DNA from: Hyphomonadaceae bacterium
Lineage (GTDB): Bacteria; Pseudomonadota; Alphaproteobacteria; Caulobacterales; Hyphomonadaceae
Assembly: GCA_947478925.1 (NCBI GenBank)
Contig: CANJXY010000010.1
Location: 1 to 39,541, forward strand
Length of the DNA stretch: 39,541 bases
Direction: 5' to 3'
Position 1 is the stretch's first letter. The number at the start of each line of letters is the position of its first letter. The position numbers and the translations under genes are program-made. This document shows positions 1 through 39,541 of this stretch, in pieces. The notes beneath the pieces were generated by a model. That model had not been told where the DNA came from. It did no database searches and saw only the letters and a program-made list of their open reading frames with translations.

Positions 1-32
1 CGCGCGGCCCCCTAGGCCTGGCGCCGACTTCA

Positions 33-797
33 TCAGCCTTGCCTGAAATCCCCGTCTGATTGCAGTTGTTCAGCCGCAGACGCTTGCCAGGCCCGCACCT
101 GCCAGAAGGCGGGCTCGAGCTTTGCCGCTTCTTCATAGCTGGCGGCATTGTCGATTGCGGCGGTAACCCTTTCGTTCAAGGCCACAAGGCCCAGATATGA
201 CGCCATGTTCCGATCAATGACATAGGTGGCCGATGCGCGGATGAGACCGAATGTCAGGTTCTCCGCGGAAGGCTTTGCCTTCCCGCGGCCGGTCAGGTTT
301 TCGCCGAGCGCGGCGCTGACTTTCGCGGCCCGCTAATTGTCGTTGTCGACATCGTAGGAGGTCAGTGCATTGACGCCGAGAAAGGTCACAAGGTCGACAC
401 CGGGCAGCGTCGCACTCGCTTCAAGCGCCGTCTGAAGTCCGTTGCGGGTATCGCCATTTGGCGTCAGCTTGAATTGCGAAAGCAGCAGCAGCAACTCGGC
501 GCCGATGTGGAACGCATCTTCCCCGTTGCCCGCCAGCGCCGCCGTCGCATACCTGCGCGCGGCTGCGTAATCCGTCGCCATGAAAGCGGCGAAGCCAAAC
601 TCATTTGCGATGATCGGCAGATCCGTCCGGCCCTTGGCCAGCGTGGCCCAGGTCGAGGCTGCCTCTGCAGCTGCCTTCCTGTAGTCCTTCGCCTGCATCG
701 CGTCGTTGAAGGATTTGATGTCGGCGAACGCAGGCAACGCCAGACAGATCGCGGCGGCGGACACGGCGACACGCTGCAGAAAACGCGCATACTGCAT
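33..797 (-). pseudogene. exported protein of unknown function, interrupted by an in-frame TAG
   Basis: The minus strand starts at ATG 795-797, behind a GGGGAG ribosome binding site, and encodes a clear signal peptide (MQYARFLQRV then a hydrophobic stretch ending LALPAFA). The mature part is Ala-rich and helical, like a TPR or solenoid protein, but I recognise no family. After 154 residues the frame meets TAG at 333-335. The same frame then stays open for 99 more codons to TGA at 33-35, with the same Ala-rich composition (e.g. ASATYVIDRNMASYLG, KLEPAFWQVRAWQASA). The intact product would be about 254 residues. This looks like one nonsense substitution rather than a natural end. A sequencing error, amber suppression, or a working shortened protein are alternatives. 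A GTG at 813-815 is a weaker start. Bases 1-32 show nothing. Confidence 0.65.
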
Positions 798-932
798 CGC
801 ACTCTCCCCAACCACGCCGCGACCTTAGTCAAGTCGCCGCCTGGCCGGCAAGATTGGCGGCCGGCCAATCTGCAGGCTTGCCTTTGCGCACCACTTCGCC
901 CTAACGCTGCGATGAGCGTGGAGGAAGTTCGC

Positions 933-2591
933 ATGCGCAGGATGCTTTTTGCTATCAGTGGATTGCTAGCGCTTTCGGCCTGCACGACCACAGCGTCGAC
1001 CATCCCCGTCAGCGGCGCTGCCGTTGAGGTGCATCTGCTGGCGATCAACGATTTTCACGGCAATCTCGATCCGCCTTCGGGAGGTGTGTTTGTCGTCGAT
1101 CGCGCCAATCCGCTGACGCGTGGCTCGGTTCCCGGAGGCGGAGCGCCGCGCCTGGCTACGGCGGTGAGGGAACTCAGCAAGAAGTCCAATACGGTCATGG
1201 TAGCAGCCGGCGACATGATCGGCGCCTCGCCGCTGCTGTCGAGCCTGTTCCATGACGAGCCGACTATCGAGGCTCTGTCGCAGATGGGGCTCGCGATCAC
1301 GACGGTCGGCAATCACGAGTTCGATGAAGGCTGGCAGGAACTGCGCCGCATGCAGAATGGCGGCTGCCATCCGGTCGATGGCTGCAAGGGCCCGAAACCA
1401 TTCGCAGGTGCAAAGTTCGAGTATCTCGCTGCCTCGACCTATCTCGACGACGGCACAACCCTGTTTCCGCCTTACGCGATCCGCGAGTTCGGCGGCGTGA
1501 AGGTCGGCTTCATCGGGCTGACGCTCGAAGGCACGCCTGACGTGATCACGCCGGCGGCGCGCGCGGGCATCACGTTCAAGGACGAAGCAGAAACGGTGAA
1601 CGCGCTGGTGCCGCAGCTACAGGCCAAGGGCGTCCAGGCCATCGTCGTGCTGCTGCATGAGGGCGGCTACACAAACAACGCGCAGGATGATTGCCGCGGC
1701 CTCACCGGCACGATCACCGAGATCGTTCCGAAGTTCGACAAGGCGGTGGATGTGGTCGTCAGCGGCCACACCAACGGGATCTATATCTGCAACGTCGATG
1801 GCCGGTTGGTGACCAGCGCGGGCGCCTATGGCACGCGCCTGACCGATATCACGCTGATGATCGACCCTACGAGCGGCGATGTAATCGGCGCGAAGGGCCG
1901 CGATGTTCCGATCGCAGAAACCCAATTTGCCGAAGACAAGGCGCAGATCGACCTCATCAGCGCCTATCGCAAGCAGGCTGAGCCGCTGATGAAGCGCCCG
2001 GTCGGGGCGATCACCGAGGCGATCACGCGTCGCGGCGGACAGACTGGTGAGAGCGCGATGGGTGACGTCATCGCGGACTCGATGTTGGAAGCCGCGCGAC
2101 GGCAGACCGACAAGGTGGATATCGGCTTCATGAACCCGGGCGGCATCCGCTCGGACCTGCCCTTCCACGATGGCGGCAAGACGACGTTCAACGACATCTT
2201 CACGGTGCAGCCGTTCGGCAACGATCTTGTCGTGATCTCTCTGACAGGAGCCGATATCGAGACGGTGCTGAAGCAGCAATACCAGACGAGCGGGAACAAT
2301 ATCCTGCAGGTATCGGACGGTTTCACCTTCACGTGGAAGCAAGCGGCGGGGCAGCCGATCGAGATCGTGCCCGGCTCAGTGAAGCTCCACGGACAACCGA
2401 TCGTGGCAACACAGACCTATCGGGTGGTGACGAACAATTTTCTCGCGGGCGGCGGCGACAGCTTCTTCGCCTTCAAGTCGGGTACTGGGCGCCTGAACAT
2501 CGGCAGCGACATCGAGGCGCTTGAAGCCTATTTCAAGAACCACTCGCCGATCACGCCCACGATCAAGGGCCGGATCAACAAGGTCGACTAG
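933..2591 (+). CDS. 5'-nucleotidase / 2',3'-cyclic phosphodiesterase family lipoprotein
   Basis: This 552-residue protein belongs to the UshA/CpdB-type metallophosphatases, which hydrolyse extracytoplasmic nucleotides to nucleosides and phosphate. ATG 933 follows a GGAGGAA site; the frame is open far upstream, but that part has no protein-like features. The N-terminus is a lipoprotein signal with lipobox LSAC (Cys17), so it is probably anchored in an envelope membrane. The metallophosphatase domain shows NDFHGN (39-44), AAGDMIGASP, GNHEFDEG (about 125-132) and VSGHTN (about 277). The C-terminal substrate domain has NPGGIRSDL (about 400) and an FGNDLVV segment. The length is normal for the family. 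Its TAG stop and the stop of the convergent next gene share the palindrome CTAG at 2588-2591. Exact substrate preference cannot be told from sequence. Confidence 0.9.
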   Translation: MRRMLFAISGLLALSACTTTASTIPVSGAAVEVHLLAINDFHGNLDPPSGGVFVVDRANPLTRGSVPGGGAPRLATAVRELSKKSNTVMVAAGDMIGASPLLSSLFHDEPTIEALSQMGLAITTVGNHEFDEGWQELRRMQNGGCHPVDGCKGPKPFAGAKFEYLAASTYLDDGTTLFPPYAIREFGGVKVGFIGLTLEGTPDVITPAARAGITFKDEAETVNALVPQLQAKGVQAIVVLLHEGGYTNNAQDDCRGLTGTITEIVPKFDKAVDVVVSGHTNGIYICNVDGRLVTSAGAYGTRLTDITLMIDPTSGDVIGAKGRDVPIAETQFAEDKAQIDLISAYRKQAEPLMKRPVGAITEAITRRGGQTGESAMGDVIADSMLEAARRQTDKVDIGFMNPGGIRSDLPFHDGGKTTFNDIFTVQPFGNDLVVISLTGADIETVLKQQYQTSGNNILQVSDGFTFTWKQAAGQPIEIVPGSVKLHGQPIVATQTYRVVTNNFLAGGGDSFFAFKSGTGRLNIGSDIEALEAYFKNHSPITPTIKGRINKVD

Positions 2592-3286
2592 GCAGGCATC
2601 AACAACGCCGCAGCCTTCGCCTCTTCTCTGCGGACCGCCAACTGCTTCGCACGCATAGGCTCGTAGCTATCGCGTGTCGCCTGCGACGCCAGGTCGGGAT
2701 GGCCCGACTCGAAGGGTGGCGCAGGCGCGTATTCGAGCCCGAGCTGGACCATCTTCGCAAAATCCTCGCCGGCGATTTCCGCGAGCACGGTGAACGCGAA
2801 GTCGATGCCCGCCGTCACGCCGCCGCCGGTGATGATGTTGCCATCGCGCGCAACGCGCGCGGGATCGTGCGTGGCGCCGAACAGCGGCAGCAAGTCCGCA
2901 TAGGCCCAGTGACACGCGGCGCGCTTGTCCCTGAGCAGACCGGCGGCGCCGAGGATCAGCGAGCCTGTACAGACAGACGTGATATAGCGCGCGCCGCCGG
3001 CGAGACGACGGATCTCCGATGTGAAGCCAATGTCTTGCGCGATCTTCGTCGCCCCTACACCTCCGGGAACACAGATGAGGTCACAGCTTCTTATGTCTGC
3101 GATCCGCGTCGTGCCGCCGAAGGTGAGGCCGTCAGCCTCCACTGAACCGCCGTCCGGGCTTGCAACAATCGTCTCCGATCGCGGCAGCCGGCTCAGCACC
3201 TGGTGAGGGCCGGTGAAGTCGAGATGCGTCATGCCGGGCCAGATTGCGAACACTGTTCTGAATGTCGTTCCGGCTTCTGTGTGCAT
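2588..3286 (-). CDS. DJ-1/PfpI family protein, isonitrile hydratase-like
   Basis: This 232-residue protein is a DJ-1/PfpI (class I glutamine amidotransferase-like) enzyme. The nucleophile elbow is VCTGSLILGAAGLL, with Cys106 as probable catalytic residue. The early segment WPGMTHLDFTGPHQVL and the CHWAYADLLPLFG segment resemble the isonitrile hydratase branch (InhA of Pseudomonas), which turns isonitriles into N-formamides; that assignment is inference by likeness. I chose ATG 3284-3286 because CAGGAAATC precedes it. An ATG 15 bases further upstream lacks a ribosome binding site. It is divergent from a GlxA-type regulator carrying the same fold, so the regulator probably controls it. The C-terminal tail is Ala/Lys-rich. 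Confidence 0.8.
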   Translation of the reverse strand: MHTEAGTTFRTVFAIWPGMTHLDFTGPHQVLSRLPRSETIVASPDGGSVEADGLTFGGTTRIADIRSCDLICVPGGVGATKIAQDIGFTSEIRRLAGGARYITSVCTGSLILGAAGLLRDKRAACHWAYADLLPLFGATHDPARVARDGNIITGGGVTAGIDFAFTVLAEIAGEDFAKMVQLGLEYAPAPPFESGHPDLASQATRDSYEPMRAKQLAVRREEAKAAALLMPA

Positions 3287-3408
3287 GATTTCCTGGGGCA
3301 TCGGGGGAGGAACCTCGCTCTACGAAGCCAATGTGCCTCAATCAGCGACTGGCTGAAATGACAATGTTACCTCTTTTTCGGCCAATGCCGATCTGCTAAG
3401 ATCGCTCC
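3287..3408. promoter_or_regulatory. divergent control region between DJ-1 enzyme and GlxA-type regulator
   Basis: The 122-base gap must hold both promoters. It contains two small perfect inverted repeats, TCAGC-GACTG-GCTGA (3342-3356) and TCGGC-CAAT-GCCGA (3378-3391). The heptamer GCCAATG occurs twice (3327-3333 and 3381-3387). These are candidate sites for the AraC-type regulator, but repeats this short also occur by chance. Confidence 0.3.
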
Positions 3409-4410
3409 ATGGCAAAGACACCCTCTCCCCGTTCGCTGAAGCCGCGCACCATCGGCGTGCTGATCTTTGACGACTTCCAATTGCTCGATGCGGCTGGCCC
3501 GATCGGCGCGTTCGAAATGCCGATGCGCGGGATGAACCCACCGCCCTACAAGCTGACGGTCATCGCGCCGAACGCCGGACCCGTGAAGTCCTCCTCCGGC
3601 GTGGTGTGGATGGCGGAAGCGATGCCGCGCCTGCCGAAATACGACACGGTGATCATCGCCGGTGGATGGGGCTCACGCACGGCGATGCTCGATCCGAACG
3701 TGCAGGCCTTCGTGAAGGCGGCGATGAAGACAGCGCGGCGCGTCTGTTCGGTCTGTTCGGGGGCGTATATTCTGGCGCAGGCCGGCGTGCTGGACGGCAA
3801 ACGGTGCACGACGCACTGGGGCCGGACACCAGATTTCCAGAAGCGCTATCCGGACGCAAAGCTGGAGCCGGACTGCATCTACACACGCGACGGCAAACTG
3901 TGGACGTCAGCTGGCATCACGGCGGGGATCGACCTGGCGCTGGCCCTGATCGCGGACGATCTCGGGGAGGAAGTGTCACGCCGGTCAGCACAGGAGCTGG
4001 TGGTTTACCATCGGCGGCCGGGCGGGCAGTCGCAATTCTCGGCCCTGCTGGACATCGAGCGGATCGAGGGCCGGTTCACGCCCCTGCTCGGCTGGATGCG
4101 CGAGCGGCTGGATGAGGATCTGTCGGTCGAGACCTTGGCGGGCCAATCCAACATGAGCCCCCGGAACTTTGCCCGCGCCTTCGCGGCCGAGACCGGCACA
4201 ACCCCGGCCAAGGCGGTCGAGCGGCTGCGGCTGGAGAGCGCCCGGGAAAGGGTGGAACATACCAGCGCGCCAATCGACGTGGTGGCGCACGATGTCGGTT
4301 TCGGGGATCCGGAACGGATGCGGCGGGCGTTCGTGCGCGCGTTCGGCCAGCCGCCGCAGCAGCTGCGGAGACTTGCGCGGGCAGCGCTTGCTCAGTCGGC
4401 CGACGTGTAA
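3409..4410 (+). CDS. GlxA-family transcriptional regulator (DJ-1/PfpI domain plus AraC-type HTH)
   Basis: This 333-residue protein has two parts. Residues 13-200 are a DJ-1/PfpI-like sensor domain (GVLIFDDFQLLDAAGP, AGGWGSR, VCSGAYILAQAG with a conserved Cys at 116). Residues about 225-325 are an AraC/XylS DNA-binding domain: LSVETLAGQSNMSPRNFARA is the first helix-turn-helix and IDVVAHDVGFGDPERMRRAF the second. Family members activate catabolic genes for amines, carnitine, betaine or isonitriles. Its divergent neighbour is an enzyme of the same fold, so local control of that gene is the simplest reading. The effector is unknown. Its 3' end overlaps the convergent small gene by 19 bases. Confidence 0.88.
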   Translation: MAKTPSPRSLKPRTIGVLIFDDFQLLDAAGPIGAFEMPMRGMNPPPYKLTVIAPNAGPVKSSSGVVWMAEAMPRLPKYDTVIIAGGWGSRTAMLDPNVQAFVKAAMKTARRVCSVCSGAYILAQAGVLDGKRCTTHWGRTPDFQKRYPDAKLEPDCIYTRDGKLWTSAGITAGIDLALALIADDLGEEVSRRSAQELVVYHRRPGGQSQFSALLDIERIEGRFTPLLGWMRERLDEDLSVETLAGQSNMSPRNFARAFAAETGTTPAKAVERLRLESARERVEHTSAPIDVVAHDVGFGDPERMRRAFVRAFGQPPQQLRRLARAALAQSADV

Positions 4411-4607
4411 CGGGCAATACGCCCGTCGAGTTCGGCCAGACGAATACGCCAGACGAGAAGTTCGCGGGCGGTTAGACCCCCCTGGGCCGGCGATACCGGC
4501 TCGAGAGATGCCAGATCCGTCGCAATCCGCTCGCGGCGTTCGCGCAGCATTTGCAGGGTTTCGATGCGGGCGTCTTGGTGGTGCATGATGGAGAAAATAG
4601 GAAGCAT
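4392..4607 (-). CDS. small protein of unknown function
   Basis: This is a 71-residue, charged, probably fully helical protein (QMLRERRERIATDLASLEP, ELLVWRIRLAELDGRIARY) that looks like a short coiled-coil hairpin. I do not recognise it. The start is uncertain: ATG 4605-4607 gives MLPIFSIM, and an ATG seven codons later gives MHHQDARIE; neither has a good ribosome binding site. Its last 19 bases overlap the convergent regulator gene. It lies 57 bases downstream of hpt on the same strand and may be cotranscribed. Support is its amphipathic pattern and its filling of an otherwise empty gap. Confidence 0.5.
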   Translation of the reverse strand: MLPIFSIMHHQDARIETLQMLRERRERIATDLASLEPVSPAQGGLTARELLVWRIRLAELDGRIARYTSAD

Positions 4608-4664
4608 GGAGCCGATGACGAGTCGACTCTCGCATGCAGAGAATTGATCGCGGGAAGGAGCCTC

Positions 4665-5240
4665 TCAGGCGCCCTTGATGGCGCCGACAAACGGCAGGCC
4701 ACGCATCTTGCCGGCATCGTCCATGCCGTAGCCGACCAGGTAGCGCGATGGCGCATCCCACGCCCAGGCGTCCAGTCCGTCGGCCTCGACCTCGGGTTTT
4801 CGGGCAAAAACGCAGGTCAGGATCTCGGCCGCCCCTTTGGCTCCAAGGTGCTGGCGGGCGAAGGCAAGGGTCCGGCCGCTGTCGAAGACGTCATCGATCA
4901 GCAGGACGCCGCGTCCCTCGAGCGAGCGGGAGATATCGGCCCGGACCACAATGCGCCCGGAACTCACGCGCTCATCATGGTAACTTTCCAGCCAGAGGGC
5001 GTCGAACCCGAGGTCCAGCCCGCGGGACATCAGGGCGCGCATCAGGTCGGCGGCAAAAGGGGTGGCGCCCAGCAGGGTGACGACCCCGGTCCACGGACGG
5101 CCTGACAGGCGGGGGGCGAGGCGGTCTGCGAGCGCGCCAACACGGGCGTCAACCTCCGCAACCGTCAGCAGGATATCGACATTTGGCGGGACGAACGGGT
5201 CAGTGATGGCCGGCCTCCGGCGCGGCGGGCGCCGGCGCAT
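4665..5240 (-). CDS. hpt: hypoxanthine phosphoribosyltransferase
   Basis: This is a purine-salvage enzyme that makes IMP or GMP from hypoxanthine or guanine and PRPP in the cytoplasm. The PRPP-binding loop is VLLIDDVFDSGRTL (about 112-125 in the 191-residue form). ESYHDERVSSGRIVV fits the flexible loop, and YLVGYGMDDAGKMRGLPFVG is the typical C-terminal motif. Family proteins start close to VDILLTVAEVDARV and are about 180 residues long. No in-frame ATG, GTG or TTG lies there. The nearest is ATG 5238-5240, which adds an Arg/Pro-rich leader and overlaps the upstream gene by 41 bases. An ATC at 5205-5207 sits six bases after a GGAGG and would give the expected length, but ATC starts are very rare. 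Function is secure; the start is not. Confidence 0.88.
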   Translation of the reverse strand: MRRRPPRRRPAITDPFVPPNVDILLTVAEVDARVGALADRLAPRLSGRPWTGVVTLLGATPFAADLMRALMSRGLDLGFDALWLESYHDERVSSGRIVVRADISRSLEGRGVLLIDDVFDSGRTLAFARQHLGAKGAAEILTCVFARKPEVEADGLDAWAWDAPSRYLVGYGMDDAGKMRGLPFVGAIKGA

Positions 5241-6099
5241 GTTCCGTGGCAGGGGTTTTCGGCTCGTCAGCGTGGGCGACCGCCTGTGTCGCTTCGGCCG
5301 GGGCGCCGGTCGGAGCAGCGGCATGCGGAGCCGCCGCAGGCGCATGGGCCGGGGTCGCCTCGATCTGGGTTTCCTTGCCGCCGCCGGTCTCACCATCCGA
5401 GTACGCGAAGGTGACGGTCAGGCGGTAGGTCTCGACCGGCGGAGCTTCAAAGCGGGAGGTAAATTCGGTTCGTTCGCGCGGTTTTAGTTCAGCCACCGCC
5501 AGTTTGTCGGTCCATGTCTGGACCACCTTGCCGCCCTCGTCTTTCAGCGTCACGCGCAACTCGGGCGTCGGGCGCGCCTCTTCGCTGTTGTTCACGGCAG
5601 CGCCTGTGACGGTGAGGACCGGGGTGGTGCCGTCGAAGGAGCGCTTGGCGGTGACGTTTTCCAGCGTCAGGCCGAAACGGTTCACGTCCAGACCAACCAG
5701 CCGGTAGATCGACGCGGCGCGCGGGAAGGCCTGGGCGACATCGTTGCGAAACAGAACGGCCACGCCAACCATGGACAGGAAAACAAAGCCGGTGGCGAGC
5801 CAGGCGATGGTGACAGCCCGTCCCTGAGCCTTCTTGCGCTTGGCATGCTCCCGCGCGCGGTATTCGGCATGGGGACCAGCGCGGGCCTTGGAATTGGCCT
5901 GGGCGGTCTGGCGCAGGCGCTCAACCTGCTCGCGGGTCAGGCCGGTATCGTCCTGCGCGACGGCGGTTTCGCCTTCATCCTGCAGTTTTGCGTGCCAGGC
6001 ATGGCCGCATGTGGCGCAACGTACCCGCCTCCCCTCCTTACCAATGGAGGAGTCCTCGGCGAAATATCGCGTGTCGCAGGAGGGACAGACCAGGATCAT
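5200..6099 (-). CDS. MJ0042-type zinc-ribbon membrane protein with DUF3426-like C-terminus
   Basis: This 299-residue protein starts at MILVCPSC. The N-terminal zinc ribbon has Cys5-x2-Cys8 and Cys28-x2-Cys31, as in the MJ0042 family. A charged linker follows, then one membrane helix (about 96-117, TIAWLATGFVFLSMVGVAVL). The next domain is beta-rich (about 125-240; ENVTAKRSFDG, LTVTGAAVNNSEEARP) and resembles DUF3426. The last 50 or so residues are a low-complexity Ala/Pro/His tail ending GHH. It is probably an inner-membrane protein with a cytoplasmic zinc finger. The family is common beside ftsEX in alphaproteobacteria; its role is not established. It overlaps the upstream part of hpt, so the two are probably cotranscribed. 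Confidence 0.82.
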   Translation of the reverse strand: MILVCPSCDTRYFAEDSSIGKEGRRVRCATCGHAWHAKLQDEGETAVAQDDTGLTREQVERLRQTAQANSKARAGPHAEYRAREHAKRKKAQGRAVTIAWLATGFVFLSMVGVAVLFRNDVAQAFPRAASIYRLVGLDVNRFGLTLENVTAKRSFDGTTPVLTVTGAAVNNSEEARPTPELRVTLKDEGGKVVQTWTDKLAVAELKPRERTEFTSRFEAPPVETYRLTVTFAYSDGETGGGKETQIEATPAHAPAAAPHAAAPTGAPAEATQAVAHADEPKTPATEHAPAPAAPEAGHH

Positions 6100-6187
6100 C
6101 GCACTATCGGAATCACACTTACGGTTAATATAGTCCAATTGGGGCTGGAATCTGATCCGCTGGGGCGGACGGAAACCCTCGCGGAGT

Positions 6188-6916
6188 ATGATGCCAGAAC
6201 ACGAATTTCCCAGTGATGAACCGGTTTTGAGGTTTGACCGGGTCGGGCTCAACTATGGGCCCGATTTGGACGTTTTGGCTGATGTTTCGATGACTTTGCG
6301 CCCGGGTTCCATGACTTTCCTCACAGGACCGTCGGGCGCGGGCAAGTCCACACTGCTGAAACTGGCCTATCTGGCGCTGCGGCCCACGACCGGGCGGGTA
6401 TCGATTTTCGGGGTCGATACGGGCGCCCTGCGGCGACGTGACCTTGCCCCGCTGCGGCGGCGGGTGGGGGTCGTGTTCCAGGAATTCCGCCTGCTCGACC
6501 ACCTCTCGGCCTACGAGAACGTCGCCCTGCCGCTTCGTGTCATGGGGCGCCAGGAGGCTAGCTACCGGAAGGATGTGATCGATCTTCTGACCTGGGTCGG
6601 ACTGGGCGACCGGCTCGACGCGAAACCGGCGACGCTATCGGGCGGTGAAAAACAACGGGTCGCGATCGCGCGCGCCGTCGTCGCGAAACCTGACCTGATC
6701 ATCGCGGACGAACCAACGGGGAATGTCGACGAGGAAATGGGCGAACGCCTGTTCCGCCTGTTCCGTGAGTTGAACCGGCGACTGAAGACGACCGTCTTGA
6801 TCGCGACCCACGACATGGCGCTCGTCCGCCGGGCGAAAGCGGATGTCCTGCGCCTGGCCGACGGAATGGTCGTGCGCGTCCAGGCTCCACCTGACTCACC
6901 TGAGGCGCTAGCTTGA
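6188..6916 (+). CDS. ftsE: cell division ATP-binding protein FtsE
   Basis: This 242-residue ABC ATPase is the partner of FtsX. The FtsEX complex acts at the division septum and controls peptidoglycan hydrolases. Walker A is GPSGAGKST (47-55), the Q-loop lies in VFQEFRLLDH (Gln98), the signature is LSGGEKQR (150-157) and Walker B is LIIADEPTGN (170-179). The H-loop is ATHDMALV. VFQEFRLL is typical of FtsE. Two adjacent ATG codons (6188 and 6191) follow GGAG; spacing favours the second. The 88-base gap to the divergent zinc-ribbon gene must carry both promoters. The stop overlaps the TTG start of ftsX. Confidence 0.95.
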   Translation: MMPEHEFPSDEPVLRFDRVGLNYGPDLDVLADVSMTLRPGSMTFLTGPSGAGKSTLLKLAYLALRPTTGRVSIFGVDTGALRRRDLAPLRRRVGVVFQEFRLLDHLSAYENVALPLRVMGRQEASYRKDVIDLLTWVGLGDRLDAKPATLSGGEKQRVAIARAVVAKPDLIIADEPTGNVDEEMGERLFRLFRELNRRLKTTVLIATHDMALVRRAKADVLRLADGMVVRVQAPPDSPEALA

Positions 6917-7782
6917 GCCGCGCCACTGCGCCCCTGCTGCCAAAGGAAGACGCACGCGAGGCGGCGCTGTTCTTCGTCGTGTGCGCGCTGTGCTTTCTTG
7001 CCGCCTTCTCCGGACTGGTCGCACGCGCAGCCTACGCAGCGGCCGGCGAATGGACGAGCGATGTTGCGGGACAGATCACCGTGCGCGTACGCGGCTCGGA
7101 ATCTGACACCATCCGAGCCATAGAGCTGGTGAAGGCGACGCCGGGCATTGCATCGGCGCATGTACTGACGCGAGCGGAGTCCGAGGAGTTGCTGAAGCCG
7201 TGGCTGGGTCCGTCCGGCGTACCTGCAGACTTGCCCTTGCCGCATCTGATCGCAGCAGAAGCAGTGCACGGCGCCAATGGCGTTGGCGAGCGCGTTGGTG
7301 CAAAGCTGAATGAAGCAAAGATCGACGCGAAAGTGGATGACCATGCGATGTGGTCGGCCGACGCAAGACGCGCCACGGACACGATCGGGCTTGTCGCGCT
7401 GTCGGCCGTGCTGTTGCTCGCGGCGACGGGTGTTGCCGTGATCGCCTTCGCGACGCACGCAACGCTGCTGGCGCGGCGCGATATTGTGGAGCTGCTGCAT
7501 CTCACCGGCGCCAAGGACAGCTTTGTTGCAGGATTGTTCGAGCGGCGCTTCCTGATGCTGGGCGTACAGGCGGGGGCGCTCGGGGCGCTGCTGGCGTTTG
7601 GTGCTGCGGCTTTCATCCTGTTCGCCGTGCGGCAGGCGGATGAGCAGGCTTGGCTGCTGCCGCAACTGTCCTTGTCGCTTGCGGACGGGCTGATCCTTGG
7701 CCTGTCGCCGCTTGTTGCAGGGGCGGCGGCTATGCTCGCCGCGAAAGTGACCGTGATGCGGTCGCTTTCGGACATGGTTTAG
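6913..7782 (+). CDS. ftsX: cell division protein FtsX (ABC permease)
   Basis: This 289-residue permease has the FtsX layout: a cytoplasmic N-terminus, a first membrane helix (about 18-38, LFFVVCALCFLAAFSGLVA), a periplasmic domain (about 40-155), and three more helices (TIGLVALSAVLLLAATGVAV; the region around GVQAGALGALLAFGAAAFIL; LADGLILGLSPLVAGAAAML). REDIVELLHLTGAKDSFVA-type sequence (here RRDIVELLHLTGAKDS) is the coupling-helix region typical of the family. Translation begins at TTG 6913-6915, overlapping the ftsE TGA as TTGA, which suggests translational coupling. Neighbours downstream suggest one operon with the DUF218 and plsC genes. Confidence 0.92.
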   Translation: MSRATAPLLPKEDAREAALFFVVCALCFLAAFSGLVARAAYAAAGEWTSDVAGQITVRVRGSESDTIRAIELVKATPGIASAHVLTRAESEELLKPWLGPSGVPADLPLPHLIAAEAVHGANGVGERVGAKLNEAKIDAKVDDHAMWSADARRATDTIGLVALSAVLLLAATGVAVIAFATHATLLARRDIVELLHLTGAKDSFVAGLFERRFLMLGVQAGALGALLAFGAAAFILFAVRQADEQAWLLPQLSLSLADGLILGLSPLVAGAAAMLAAKVTVMRSLSDMV

Positions 7783-7828
7783 GGGCACGGTGTTTGGAAA
7801 ACCGGCTGTTCTGCTATGAGCTGACCCC

Positions 7829-8431
7829 GTGAGAATCATTCTGCGCGCCCTCGTGATCCTCGTGACCCTCGGCCTACTGGCCGCAGGATGGGATTTCTCG
7901 CGTTTTGTCGCGCGGGCCGATCGCGCCGTGACGCCGGATCCACCGATGAACGCCGACGCGGTGGCGGCTCTCACGGGCAAGGCCGATGCGCGGATCATCA
8001 CGGCGATTCAGCTGGCGGACTCGCTCGATCTGCCCTTGCTGATTTCGGGCGTGAACATCGACACGACGCCGACAGACATTGCGCGAATTTCGAATGTGCC
8101 GATCAAGCAGGTCGATTGCTGTGTCACCCTGGGCAAGGCCGCGGCCACGACTGAGGGCAATGGCGCGGAGGTAGCCGATTGGGCGCGCCGCAAGAAGGTG
8201 AAGCGCATCATCGTCGTGACGTCGGAGTATCACATGGACCGCGCGTTGCTGGAACTTCAGCGCGCCATGCCGGAGGGAACGTTCATTCCACACGCCGTAA
8301 TGTCGACCAAGGTTCATCCCGGCGACTGGTACAAGGATGTCGCTACCGCCAAGGTGCTGCTTGAAGAATGGATCAAGTTCAGACTCGCAGGCCTGCGCGG
8401 TGCAGCGCTCGACCAGGGGCGCACGGGATGA
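7829..8431 (+). CDS. DUF218 (YdcF/ElyC-like) membrane-anchored protein
   Basis: This 200-residue protein starts at GTG 7829. An N-terminal hydrophobic segment (LRALVILVTLGLLAAGW) acts as signal or anchor. The rest is a DUF218 domain: DADAVAALTG-like start (here NADAVAALTGKADARI), GVN motif at LPLLISGVNIDTTP, DCCVTLGKAAATTEGN and KRIIVVTSEYHMDRAL. Characterised relatives (ElyC, SanA) act in envelope maintenance and lipid-carrier metabolism, but the biochemical role is not settled. It lies 46 bases after ftsX and overlaps the plsC start by four bases (ATGA), so it belongs to the same operon. Confidence 0.85.
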   Translation: MRIILRALVILVTLGLLAAGWDFSRFVARADRAVTPDPPMNADAVAALTGKADARIITAIQLADSLDLPLLISGVNIDTTPTDIARISNVPIKQVDCCVTLGKAAATTEGNGAEVADWARRKKVKRIIVVTSEYHMDRALLELQRAMPEGTFIPHAVMSTKVHPGDWYKDVATAKVLLEEWIKFRLAGLRGAALDQGRTG

Positions 8432-9150
8432 CCTTCATTCGCTCCCTGCTCTTTGCGATCTGGTTCTACCTGACGCTCCTTGTGCTCGGCCTCCTGGCGA
8501 TGCCGATCGCGCTGTTTTCGCGCCGCTTTGCGATTGGCGCGGTGAGGTTGTTTGGGGCCACGCAGGCGTTTGGTCTCTGGCTGTTCTGCGGCATCAGCAC
8601 GGAAGTGCGCGGCAAGGAGCATCTGCCGAAGGGACCCGGCCTCATCGCGATGAAGCACCAGTCGACCTATGATACGATCGCCCCCTTCATGTTCATGGAG
8701 AACCCGGCCTATATCCTGAAGAAGGAACTGCTCAAGGCGCCGGTGTTTGGCGTCTATGCCTCGCGCGTCGGCATCCCGATCGATCGTGCTGGCGGCGCCA
8801 AGACGATGCGGTTGATGCTAGCCGCAGCGAAGAAAGCGACTGCCGGTGGCCAGCAGATCGTGATCTTCCCGGAAGGGACGCGGCAACTGCCCGATACGCC
8901 GGCCGACATCAAGCCAGGCATCGTGTTGTTGTACAACGAACTGAAAGTCCCGTGCGTGCCAATAGCGCTAAACACCGGCCTGTGCTGGCAAGGCTCAGGC
9001 TTCCTGCGCAAACCGGGACGGATCGTGTTCGAAATTCTGCCGCCGATCCCGCCGGGACTGAAGCGCGATGTGTTCACACAGACGCTGAAAGACGCGCTCG
9101 ATCCGGCAACGCAGAGACTGGTCGCCGAGGGACGCGCGGCGCAGACATAG
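8428..9150 (+). CDS. plsC: 1-acyl-sn-glycerol-3-phosphate acyltransferase
   Basis: This 240-residue acyltransferase makes phosphatidic acid from lysophosphatidic acid at the inner membrane. An N-terminal hydrophobic hairpin (LLFAIWFYLTLLVLGLLAMP) is followed by the catalytic HX4D box HQSTYD (77-82), a GIPIDR block (115-120), and the FPEGTR block (147-152). A final VPCVPIALNTGLCW segment fits block IV. ATG 8428 overlaps the TGA of the DUF218 gene and has AGGGG eight bases upstream. It is the last gene of the ftsE-ftsX-DUF218-plsC unit and converges on tyrA with a 17-base gap. This links division, envelope and phospholipid synthesis in one unit. Confidence 0.93.
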   Translation: MTFIRSLLFAIWFYLTLLVLGLLAMPIALFSRRFAIGAVRLFGATQAFGLWLFCGISTEVRGKEHLPKGPGLIAMKHQSTYDTIAPFMFMENPAYILKKELLKAPVFGVYASRVGIPIDRAGGAKTMRLMLAAAKKATAGGQQIVIFPEGTRQLPDTPADIKPGIVLLYNELKVPCVPIALNTGLCWQGSGFLRKPGRIVFEILPPIPPGLKRDVFTQTLKDALDPATQRLVAEGRAAQT

Positions 9151-9167
9151 ACCCTTGGCGCGAAAAG

Positions 9168-10103
9168 CTACAGTTTCTTGCCGTCCACATCGCGCCCGAA
9201 GTTTGCCGCAGCCGTGTCCTGTCCCGCGTCGATGATCTCACGACGGATGCCGCGGGCATGGGTGAAAACGTCGAACAGCTTCTGGCCGTCGCCATTGCGG
9301 ATGGCTTTTCGCAGCGCCGTGAGATCGTCATCGAAACGTCCCAGCACTTCAAGAACGGCTTCCTTGTTGTTGAGGAAGACGTCGCGCCACATCGTCGGAT
9401 CGGATGCCGCAATACGGGTGAAATCACGGAAACCGGCGGCGGAGAATTTTACCACTTCGCCTTCGGTCACGGCCTCCATGTCGTAGGCGGTGGCGACCAT
9501 GTTGTAGGCGATCAGGTGTGGAAGGTGGCTGGTGACCGCGAGCACGAGATCGTGGCGCTGTGCGTCCATGCGCTCCACCTTGGAGCCCAGCGCCGTCCAG
9601 AACGCCGCAAGGCGATCTGTTGCGGCGACGTAGTCCGGCGAACCTCCCTGCTCCGGCGTGAGAATGCACCAGCGGCCATCGAACAGGCTGGCGAAGCCCG
9701 CATCGGGTCCGGACTTTTCCGTACCGGCGACAGGGTGGCCGGGGATGACATGAATGTCAGTGCGGCCGAGCGAGCGGAAGTCGCGCGCGACATTGCCTTT
9801 CACCGAGCCAACGTCCGTGAGGATGGCGCCCGGCTTCATCGCGCCGATGCTGGCGCGGGCTGTCGCCGCCATCGCGCCAACGGGGACGCAGTGAAAAACG
9901 GCATCCGCGTCAGAAACGGCGGCTTCGATGGTGGCTGCGGGCTTGCCGAAACCAATCTCGCCGGCGCGCGCGAGCGCCTGTGCGTTGCCGTCGAAAACCA
10001 TGATCTCCGCCGCAGCGCCGCTTTCCTGCGCGGCGCGCGCGATGGAGCCACCGATAAGGCCGACGCCGATGATGGCTATCCGGTTGAAGATCAATTCAGC
10101 CAT
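9168..10103 (-). CDS. tyrA: prephenate/arogenate dehydrogenase
   Basis: This 311-residue NAD(P)-dependent dehydrogenase catalyses oxidative decarboxylation of prephenate or arogenate in tyrosine synthesis. The Rossmann motif GVGLIGGSIARA is at residues 13-24. TDVGSVKG and HPVAGTEKSGPDAGFASLF are the typical substrate-binding blocks. There is no fused chorismate mutase or ACT domain, which fits the TyrC/cyclohexadienyl dehydrogenase type. It starts four bases after the hisC stop, and a chorismate mutase-like gene lies further upstream, so all three form one operon. Whether it prefers prephenate or arogenate cannot be read from the sequence. Confidence 0.92.
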   Translation of the reverse strand: MAELIFNRIAIIGVGLIGGSIARAAQESGAAAEIMVFDGNAQALARAGEIGFGKPAATIEAAVSDADAVFHCVPVGAMAATARASIGAMKPGAILTDVGSVKGNVARDFRSLGRTDIHVIPGHPVAGTEKSGPDAGFASLFDGRWCILTPEQGGSPDYVAATDRLAAFWTALGSKVERMDAQRHDLVLAVTSHLPHLIAYNMVATAYDMEAVTEGEVVKFSAAGFRDFTRIAASDPTMWRDVFLNNKEAVLEVLGRFDDDLTALRKAIRNGDGQKLFDVFTHARGIRREIIDAGQDTAAANFGRDVDGKKL

Positions 10104-10107
10104 CGGA

Positions 10108-11202
10108 TCACTTGCCCAGAAATTCTCTCAGCAGCTGCAGCGCTGCAGTGTTGCCATCGACCGTGCCGATCGAGATACGCAGGTGGTGAGGCATCTTGTA
10201 ACCCGCGAGGCCACGCAGCGTCACACCGTTTTGCTTGAGATGCTCAAGCGCCTCGGCGGCGGTCTTGCCTTTGGTCTGCGGGAATTCCGCGACAACGAAG
10301 TTGCCGACGCCGTCGATAATCGGGAGGCCGAGCTTCTTCAGTTCATCACTGACACGGGCGAATTCGCGGTCATTGTGTGCCAGTGACGCCTCGGTGAAGG
10401 CGTCATCCTCAATCGCCGCGATCGCGGCCGCCTGAGCCGGCAGGTTGACGTTGAACGGCATCCGCACTTTTTCGAGCGCATCCACCACATGCGCGGGCGC
10501 ATAGCTCCAGCCGACACGCAGGCCGGCGAGACCGTAGAGCTTCGAGAAGGTTCTCGTGATCAGGACATTGCCAAACTGCGAGGCGAGTTCGATGCCCGAG
10601 GCGTAGTCGTTCTTGCGCACGAATTCGGCATAGGCGCCATCGAGCACCAGCAACACGCTCGACGGCAGGCCGGCGTGCAGGCGCTTGACCTCGTCATACG
10701 GCAGGTAGGTGCCGGTCGGGTTGTTGGGGTTGGCGAGCCAGACGATCTTCGTTTTCGGCGTCACGGCGGCGAGTATGGCATCGACGTCGGCGGTGAAGCT
10801 GTCTTCCGCGACTTCAACGACGGTCGCACCCTGCTGCTGCGTGATGATGGCGTAGATCGCAAAAGCATGGGCCGTGTTGATCGCTTCATCGCCCGGGCCG
10901 AGGAAGGCGCGGCCGAGCATCAGGAAGATTTCGTCGGAACCTGCGCCGACGACGATGCGGCTGGCGTCGAGGCCGTGCTTTTTCGCGATGGCGGCTTTCA
11001 GCGCCTTGGCCTGGCCGTCGGGGTACAGCTCCAGCTTCGTGGCGAGTTCGGCGTAAACCGCGCGCGCGCGCGGCGAGGCGCCGAGTGGATTTTCGTTTGA
11101 AGCCAGCTTGTAACTCGGCCCCTTGGTGTATTTGGGTGCTTCGCCTGGGACATAGGCGTTGACGCCAGCCAGCTGCGGCAAGGGCTTGGGCAGGTCAGAC
11201 AT
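10108..11202 (-). CDS. hisC: histidinol-phosphate / aromatic aminotransferase
   Basis: This 364-residue class I/II PLP-dependent aminotransferase shows KLASNENPLG near the N-terminus, NPNNPTG (159-165), DGAYAEF (188-194) and TFSKLYGLAGLRVGW with the PLP lysine at 221. The start at MSDLPKPLP has AGGGG seven bases upstream; the frame runs further upstream without protein-like features. HisC-type enzymes serve histidine synthesis and often also transaminate prephenate or phenylpyruvate. Its place between a chorismate mutase-like gene and tyrA suggests a real role in tyrosine and phenylalanine formation here. Confidence 0.92.
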   Translation of the reverse strand: MSDLPKPLPQLAGVNAYVPGEAPKYTKGPSYKLASNENPLGASPRARAVYAELATKLELYPDGQAKALKAAIAKKHGLDASRIVVGAGSDEIFLMLGRAFLGPGDEAINTAHAFAIYAIITQQQGATVVEVAEDSFTADVDAILAAVTPKTKIVWLANPNNPTGTYLPYDEVKRLHAGLPSSVLLVLDGAYAEFVRKNDYASGIELASQFGNVLITRTFSKLYGLAGLRVGWSYAPAHVVDALEKVRMPFNVNLPAQAAAIAAIEDDAFTEASLAHNDREFARVSDELKKLGLPIIDGVGNFVVAEFPQTKGKTAAEALEHLKQNGVTLRGLAGYKMPHHLRISIGTVDGNTAALQLLREFLGK

Positions 11203-11215
11203 GGGGAGGCCCCTT

Positions 11216-11959
11216 TCAGGGCCGAGGCCGTACCCCGATAACCCGGAGGCCGTCCAGCCCCGCGGCCTTGGCAAGGGCGATCCGGCGATCGTCCGGGGCG
11301 ACGAATTCAGACATGCGGATCAGCGCCAGCGAACGGGCGCGCGCCACGACTTCAGCCTTGATGCCGACTTCGCCGAGGAGCTTGTCCGCCGTCCATTGAT
11401 CGTCATGTGCGGTCGCCAGCGTGTCGTCGTCGCCTGAAGACTCCATCGGCATGCGGCCGACGATGGCGACACGCGGGCTCTCCTCCTTGCGGCCAGGCAA
11501 GCTGGGCCAACCACAGCCGATCATGAGGTCGCTAAAGCGGCTCTCGTTGAGCATCGGCCACCATTGGCCGGCCCCGGCATGTTCAGGCCATGGCAGGCAG
11601 GCCAGTGCGCTGGTTTCGGTCGAGACGCGCTCGAGCGCATCACGAATACCGACAAGCGGAACGAGATCGGGGCCGAAACCGAAATAACTGCGTCCGGCTT
11701 CGAGCGTCAGGGTGACATCGCCGCCCGCAACGTAGACCGCCTTCAGGCCGCGCGCGGCAGCGACATCGCCACACATCGAGCGCCACATGCGGGCAATGGC
11801 TTCGGGAGGCATGCCGACAGCGGCGGCGTCCCGGCAAAGGCGGCGCATTTCGGCTGCTTCCCGCGCTGGGAAGAATCGGAACGTCCCAGGGGCCGGCTGA
11901 GGGGCATCCTTCAGCTCGCGCCATTTCAGGGCAAGTGCGGCCAGAAACGTATCGCTCAT
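11216..11959 (-). CDS. chorismate mutase-related protein, possibly inactive
   Basis: This 247-residue protein is first in the operon with hisC and tyrA. Its N-terminal 70 or so residues (ALALKWRELK, FFPAREAAEMRRL, EAIARMWRSMCGDV) line up with the later helices of an AroQ-type chorismate mutase. The usual first half-helix carrying an essential arginine is missing from the likely start (MSDTFLAAL, after TGAGG), and the second arginine position reads Trp. The remaining 170 residues (VYVAGGDVTLTL, YFGFGPDLVPLVGIRDAL) resemble the periplasmic-binding-like second domain seen in alphaproteobacterial proteins at this locus. A start at 12016 would add 19 residues. Link to the aromatic pathway is by position and partial likeness. 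Confidence 0.6.
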   Translation of the reverse strand: MSDTFLAALALKWRELKDAPQPAPGTFRFFPAREAAEMRRLCRDAAAVGMPPEAIARMWRSMCGDVAAARGLKAVYVAGGDVTLTLEAGRSYFGFGPDLVPLVGIRDALERVSTETSALACLPWPEHAGAGQWWPMLNESRFSDLMIGCGWPSLPGRKEESPRVAIVGRMPMESSGDDDTLATAHDDQWTADKLLGEVGIKAEVVARARSLALIRMSEFVAPDDRRIALAKAAGLDGLRVIGVRPRP

Positions 11960-12226
11960 GGCCTCAGACGTACTACGGAAACTATCAGCAGCCATATCAC
12001 TCAACAAATCGCGCACACCCCAGCACGCCCGTACGCAAGTATCATACCTCAGAATTGGCTCAGCAAGAACCCTCCAGCAGGTGAGGCGTGCGGCTGACGG
12101 GCGAATGCTTCATTCCGTTTCCGTGCTGAATCAGGGTCCCAAGGGTGAATGGTCCCCTGTGCGGGTTAGCTCCGGCGGCCTTGGTTTTGCAGCGGGGCAG
12201 GCTTGAGACTTGCACCTGGGGTCGAC
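11960..12226. other. divergent intergenic region, 267 bases
   Basis: The gap separates the chorismate mutase-like operon (minus) from a lipoprotein gene (plus) and must hold both promoters. I see no convincing -35/-10 pair, hairpin terminator or RNA gene. The hexamer GGTCCC occurs twice near 12136-12157, which may be chance. Confidence 0.4.
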
Positions 12227-13195
12227 ATGAAACGCTCTCTTTCTCTCCTCACCGCTCTTTCGTTGTCAGTGTCGCTTTCCGCCTGCGGGCCGGGCGCGCC
12301 CAAGGCCAATGATCCGCTCTCGGGTCCATACCGTGTCGTCACCCTTGCCGACATCTTCGCAGATGCGCCGAAGCTGAGGTCGGATGGCGATCTCAAGACA
12401 TTCCTGCGCGACCGGCTCGACTGGGCCTACGCGCCCGGGCGGCTGCCGCTGGCTGTCATGGACCCCGAAGCTGACCTGCGCCTGCAGCAGAGCGTGACGC
12501 CGGAGCAAGTCCAGGCGGTTGAAATCGAACTTGCGAAGGAAGGCCACCGTGGCGCGCAGTTTTTGATGGCGATGGACGGCGGTGGTGATGGTCACCCCAG
12601 CGTCGCTGAACTGGCTGCCGCTGGGTTCGAGCCGGCGCAGATCTTTGCAGGCGGGATCCAGGCGGCGATGGGCGACAGCCCGGAAGCGAAGGCAACCCGC
12701 GAGAAGATCGACAAGCTGAAGGACCGCTATCCGATGGCAAAAATGGTGCTCGGCCTTGCGCTGACCGACCAGACAGATCCCACGGAAAAGGCGCAAGGCA
12801 TCCGCCTTCTCTCCGAGATTCATGAACTTGATCCGCTGCTGCTGCAGACCGTGGTTACGAGCTTCTACTTCATGAGCCCGCCAAACCCGGACGCTGAAAA
12901 GGCGGGGCGCCAGATGCTGGAAGCCTACATGGCGACCTACGCCAGCCACGTCAAAGCGGGCGAACCGGTTATGCAGGGTGCGCCGGTCGCCCTGGCCTCG
13001 ATGCTGGAAAATGGTCGTGGCGGTCCGAAGGACCTCGCGCGCGCTGTCCAAATCTACACCGCAGCCGTGCGCCAATCTCATCTCACCTGCGAGCCCGAAG
13101 CGGTCGACGCGTTGAAGCGCCTGAACAAGCCGGTCCCGGAAGGCACGGGCCCCGCCTGCGAGGCGAAGAAGCCGGTCAACCCGCTCGAGCAGTAA
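12227..13195 (+). CDS. lipoprotein of unknown function with Sel1/TPR-like segment
   Basis: This 322-residue protein begins MKRSLSLLTALSLSVSLSAC, a lipoprotein signal with lipobox LSAC. ATG 12227 follows GGGG. The body is mainly helical. Near the C-terminus, GAPVALASMLENGRGGPKDL followed by ARAVQIYTAAVRQS looks like one Sel1-type repeat. The final residues are EAKKPVNPLEQ. I do not recognise a named family. It is probably anchored in an envelope membrane, facing the periplasm. It is transcribed alone, divergent from the aromatic operon, with 162 bases before the next gene. Confidence 0.75.
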   Translation: MKRSLSLLTALSLSVSLSACGPGAPKANDPLSGPYRVVTLADIFADAPKLRSDGDLKTFLRDRLDWAYAPGRLPLAVMDPEADLRLQQSVTPEQVQAVEIELAKEGHRGAQFLMAMDGGGDGHPSVAELAAAGFEPAQIFAGGIQAAMGDSPEAKATREKIDKLKDRYPMAKMVLGLALTDQTDPTEKAQGIRLLSEIHELDPLLLQTVVTSFYFMSPPNPDAEKAGRQMLEAYMATYASHVKAGEPVMQGAPVALASMLENGRGGPKDLARAVQIYTAAVRQSHLTCEPEAVDALKRLNKPVPEGTGPACEAKKPVNPLEQ

Positions 13196-13283
13196 GCCGC
13201 CACGGCACGGCCGCATCGGGTGATTGGCCTGAAACGGCACAGCCAGGACGGCCGCAAGGCGCAAAACTGTAAAGTTCCGAAAA

Positions 13284-13343
13284 GGCCCTGCTAACGGGTT
13301 GTCGCTATCCTGTAACTGGCCCGACCCCTCTGAGCAGGGCCAG
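13284..13343 (+). promoter_or_regulatory. two mutually exclusive hairpins before the gene at 13358
   Basis: GGCCCTGCT (13284-13292) is a perfect complement of AGCAGGGCC (13333-13341). CTGGCCC (13316-13322) is a perfect complement of GGGCCAG (13337-13343). The right arms overlap, so only one stem can form at a time. The second hairpin ends just before the AGGAAA ribosome binding site. This is the arrangement of an attenuator or translational switch, but it matches no riboswitch class I know. Confidence 0.35.
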
Positions 13344-13357
13344 AACAGGAAACGTCC

Positions 13358-13747
13358 ATGTCCTTCACGATGACGTCTACGGTCCGGAAGGTCTCCGATC
13401 ACTTCGAACCTGAAGCCGCTCTCGATCCGCAGCAACAGCGGGCCCTGCGTGGTCATCTCGAACAGATCGACTTCGCCGCCTTCGCCGCCAACCGCGAGAT
13501 TGTCGCCAAGACGCTCAGCCCCGCCGATCTCGAACAGTTCCAGCGCCTCGCCGTCGCCGCAGCCCACGCCCGTACGCGCTGGCTTTCCGCCTCGATTGCG
13601 ATGTCGAAGAAAGCTGACGGGCTCTCGCCGCAGGATGTGCAGCAGATCGCTACGTTGAGAACAGCGTATGAAGAGCTGACAGAGGCCTATAACGGCCTGC
13701 GGCGCCTGGTGGAGCGCGGCTATCTCCCTTATCGCGCCAAACCCTGA
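13358..13747 (+). CDS. small soluble protein of unknown function
   Basis: This 129-residue protein starts at ATG 13358 with AGGAAA upstream. It has no signal peptide or membrane segment. It is rich in Ala, Gln and Arg and predicted to be helical throughout (LDPQQQRALRGHLEQIDF, LSPADLEQFQRLAVAAAHA, LRTAYEELTEAYNGLRRLV). I do not recognise a family. Two competing hairpins precede it and a terminator-like hairpin follows, so it looks like a single-gene transcript. Regulation at the RNA level is possible. Confidence 0.7.
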   Translation: MSFTMTSTVRKVSDHFEPEAALDPQQQRALRGHLEQIDFAAFAANREIVAKTLSPADLEQFQRLAVAAAHARTRWLSASIAMSKKADGLSPQDVQQIATLRTAYEELTEAYNGLRRLVERGYLPYRAKP

Positions 13748-13769
13748 TCCCGCGCGCCCGACAGCGCGG

Positions 13770-13800
13770 AACCGCCGGGAGGGGGTCTCCTCCGGCGGTT
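13770..13800 (+). terminator. strong hairpin after the gene at 13358
   Basis: AACCGCCGG (13770-13778) pairs perfectly with CCGGCGGTT (13792-13800), with a GAG/CTC pairing possible inside the loop. It begins 22 bases after the stop codon. The tail is CAAAACC rather than a T-run, so it may stop transcription weakly, or act in both directions, as the convergent glnB ends at 13938. The other bases up to 13937 show nothing clear. Confidence 0.5.
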
Positions 13801-13937
13801 CAAAACCTTGGTGGCTGGATCAATGGGGGATTGGGCTACCAAGCCTCCCGGCTCGGCGGTTTCTAGGGGCATTTCCGTCCGGGCGACGCGCCTGCCGGGC
13901 ACCGTTCTAGGCGGAGCTCCGGCTGGTTTGGTCTGAC

Positions 13938-14282
13938 TTACGAGCTGAGAGCAGCCTCGTTTTTCTCGCCCGTGCGGATGCGCATGACCTGCTCGAGGTC
14001 GAGCACGAAGATCTTGCCGTCGCCGATCTTGTTGGTGTTGGCGGCCTGCGTGATCGAGTCGATGACCTTCTCGAGGATCGCGTCAGAGACGGCGATCTCG
14101 ATGCGGACCTTCGGCAGGAGGCGCACTTCGTATTCGGCGCCGCGATAGACTTCGGTCTTGCCCTGCTGGCGGCCGTAACCGCGAACCTCTGTAACGGTCA
14201 CGCCCGACGCACCGGCGGCGGTCACAGCATCAAGGACGGCGTCGAGGCGGCTGGGTTTGAAGACGGCGGTGACGTATTTCAT
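13938..14282 (-). CDS. glnB: nitrogen regulatory protein PII
   Basis: This 114-residue PII signalling protein senses 2-oxoglutarate, ATP/ADP and, via uridylylation, glutamine. The T-loop is GKTEVYRGAEYEVRLLPK with the uridylylation site Tyr51 intact. The B-loop region KIGDGKIFV and the C-terminal VMRIRTGEKNEAAL are conserved. Length is typical. GlnB and GlnK are hard to separate by sequence; neither amtB (usual GlnK partner) nor glnA (usual GlnB partner) is next to it here. AGGGA lies nine bases before the ATG. An 84-base gap separates it from the methyltransferase gene upstream on the same strand, so it may have its own promoter. Confidence 0.93.
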   Translation of the reverse strand: MKYVTAVFKPSRLDAVLDAVTAAGASGVTVTEVRGYGRQQGKTEVYRGAEYEVRLLPKVRIEIAVSDAILEKVIDSITQAANTNKIGDGKIFVLDLEQVMRIRTGEKNEAALSS

Positions 14283-14356
14283 GGGGCATTCCCTTTCTGT
14301 TTCAGGTCTGCGGGAGATCCCCGCTTCGGGTCTACATATATTGCATCACTTACACA

Positions 14357-14383
14357 CCTTCAACACCTATTTGAAGGTTTTTT
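14357..14383 (+). terminator. plus-strand intrinsic terminator with no obvious plus-strand gene
   Basis: CCTTCAA (14357-14363) and TTGAAGG (14371-14377) form a perfect seven-base stem around CACCTAT, followed at once by six T residues (14378-14383). This is a textbook intrinsic terminator for plus-strand transcription. The methyltransferase stop codon, on the other strand, lies in the loop. No plus-strand gene is seen between 13748 and here. A GCGGG-AGATC-CCCGC hairpin lies near 14308-14322. Confidence 0.5.
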
Positions 14384-15110
14384 CGCTTCGATCGCGAAAT
14401 GACCGCTTCTCCGGTACTTTGACGACCCGCCCAGCCGGAACGGCTTTTCCAGGCTCGATGTATAGCCGCTTCAGCGCCTCGATCATGAGAACGCCGCCAA
14501 AGCCGGACCATGCGAATCGGCCGATCTTCTCCCATGCATCGCCAGCTGCCGTGATGATTCCCCAGTCGATCGGAGGCGCGTAAAGCGCTCGCGCCGAGGC
14601 CTGGGGGGCGAACATCGCGTTCTCAAGCAGGCGGGTGAGCTGCATGCGCGTGTACGGCCGGCCGTGGCCGAATGGCGTTGATTCGGCGCGAGCCCAGAGC
14701 CCTCGCCTGTGCGCCACAATGATCAGGATCCGCGCTTCGGGCGCGGCGACGCGCCAGATCTCGCGCAGGAGACGGTTGGGGCTCTCCGCCTCCTCCAGGG
14801 CGTGACAGACGATGATGCGATCAAACAGCGCATCGGGAAACGGCAGGCGCTCGTCCTCGACCAGGGTGGTGAGGCCCTTGCCATCGGCTGGCCAGCGTTC
14901 CGCGCCCTGCATGGCGGGAGCGGCCGAAATCACACGGCGCGCCCCGCCCCGGAACCGTTCCAGCAGCGCATGCGCGTGCCCGATTCCCAGCACATCGAGC
15001 CCATCGGCGGCGGGCCATAGCGCGGCAACCCGCTTGTCGACCATGTCGAACGTCATCCGCCCGAGCGCCGAGCCATAGAAGGCCTGCTGCCTGTCGATAT
15101 CGAAGCGCAT
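14367..15110 (-). CDS. class I SAM-dependent methyltransferase
   Basis: This 247-residue protein has the class I methyltransferase fold. The SAM-binding motif I region is LDVLGIGHAHALLERF, a variant of the usual GxGxG pattern; the later motif FDRIIVCHALEEAESPNRLL and the REIWRVAAPEARILIIV strand fit the family. C-terminal residues are basic (KVPEKRSFRDRSEKTFK). The substrate is unknown. It is divergent from gloB with a 65-base gap; this pairing is common in alphaproteobacteria to my knowledge, but its reason is unclear. glnB follows on the same strand. Confidence 0.8.
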   Translation of the reverse strand: MRFDIDRQQAFYGSALGRMTFDMVDKRVAALWPAADGLDVLGIGHAHALLERFRGGARRVISAAPAMQGAERWPADGKGLTTLVEDERLPFPDALFDRIIVCHALEEAESPNRLLREIWRVAAPEARILIIVAHRRGLWARAESTPFGHGRPYTRMQLTRLLENAMFAPQASARALYAPPIDWGIITAAGDAWEKIGRFAWSGFGGVLMIEALKRLYIEPGKAVPAGRVVKVPEKRSFRDRSEKTFK

Positions 15111-15175
15111 GCCCTAACCTCTGGCCCGTAACCCGGCCTATATAGGGCTTACACAGACGGGAAAGGTAAACCCAC

Positions 15176-15943
15176 GTGACAAGCGCGATCGTCCATATCT
15201 TCCCCTGCCTGAAGGACAATTACGGCTTCCTGCTCCACGACCCCTCGACCGGGGAGACCGCCGCCATCGACACGCCGGAAGCCGGGAAGATCCTCGCCGA
15301 GGCGGACGCGAAAGGCTGGAAGATCACCCAGATATGGAACACGCACTGGCATCCCGATCACGCTGGCGGGAATGCGGAGATCGTCGCCAAGACCGGCGCG
15401 AAAGTTGTCGGCCCGAAGGAAGTCGATCGTATCGGGGCCGCGCCCGATCGCATCGTCAGCGAAGGTGACACTGTTGAAATGGGTGCTTTGAAAGCCACCA
15501 TCATCGAGACGCCGGGACACACGCTGGGCCACATCGTCTTTCACCTTGCCGACCAAAAGATCGCGTTCGTTGGCGACACGTTGTTTGCGCTCGGCTGCGG
15601 CCGCCTGTTTGAAGGCACGCCGGGACAGATGTGGGACAGCCTCGGCAAGCTGCGCGCCCTGCCCGACGATACGGTGGTCTACTGCGCGCATGAATACACA
15701 GCGTCGAACGCCGCCTTCGCGCTCAGCGTGGATGCGCAGAACGCAGACCTCGTCGCATATGCGGATGATGTCAGGGCCAAGCGTGCGCAGAACCTCGCAA
15801 CGGTGCCGACCACAATCGGCAAGGAGAAACGCGCCAATCCGTTCCTGCGCGCCGACGATCAGAAGCTGCAGGCGTTTGTCGGGCACGCGGGCGATGCCGT
15901 CGCGACGTTTGCCGAAGTGCGCGAGCGGAAGAACAATTTCTGA
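15176..15943 (+). CDS. gloB: hydroxyacylglutathione hydrolase (glyoxalase II)
   Basis: This 255-residue metallo-beta-lactamase-fold enzyme hydrolyses S-D-lactoylglutathione to D-lactate and glutathione, the second step of methylglyoxal detoxification. The metal site THWHPDH is at residues 56-62, followed by GHTLGHIVF, FVGDTLFALGCGRLFEG and CAHEYTASNAAFAL. The C-terminal half has KRANPFLR, typical of glyoxalase II glutathione binding. The start is GTG 15176 (MTSAIVHIFPCLKDNYGFLL) with AAAGG about ten bases upstream. The TGA shares one base with the ATG of the cupin gene, so the two are coupled. Confidence 0.94.
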   Translation: MTSAIVHIFPCLKDNYGFLLHDPSTGETAAIDTPEAGKILAEADAKGWKITQIWNTHWHPDHAGGNAEIVAKTGAKVVGPKEVDRIGAAPDRIVSEGDTVEMGALKATIIETPGHTLGHIVFHLADQKIAFVGDTLFALGCGRLFEGTPGQMWDSLGKLRALPDDTVVYCAHEYTASNAAFALSVDAQNADLVAYADDVRAKRAQNLATVPTTIGKEKRANPFLRADDQKLQAFVGHAGDAVATFAEVRERKNNF

Positions 15944-16383
15944 TGGCTGAGCCCATGACCCTCGATGACGTCATCGGCACTCTCGGACTAAAGCCGCATC
16001 CCGAGGGCGGATGGTACGCGCAGACGCATCGCGTTGAGGCGGCGTCCGGCCAGCGTTCGGCCGGCACGGCGATCTATTATGCCCTTGGCGCAGGCGAGCG
16101 GTCACACTGGCATCATGTCGATGCGACCGAGATCTGGCACTGGTATGCGGGCGCCCCGCTGGAGCTGTCGGTGGCCGCGAGCGATCATGACCAGCCGATC
16201 GCGCATGTGCTGGGGCCAGACATCGCCGCAGGTCAGAAGCCGCAGATCGTGGTCGAGCCACACCACTGGCAGGCGGCCCGCACGTTGGGCGCGTGGACGC
16301 TGGTGGGATGCACCGTGTCGCCGGGTTTCGATTTTGCAGGGTTCGTTATGGCAGCGCAGGACTGGTCGCCCGGCGGCGGCTAG
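15943..16383 (+). CDS. DUF985 (cupin_5) family protein
   Basis: This 146-residue single-domain protein is a DUF985 cupin. The hallmark segments are LGLKPHPEGGWYAQTHR, IYYALGAGERSHWHHVDATE, IWHWYAGAPLEL and the late GCTVSPGFDFAGF. The SHWHHVDATE histidines probably bind a metal. Biochemical function is not established for the family. Its start overlaps the gloB stop (TGATG), so it is cotranscribed and may act on small sugar or aldehyde-derived metabolites; that is inference from position only. It ends six bases before the stop of the convergent DUF4908-like gene. Confidence 0.85.
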   Translation: MAEPMTLDDVIGTLGLKPHPEGGWYAQTHRVEAASGQRSAGTAIYYALGAGERSHWHHVDATEIWHWYAGAPLELSVAASDHDQPIAHVLGPDIAAGQKPQIVVEPHHWQAARTLGAWTLVGCTVSPGFDFAGFVMAAQDWSPGGG

Positions 16384-16389
16384 GCCGTC

Positions 16390-17175
16390 TTAACCGGCCG
16401 AGCGGGAAGCGGTCAGGACCCTGGCGACTTCTTCCGGCGTCACGCGACCAGCCCAGCTGTCATCCGGATTTACTTCGACGATCAGCTCGCCGTCCTTGAA
16501 CGTCACCTTAGGCGCCTTGGCGCGGCGGACCGTGACCTTCTCGACCTTGGACGCGACACGGCCGGCGCTGCCGTTCGCATTCTTGACGCCAAGCACCAGA
16601 ATGCTGAGCGCGTCAGCAGCCCAGGCTTCATCGTTCGAGAAAGCCTGCGTGCCCCAGATCGCGATGTCGTGGCCGGCCAGCTTGCTGAGTTCATGGGCGG
16701 CGTTGGCGCGCATCGAATCGAGCGAGGCGGTCATTGCGGGCGACGATAGCGGCGGCACACGGCCAGCCGGATCGGCGGGAGCGCCTGCGGGGTTGTGGAG
16801 GTAGGAGACTACGTTACCGGCCTTGGTGACCTTGAGAACGGTGCGGCCGGTGTAGTCCATGAAGAAAGTATCGCCGCGCTGGCCAAGCACCGGCATCAGG
16901 GAGAGGATTTCCTTGGATCCTTCCTGCTGCAGCAGCACTACGGACCCGCGCCGTTCGAGCACGAAACTCTGGCTCGTCGGGGCGCCGAGGTCGACATACT
17001 TGCTGCCGCCGGCGTCGAGCATCATGGCGGCATTGCTGCGGGTGGTGGCGAAGGTCGGGGGCGGAAGCTGTGGTTGCTGGGCCAGCGAAGGGCCCACGAA
17101 TCCCGCCGCCCCGGCAATTGCCAGTAACAGGGCTGCGGCTTTTCCCGCAGGTGGGTTGATGTCCATCAGCTTCAT
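16390..17175 (-). CDS. exported protein, DUF4908-like
   Basis: This protein of about 261 residues has a signal peptide (MKLMDINPPAGKAAALLLAI, then a cut near SLAQQ). A mainly beta N-terminal half (LDAGGSKYVDLG, SFVLERRGSVVLLQQEG, DTFFMDYTGRTVLKV) is followed by a helical region (SMRANAAHELSKLAGHDIAI) and a final beta segment (VTFKDGELIVEVNP). It resembles DUF4908 proteins known from Caulobacterales and relatives; I am not certain. The frame is open 91 codons further upstream, but that sequence is not protein-like and runs into phaB. Starts at 17184 or 17166 are also possible. Confidence 0.65.
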   Translation of the reverse strand: MKLMDINPPAGKAAALLLAIAGAAGFVGPSLAQQPQLPPPTFATTRSNAAMMLDAGGSKYVDLGAPTSQSFVLERRGSVVLLQQEGSKEILSLMPVLGQRGDTFFMDYTGRTVLKVTKAGNVVSYLHNPAGAPADPAGRVPPLSSPAMTASLDSMRANAAHELSKLAGHDIAIWGTQAFSNDEAWAADALSILVLGVKNANGSAGRVASKVEKVTVRRAKAPKVTFKDGELIVEVNPDDSWAGRVTPEEVARVLTASRSAG

Positions 17176-17268
17176 CCCCGCCATAGAGCACGGCAAAGGG
17201 GGCGATTCTTTGTTCGCAACAGGAGCCCCGCCGGACACGTTGGGGCCATTCAGCGGCAGAGGCAAGAA

Positions 17269-17291
17269 CCCTGACTCGTCTAGAATCAGGG
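17269..17291 (-). terminator. hairpin downstream of phaB
   Basis: On the minus strand CCCTGATTC and GAGTCAGGG form a nine-base stem with one mismatch around TAGAC, followed by TTCTTG. It lies 70 bases after the phaB stop and about 95 bases before the DUF4908-like start, so it could end phaB transcription. The T-rich tail is poor. It could instead be an operator of the next gene. Confidence 0.35.
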
Positions 17292-17360
17292 ATCTAACGT
17301 TGAATCGGGAAGCGTTGCCCAGAGTCCTCGCATGAGCCCTCGCCCAGGCGTGATCGCGCC

Positions 17361-18086
17361 TCAGCCTGCGATGAATTGTCCGCCGTTGGCGGTGAGCGTC
17401 GCGCCCGTGATAAAGCCGGAGTCCTGTCCCGACAGGAACGAAACGCACGCAGCGATCTCTTCGGCCTTGCCCAGACGGCCGACGGGAATGGTGGCGATGA
17501 TGCTCTCCAACACTTTCGCCGGCACCGCCTGAACCATCTCGGTGTCTATGTAGCCCGGGCAGATCACATTGACGGTGATGCCCTTCTTCGCGTTCTCCTG
17601 GGCGAGCGCCTTGGTAAAGCCGATGAGCCCAGCCTTGGCGGCGGAGTAGTTCACCTGTCCCACCTGCCCTTTCTGGCCGTTGATCGAGGAGATGTTGACG
17701 ATGCGGCCGTAGTTCCTGTCACGCATTCCCTCGATGGTCAGACGGCAGAGGTTGAAGGCAGAGGTGAGATCGACGCGGATGACGTCGTCCCACTGCTGGC
17801 GCGTCATGCGGTGGAGCGTGGCGTCGCGGGTGATGCCCGCATTGTTCACCAGCACGTCGACGGGGCCCAGATCCTTGGTGATCGCAGCGATGCCTTCGGC
17901 GCAGGCGTCATAGTCGCCAACGTCCCACTTGTAGCACTTGAGGCCGACTTCCTCGGCGCACTTGGCAGCCGCTTCATCGTTACCGGCATAGTTGGCGGCG
18001 ACTTTGAAACCGTCCTTCACAAGACGTTCGGAGATGGCCCGGCCAATTCCGCGAGTCCCCCCCGTAACCAGCGCCACCTTCGTCAT
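17361..18086 (-). CDS. phaB: acetoacetyl-CoA reductase
   Basis: This 241-residue short-chain dehydrogenase reduces acetoacetyl-CoA to (R)-3-hydroxybutyryl-CoA with NADPH, the second step of polyhydroxybutyrate synthesis. The cofactor motif TGGTRGIG is at residues 8-15, NNAG at 81-84, and the catalytic Ser (NISSINGQKGQ, 131-141), Tyr147 and Lys151 (NYSAAKAG) are present. NISSINGQKGQVGQVNY is more like PhaB than FabG. It is divergent from phaR, the polymer-responsive repressor, which strengthens the assignment. FabG is the alternative. phaA and phaC are not in the window. Confidence 0.92.
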   Translation of the reverse strand: MTKVALVTGGTRGIGRAISERLVKDGFKVAANYAGNDEAAAKCAEEVGLKCYKWDVGDYDACAEGIAAITKDLGPVDVLVNNAGITRDATLHRMTRQQWDDVIRVDLTSAFNLCRLTIEGMRDRNYGRIVNISSINGQKGQVGQVNYSAAKAGLIGFTKALAQENAKKGITVNVICPGYIDTEMVQAVPAKVLESIIATIPVGRLGKAEEIAACVSFLSGQDSGFITGATLTANGGQFIAG

Positions 18087-18312
18087 TGCCGTCTCCTCTG
18101 ATCACGGGCTGGTGATCTCTATAGCGGGACAATTCGCGCAGGTCGCGTGGCGAGACGTGTTCCGGAAAAAAATGCTGCACCCGTGCTGCGCACAATGTTT
18201 GAGTGTGCAGGTGCGTAAAAGTCGTGCTACAAACCAATCTGAAAACGATTTAATGTGCCGCCCACCGGATCGTCTGACGCTCCGGAATGGGTAGCCGACG
18301 GGAGATGGACCT
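18087..18312. promoter_or_regulatory. phaB/phaR divergent control region with TGC-rich repeats
   Basis: The 226-base gap holds both promoters. TGCTGC occurs twice, 11 bases apart (18173-18178 and 18184-18189), next to GCGCACAATG and GTGTGCAGG. PhaR of other bacteria is known to bind TGC/GCA-rich sites, so this block at about 18173-18211 is the best operator candidate. The match is by likeness. GGGAG at 18300-18304 is the phaR ribosome binding site. Confidence 0.4.
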
Positions 18313-18990
18313 TTGACGCAGGGCAACGGTGCGCACGGCGATCGGATCGTCATCAAAAAGTACGCCAACCGGCGTCTCTATGACACCTCCGCCAGCGCCT
18401 ATGTCACGCTCGAGCATCTCTCCGAACTCACCCGCCAGGGGAAAGAGTTCATTGTGCAGGACGCGAAGACGGGCGAGGATCTCACCCGGGCCGTGCTCGC
18501 ACAGATCATCTTCGAGCAGGAAAACAAGAAAGAGGGCGTGCTGCCCGTCTCCTTCCTGCGCCAGCTGATCCAATTCTACGGCGACAACTTCCAGACCATG
18601 CTGCCGGCCTATCTCGAAATGTCGATGAAGACTTTCAACCAGCAGCAGGAAAAGTGGCGCGACTACATGTCGACCACGGTTGGCGAGGACAAGGCCAAGG
18701 CGTTCGAGGAACAGGTCCGCAAGAACATGTCGATGTTCGAGGACACCATGAAGTTCTTCGCGCCGTTCGTGCCCGGCCCGCCGGGAGCACCCGGCACCAA
18801 CGGAATGTCTGCGATGCCGGGCATGCCAGGCGCTGCACCCACAGGCGATGCAACCAAACCAGCCGGACCGCCGACCGGCATCGATGCGATCCGCGCCCTT
18901 CAGCAGCAGATGATGGATATGCAGCGCCAACTCGCCCAACTTACCCTGGGCAGCTTCGCGCCGACCCCCGACAAGCCCAGGGACAACTAA
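18313..18990 (+). CDS. phaR: polyhydroxyalkanoate synthesis repressor PhaR
   Basis: This 225-residue regulator represses phasin and its own gene and is released when polyhydroxybutyrate granules bind it. Residues about 11-70 are the PHB accumulation regulatory DNA-binding domain (IVIKKYANRRLYDTSASAYV, LEHLSELTRQGKEFIVQDAK). Residues about 75-115 are the PHB_acc repeat (ILPVSFLRQLIQFYGD-like, here VLPVSFLRQLIQFYGDNFQ). A helical stretch, then a Pro/Gly/Met-rich linker and a final coiled segment (ALQQQMMDMQRQLAQL) follow. TTG 18313 is the only start with correct spacing (eight bases) from GGGAG. It overlaps the stop of an out-of-frame three-codon reading frame (ATG 18305, TGA 18314-18316). Confidence 0.93.
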   Translation: MTQGNGAHGDRIVIKKYANRRLYDTSASAYVTLEHLSELTRQGKEFIVQDAKTGEDLTRAVLAQIIFEQENKKEGVLPVSFLRQLIQFYGDNFQTMLPAYLEMSMKTFNQQQEKWRDYMSTTVGEDKAKAFEEQVRKNMSMFEDTMKFFAPFVPGPPGAPGTNGMSAMPGMPGAAPTGDATKPAGPPTGIDAIRALQQQMMDMQRQLAQLTLGSFAPTPDKPRDN

Positions 18991-19036
18991 GCGTCCCTAG
19001 CGCTCCGGGCGACATTGCTTCGCGCGCGTCAGGACG

Positions 19037-19106
19037 GCGGTTAACTGCAATTCCCGAGAGATCACAGTCGCCAACGGAACGCGGCGCGGTGCTTGCAGTT
19101 AATCGC
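19037..19106 (+). repeat. 14-bp inverted repeat with 42-base spacer
   Basis: GCGGTTAACTGCAA (19037-19050) and TTGCAGTTAATCGC (19093-19106) are inverted copies with one mismatch, which would be a G-U pair in RNA. The right arm ends two bases before the ATG of the small gene at 19109, so a folded transcript would hide its start. It could be an operator pair or a long-stem RNA element. Confidence 0.5.
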
Positions 19107-19108
19107 GC

Positions 19109-19384
19109 ATGCGCATCGAGCCAGCCCCGCATGTGTTCCGCAATGAGGACCGCCGCCAACGATTCAACGACCGGCGTGGCTCGGGCGAAGAACGCCGCGC
19201 CGATCCGGTAGGCGCCACGGAACGGGCCAAGCATGAAGCGCGGCCCTGGTTCGCGCCGGCTTTCGCAGCGCATCTTCTGGGACAGGCGAACAAACAGCGC
19301 GTGCCCGCGAAACTGGCGCGCCGGGCCTACCTGCAGCCGGAAGCGCGCACGCCTCTGCGGCCGAGCTGCGATACGGAAGCCTGA
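19109..19384 (+). CDS. small protein of unknown function, probable gene
   Basis: This 91-residue protein (MRIEPAPHVFRNEDRRQRFN at the start) is basic and Pro/Ala-rich. The segment RPWFAPAFAAHLLGQANKQR followed by AYLQPEARTPLRP recalls short alphaproteobacterial proteins with a conserved F-x-AHLLGQ motif, from memory only. No signal peptide or membrane helix is seen. It ends three bases before the stop of the convergent HTH gene, as expected of a real gene in this compact region. No good ribosome binding site precedes ATG 19109. An opposite-strand frame overlapping its 5' half looks less protein-like. Confidence 0.55.
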   Translation: MRIEPAPHVFRNEDRRQRFNDRRGSGEERRADPVGATERAKHEARPWFAPAFAAHLLGQANKQRVPAKLARRAYLQPEARTPLRPSCDTEA

Positions 19385-19387
19385 ACT

Positions 19388-19768
19388 CTACCGACGATCG
19401 AGCTTGTGGAGCACCAGCTCGATCATCCGCTCGAGCCTGTCCATCCGCTCGTGCAGGCCAGCAATCACCTCGCGCGTGACGACAAAACCCGCAGGGGCCG
19501 ACGGCTCGTTGCGGGGCGATCGCGTCACGGGACCAGATGCCAGCAAACCGGGGTCGGCCGCCCCTGAACGATTGGCGACTTCCTCGGGATCTTCTGCCAG
19601 CATGCGAGCGATGGCATGAACCTCGGGCCCTTCCAGTTCGCGCCGGTCGGCGAACACCATCTCGACTTCGTCGATGGTCATCCCCGTAGCCTGCGCCAGC
19701 GACCCGCGCGTCAGGCCAGCGGCCTTCAACCGGTCATCGAACCAGTCCTGATCGAAGAAGATGCCCAT
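19388..19768 (-). CDS. XRE-like helix-turn-helix protein with C-terminal coiled coil
   Basis: This 126-residue protein begins MGIFFDQDWFDDRLKAAGLT and has a helix-turn-helix of the Cro/CI kind (LTRGSLAQATGMTIDEVEMV, residues 18-37, then an acidic third helix). A proline-rich linker leads to a C-terminal amphipathic helix (IAGLHERMDRLERMIELVLH) that probably oligomerises. The recognition helix is unusually acidic (VEMVFADRRELEG), so a role in protein binding rather than DNA binding is possible. It stands 78 bases after the membrane protein gene on the same strand. Target genes are unknown. Confidence 0.7.
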   Translation of the reverse strand: MGIFFDQDWFDDRLKAAGLTRGSLAQATGMTIDEVEMVFADRRELEGPEVHAIARMLAEDPEEVANRSGAADPGLLASGPVTRSPRNEPSAPAGFVVTREVIAGLHERMDRLERMIELVLHKLDRR

Positions 19769-19846
19769 GGGCTCGCTCCCGGAAAAGCTCGAACGACGCC
19801 ACCGAAACGCGCACGCCGCCCAATGTCATCAGGCGGCGTGGAACGC

Positions 19847-20287
19847 TCAGTTGTGGCTGTCGCCAACGCTGAAATCGCGGCGCGCTGAGACAATCGTCAC
19901 AACCACGCCGGCCAGAACGTCGAGCAGGCACATGAGGGTGAGGATGAAGAACACCGAGGTCTGGAAGTTGGGGAGCAGCAGGAACTCGACCAGGCAGACG
20001 ATGAACACCAGCATCGACACGGCGTGGTTGGCGATGGTCGAGGAGCCAGTCGACGTCGATTTGATGATCTCGACGAAGAAAAAGACCATCGAGAGGATGA
20101 TGAGGATGTCGCCGCCCGTGACGCGCCAACCGCCAAAGACAGCGGTTCCGGTCGCCGGATTGCCAAGCTGCATGGCGATCGCCGAAGCGCCGCTGGCGTC
20201 AGCGGCGCCCGTCGCGGTGAAAGCCATCAGGTTGTAGATGATGATCGGAATAGCAAGCAGCGGGAAAATCCCGAAGATAACGCGCAT
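19847..20287 (-). CDS. four-helix membrane protein of unknown function
   Basis: This 146-residue protein starts at MRVIFGIFPLLAIPIIIYNL, with AAGGGAT before the ATG. Hydrophobic segments are at residues about 3-25, 60-80 (ILIILSMVFFFVEIIKS), 84-104 (NHAVSMLVFIVCLVEFLLLP) and 110-132 (VFFILTLMCLLDVLAGVVVT). The loop after helix 1 is Gly/Ala-rich. I do not recognise a named family. The frame is open further upstream, but that part overlaps the GT2 gene. The 146 bases up to 20433 contain nothing I can name. Confidence 0.7.
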   Translation of the reverse strand: MRVIFGIFPLLAIPIIIYNLMAFTATGAADASGASAIAMQLGNPATGTAVFGGWRVTGGDILIILSMVFFFVEIIKSTSTGSSTIANHAVSMLVFIVCLVEFLLLPNFQTSVFFILTLMCLLDVLAGVVVTIVSARRDFSVGDSHN

Positions 20288-20433
20288 GGGTGATCCCTTC
20301 TGTGGCCCGCCCCGCCCGGAACGTTTTGCCCGCCGTTCCATGGCGTCTATCCGTAAACCGGTAGCGATTTTGCTGTCCAATTGAAAGCCCTCCGACCCTG
20401 TCCAGTGCCCAGCCCCTCTGAACGCGGGGGTCC

Positions 20434-21204
20434 TCAGATCTCGTCCACGCCACCGGGCGACCGGCGCCGCTTGCGCAGCCACATGACGCCGCGCATGTCC
20501 GAAATGGCCACCGCCAATCTGCCGAAATTGGTGTAATTCGACCGTCCGTGCTGCCGCGCCCGGTGTCCCACGGGGCGCTCTTCGACACGCATGCCCTCCG
20601 ACATCATGAGGGCCGGTAGGTAGCGGTGCATGTGATCGAAATACGGGAGCAGCATGTAGGCGTCGCGACGGAAAGCGCGCATGCCGCAGCCCGAATCGGA
20701 ATTCTCGTCCTTGAGCAGTGACCGGCGCACCCGGTTGGCGAGTCGCGAGCCCAGCTTTTTCCACCCGCTATCGATCCGCTTGGCCCGGCGGCCCTGGATC
20801 AGGGCAAGTTCCATCGGCGCGTCCGACCGGTTGAGCTGGCTGAGCAGGCCCGGAATGTCCGCCGGATCGTTCTGCCCGTCGCCATCCAGCGTGACGATGA
20901 TGCCCGCCCGCGCTGCCGTGACCCCCGTGCGGACAGCGCGGCTTTGCCCGGCATTCTTGCGGTGGCCCAACACCCGCAACTGCGGAATCTCGTTCTTGAG
21001 GGTGTGAAGACGGGCACGGGTATCGTCCTGCGAGGCGTCGTCCACAAAGATGATTTCGAAGGCCCGGCCAGAGAGCGCGACCGCGATCTCGCGGACCAGA
21101 GCGTCGACATTCTCCGCCTCGTTCCGCACGGGCGAGACAACGCTGAATTCGGGGCGACCTTCGCCAGTAGTCATCATCCGGTCCATCTTGACGCGCGCAT
21201 CCAT
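20434..21204 (-). CDS. family 2 glycosyltransferase, dolichol-phosphate mannose synthase-like
   Basis: This 256-residue GT2 enzyme transfers a sugar from a nucleotide donor to a lipid phosphate carrier. Motifs: SVVSPVRNEAENV (21-33), IIFVDDASQDDT (51-62), LDGDGQNDP (106-114) with the metal-binding Asp pair, and SGCGMRAFRRD (about 172-182). A C-terminal basic segment (MWLRKRRRSP) ends the protein; there is no fused membrane domain. It is divergent from an ArnT/PMT-type transferase that would use a lipid-linked sugar, so the two probably form a pathway. The start at 21204 follows AGGGATGGC; later ATGs (MDRMMTTG) are possible. Donor sugar is unknown. Confidence 0.88.
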   Translation of the reverse strand: MDARVKMDRMMTTGEGRPEFSVVSPVRNEAENVDALVREIAVALSGRAFEIIFVDDASQDDTRARLHTLKNEIPQLRVLGHRKNAGQSRAVRTGVTAARAGIIVTLDGDGQNDPADIPGLLSQLNRSDAPMELALIQGRRAKRIDSGWKKLGSRLANRVRRSLLKDENSDSGCGMRAFRRDAYMLLPYFDHMHRYLPALMMSEGMRVEERPVGHRARQHGRSNYTNFGRLAVAISDMRGVMWLRKRRRSPGGVDEI

Positions 21205-21407
21205 GCCATCCCTATAGCCGGCCCGCGAACGCCTTGCGAGGGGCGGCCTGCAAGCGGGCCAATCATACCCATCCCATAGTGATCAACTGCGGGGCGAACA
21301 AACCCGGCGACGCCCCCAAAAAGAGCCGTTATGGTCCGCCCGTTCAGGCGGGATATCGGTCGAATCGGCCGCCGCCTAATGACCTGTCAGGGATAGTTCC
21401 ACGCGTG
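21205..21407. other. divergent gap between the two glycosyltransferase genes
   Basis: This 203-base gap should contain both promoters. A CCGCC-CGTTCA-GGCGG hairpin lies near 21338-21353. I see no other clear signal. The plus-strand frame of the next gene is open through this gap, but the sequence is not protein-like. Confidence 0.35.
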
Positions 21408-23324
21408 ATGGCTGATTTTGACAGGCTGACCGAAAGCCGCTGGGCCTATGCCTTGCTGGCGGGTCTTGTGTTCATCCTGGCCATTCCGGGCCTCTTCGCC
21501 ATGCCGGTGCTCGACCGGGACGAAGGTCGTTTCACCGAAGCCTCCTCCGAGATGATGGAGACGGGCGATTATGTGGTGATCAGCTATCATGACGAATTGC
21601 GGAACAAGAAGCCCGTAGCGATCCACTGGCTCCAGTCCGCAGCGGTCAATGTCACGTCCGGCGCCCACGCTCGCAATATTGCCGAATACCGCATCCCGTC
21701 GATGCTGGGCGCCATTCTCGCAGCGCTGGCGACGTTCTGGGGCGGCTCTGCCCTGTTCTCGCGCCGCACTGCCTTCATCGGCGCGATGGTCCTCGGCACG
21801 ACGCTGCTGCTGACCACCGAAGCCAATATTGGCAAGACCGACGCGGCCCAGTGCGGTTTTCTCACCCTTGGCATGGCAGCGCTCGCGCAAATGCGCGCAG
21901 GGCTCGGCAGCAAGTGGCATGGCGTACTTTTCTGGGCGTGCCTGTCGGTCGGCGTCCTGCTGAAGGGACCGATCGCACCGCTCGTCTGTTTCAGCACGAT
22001 AGGCGCGCTGTTCCTGTGGGAGCGGAAATACGCGTGGGCGCGTCCGCTGTTCTACTGGTTCGGCATCAGCCTGTTCGTCGTGATGACCGTGCCATGGTAT
22101 GTCGCTGTGCAGATCGCGACCGATGGTGCATTCCTGTCGGAAGCCGTGCGCGTCGATCTGGGCCAGAAGCTGGTCGATGCAGCCGAAGGCCATGCCGGCC
22201 CCATCGGCATGCACACCGCCGCCCTGCCCCTTCTGTTCTGGCCGGGTACACTGCTGCTGATCCCCGGCATCTGGCTGGCGATCACGCGCGTCCTGCCCAG
22301 GCGCAACAAGACCGCAACAACAGATGCGCCGCGCCTCGCCGCCACCACCGCCGCCAACGAGAAGGAAGCCGCCGCCTGGCGTTTCCTCGTCTGCTGGATC
22401 GTACCGTCGTGGATTGTGTTCGAGATCGCCCCGACCAAGCTCGTCCACTACACCCTTCCCCTCTATCCCGCATTCGCGTTGATGGCCGGGGCTGCGGCCG
22501 ACCACTGGTTCTCGTCCAACGACTGGAAGCAGGGCCGCTGGATTTCTGCCTTCATATTCGGCGCGATTGGCCTGCTGCTGGCCATCTTGCCGCTGCCACA
22601 GATGCTGGACCTGGTGCGCGCCTCCGGCGCTGAAGAGTTCGGCGACATGCAGCAACGCGTCTCCTTCATCTGGGACCAGGCGTGGAACGCGACCGGCATC
22701 GGCATCTGGCCGACCGTGCTGATGCTCGCAGCGCTTGGCGGCACGCTCTACGCACTGGTGAAGAAGAATTCGGTCGGGCTGCTCGCCGGGCTGGTCGCTT
22801 GCTCTGCGGCGACGGGCATCTCTTACCGCGCCGTCGTCCTGCCGAACCAGTCGTGGATGCTCGCGACCAGCGCATCGCTGTCGGCGCTCCGCGAAGTGTG
22901 CGCCCTGCCCGAAGGCTCCGCCGCATGGGCCGAATCCGGTTGTCAGGGCCGCGCGCCCAAAGTCGTGCGCGCCATCGCCTATGCGGAGCCGAGCCTGGTC
23001 TTCAAGCTCGGCAACCAGATCATCCTGCCGCCGGAGTCGAACGTCGAGATTCCACCGATCGCCGAAGACAATCGCCCCGCCTGGTTAATCGACACGGGCG
23101 ACAAGGTTGGCAAGAAGGCGCTCGACGAGCTCGTGACCGCCGCGGTCGCGGCCGACCGCTGCGTGCGTCTCGCGCGGCGCTTCGCTTACAACTATTCGAA
23201 TGGCGATCCGGCCGAACTGGTCGCCGCTGTGGTCGAGCCCGCCGGCTGTCCGTCAGCGAAACCGCCGCCAACCTTGCGCGACACACCGGACGAAGACGAC
23301 GACGAGCCAGCGCTCGACAAGTAG
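21408..23324 (+). CDS. ArnT/PMT-family glycosyltransferase (GT39/GT83-like)
   Basis: This 638-residue integral membrane enzyme starts MADFDRLTESRWAYALLAGL. The catalytic loop motif LDRDEGRFTEASSEMM (residues 35-50), with the acidic pair after the first helix, is the hallmark of lipid-linked sugar transferases such as ArnT. About a dozen hydrophobic segments follow, with KKPVAIHWLQSAAV and IGKTDAAQCG typical of the family. A soluble periplasmic tail runs from about residue 490 to an acidic C-terminus (DTPDEDDDEPALDK). It probably moves a sugar from a polyprenyl phosphate to lipid A, LPS or protein. The divergent GT2 gene could supply the donor. Confidence 0.88.
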   Translation: MADFDRLTESRWAYALLAGLVFILAIPGLFAMPVLDRDEGRFTEASSEMMETGDYVVISYHDELRNKKPVAIHWLQSAAVNVTSGAHARNIAEYRIPSMLGAILAALATFWGGSALFSRRTAFIGAMVLGTTLLLTTEANIGKTDAAQCGFLTLGMAALAQMRAGLGSKWHGVLFWACLSVGVLLKGPIAPLVCFSTIGALFLWERKYAWARPLFYWFGISLFVVMTVPWYVAVQIATDGAFLSEAVRVDLGQKLVDAAEGHAGPIGMHTAALPLLFWPGTLLLIPGIWLAITRVLPRRNKTATTDAPRLAATTAANEKEAAAWRFLVCWIVPSWIVFEIAPTKLVHYTLPLYPAFALMAGAAADHWFSSNDWKQGRWISAFIFGAIGLLLAILPLPQMLDLVRASGAEEFGDMQQRVSFIWDQAWNATGIGIWPTVLMLAALGGTLYALVKKNSVGLLAGLVACSAATGISYRAVVLPNQSWMLATSASLSALREVCALPEGSAAWAESGCQGRAPKVVRAIAYAEPSLVFKLGNQIILPPESNVEIPPIAEDNRPAWLIDTGDKVGKKALDELVTAAVAADRCVRLARRFAYNYSNGDPAELVAAVVEPAGCPSAKPPPTLRDTPDEDDDEPALDK

Positions 23325-23391
23325 CGCGTCGCTTTAGTCGGATTGCTTGAGATGAGGTCGCCACTGGCGTTTCGTCGACGTTGATCGCGCT

Positions 23392-25491
23392 TTAGCTGCA
23401 GACGAGAGCTTCGACATCCGGTTCCGGCGCGCAATCGCGGCTGGGCGTCTCGGCAGGACCGCCCTTCACCCACACATCGACGCGACGCTGGTTGGGACAG
23501 TTCTGGTTGTCGTCGAGACCGTTCAACTCGCCGACGCCCTGCACGTCGACGACGCTGAGCCCCTTCGCCGTGAGATAGCTTGCGACGGTCTGCGCGCGGC
23601 GTGAACCAAGATCGGCGTTGAGCGCGTTCGATCCACGCGTGTCCGCATAGCCGCGTACGACCAGCTCCTTGCCTGCGAACACCTCTTCGAATTTCGCCAT
23701 CTGCCCCTTCAGCTCGGTGCGCGACGACTTGGTCATGCGGCTCGACGCCGTGCAGAACCAGGCGTGCATCTTGCGCTCGGCGATCGGGATCGCAGCTTCC
23801 GGATTGGCGACCAGCACAGGTGGCGATGCCGCAAGAGGCGCGGCTGGCGCCGGTGTTGCCGCAGGCGGCGAGACTGAAGCAACCTGCGGATCGGCAGGTG
23901 ACGCATCCGGGACCGGACCCGTCGGCTTGAGGTTCACAGGCGCATCGCCAAACGGGTCGGCCTTTGGCGCTGGCGCGGGCGGCGACAAGGCAGCGAGCGA
24001 CTGGCCCGTCGTCGATTGCGGTGTGGCGAGCAGATCGCCGGCAGGGGTTTCCTCGCCCCGGCCACGCACGAACCACAGCAGCAGGAAGGCGAGCACGGCT
24101 ATGCCGAAGACAACGCCGAAAATGTCGTCCTGATTGAAGCCCCGCCGGGTCAGCGCCGACTTGGCGCCTGAGGTCGCCCCGTTCCAGTATCCAGCCACTG
24201 GCGCCGTCTCCACCTTGCGCAACACAACCGCGGCCGTCTGGCCTTCAGCAGCGTTGGCGCCCGCTACGTCCTGCCATGCAGTCTCGACAGCACCTGCGGT
24301 TCCGGCGACCGGCCCACGCTTCGGTCCGGATGCGAGTTGGTCCGCGGGCACCGAGGCCGTGTCATAGGGGACCGACGATGGCGGCTCCACAATGGCTTCG
24401 ACGACTTCAACCGGCTTTTCAGCGATGACTGCAGCTGCGTCGGCGGCTGGCGCTGGATCAGCGGCTTCGGGCGGCGACGCTGGAGGAACGGGATCCGGGA
24501 CTTTGGGCGTGGAGGCGGGCGCCGGTCCATCGCCGCCGCCTGTCGTTGCCGCAGTCGGTTCAGCGGCCGTCGCGGGACCGGCCGGGCTCGCTGGCGGAGT
24601 GGCGGGCTTGTCAGCGACCCGCGCGTCCGGATCGTCGGCCGCCGTGAGCCGTATCGAGACATCGTCCGCTTCCAGGCCCGCTTCGGGCGCGACCGCTTCG
24701 AGCGCGTCCGCGGAAGCAACTGCATCGGCAACCCCGGCCGAGACCAGCACCAGCGAACTCGATCGCGCTGCCCGGCGGAACTTCCTGAACCCGGTATGAT
24801 CAAGCACGGACTCGTTGGCGACGATCTGCAGCGGGGCGCGGGCAGCGTCAGCCTTGGCTTTTTCCGGCGCCAAGGGCGGCTCGACAGCCATCGGCGTCGC
24901 CTGCCTGACGGGTTCGCCACGCACGCCCTTTGGCGGGATTGGCGGCAGGGGCTTTGCAAAAAGCGGTTTCACCAACGGCCTGGTCAGCGGCGATGACGGC
25001 GCAACGGACGAAGCCGGAACCAGCGCCTTCTGGCGCTGGGCCTTCGCTTCCTTGCGGCCGAACGGATCCTGGCGGCCGCGGGCCACACCGGACGCGGGCT
25101 TGGTGAGCTTTGCTGCCGGCTTCGGCAAAGTCGGCGCGGTCATCTTCTGCGGCCTCGCCTGCGCGGCGTGAACAGGGGTCAGAGGCGAGGTCTTGCCTGC
25201 GGCCTTCGTCGGCTGCCTGACCGGCTTGGCGGCAGGCTTGGATGGCGGCGCGAGCGGCCCTTTTGGTCGCTTGGCCAACGCTATAGCAGGAAGCGGCTTT
25301 GCAGTTTTCGCCTTGGGCGCGAACGCATCGCCTGTGGCCTTCGACGACACGGGGTCGCCGGACGACTTGAATGCATCCGTGCGGTCGCGCGTCGCCTTGT
25401 CCCGGAACTTGTCTGGCGCGCCGCCAAGTCCGTCACTGGCCAGCGTTTTGCGCTGGCTGAATGCATCTCGGAAGGAGCGGGAATCGCCCAT
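23392..25491 (-). CDS. OmpA-domain protein with long low-complexity cytoplasmic region and one membrane helix
   Basis: This 699-residue protein starts MGDSRSFRDAFSQRKTLASD, right after GAGGAGG. Residues 1-230 are Lys/Pro/Ala-rich and basic. Near 240-265, FRKFRRAARSSSLVLVSAGV is weakly hydrophobic. Residues about 265-400 are acidic, Ala/Pro-rich. A clear membrane helix (about 456-475, IFGVVFGIAVLAFLLLWFV) is followed by RGRGEE. A Pro/Ala linker then leads to a C-terminal OmpA-like peptidoglycan-binding domain (GYADTRGSNALNADLGSRRA, VASYLTAKGL, CPNQRRVDVWV). Four Cys in the domain and tail suggest disulfides. It probably ties the inner membrane to peptidoglycan, with a large disordered cytoplasmic arm. 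Divergent from dapE. Confidence 0.75.
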   Translation of the reverse strand: MGDSRSFRDAFSQRKTLASDGLGGAPDKFRDKATRDRTDAFKSSGDPVSSKATGDAFAPKAKTAKPLPAIALAKRPKGPLAPPSKPAAKPVRQPTKAAGKTSPLTPVHAAQARPQKMTAPTLPKPAAKLTKPASGVARGRQDPFGRKEAKAQRQKALVPASSVAPSSPLTRPLVKPLFAKPLPPIPPKGVRGEPVRQATPMAVEPPLAPEKAKADAARAPLQIVANESVLDHTGFRKFRRAARSSSLVLVSAGVADAVASADALEAVAPEAGLEADDVSIRLTAADDPDARVADKPATPPASPAGPATAAEPTAATTGGGDGPAPASTPKVPDPVPPASPPEAADPAPAADAAAVIAEKPVEVVEAIVEPPSSVPYDTASVPADQLASGPKRGPVAGTAGAVETAWQDVAGANAAEGQTAAVVLRKVETAPVAGYWNGATSGAKSALTRRGFNQDDIFGVVFGIAVLAFLLLWFVRGRGEETPAGDLLATPQSTTGQSLAALSPPAPAPKADPFGDAPVNLKPTGPVPDASPADPQVASVSPPAATPAPAAPLAASPPVLVANPEAAIPIAERKMHAWFCTASSRMTKSSRTELKGQMAKFEEVFAGKELVVRGYADTRGSNALNADLGSRRAQTVASYLTAKGLSVVDVQGVGELNGLDDNQNCPNQRRVDVWVKGGPAETPSRDCAPEPDVEALVCS

Positions 25492-25662
25492 CGCCTCCTC
25501 GGTCGCGCCGGGTGGTTTCTGTGAAACCCAGCACTGTTAACTGTCTTACTGGTGCAAGCTGGTGGCGGGCAAGAGAAACAGAATGGCGATCCCGTAATAC
25601 CTTCCCCTTCCCAGTCCCGCCTCTTCCTTCACAGTCGGGGCGGAGCGGGCTAAACCGCCGGA
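25492..25662. promoter_or_regulatory. divergent gap between the OmpA-domain gene and dapE
   Basis: The 171 bases must contain both promoters. The GAGGAGG ribosome binding site of the minus-strand gene lies at its left edge. CAGCACTGTTAACTGTCTTA near 25530-25549 is AT-richer than its surroundings and is the most promoter-like part. No terminator or RNA gene is seen. Confidence 0.3.
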
Positions 25663-26811
25663 ATGACCGACACCCTGCACGACCCCATCAGCCTCGCCCA
25701 GGCCCTGATCCGCCAGCAAACGGTGAACCCCTGCCATGACGGGGCGCAGGATCTTCTGGCCGATGCGCTGGAATCTCTTGGGTTTCGCACCAAGCGTTAC
25801 CCCTTCGACGGCGTGGACAATCTTTACGCGCGCCTTGGTGGCGCGGCCCCCAATCTTTGTTTCGCAGGCCACACAGATGTCGTTCCGGTGGGCGATGCCG
25901 CAGGCTGGACCGTCGATCCATTCGGAGCGGAAATTCGCGGCGGCATCATGTATGGCCGCGGCACGTCGGACATGAAGGGCGCAATCGCCGCCTTCGTTAG
26001 CGCGTCGGCGCGTTATGTCGCCGACCATGGCATGCCACAGGGCTCGATTTCGCTGCTGATCACCGGCGATGAAGAGGGGCCCGGCCTGCACGGCACACGT
26101 CGCCTCCTTCCCGCCGTCATTGCCGATGGCGAAGTACTCGATCACTGCATCGTCGGCGAACCAACGTCAGAAGACCGTATCGCGGACATTGTGAAGAACG
26201 GCCGGCGCGGATCGCTCAACGCCGTGCTCAAGGCCGTCGGCAAGCAGGGCCACGCAGCCTATCCGGAAAAATCCGCGAACCCGATGCCGGTCCTGCTCGA
26301 TGCGCTCCAGAAGCTGCGCGCGCTCAAGCTCGACATGGGAAGCCCCGGCTTTCAGCCGTCAAACCTCGAGATCACCACGATCGATGTCGGCAATGCCGCG
26401 CACAATGTCATCCCGGCGCAGGCGACCGCGAAGTTCAACATCCGCTTCAATCCCAACCACACCGGCGCTGACTTGATGGCGCGCCTGGAGCAACTGATCG
26501 GCTCGGGCCGCGATGGCGTGACGCTAAGCCTCGACATGCGTGTCACGGGCGAGGCGTTCTACACGCAACCCGGCAAGTTCACCGATCTCGTCGTCGCTGC
26601 GGTCGAGGCCGAGACAGGTCGTAAACCAGACCTTACCACCGGCGGCGGCACATCCGACGCGCGCTACATAAAGGACGTGTGCCCGGTGGCGGAACTCGGC
26701 GTACGCAACGAGATGGCGCACAAGGTCGACGAGAACATCCCGGTCGACGAAATCGAAACACTCTGTCGGATATATTATCGCCTGCTGGCCGGTTATTTCG
26801 CCGCGGCCTGA
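25663..26811 (+). CDS. dapE: succinyl-diaminopimelate desuccinylase
   Basis: This 382-residue M20-family zinc enzyme hydrolyses N-succinyl-LL-diaminopimelate, giving LL-diaminopimelate for lysine and peptidoglycan. Zinc ligands are visible in FAGHTDVVP (His70), YGRGTSDMKG (Asp103) and VGEPTSED (Glu166), with the catalytic acid in TGDEEG (Glu137). The dimerisation domain carries KQGHAAYPEKSANP. The last ligand lies in NEMAHKVDENI, near the C-terminus. GGGTSDARYI is typical of DapE rather than ArgE. It stands 102 bases before tamA on the same strand and is not obviously in an operon with other lysine genes. Confidence 0.94.
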   Translation: MTDTLHDPISLAQALIRQQTVNPCHDGAQDLLADALESLGFRTKRYPFDGVDNLYARLGGAAPNLCFAGHTDVVPVGDAAGWTVDPFGAEIRGGIMYGRGTSDMKGAIAAFVSASARYVADHGMPQGSISLLITGDEEGPGLHGTRRLLPAVIADGEVLDHCIVGEPTSEDRIADIVKNGRRGSLNAVLKAVGKQGHAAYPEKSANPMPVLLDALQKLRALKLDMGSPGFQPSNLEITTIDVGNAAHNVIPAQATAKFNIRFNPNHTGADLMARLEQLIGSGRDGVTLSLDMRVTGEAFYTQPGKFTDLVVAAVEAETGRKPDLTTGGGTSDARYIKDVCPVAELGVRNEMAHKVDENIPVDEIETLCRIYYRLLAGYFAAA

Positions 26812-26913
26812 GCCCTGGCGCGCCCCTCCGCGACGTTTCGCCGAAAATGGTGAATCCCGCGCCGCCATGAGAATGCCGCGGCGTGATGCTTGCTGAGCAA
26901 CGGTGCAAGGTAA

Positions 26914-28797
26914 ATGGCAACCCCGCGAGGGGATGCAGCGTTGAGTGTGCGTATGGCGTTCGGCGGACCAGCATGGGGTCAAGCCAGCCGGGTGCTTTTG
27001 GCCCTGGCGCTGAGCCTGTGCGCACTGTCTACCGCGCCCGCTCTCGCCCAAGACCAGCAGGATACGCCCCAACTGGTCCAGAATGGATCGTCCGCAGCCG
27101 GACGAGTTCCAGTTGAAGGCGCCCCTGATGCCGTTGCCGAGCGCGTGAAGGGTCTCCAACGCGAGGAACCGGAACCCGAAACCCTCTTCGACGCCCGTCG
27201 TCAGGCTGAGCGCGCCGCCGCGATTGTGTCGACCGTGATGGAATCCGAGGGCTACTACCAGGCCGAGGTCATTCCGTTCGCGGAGGGCCAGAACACATTC
27301 AGCCGTGGTGTTCGCGTCACCCCCGGCCCTCTCTTCATCTACGCCTCGCGCCGCATCGCCTATATCGGGGCTGCGCCCGATCAGGTCACCGCTGCCGAAC
27401 TCGACACCCTGCTCGCGCCCATCGCGACCGGCGTACCCGCCCGCGCCGCACCTGTTATCGAAACCGGCGACGCCATCATCGCGCGTTTGCGCGCCGCCGG
27501 CTATCCGGATGCGAAACCGGACCCGGTCGATGTGCTCGCCGACGCGAAGACCGGAACGATCGAAATCGAATACCGCCTTCGCCCTGGCCTGCGCGCTTCT
27601 TTCGGCAAGCTCTCTGTCTCCGGACTTGGCGAAACCAAGGATCAATTCATCGAGAAGCTGCGTCCGTGGAAAGACGGCGAACGCGTCACGCCGCAGCGCC
27701 TTGATGAATTCCGTGGCCGCCTTGCCGAGACCGGGTTGTTCGCCACCACAGCCGTTCGTCTCGACGCAGCGCCGTCAGTCGATGGGCAGGTCGAAGCCAC
27801 TCGCGATGTCGTCGTTGAAGTGAAGGAGCGCGAGCGCCGCACAATTGCCATCGGCGCATCTGCATCCACCAGCGACGGATACGGCCTCGACGCCGAATGG
27901 CAGTTGCGCAACTGGAGCGGATGGGGTGACACGGTCGCTGTCACTGGACAGCTTGCGACACTGCAGCGTCGCGTCGGCGCATCTTATCGCCTGCCGCACA
28001 TCGGCAAGTACGGTCGCATCCTGAAGCTCGCCACCGAGATCGAGGATTTCGAAACCGACGCGTTCGACCAGTCCGGCGCCAACGTCTCCGCCACGCTGGA
28101 GGAGCAGATCTCGCCCCGCGTGAGGGGATCGCTCGGCGTCGAAGCGGGCTTTGCGAGCATCCTCGATGCGCGGGTCCGCGCAATAGGAACGGGCCGTCGC
28201 AGTGTCTACATCGTCTCGGGTTTGGGAACGGCCGAGTATGTCGGCGTGAAGGACATCCTCGACCCGTTGAATGGCGTCCGTGCGCGTGTCGCGATCGAGC
28301 CAGGTTTCACATGGGGCGACACCAACATCGCCTTCACCAAGATCAGCGGCGAGGCCAGCGCCTATTCGGATTTCGGCGCCAAGAACATCGTCGGCGCCGT
28401 GCGTGGCCGTATCGGGACTATCGCCGGTCCCAGTGGCGCACCGCCCGATCGCCTCTTCTTCGCCGGCGGCGGCGGCTCGGTACGCGGCTATGAATACCAG
28501 TCGCTGTCGCCCCGCGACGCTACCGGACTACTGACTGGCGGCCGTTCACTGATCGAGGTCTCGGGCGAGGTCCGCTATCGCTGGTCTGAAACGCTTGGCT
28601 TTGTCGCCTTCCTGGATGGCGGCGCCGCTGGCTCCAACGTCGAGCCGCCGATTGATGCCATGCGTTTTGGGGCCGGTGTCGGTCTCCGCTATTATACGGC
28701 ATTCGGTCCCCTTCGCGCGGATATTGCTGTTCCGCTGAACAAGGAAACCGGCGACGCCGATTTCCAGATCTATGTTTCCATCGGACAGGCTTTCTGA
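26914..28797 (+). CDS. tamA: translocation and assembly module protein TamA (Omp85 family)
   Basis: This 627-residue outer-membrane protein is the TamA partner of TamB. A signal peptide (hydrophobic core VLLALALSLCALSTAPALAQ) is followed by POTRA domains (about 75-300; AGYPDAKPDPVDVLAD and ASFGKLSVSGLGETKDQFIE mark two of them). The beta-barrel (about 310-627) holds the Omp85 motif GGSVRGYEYQSLSPRD (about 517-532), and the last residue is Phe, as expected for barrel proteins. ATG 26914 is preceded by AAGG; an internal ATG at 26953 would give a shorter signal peptide. The TGA overlaps the tamB ATG by one base. Confidence 0.92.
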   Translation: MATPRGDAALSVRMAFGGPAWGQASRVLLALALSLCALSTAPALAQDQQDTPQLVQNGSSAAGRVPVEGAPDAVAERVKGLQREEPEPETLFDARRQAERAAAIVSTVMESEGYYQAEVIPFAEGQNTFSRGVRVTPGPLFIYASRRIAYIGAAPDQVTAAELDTLLAPIATGVPARAAPVIETGDAIIARLRAAGYPDAKPDPVDVLADAKTGTIEIEYRLRPGLRASFGKLSVSGLGETKDQFIEKLRPWKDGERVTPQRLDEFRGRLAETGLFATTAVRLDAAPSVDGQVEATRDVVVEVKERERRTIAIGASASTSDGYGLDAEWQLRNWSGWGDTVAVTGQLATLQRRVGASYRLPHIGKYGRILKLATEIEDFETDAFDQSGANVSATLEEQISPRVRGSLGVEAGFASILDARVRAIGTGRRSVYIVSGLGTAEYVGVKDILDPLNGVRARVAIEPGFTWGDTNIAFTKISGEASAYSDFGAKNIVGAVRGRIGTIAGPSGAPPDRLFFAGGGGSVRGYEYQSLSPRDATGLLTGGRSLIEVSGEVRYRWSETLGFVAFLDGGAAGSNVEPPIDAMRFGAGVGLRYYTAFGPLRADIAVPLNKETGDADFQIYVSIGQAF

Positions 28798-31700
28798 TGG
28801 AACGCGCGAAACGCAGACGATACCCTTTCTGGCTTCGTATCGCCCTTGGTCTGATGATCGCGGTGGCCGTGCTCGTGGCCAGCACCGTGGCCCTGCGTTT
28901 CTGGATCACCAGCGATGGCGGTCGCGCCTTCATCCTGTCGCAGGTCGACGGCCGCAAGGTCGGTCCGTTCGGCACGCTGCGCCTCTCGGGTTTAAAGGGC
29001 GACCCGCTGCAAGCCGCCACGCTGGCAGATATCGCACTGGTGGATGACGAAGGCGTCTGGCTCCGTGCAAAGGACGCACGCATCGAGTGGACGCCAACAG
29101 CGCTGTTCGGCGGTCAGCTGGAGATAAAATCCATCGAAGTCCGCACGGTCGATGTCGTGCGCAAGCCCTTGCTGGCGAACCAGCAGGACGACAACACGCC
29201 GCCGCCCGACATCGGACTGCGGCTGGACAAGGTTTCTGTCAACGATCTCCGCCTCGCTGAACCCGTGATCGGCATCGAGGCGCGCTATCGCATCGATGGC
29301 GGCGCGGCCGTCCAGCGTGAAGGATCCGGCTATTCGCGTATAACGCTTTCGCCGGTCTCCGGCCCCGCTGACAAGGCGGACATCTCAGCGGAATGGACAA
29401 AGGCGGGCGGCGTCAAGGGCTCGGCCAATCTCTCCGGTCCGCCCGGCGGCCTCATCGCTGCCGTGTTGCAATCGCCGGGCGACCAACCCGTGGCGCTCAC
29501 GGCCGAGGTCGCCGGCACGCTGCAAACCTTCACGACCAAGGGCAATCTCAACTTCGGCGCCGACAGCGTTGCCAGCTTCCGCCTCGCGCGCACCGGCGAC
29601 AAAGCCGTGCTCGACGCGCAGATCATGCCGGGTCGCTGGCCCCTGCTCGCCGAACTGGCCCAACGCACCGGCCCGCAGGTCGACATGCATGGCGAAGCTA
29701 ACCTCTCCGACCTCGCTCGCGCACCCACCCTGCTGCGTGTCACGGCGCCCGCCGGCATTGTCGAGGCGACCACGCAGTATGACTACACGACGTGGGAATT
29801 GCCGATGGATATCGGCATCACGGCGACCAATCTCGACCTCGCGACTTTGGCGCCGCCGCTATCCGGCAGGGTAGATGCTACAGGCCCGCTGATGCTCAAC
29901 CTCACAGGGATTTCCTGGAAGGGCAATGTCATCGCCAACAGCCTGACTTTCCCGGCCGGCCGCGTCGACCGTATCAGCATGCCCCTCGAAGTTGGCTTGC
30001 AACGCTATGGCGTCACCGTGGAGTCTATCGGCGCCGTCATCGAAGGTGGCAAGATCGATGCGCTGACGTCGCTGGCGCCGGCTACCTACAAGGCGTCGGT
30101 ACGCGGCGAGATGAATCTGCGTACCGGTGTCATCGACATCAGCGGCTCGCAAATCGAAGGTACGCCTGGCTCTGTGGCTGCGCGCGGCAGCTACAACATG
30201 AAGACCGGCGCGATGGACCTGCAAGGCTCGGCCCGCTTGAACCGCCTCGCTGATGTCGCTCCTGTGTCTGGCTCGGCACAGGGCCGCTGGAGCATGAAGC
30301 AGACCTCGACGGCGTCGCCGATCCGGATCAAGGCCGACATTGAGGGCCGCAGTGTCAGATCTTCAAACGCTACACTCGCTGACATTGCTGGTCCCTCGCC
30401 CCGCGTCACGATCAATGGCGTCGTCAGCAATGGTCGCTTCGCCATCGAGTCCGGTACGATCAACGCAGCCGCCCTGCGCGCCACCATGACCGGCCGCATC
30501 ACGGATGCGGGCGCAATCACAGGCCGTGCATCGGGCACGCTGCATCGCCGCCTCGACCTTGGCGGCGCTCGTATCGAAACCGCCGCGTTCGACGCCGACG
30601 TCATGGGCACGGTCAAACAACCGCAAGTTAAACTACGCCTGCGGGATGCCGCCGTCTCCGCGGCGGGTGTCACAATCAGCAACCTTGGCGGAACCGCGGA
30701 AGCTCGCCTCGGCGAAGCGATCACCGGCCACTTTGGGCTCAATGGACATTCCGACATCGGCGCCTTCGTCGCCTCTGGCGACATCAAGGCTGGCGAAGGC
30801 GATTGGCGCATCGAGCGCCTCAACGCCAGCCTGGGTGAACTCAAATTCGCCGCCTCCCGCCTCGGCTTCTCGGACGGCGCGCTCACCGCAGTTTTCACGG
30901 CCAGCGGCCCGCTTGCCGGCGTCGCCGGCATCGAGAAGGGCGCGCTCACCGCAAGCGGAACCGTGCGCATGGACAGCGATCTCACCGCGAACGTCACCGG
31001 TCGTCTCACGGATTTACGCAGCGCCGGGGTAGAGCTCGATCTCATTTCATTTGAGGGCAAGGCCTCAGACGGCGGCGCCAAAGTCGAGGCGCACGCACGC
31101 GGTTCCATCGGCGCGCCGCTCGATCTGAACCTGATTGCAACCGGCAAGCGCTACGGCGAAGGCTGGTCAGGCGACGCAACACTCGATGGCTTGGTCGATA
31201 AATTGCCGATCAGGACGTCACGCCCCGCCATCTGGAAGCAAGGCCCGACCGGATGGTCGCTCGATACGGCCTTTACCGCGCTTGGAGGCACAATCGACGT
31301 CGAACTCTCCAACGAAGATCGCATGGCGACGGCGCAGATCGCGATGAAACGCGTCAACCTGCGCGGCCTTTCGGACCTGGCCCGCATCACACCGATTACC
31401 GGCACTGTGACAGGCACGGCGACGTTCGCAAACGGCGTCGGACCTGCCTCGGGAGAGCTCGGCCTCACGATCGACAACGCCAATCCCGTCGACGTCACCG
31501 CTAATCCTGTCAAGGTTACGGTCTCTTCGACGCTGCGCGAAGGCGTGCTCACCTCCAAATCCTACGGAGAAGGCCAGGGCTTCAGTCTCAAGGCTTCTTC
31601 GCAGGTCCCCGTCATTGAAGGCGAAGGCTTCGCGATCTCCCTCGCACGCGAAGCGCCGATGAACGCGCAGGTTGACCTGCACGGCCGCGCCGAGCAACTC

Positions 31701-32939
31701 TGGGCCCTGTTCGGCCCCGAGGACCAGTCGCTGCGCGGCGTGCTCGACGCCAACCTGCGCGCCACAGGCACGATGGGCCACCCGATCCTCGAAGGCGGCA
31801 TCACGGTCGCTGAAGGCGCTTACGAACATGGCGGCACTGGGCTTGCCCTGCACGACATCTCTGCACGCGGCACGTTCGATGAGAACTCCGCGCGCATCAC
31901 CGACGTAAAGGCCAATGACGGGAAGGGCGGCACGCTGACCGCACAGGGCGAGATCACCTGGAACGGCAATGTACGCGGCGGCGTCACGTTCAACGCCAGC
32001 AACCTGCGAGCGCTCGGCCGGGACGACCGCCTTGCCATTCTCTCGGGCGACGGCGCCATACGCATCGGCGATGAAAACGTCGCCATCACCGGCAAGTTCG
32101 CCGTCTCCCAGGCGCGTATCTCGATCGAGCAATCTGCATCCGAGTCGATCCCCACCATTCCTGGCCTGCGCCGCGTCAATTTTCCAAATCAGGTAGTCGA
32201 CGACACCGGGGCAACAACTGCGGCGCCGCCCTGGCAGCGCCCGGTGCAACTCGACGTGCAGGTCACCGCCCCGCGCCGCATCATGATCTTCGGACGTGGC
32301 CTTGATACGGAATGGGGGGCTAATCTGCACATCACAGGACCGGTCACCGATCCGTCGATCGCCGGAACCGCCACACTGGCACGTGGCGACCTCGATCTCG
32401 CCGGACGGCGCTTCCAGTTCGACACCGGCGCGATCACGCTCGACGGCCCGATCCGCATGGCGCGCATCGACATCGCCGCCAACCGCACCACTGCCGATAT
32501 TGCCGCCAGCGTCCGTATCACCGGCACACCGGTCGCGCCGAAATTCGTGCTCGAATCTTCCCCCGCCCTGCCGCAGGACGAAATCCTCGCGCGAATCCTG
32601 TTCGGTCGTTCAGTGACCCAGCTTTCGGGCTTCGAGGCGGCCCAGCTGGCGGCCGGCCTTGCGCAGCTCGCTGGCGGCCAGGCTGGCTTCGATCCGGTCG
32701 GCCTTGTGCGCAAGGCGACAGGCCTCGACCGCGTGACATTCGGCGCCGAGAACGGCATCGCCTCCGTCGCTGCCGGCAAATACATTGCCGAAGATGTCTA
32801 CCTGCAAGTCGGCGCTGGCGGTTCGGGCGGCGTCGGCGCGGAAGTCGAATGGGAGCCGACCGACGGCCTCTCCATCAGCTCGTCCGCCGATGGCAATGGC
32901 GACACCAAACTCGCCGTGCGCTGGAAGAAGGACTACTGA
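28797..32939 (+). CDS. tamB: translocation and assembly module protein TamB
   Basis: This 1380-residue protein is anchored by one N-terminal helix (IALGLMIAVAVLVASTVALR) and spans the periplasm as a long beta-taco of the AsmA/TamB kind. It works with TamA in outer-membrane protein assembly, and relatives are linked to phospholipid transport to the outer membrane. The body is made of repeated beta strands (e.g. ARGSYNMKTGAMDLQGSARL). The C-terminal TamB (DUF490) domain shows FVLESSPALPQDEILARILF, followed by GRSVTQLSGFEAAQLAAGLA, and ends SADGNGDTKLAVRWKKDY. The start TGATG overlaps the tamA stop. The 122 bases between its end and truA show nothing clear. Confidence 0.93.
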   Translation: MERAKRRRYPFWLRIALGLMIAVAVLVASTVALRFWITSDGGRAFILSQVDGRKVGPFGTLRLSGLKGDPLQAATLADIALVDDEGVWLRAKDARIEWTPTALFGGQLEIKSIEVRTVDVVRKPLLANQQDDNTPPPDIGLRLDKVSVNDLRLAEPVIGIEARYRIDGGAAVQREGSGYSRITLSPVSGPADKADISAEWTKAGGVKGSANLSGPPGGLIAAVLQSPGDQPVALTAEVAGTLQTFTTKGNLNFGADSVASFRLARTGDKAVLDAQIMPGRWPLLAELAQRTGPQVDMHGEANLSDLARAPTLLRVTAPAGIVEATTQYDYTTWELPMDIGITATNLDLATLAPPLSGRVDATGPLMLNLTGISWKGNVIANSLTFPAGRVDRISMPLEVGLQRYGVTVESIGAVIEGGKIDALTSLAPATYKASVRGEMNLRTGVIDISGSQIEGTPGSVAARGSYNMKTGAMDLQGSARLNRLADVAPVSGSAQGRWSMKQTSTASPIRIKADIEGRSVRSSNATLADIAGPSPRVTINGVVSNGRFAIESGTINAAALRATMTGRITDAGAITGRASGTLHRRLDLGGARIETAAFDADVMGTVKQPQVKLRLRDAAVSAAGVTISNLGGTAEARLGEAITGHFGLNGHSDIGAFVASGDIKAGEGDWRIERLNASLGELKFAASRLGFSDGALTAVFTASGPLAGVAGIEKGALTASGTVRMDSDLTANVTGRLTDLRSAGVELDLISFEGKASDGGAKVEAHARGSIGAPLDLNLIATGKRYGEGWSGDATLDGLVDKLPIRTSRPAIWKQGPTGWSLDTAFTALGGTIDVELSNEDRMATAQIAMKRVNLRGLSDLARITPITGTVTGTATFANGVGPASGELGLTIDNANPVDVTANPVKVTVSSTLREGVLTSKSYGEGQGFSLKASSQVPVIEGEGFAISLAREAPMNAQVDLHGRAEQLWALFGPEDQSLRGVLDANLRATGTMGHPILEGGITVAEGAYEHGGTGLALHDISARGTFDENSARITDVKANDGKGGTLTAQGEITWNGNVRGGVTFNASNLRALGRDDRLAILSGDGAIRIGDENVAITGKFAVSQARISIEQSASESIPTIPGLRRVNFPNQVVDDTGATTAAPPWQRPVQLDVQVTAPRRIMIFGRGLDTEWGANLHITGPVTDPSIAGTATLARGDLDLAGRRFQFDTGAITLDGPIRMARIDIAANRTTADIAASVRITGTPVAPKFVLESSPALPQDEILARILFGRSVTQLSGFEAAQLAAGLAQLAGGQAGFDPVGLVRKATGLDRVTFGAENGIASVAAGKYIAEDVYLQVGAGGSGGVGAEVEWEPTDGLSISSSADGNGDTKLAVRWKKDY

Positions 32940-33061
32940 ACCAGCCCTTGATTCGGCCCCGAAATCATCGGCCAGAGAAATCGCGCACACGCCGACATTG
33001 CCAACCCCATCACACCGCGCGCAAGCGATTGCTGAATCTGCACCAGCGCCTCTGCCGGGCG

Positions 33062-33814
33062 CTAGGACGTCAGGGGCGCATAACCCACAGCGGCAAGATA
33101 GAGTCCCTCCGATGGCGCCACGGGCCCGCACAGCCTCCGGTCAGCAGCCTTCAGGATATCACCGATCCAGTGGACCGGCGCTTTTCCCCGGCCCACTTCA
33201 ACCAGCGAGCCCACCATAGACCGCACCTGCCGATGCAGGAAGGAGCGCGCAGAAGTATCGATCACGACCTCGTCGCCATGCCGCATAACGCGAATGCTGG
33301 TCAACGTCTTCACCGGCGAATCCGCCTGGCACATCGCATACCTGAATGTCGAAAAATCATGACGCCCAACCAGCGCCTGCGCGGCGGCATGCATCGCATC
33401 TGCGTCGAGTTGCGCCACGACGCGCCACGCCCTGCTCCGCTCCAGCGCAAGATCCGGCCGGCGGTTCGCGATGCGATAGAAATAGCTCCGCGATGTCGCA
33501 TCGAAGCGCGCATGAAAATCGGGAGCCGCATCCTCCGACTTCAGGATCGACACCGGATGCGGCCGCAGGTGAGCGTTCAGTGCATCGCGCACCTTGTCGG
33601 CGCGCATCTCCTTGCGCAGATCGATATGCGCCACCTGCCCCAGTGCATGCACGCCGGCATCCGTCCGCCCCGCGCCGATTACCAGCACCGGCGCGCCATC
33701 CAGCGCCTCGGCTGCTCCCTCGATCGCCGCCTGTACGGATGGCGCATTGTCCTGGCGCTGCCAGCCGGAATAACCAGCGCCGTCATATTCGATGGTGAGC
33801 TTATAGCGTGGCAC
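33062..33814 (-). CDS. truA: tRNA pseudouridine(38-40) synthase
   Basis: This 250-residue enzyme converts uridines 38-40 in tRNA anticodon arms to pseudouridine. The catalytic motif [14 protein letters not shown] has the nucleophile Asp52. [28 protein letters not shown] and [19 protein letters not shown] are the other conserved blocks. I chose GTG 33812-33814, giving [12 protein letters not shown], as in other alphaproteobacteria; it lies one base after the stop of the GNAT gene. An ATG at 33832 would add six residues and overlap that gene. It is last in the fmt-GNAT-truA unit. Confidence 0.93.
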
Positions 33815-33815
33815 G

Positions 33816-34325
33816 TTATGGACCGAATGCACGTGGGAAGATCAACTCGCCCGACATGGGCGGTCCGTGACGAAACCTCAGACCGAAGAAATGCGGGCCC
33901 TTGTAGATCGACGTGAACGGTTCGGTCGCCTGGGCATTGAACCCGAAGCGCGGGTAAAACCAGTCATGCCCGAGCACGAAGACGATCGGTGCGCCGCCGT
34001 CGCGCATCATCGTCAAGCCGGCATTGACCAGCATGGTGCCTATGCGCTCGCGCTGCACCCATGGATCAACACTCATCGGCCCGAGACCGATCGCTCCCAG
34101 CTTCTCGCGCACGCCGACGGAATAGAACATCACATGGCCGACAATGCGCCCACCCATCTCGGCAACCAGCTGCAGTTGGGCATCGCCATCGGTCTCGATC
34201 CGCCGGATGATCCGCGCCTCGTCTTCCTGACCGAATGCGCGTGTGGTGAGTTCCTGGATCGCGGGCTTGTCGGTCTTCAGCGCGACGCGGACGACCGCCT
34301 TGTCCATCACGGTTTCATCGCTCAC
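33816..34325 (-). CDS. GNAT family N-acetyltransferase
   Basis: This 169-residue protein is a GNAT acetyltransferase, close in kind to YhbS. The acetyl-CoA region is [20 protein letters not shown], with a Q/RxxGxG/A-like QRERIGTM turn. [20 protein letters not shown] is typical of the YhbS subgroup. The substrate is unknown. The start GTG overlaps the fmt TGA by four bases (GTGA), and its stop is one base before truA, so it is tightly built into this translation-related operon. An ATG seven codons in (MDKAVVRV) is an alternative start. Confidence 0.85.
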
Positions 34326-35242
34326 GACAGTGTGGTTCCCTTCGCGATGCGCGCGCCGCGTTGAAATTCTTCGGCTGTCATCTGCCCCTTCCCCGCACGC
34401 TGCAAGCGGGTTAGCCGAACGGCGCGGGACCCGCAGGCGACTTTCAGCTCATCGTCCAGCACATTGCCAGGCGCGCCGGCGCCTGTGTCCGCAACCGCGT
34501 GCAGCACCTTGATGCGCTGCCCATCCTGCTCGAACCACGCTCCCGGGAACGGCGACATGCCGCGGATACGCGAGGCTACCTGCTCTCCCGTTTGCGTCCA
34601 GTCGATCCGCGCCTCCGCCGCCGAGACCTTCGGGGCGATCGTCACACCCTCTGCTGCCTGTTGTTCAAGGACGACCGGCCCTGTCCCCAGGGCCGCCAGC
34701 GCCTCGACCATGATCCCTGCCCCCAGCACGCACAGACGGTCATGCACATCGCCCGTCGTGTCGCTCTCGCTGATCGGCGTCGTTGCCGTCAGCATCACCG
34801 GCCCCGTATCCAGCCCCACATCCATCTTCATCACTTGCACGCCGGTCAGCGTGTCGCCTGCCATCACCGCGCGATGGATCGGCGCCGCTCCTCGCCAGCG
34901 CGGCAGGATGGAGCCATGCAGGTTGAAACACCCCAGACGCGGCGCCTCGAGGATCGCCTTGGGCAGCAATAAGCCGTAGGCCACGACAACAGCCACATCG
35001 AGCCTCAGCGCGGCGAAAGCATCCCGGTCGTCCTGCGCCTTGAAATTGAGCGGGGTGCGAACCTCGATGCCGTGCTTCGCAGCTGTCGTGTGAACCGCCG
35101 TCCGCCGCAACTCCTTGCCCCGCCCCGCTGGACGCGGCGGCTGCGAATAGACGCAGGCGACGTCGTGGCCCGCGGAAATCAAGGCTTCCAGCGTCGGCAC
35201 GGCAAAATCGGGCGAACCCATGAAGGCAAGGCGAAGTGTCAT
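34322..35242 (-). CDS. fmt: methionyl-tRNA formyltransferase
   Basis: This 306-residue enzyme formylates the initiator Met-tRNA using 10-formyltetrahydrofolate. The start is MTLRLAFMGSPDFAVPTLEA. The formyl-transferase motif FNLHGSILPRWRGAAPIHRA has the catalytic Asn107 and His109, and Asp145 lies in MDVGLDTGPVM. The C-terminal domain starts near LTRLQRAGKGQMTAEEFQRG. Peptide deformylase (def), often next to fmt, is absent: upstream lies the divergent S9 peptidase gene across a 92-base gap. It leads the fmt-GNAT-truA unit. Confidence 0.95.
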   Translation of the reverse strand: MTLRLAFMGSPDFAVPTLEALISAGHDVACVYSQPPRPAGRGKELRRTAVHTTAAKHGIEVRTPLNFKAQDDRDAFAALRLDVAVVVAYGLLLPKAILEAPRLGCFNLHGSILPRWRGAAPIHRAVMAGDTLTGVQVMKMDVGLDTGPVMLTATTPISESDTTGDVHDRLCVLGAGIMVEALAALGTGPVVLEQQAAEGVTIAPKVSAAEARIDWTQTGEQVASRIRGMSPFPGAWFEQDGQRIKVLHAVADTGAGAPGNVLDDELKVACGSRAVRLTRLQRAGKGQMTAEEFQRGARIAKGTTLS

Positions 35243-35334
35243 GGCGGCCCTTCTATCCAAAGAGTTCGCACTCCGAAACCTCTGGCGCACCGCAATGGAC
35301 ACGCTAGCGTTGGCGGACCCTTCCGGAGCCTCCG

Positions 35335-37338
35335 ATGATCCGTCTTGCCATCCTGCTTGCCTGCGCCACCGCCCTTGCGGCGTGTGGGGGCGAACCCGCC
35401 AAACCCGCAGTGGCAGACGTCAAAAGCTCTGGCTATGGCGGCGCCAAGGGCGCTGACCTGTCGATCGAGGCGATCGAGCCCAAGGACGAAGCTGTCACCG
35501 TTGGGAATGCCGGCGATGATCCAGCCGATATCGCCCGTTACATCCTGGCCAATGGCGCTGTCGGCGCGATCTCGCCCAATGGCAAGCTGATCGCGATGAA
35601 CTGGCGCGTCACAGGCGCGCCGCAGCTGTGGATCGTGCCAGCCGAAGGTGGCCAGCCGAAACAGCTGACCTTCGGCAATGGCATCACTTTCTTCCGCTGG
35701 TCGCCGGATTCCAAGACGATCCTCTATGGCGCCGACAACAACGGTAACGAGCAGGAAAGCTACAACCTCATCACCGCCGACGGCGTCGTTGAGCAGGAGC
35801 TGATCCCGGCGAAGGATGGCGCTTTCCGCGCGTTTGGGGATTTCATGCCGGATGGCCAATCACTTCTGTTCGCCTCGCCCGAGCGGAACGGCAACGACTT
35901 CGACATCTACATGGCCTCGCCCGAGGGACCGCCTCAGATGCTGGTCGGGGGCCATCTCGGCACCTATGTGCAGTCGGTTTCTCCGGACGGCGCCACCGCC
36001 ATTGTCGGCGAGGGCGTTGGCGAAGACTCTGACAAGCTGATGCTGCTCGACATCCGCAACCGCAAGCTGACCACCATCTCCGACCCGACCCCGCGCGCCG
36101 ATCACACGCGCGGTGATTTCGAATGGTCGCCGGATGGCAAAGGCTTCTACTATGCCACCAATGAAGGCCGCGAGTTCACCGCCCTCGCCTATTACGATGT
36201 GGCAGCAAGAACCTCGACCATCCTTCACGAAGCAAAGTTCGACATTTCCAATGTGGCGTTGTGCGGAGCCAAGGGAAAATGGCTGTCCTGGGTCACCAAC
36301 GAAGACGGCTTCCACAAGCTCAGCATCGAGGATCTGGCCACGAAAAAAATGATCCCCGCGCCTGCGCTTCCCGAAGGCACGTACAGCGTGAATTGCGGCC
36401 TCGACAGCACGAAGATGTCGATCACAGTCAATGGCTGGAACACGCCAGGCGACATCTATGTGTTCGACATCGCCACGGGTAAGCTGAACACCGCCTTCGC
36501 AGGATCACTCGCCGGCCTTGATGCCAAACGCCTTGTGAAACCGGTCTCGCTGCGCATGAAGGCACGCGACGGTGTCGAGCTTCAGGGCCTGCTCTACATG
36601 CCAGACACGTCCTCGCGCAAAGGCGCCGCCCTGCCGCCGGTCGTGTTCCAGGTACACGGCGGCCCAACCGGCCAGAGCATGGCCAATTTCGACAGCGCAG
36701 CGCAGTATTATGTTGATCGCGGCATCGCAGTCTTCAAACCGAACGTGCGCGGCTCCACCGGTTTTGGCCGCACCTATGTCACGCTGGACGACCAGAAGAA
36801 GCGCCTCGACAGCGTGCGCGATCTTGTCGACATGCTCGCCCTCCTCAAGACGGATGGTCGGGTGGATACGACACGCGCCGCCGTGATGGGCGGCTCCTAT
36901 GGCGGCTACATGGTAAACGCCGTTGTCGGCGCCTATCCGGATGCATTCGCCACTGGCGTCTCGATCTTTGGCGTCGGTAACTGGGTCAGCGCGCTCGAAG
37001 TCGCCTCGCCTGCCCTCAAGGCGTCTGACAAGATCGAATATGGCGACATCGCCGATCCGGAATGGAAGAAATTCTATACGGACAATTCCCCGATCAACAA
37101 CGCCGACAAGATCAAGGTTCCAATGCTCTACGCTCACGGCGTGATGGACCCGCGTATCGACATCTCCGAAACCGAGACGATGGTGAAGACACTGCGCAAG
37201 AATGGCATCGACACGACCTTCATCCGCTTGCCCGACGAAGGCCATGGCTGGCGCAAGCTGAAGAACCGGCTGTTCTACTATCGCCAGGAAGCCGCCTTCC
37301 TCGAGAAGCACCTGATGCCGCAGGCGCCCGGCAAGTGA
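35335..37338 (+). CDS. S9 family peptidase (prolyl oligopeptidase type), lipoprotein
   Basis: This 667-residue protein starts MIRLAILLACATALAACGGE, a lipoprotein signal with lipobox LAAC, so it is anchored in the envelope. Residues about 60-400 are a beta-propeller (SPNGKLIAMNWR, FFRWSPDSKTILYGADNN, FEWSPDGKGFYYATNEG). The C-terminal alpha/beta hydrolase domain has VFQVHGGPTGQ, the nucleophile motif MGGSYGGYM (Ser521), Asp605 in HGVMDPRID, and His637 in DEGHGW. It probably cleaves short peptides, as acylaminoacyl or dipeptidyl peptidases do. GGAG lies six bases before the ATG. It appears to be a single-gene unit. Confidence 0.92.
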   Translation: MIRLAILLACATALAACGGEPAKPAVADVKSSGYGGAKGADLSIEAIEPKDEAVTVGNAGDDPADIARYILANGAVGAISPNGKLIAMNWRVTGAPQLWIVPAEGGQPKQLTFGNGITFFRWSPDSKTILYGADNNGNEQESYNLITADGVVEQELIPAKDGAFRAFGDFMPDGQSLLFASPERNGNDFDIYMASPEGPPQMLVGGHLGTYVQSVSPDGATAIVGEGVGEDSDKLMLLDIRNRKLTTISDPTPRADHTRGDFEWSPDGKGFYYATNEGREFTALAYYDVAARTSTILHEAKFDISNVALCGAKGKWLSWVTNEDGFHKLSIEDLATKKMIPAPALPEGTYSVNCGLDSTKMSITVNGWNTPGDIYVFDIATGKLNTAFAGSLAGLDAKRLVKPVSLRMKARDGVELQGLLYMPDTSSRKGAALPPVVFQVHGGPTGQSMANFDSAAQYYVDRGIAVFKPNVRGSTGFGRTYVTLDDQKKRLDSVRDLVDMLALLKTDGRVDTTRAAVMGGSYGGYMVNAVVGAYPDAFATGVSIFGVGNWVSALEVASPALKASDKIEYGDIADPEWKKFYTDNSPINNADKIKVPMLYAHGVMDPRIDISETETMVKTLRKNGIDTTFIRLPDEGHGWRKLKNRLFYYRQEAAFLEKHLMPQAPGK

Positions 37339-37397
37339 GCGTCCAGTTAGCGGCAACTGAGGGTCGACCCGTGTTCGATGCGTGCTAGACTGCGTAC

Positions 37398-37715
37398 ATG
37401 GAACTCAAACCCTCAGAAATCGCCCTGATAGTTGTCGCGATCGTCGGCCCCACAGTCTTTCTTGTGCTGGCCTTCATTCCCGGCGGACTGAATTTCATCG
37501 GCGACATCGCCATGGACCCAGTGCGCGGGCCCATCGTGTTCTTCGGCGGCGCAGCGGCGCTCTTTGTCGTGCTGGCCTGGCGGATTTACCGTCGCATTCG
37601 TCCGGCCGAGAAAAAGTCCGCGCCGGAAGTTGAACACGTCAGCCCGACGCGCATGCCCAAAGTCGAAGGTTCCGAAGCGGTCGAACGGCTGAAGAATCGC
37701 AAGCCCCAGGCGTAA
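37398..37715 (+). CDS. small two-helix membrane protein of unknown function
   Basis: This 105-residue protein has two membrane helices (about 8-30, IALIVVAIVGPTVFLVLAFI; about 45-65, PIVFFGGAAALFVVLAWRIY) and a basic cytoplasmic tail (RRIRPAEKKSAPEVEHVSPT). I do not recognise a family. It ends four bases before the stop of the convergent membrane protein gene. No good ribosome binding site is seen, but the signal-like helices and compact fit support it as a gene. Confidence 0.65.
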   Translation: MELKPSEIALIVVAIVGPTVFLVLAFIPGGLNFIGDIAMDPVRGPIVFFGGAAALFVVLAWRIYRRIRPAEKKSAPEVEHVSPTRMPKVEGSEAVERLKNRKPQA

Positions 37716-37719
37716 GGTA

Positions 37720-38034
37720 CTAAGCCGTCGTCAGTGCCGTATAGCGCATCGCGAACAGCAGGGCGGCCAGGAACACGCCGCCGAGGAAAATCGGCGTCGA
37801 GAACTTCCTCACATAGTGGAACGTCAAAGCCTGCACGATCGCCAGCGCGATGTAGATCGGCCACGGCGACAGGAGTGCGCCAAGCGTCGGCGCGGGCATG
37901 GCGGCAAATACGGCGACAGGATCATCGCCTGCACTCACCTTCGCCCACACACTCGGCATCACGCCGCCCAGCCAGATCAGGAAGATCGCCGCGACAAATA
38001 CCGCTGCGTGTTTGGCCCGCTCTACCGGCTTCAT
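37720..38034 (-). CDS. small membrane protein of unknown function
   Basis: This 104-residue protein has three hydrophobic segments (about 10-30, AAVFVAAIFLIWLGGVMPSV; 55-72, LLSPWPIYIALAIVQALTFH; 80-98, TPIFLGGVFLAALLFAMRYT). I do not recognise a family. It lies ten bases after ybaB on the same strand and is probably cotranscribed with dnaX-ybaB, in the place where recR is often found. Confidence 0.65.
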   Translation of the reverse strand: MKPVERAKHAAVFVAAIFLIWLGGVMPSVWAKVSAGDDPVAVFAAMPAPTLGALLSPWPIYIALAIVQALTFHYVRKFSTPIFLGGVFLAALLFAMRYTALTTA

Positions 38035-38044
38035 TGAACAGTCC

Positions 38045-38371
38045 TCAGAACGGCAGCTTGAAGCCGGGCAACATGCCGCCCAGCCCGCCAGTCGCCTGCT
38101 TCATTGCATCCGCCATGGCGTCGTCCAGCTTACGGCGCGCATCCGAATGCGCGGCCTTGACCAGATCTTCGACCATCTCCCGGTCGGCGGGCTGGAGCAA
38201 GGATGGATCAATGACGAGTCCGGAAAGCTCGCCCTTGCCCTTCAGCGTCACCTTCACCATGCCGCCGCCCGCGGACCCTTCCGCTGTGATCAGCTCCATG
38301 CGCTCCTGCGCCTCCTGCAGGCGCTGCTGCATCTGCTGCGCCTGGCGCATGATGTCGGACAGGTCTTTCAT
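38045..38371 (-). CDS. ybaB: YbaB/EbfC family nucleoid-associated protein
   Basis: This 108-residue DNA-binding protein is a helical dimer of the YbaB/EbfC family. MKDLSDIMRQAQQMQQRLQE is the conserved N-terminal helix. VKVTLKGKGELSGLVIDPSL is the central beta region, and MVEDLVKAAHSDARRKLDDA the C-terminal helix. The tail is GGLGGMLPGFKLPF. Its ATG overlaps the dnaX stop by four bases (ATGA), a conserved gene pair in bacteria. Confidence 0.94.
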   Translation of the reverse strand: MKDLSDIMRQAQQMQQRLQEAQERMELITAEGSAGGGMVKVTLKGKGELSGLVIDPSLLQPADREMVEDLVKAAHSDARRKLDDAMADAMKQATGGLGGMLPGFKLPF

Positions 38372-39541
38372 TCGTCGTCCTCACGCTCTTCTGGGTCCGG
38401 AATATTCTCTTCCGCGCGATCGCGATAGCTGAAGTCGACATGGATTACGTTGGCGCCCTGAGGAGCGTTTTCAGGGAAGTCTTCCATGTCTTCAGCCGCA
38501 TCGGCATCATCGACGCGCAGCACGCGCGCGCCGGGGAAGACACGTAGCGCTTCGGCCACGCGCGGGATGGCCTCGATCGCACGCATCTTCTCGATACCCT
38601 TGCGCGTCCGCAGCTCCTTCACGCTTTCCGCGCCGCCATCGTTCGACTGCAGCACTTCCCACTCGACGCTGGTCACATCCTCCAGCCAGTCCTTGATACG
38701 CTGGGACAAGTTGTGGGGCGCGTTGGGCGCAGCGGTGTAGCGGAAGTGACCGAAGTCGATCTCGGCTGGTCGCACAAAGCGTTCGATCTCGTACTTCAAC
38801 GAAATCTCGCGCCGCGCATCGAGTTCGGCAACGATCTCGCGCAAGGAGGACAGGCGCACGACTTCGCCATGCTCTTCATCATGCGTCTGCGGCGCAATTG
38901 CTGACGGCGTCTTGGTGCGCGGGATCTCGATGCGCTCTGGGGCGCGTGGCGCTTCAGGCTCAGACTTTGGGCTCGGCACAGCGGCCCCGGCCGCAAGCAT
39001 CCGCGCCGCGTCTTCCGGCGATGGCAGGCTGGTCACCGCCGTCAGGCGCAGAACAACCATCTGCGCTGCAGACGGCGGATCGGGCGCCCGCGCGCAATCC
39101 TCAAAGCCCTGCAACAGCAAGCGCCACATCCGCGCCGATTGCGCCGGCGACAACAGCTCGCCCATCGCCTTCGTGCGCTTCGCCCAATCAGACGGGCCGG
39201 AGAAAACATAGGCGTCCTTCAACGCCTGCGCGCGGCTGATCTCGACCACGACGTCCATCAAGTCCTTGATCAGCACCGGCGCATCCGCGCCCTGCTCCAG
39301 AAGCGCCGCTGTTTCGTTCAGCGCAGCCTTGTGATCAGCCGCCACGATGCGGTCCATCAGGTCCAGCACGCGCGACCGGTCCGCGAGCCCGAGCATGTCG
39401 CGCAGTTGCTCTGCGCTGACCTCTTTACCATCACCCTGCACAATCGCCTGATCGAGAATGGACAGGCCATCGCGCGCCGATCCCTCCGCCGCCCGCGCAA
39501 TCAGCGCCAGCGCCTCGTCAGACACCCTCGCGCCTTCCTGC
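38368..39541 (-). CDS. dnaX: DNA polymerase III subunit gamma/tau, N-terminal part outside the window
   Basis: About 390 codons are visible and the frame is open through 39541, so the Walker A ATPase part is missing from the window. The visible part begins in the AAA+ lid: EGARVSDEALALIARAAEGS followed by ARDGLSILDQAI is diagnostic for DnaX. LRDMLGLADRSRVLDLMDRI is the third domain. The later LLSPAQSARMWRLLLQGFED and the C-terminal domain (about the last 130 residues) fit the tau region that contacts the polymerase. No A-rich slippery site is seen in this part. It is followed by ybaB in the same operon. Confidence 0.93.
   Translation of the reverse strand, partial: QEGARVSDEALALIARAAEGSARDGLSILDQAIVQGDGKEVSAEQLRDMLGLADRSRVLDLMDRIVAADHKAALNETAALLEQGADAPVLIKDLMDVVVEISRAQALKDAYVFSGPSDWAKRTKAMGELLSPAQSARMWRLLLQGFEDCARAPDPPSAAQMVVLRLTAVTSLPSPEDAARMLAAGAAVPSPKSEPEAPRAPERIEIPRTKTPSAIAPQTHDEEHGEVVRLSSLREIVAELDARREISLKYEIERFVRPAEIDFGHFRYTAAPNAPHNLSQRIKDWLEDVTSVEWEVLQSNDGGAESVKELRTRKGIEKMRAIEAIPRVAEALRVFPGARVLRVDDADAAEDMEDFPENAPQGANVIHVDFSYRDRAEENIPDPEEREDDE

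Follow-up and report, generated by a model that had tools for sequence, protein, structure and literature searches.

The window analyzed here, a stretch of 39541 bp, represents the entire contig C10 of the source genome G000, whose assembly comprises 3.94 Mb in 344 contigs. At the beginning of this contig lies a gene on the minus strand that starts with an ATG at 797-795 and runs through 154 sense codons (797-336) before a TAG at 335-333 interrupts its frame as codon 155. Past the TAG, 99 further sense codons follow in the same frame up to a TGA at 38-36, which is directly succeeded by a second TGA at 35-33; with 32 bases left between the tandem TGA and the contig end, the gene is contig-terminal. 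Plus-strand frame 1 of 33-797 was discarded as a coding frame since its translation gave no such protein. The frame and the TAG within it are directly visible in the DNA, and the locus comprises the following features:

336 to 797, minus strand: first part of the gene, encoding a signal-peptide-like N-terminus and a helical-repeat region (154 codons; phmmer E 1.3e-43 against the G001 orthologue)
723 to 797, minus strand: signal-peptide-like N-terminus of about 25 residues (translation read by eye, without a predictor)
333 to 335, minus strand: in-frame TAG (a sense codon in 4 of 4 intact syntenic orthologues)
36 to 332, minus strand: extension of this frame past the TAG, with 99 sense codons and the TGA at 38-36 (translation; homology of the second part)
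33 to 38, minus strand: tandem TGA TGA, closing the frame ahead of any TonB_C domain (the orthologues run about 130 residues further)
933 to 2591, plus strand: 5'-nucleotidase-type gene, the divergent neighbor and synteny anchor, without an internal stop (relatives' loci)
2588 to 3301, minus strand: DJ-1/PfpI gene, a shared neighbor (relatives' loci)
3409 to 4410, plus strand: gene for a DJ-1/PfpI and AraC-type regulator, a shared neighbor (relatives' loci)

That an in-frame TAG splits a gene for an exported protein at these positions had been recognized in a preceding sequence-only reading, whose coordinates proved correct and which was silent on the minus-strand location. It had also considered an open frame of 99 codons after the TAG to be unlikely by chance. 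As far as length is concerned, this argument carries little weight, since a random 99-codon stretch of this base composition is stop-free with a probability of 0.048 (about 5%); it is the homology of the second part that places the continuation after the TAG beyond chance. The GC content at codon positions 1/2/3 is similar on both sides of the TAG, at 0.62/0.47/0.75 before it and 0.65/0.51/0.70 after it. For the homology searches, we used the read-through product, with an X at the stop, as the query against 61 genomes, 12 of which (own genome included) contained a match. The best non-self match was found in G001 (E 1.8e-65, 50% identity, query 2-252), followed by that in G005 (E 1.4e-54, 46%). 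Relatives span both halves of the joined product without a break, the check that the sequence-only reading had put forward: none of the 22 non-self matches contains an internal stop, with several local matches ending short of the TAG column.

The second part (99 residues) was also searched alone against 709 ORFs of at least 60 residues from the relatives' loci. It matched G001 (E 1.3e-19), G005 (2e-12), G010 (6e-8) and the broken copy of G006 (2e-6), and more weakly G004 (8e-5) and G011 (2e-4); seven rows matched at E<=10, two of them being cuts of one place, and the reversed second part matched none of the same 709 ORFs. Each half, searched singly, thus matches the same relatives. In an alignment of 20 homologous frames, hand-chosen as full-length from 36 rows, the TAG column is occupied by a residue in 19 frames and by a short gap in one, and all 20 extend past the end of the window frame. 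The intact syntenic orthologues of G001, G004, G005 and G011 share the same residue at this column. Unbroken frames with a sense codon at the position of the TAG in four sister genomes indicate that the two ORFs are a single gene and that the TAG is a lesion within it.

The intact orthologues comprise 379 (G001), 381 (G005), 385 (G004) and 390 (G011) codons, each in one frame; the 254-codon frame, which the sequence-only reading had taken for the whole gene, is therefore only part of it. Judged from these orthologues, the end of the window frame at codon 254 is probably not the natural end of the gene. The intact protein would be an exported one, with a putative signal peptide (judged by eye from the window translation), a predicted helical-repeat body and a C-terminal TonB_C domain. 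PF03544 (TonB_C) was detected in G001 (E 1.7e-9, 38.5 bits) and in G005 (E 4.5e-9, 37.1 bits), both above the Pfam cut-off of 24.6, and TIGR01352 in G001 (E 4.2e-11, 43 versus an NCBIfam cut-off of 27.1); 11 of the 12 PDB chains that matched the intact protein at E<=1 are TonB proteins. A Pfam search with the read-through product of the window (X at the stop) returned no family, PF03544 included.

We predicted the structure of the intact G001-type protein from a three-row alignment. The model has a mean pLDDT of 60, and its helical N-terminal part is well scored only to about residue 150. Most of the matches listed in a Foldseek comparison with the PDB (50 rows) are TPR proteins, with none at E<=0.001 among them; the helical part may accordingly be TPR-like, a lead of low confidence. 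Alignment to the G001 model places the TAG where a predicted helix begins, midway through the solenoid. From the TonB_C domain and the low-confidence TPR-like model one might guess at a periplasmic scaffold or an energy-coupling role, and a literature search combining Hyphomonadaceae, TonB and tetratricopeptide found no paper.

A search of the rest of G000 for the TonB_C tail brought up no convincing candidate. The region C12:215-565 appears to be a small TonB_C protein in its own right; C40 (E 0.02) was not convincing, and neither were C170 (E 0.05) and C51 (E 0.8), both of which contain an internal stop. With a cytochrome-P460-like query, matches of 68-80% identity were obtained in G001, G004, G008, G012 and G013, and none in G000. 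Contig C80 of G000 starts (1-453) inside an M16 peptidase, at query residue 306; in G005, the corresponding point is followed by the rest of the gene, the P460-like gene and the M16 peptidase up to its residue 305, a stretch that was not found in G000. With G005 as the reference, a segment of about 2.5 kb between C10 and C80 is thus probably absent from this assembly, and C80 is probably the next contig across this gap, in which the tail of the gene may simply fall. A repeat as the cause of the contig break was rejected, since the first 120 bases are not repeated elsewhere in G000, where other matches reach 16-20 bases at best. The tandem TGA is suggestive, but not proof, of a second lesion, and at the contig end it could also be an end artefact; over the last bases of the frame both other frames are open too, the stretch being too short to judge a frameshift.

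The history of the locus was traced through the genus with the 5'-nucleotidase gene, which was found in 13 of 15 genomes, G007 and G009 being the two without a match. The flank in question is readable in 12 genomes, leaving out G003, whose contig starts in the 5'-nucleotidase gene. Among these 12 flanks the gene is intact in four, broken in two and absent in six. All intact copies (G001, G004, G005 and G011) lie next to the same 5'-nucleotidase gene in divergent orientation. Downstream of the gene, G001, G005 and G004 carry a cytochrome-P460-like gene (its Pfam match is below the cut-off) and an M16 peptidase, neither of which was found in G011 within about 1.4 kb past the gene. The broken copies are those of G000, with its single TAG, and of G006, where an internal segment near residues 25-77 is deleted and the frame changes further on (L029:2-802, contig C24). 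The G006 copy adjoins an intact 5'-nucleotidase gene, is 79-91% identical to the intact G001 copy in three of four aligned pieces, and shows a later stage in the decay of the same gene. In G008, G013 and G012 the gene is absent and the 5'-nucleotidase gene lies directly beside the P460-like gene; in G002, G014 and G010 no family match was found in the flank. This repeated absence or decay, directly seen at the locus, indicates that the gene is dispensable in the genus, and in a dispensable gene a nonsense change can persist.

Members of the family also occur away from this locus. In G010 a homologue is carried by a different contig, and G008 and G013 encode more distant members at other places in their genomes; a second family member was not found in G000. 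Three paralogues of this exported family stand side by side in G005 (C124:7023-9826), and likewise in G010 (C102:895-3982). In G011 (C3:93256-94910), the 5'-nucleotidase matches as two overlapping pieces, suggesting a frameshift in the gene or in the assembly.

For two pairs of sequences, we computed the divergence at each codon position (1/2/3) over one shared set of 94 columns that follow the TAG. It amounts to 0.457/0.372/0.691 between the window copy and G001 (40 of 94 residues identical) and to 0.330/0.415/0.649 between G001 and G005 (36 of 94 identical); the pattern of divergence past the TAG is coding-like. Before the TAG, the window copy keeps 37 of the 46 columns that are identical in the four intact copies, and leaving out the intact copies one at a time gave 37 kept of 40, 41, 41 and 44; after the TAG it keeps 7 of 9, with 7 kept of 9, 9, 11 and 13 in the leave-one-out comparison. 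Constraint on the window copy is not clearly relaxed, and there is no sign of long decay of the kind seen in G006. Conservation near the level of the intact copies therefore points to either a recent change or an error; the conserved-column test gives the same picture for a young pseudogene as for an error. Nine neighbor genes of the window that are shared with relatives have no internal stop in 27 in-frame comparisons, and the gene under study has one TAG in all three of its in-frame comparisons; this count leaves out rows that are out of frame, antisense or running outside the gene.

Taken with a probability of roughly 0.7, our interpretation is that a dispensable gene for an exported TonB_C protein has recently become a nonsense pseudogene at this locus. 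There is a disabling lesion in the frame (the TAG at 335-333), and lesion-free orthologues are present at the same locus. One nonsense mutation would have struck codon 155 of an accessory gene whose product is exported; translation would halt midway through the helical region and leave the C-terminal half unmade. The change would be recent, because the sequence past the TAG is still protein-like and still resembles the intact orthologues, and dispensability of the gene would allow it to persist. We infer that the TAG is present in the living genome and did not arise in the assembly, and the truncated product would presumably be non-functional.

The main rival to a pseudogene is an error of sequencing, assembly or strain mixing, whereby the gene would be intact in the cell and the TAG and the loss of frame at the contig end would be artefacts of a draft, possibly metagenome-derived, assembly. 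Several observations lend themselves to this explanation, which we nevertheless consider unlikely: the gene sits at a contig end in an assembly of 344 contigs, with the TAG 333 bases from that end; the unmatched P460-like gene and the start of C80 inside the peptidase point to the gap of about 2.5 kb just past the contig start; two close relatives are MAGs; and coding-like constraint is not clearly diminished past the TAG. On the other hand, these 333 bases place the TAG inside the contig, and the nine shared neighbor genes are free of internal stops. Moreover, the same locus has been wrecked independently in G006 and the gene is absent from 6 of the 12 genomes, so that loss is to be expected here.

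Amber readthrough, in which ribosomes would pass the TAG at some rate to yield a longer and perhaps regulatory protein, appears highly improbable to us. The post-TAG frame is open for 99 codons and protein-like, and Belinky et al. (2021; PMC7918605) argue that in-frame stops are widespread in bacterial genes and that many are not pseudogenes; both points speak for readthrough. However, the stop is not shared by any relative in the comparison: all four intact syntenic orthologues lack it, and the 22 other matches, several of which end before its column, are free of internal stops. A read-through product would still meet the TGA TGA ahead of TonB_C. No CUA anticodon was found when all 40 Rfam tRNA matches in G000 were inspected, in a set that is incomplete in having neither an Asn nor an Ile tRNA; anticodons were taken from ARAGORN, and one tRNA that it missed was read by eye as Arg-ACG. 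TAG is also an ordinary terminator in this window: of 33 of its genes, selected by eye among the listed ORFs, 16 end with TGA, 10 with TAG and 7 with TAA, which likewise speaks against a genome-wide reassignment of TAG. The 5'-nucleotidase gene itself ends with a TAG at the same residue where the G001 and G005 proteins end. Slightly less credible still is a tolerated, leaky or switch-like TAG at one conserved codon, by which the population would keep the gene mostly off, with expression through low natural readthrough without a dedicated suppressor or through frequent reversion. The sequence-only reading had left a fresh mutation, readthrough and an error side by side; mutation and error both stand, with mutation favored, and readthrough has gained no positive support. 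The least probable explanation, a pair of distinct genes or a protein that is short by nature and ends at the TAG or at codon 254, agrees with the fact that the frame does end twice on the contig, but is largely contradicted by the relatives, for all 20 chosen full-length frames pass the TAG column into the C-terminal region, and the second part, aligned to the G001 model, starts within a repeat and has no signal peptide by eye.

For annotation, the two ORFs should be treated as one gene, a probable pseudogene or possibly an assembly error, and not as two proteins or a case of recoding. Within one genus, the locus provides a small series in which the same gene is intact, freshly stopped, wrecked or absent.

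Compared with proteins that carry a TonB_C domain (PF03544/TIGR01352), the orthologues of G001 and G005 are alike, whereas the window copy is without the domain on this contig. With the genes treated by Belinky et al. (2021; PMC7918605) the locus shares an in-frame TAG in a coding gene. Their large-scale argument for function is built on stops that two or more species have in common, whereas the stop reported here is seen in one genome only; their work fits with a short-lived nonsense variant at this locus. The closest likeness is to bacterial single-nonsense pseudogenes: nothing distinctive sets the window copy apart from them beyond the position of the 3' third of the gene off the contig, and it shares with them one in-frame stop, a coding-like gene, intact sister orthologues and a locus that has been repeatedly lost or decayed.
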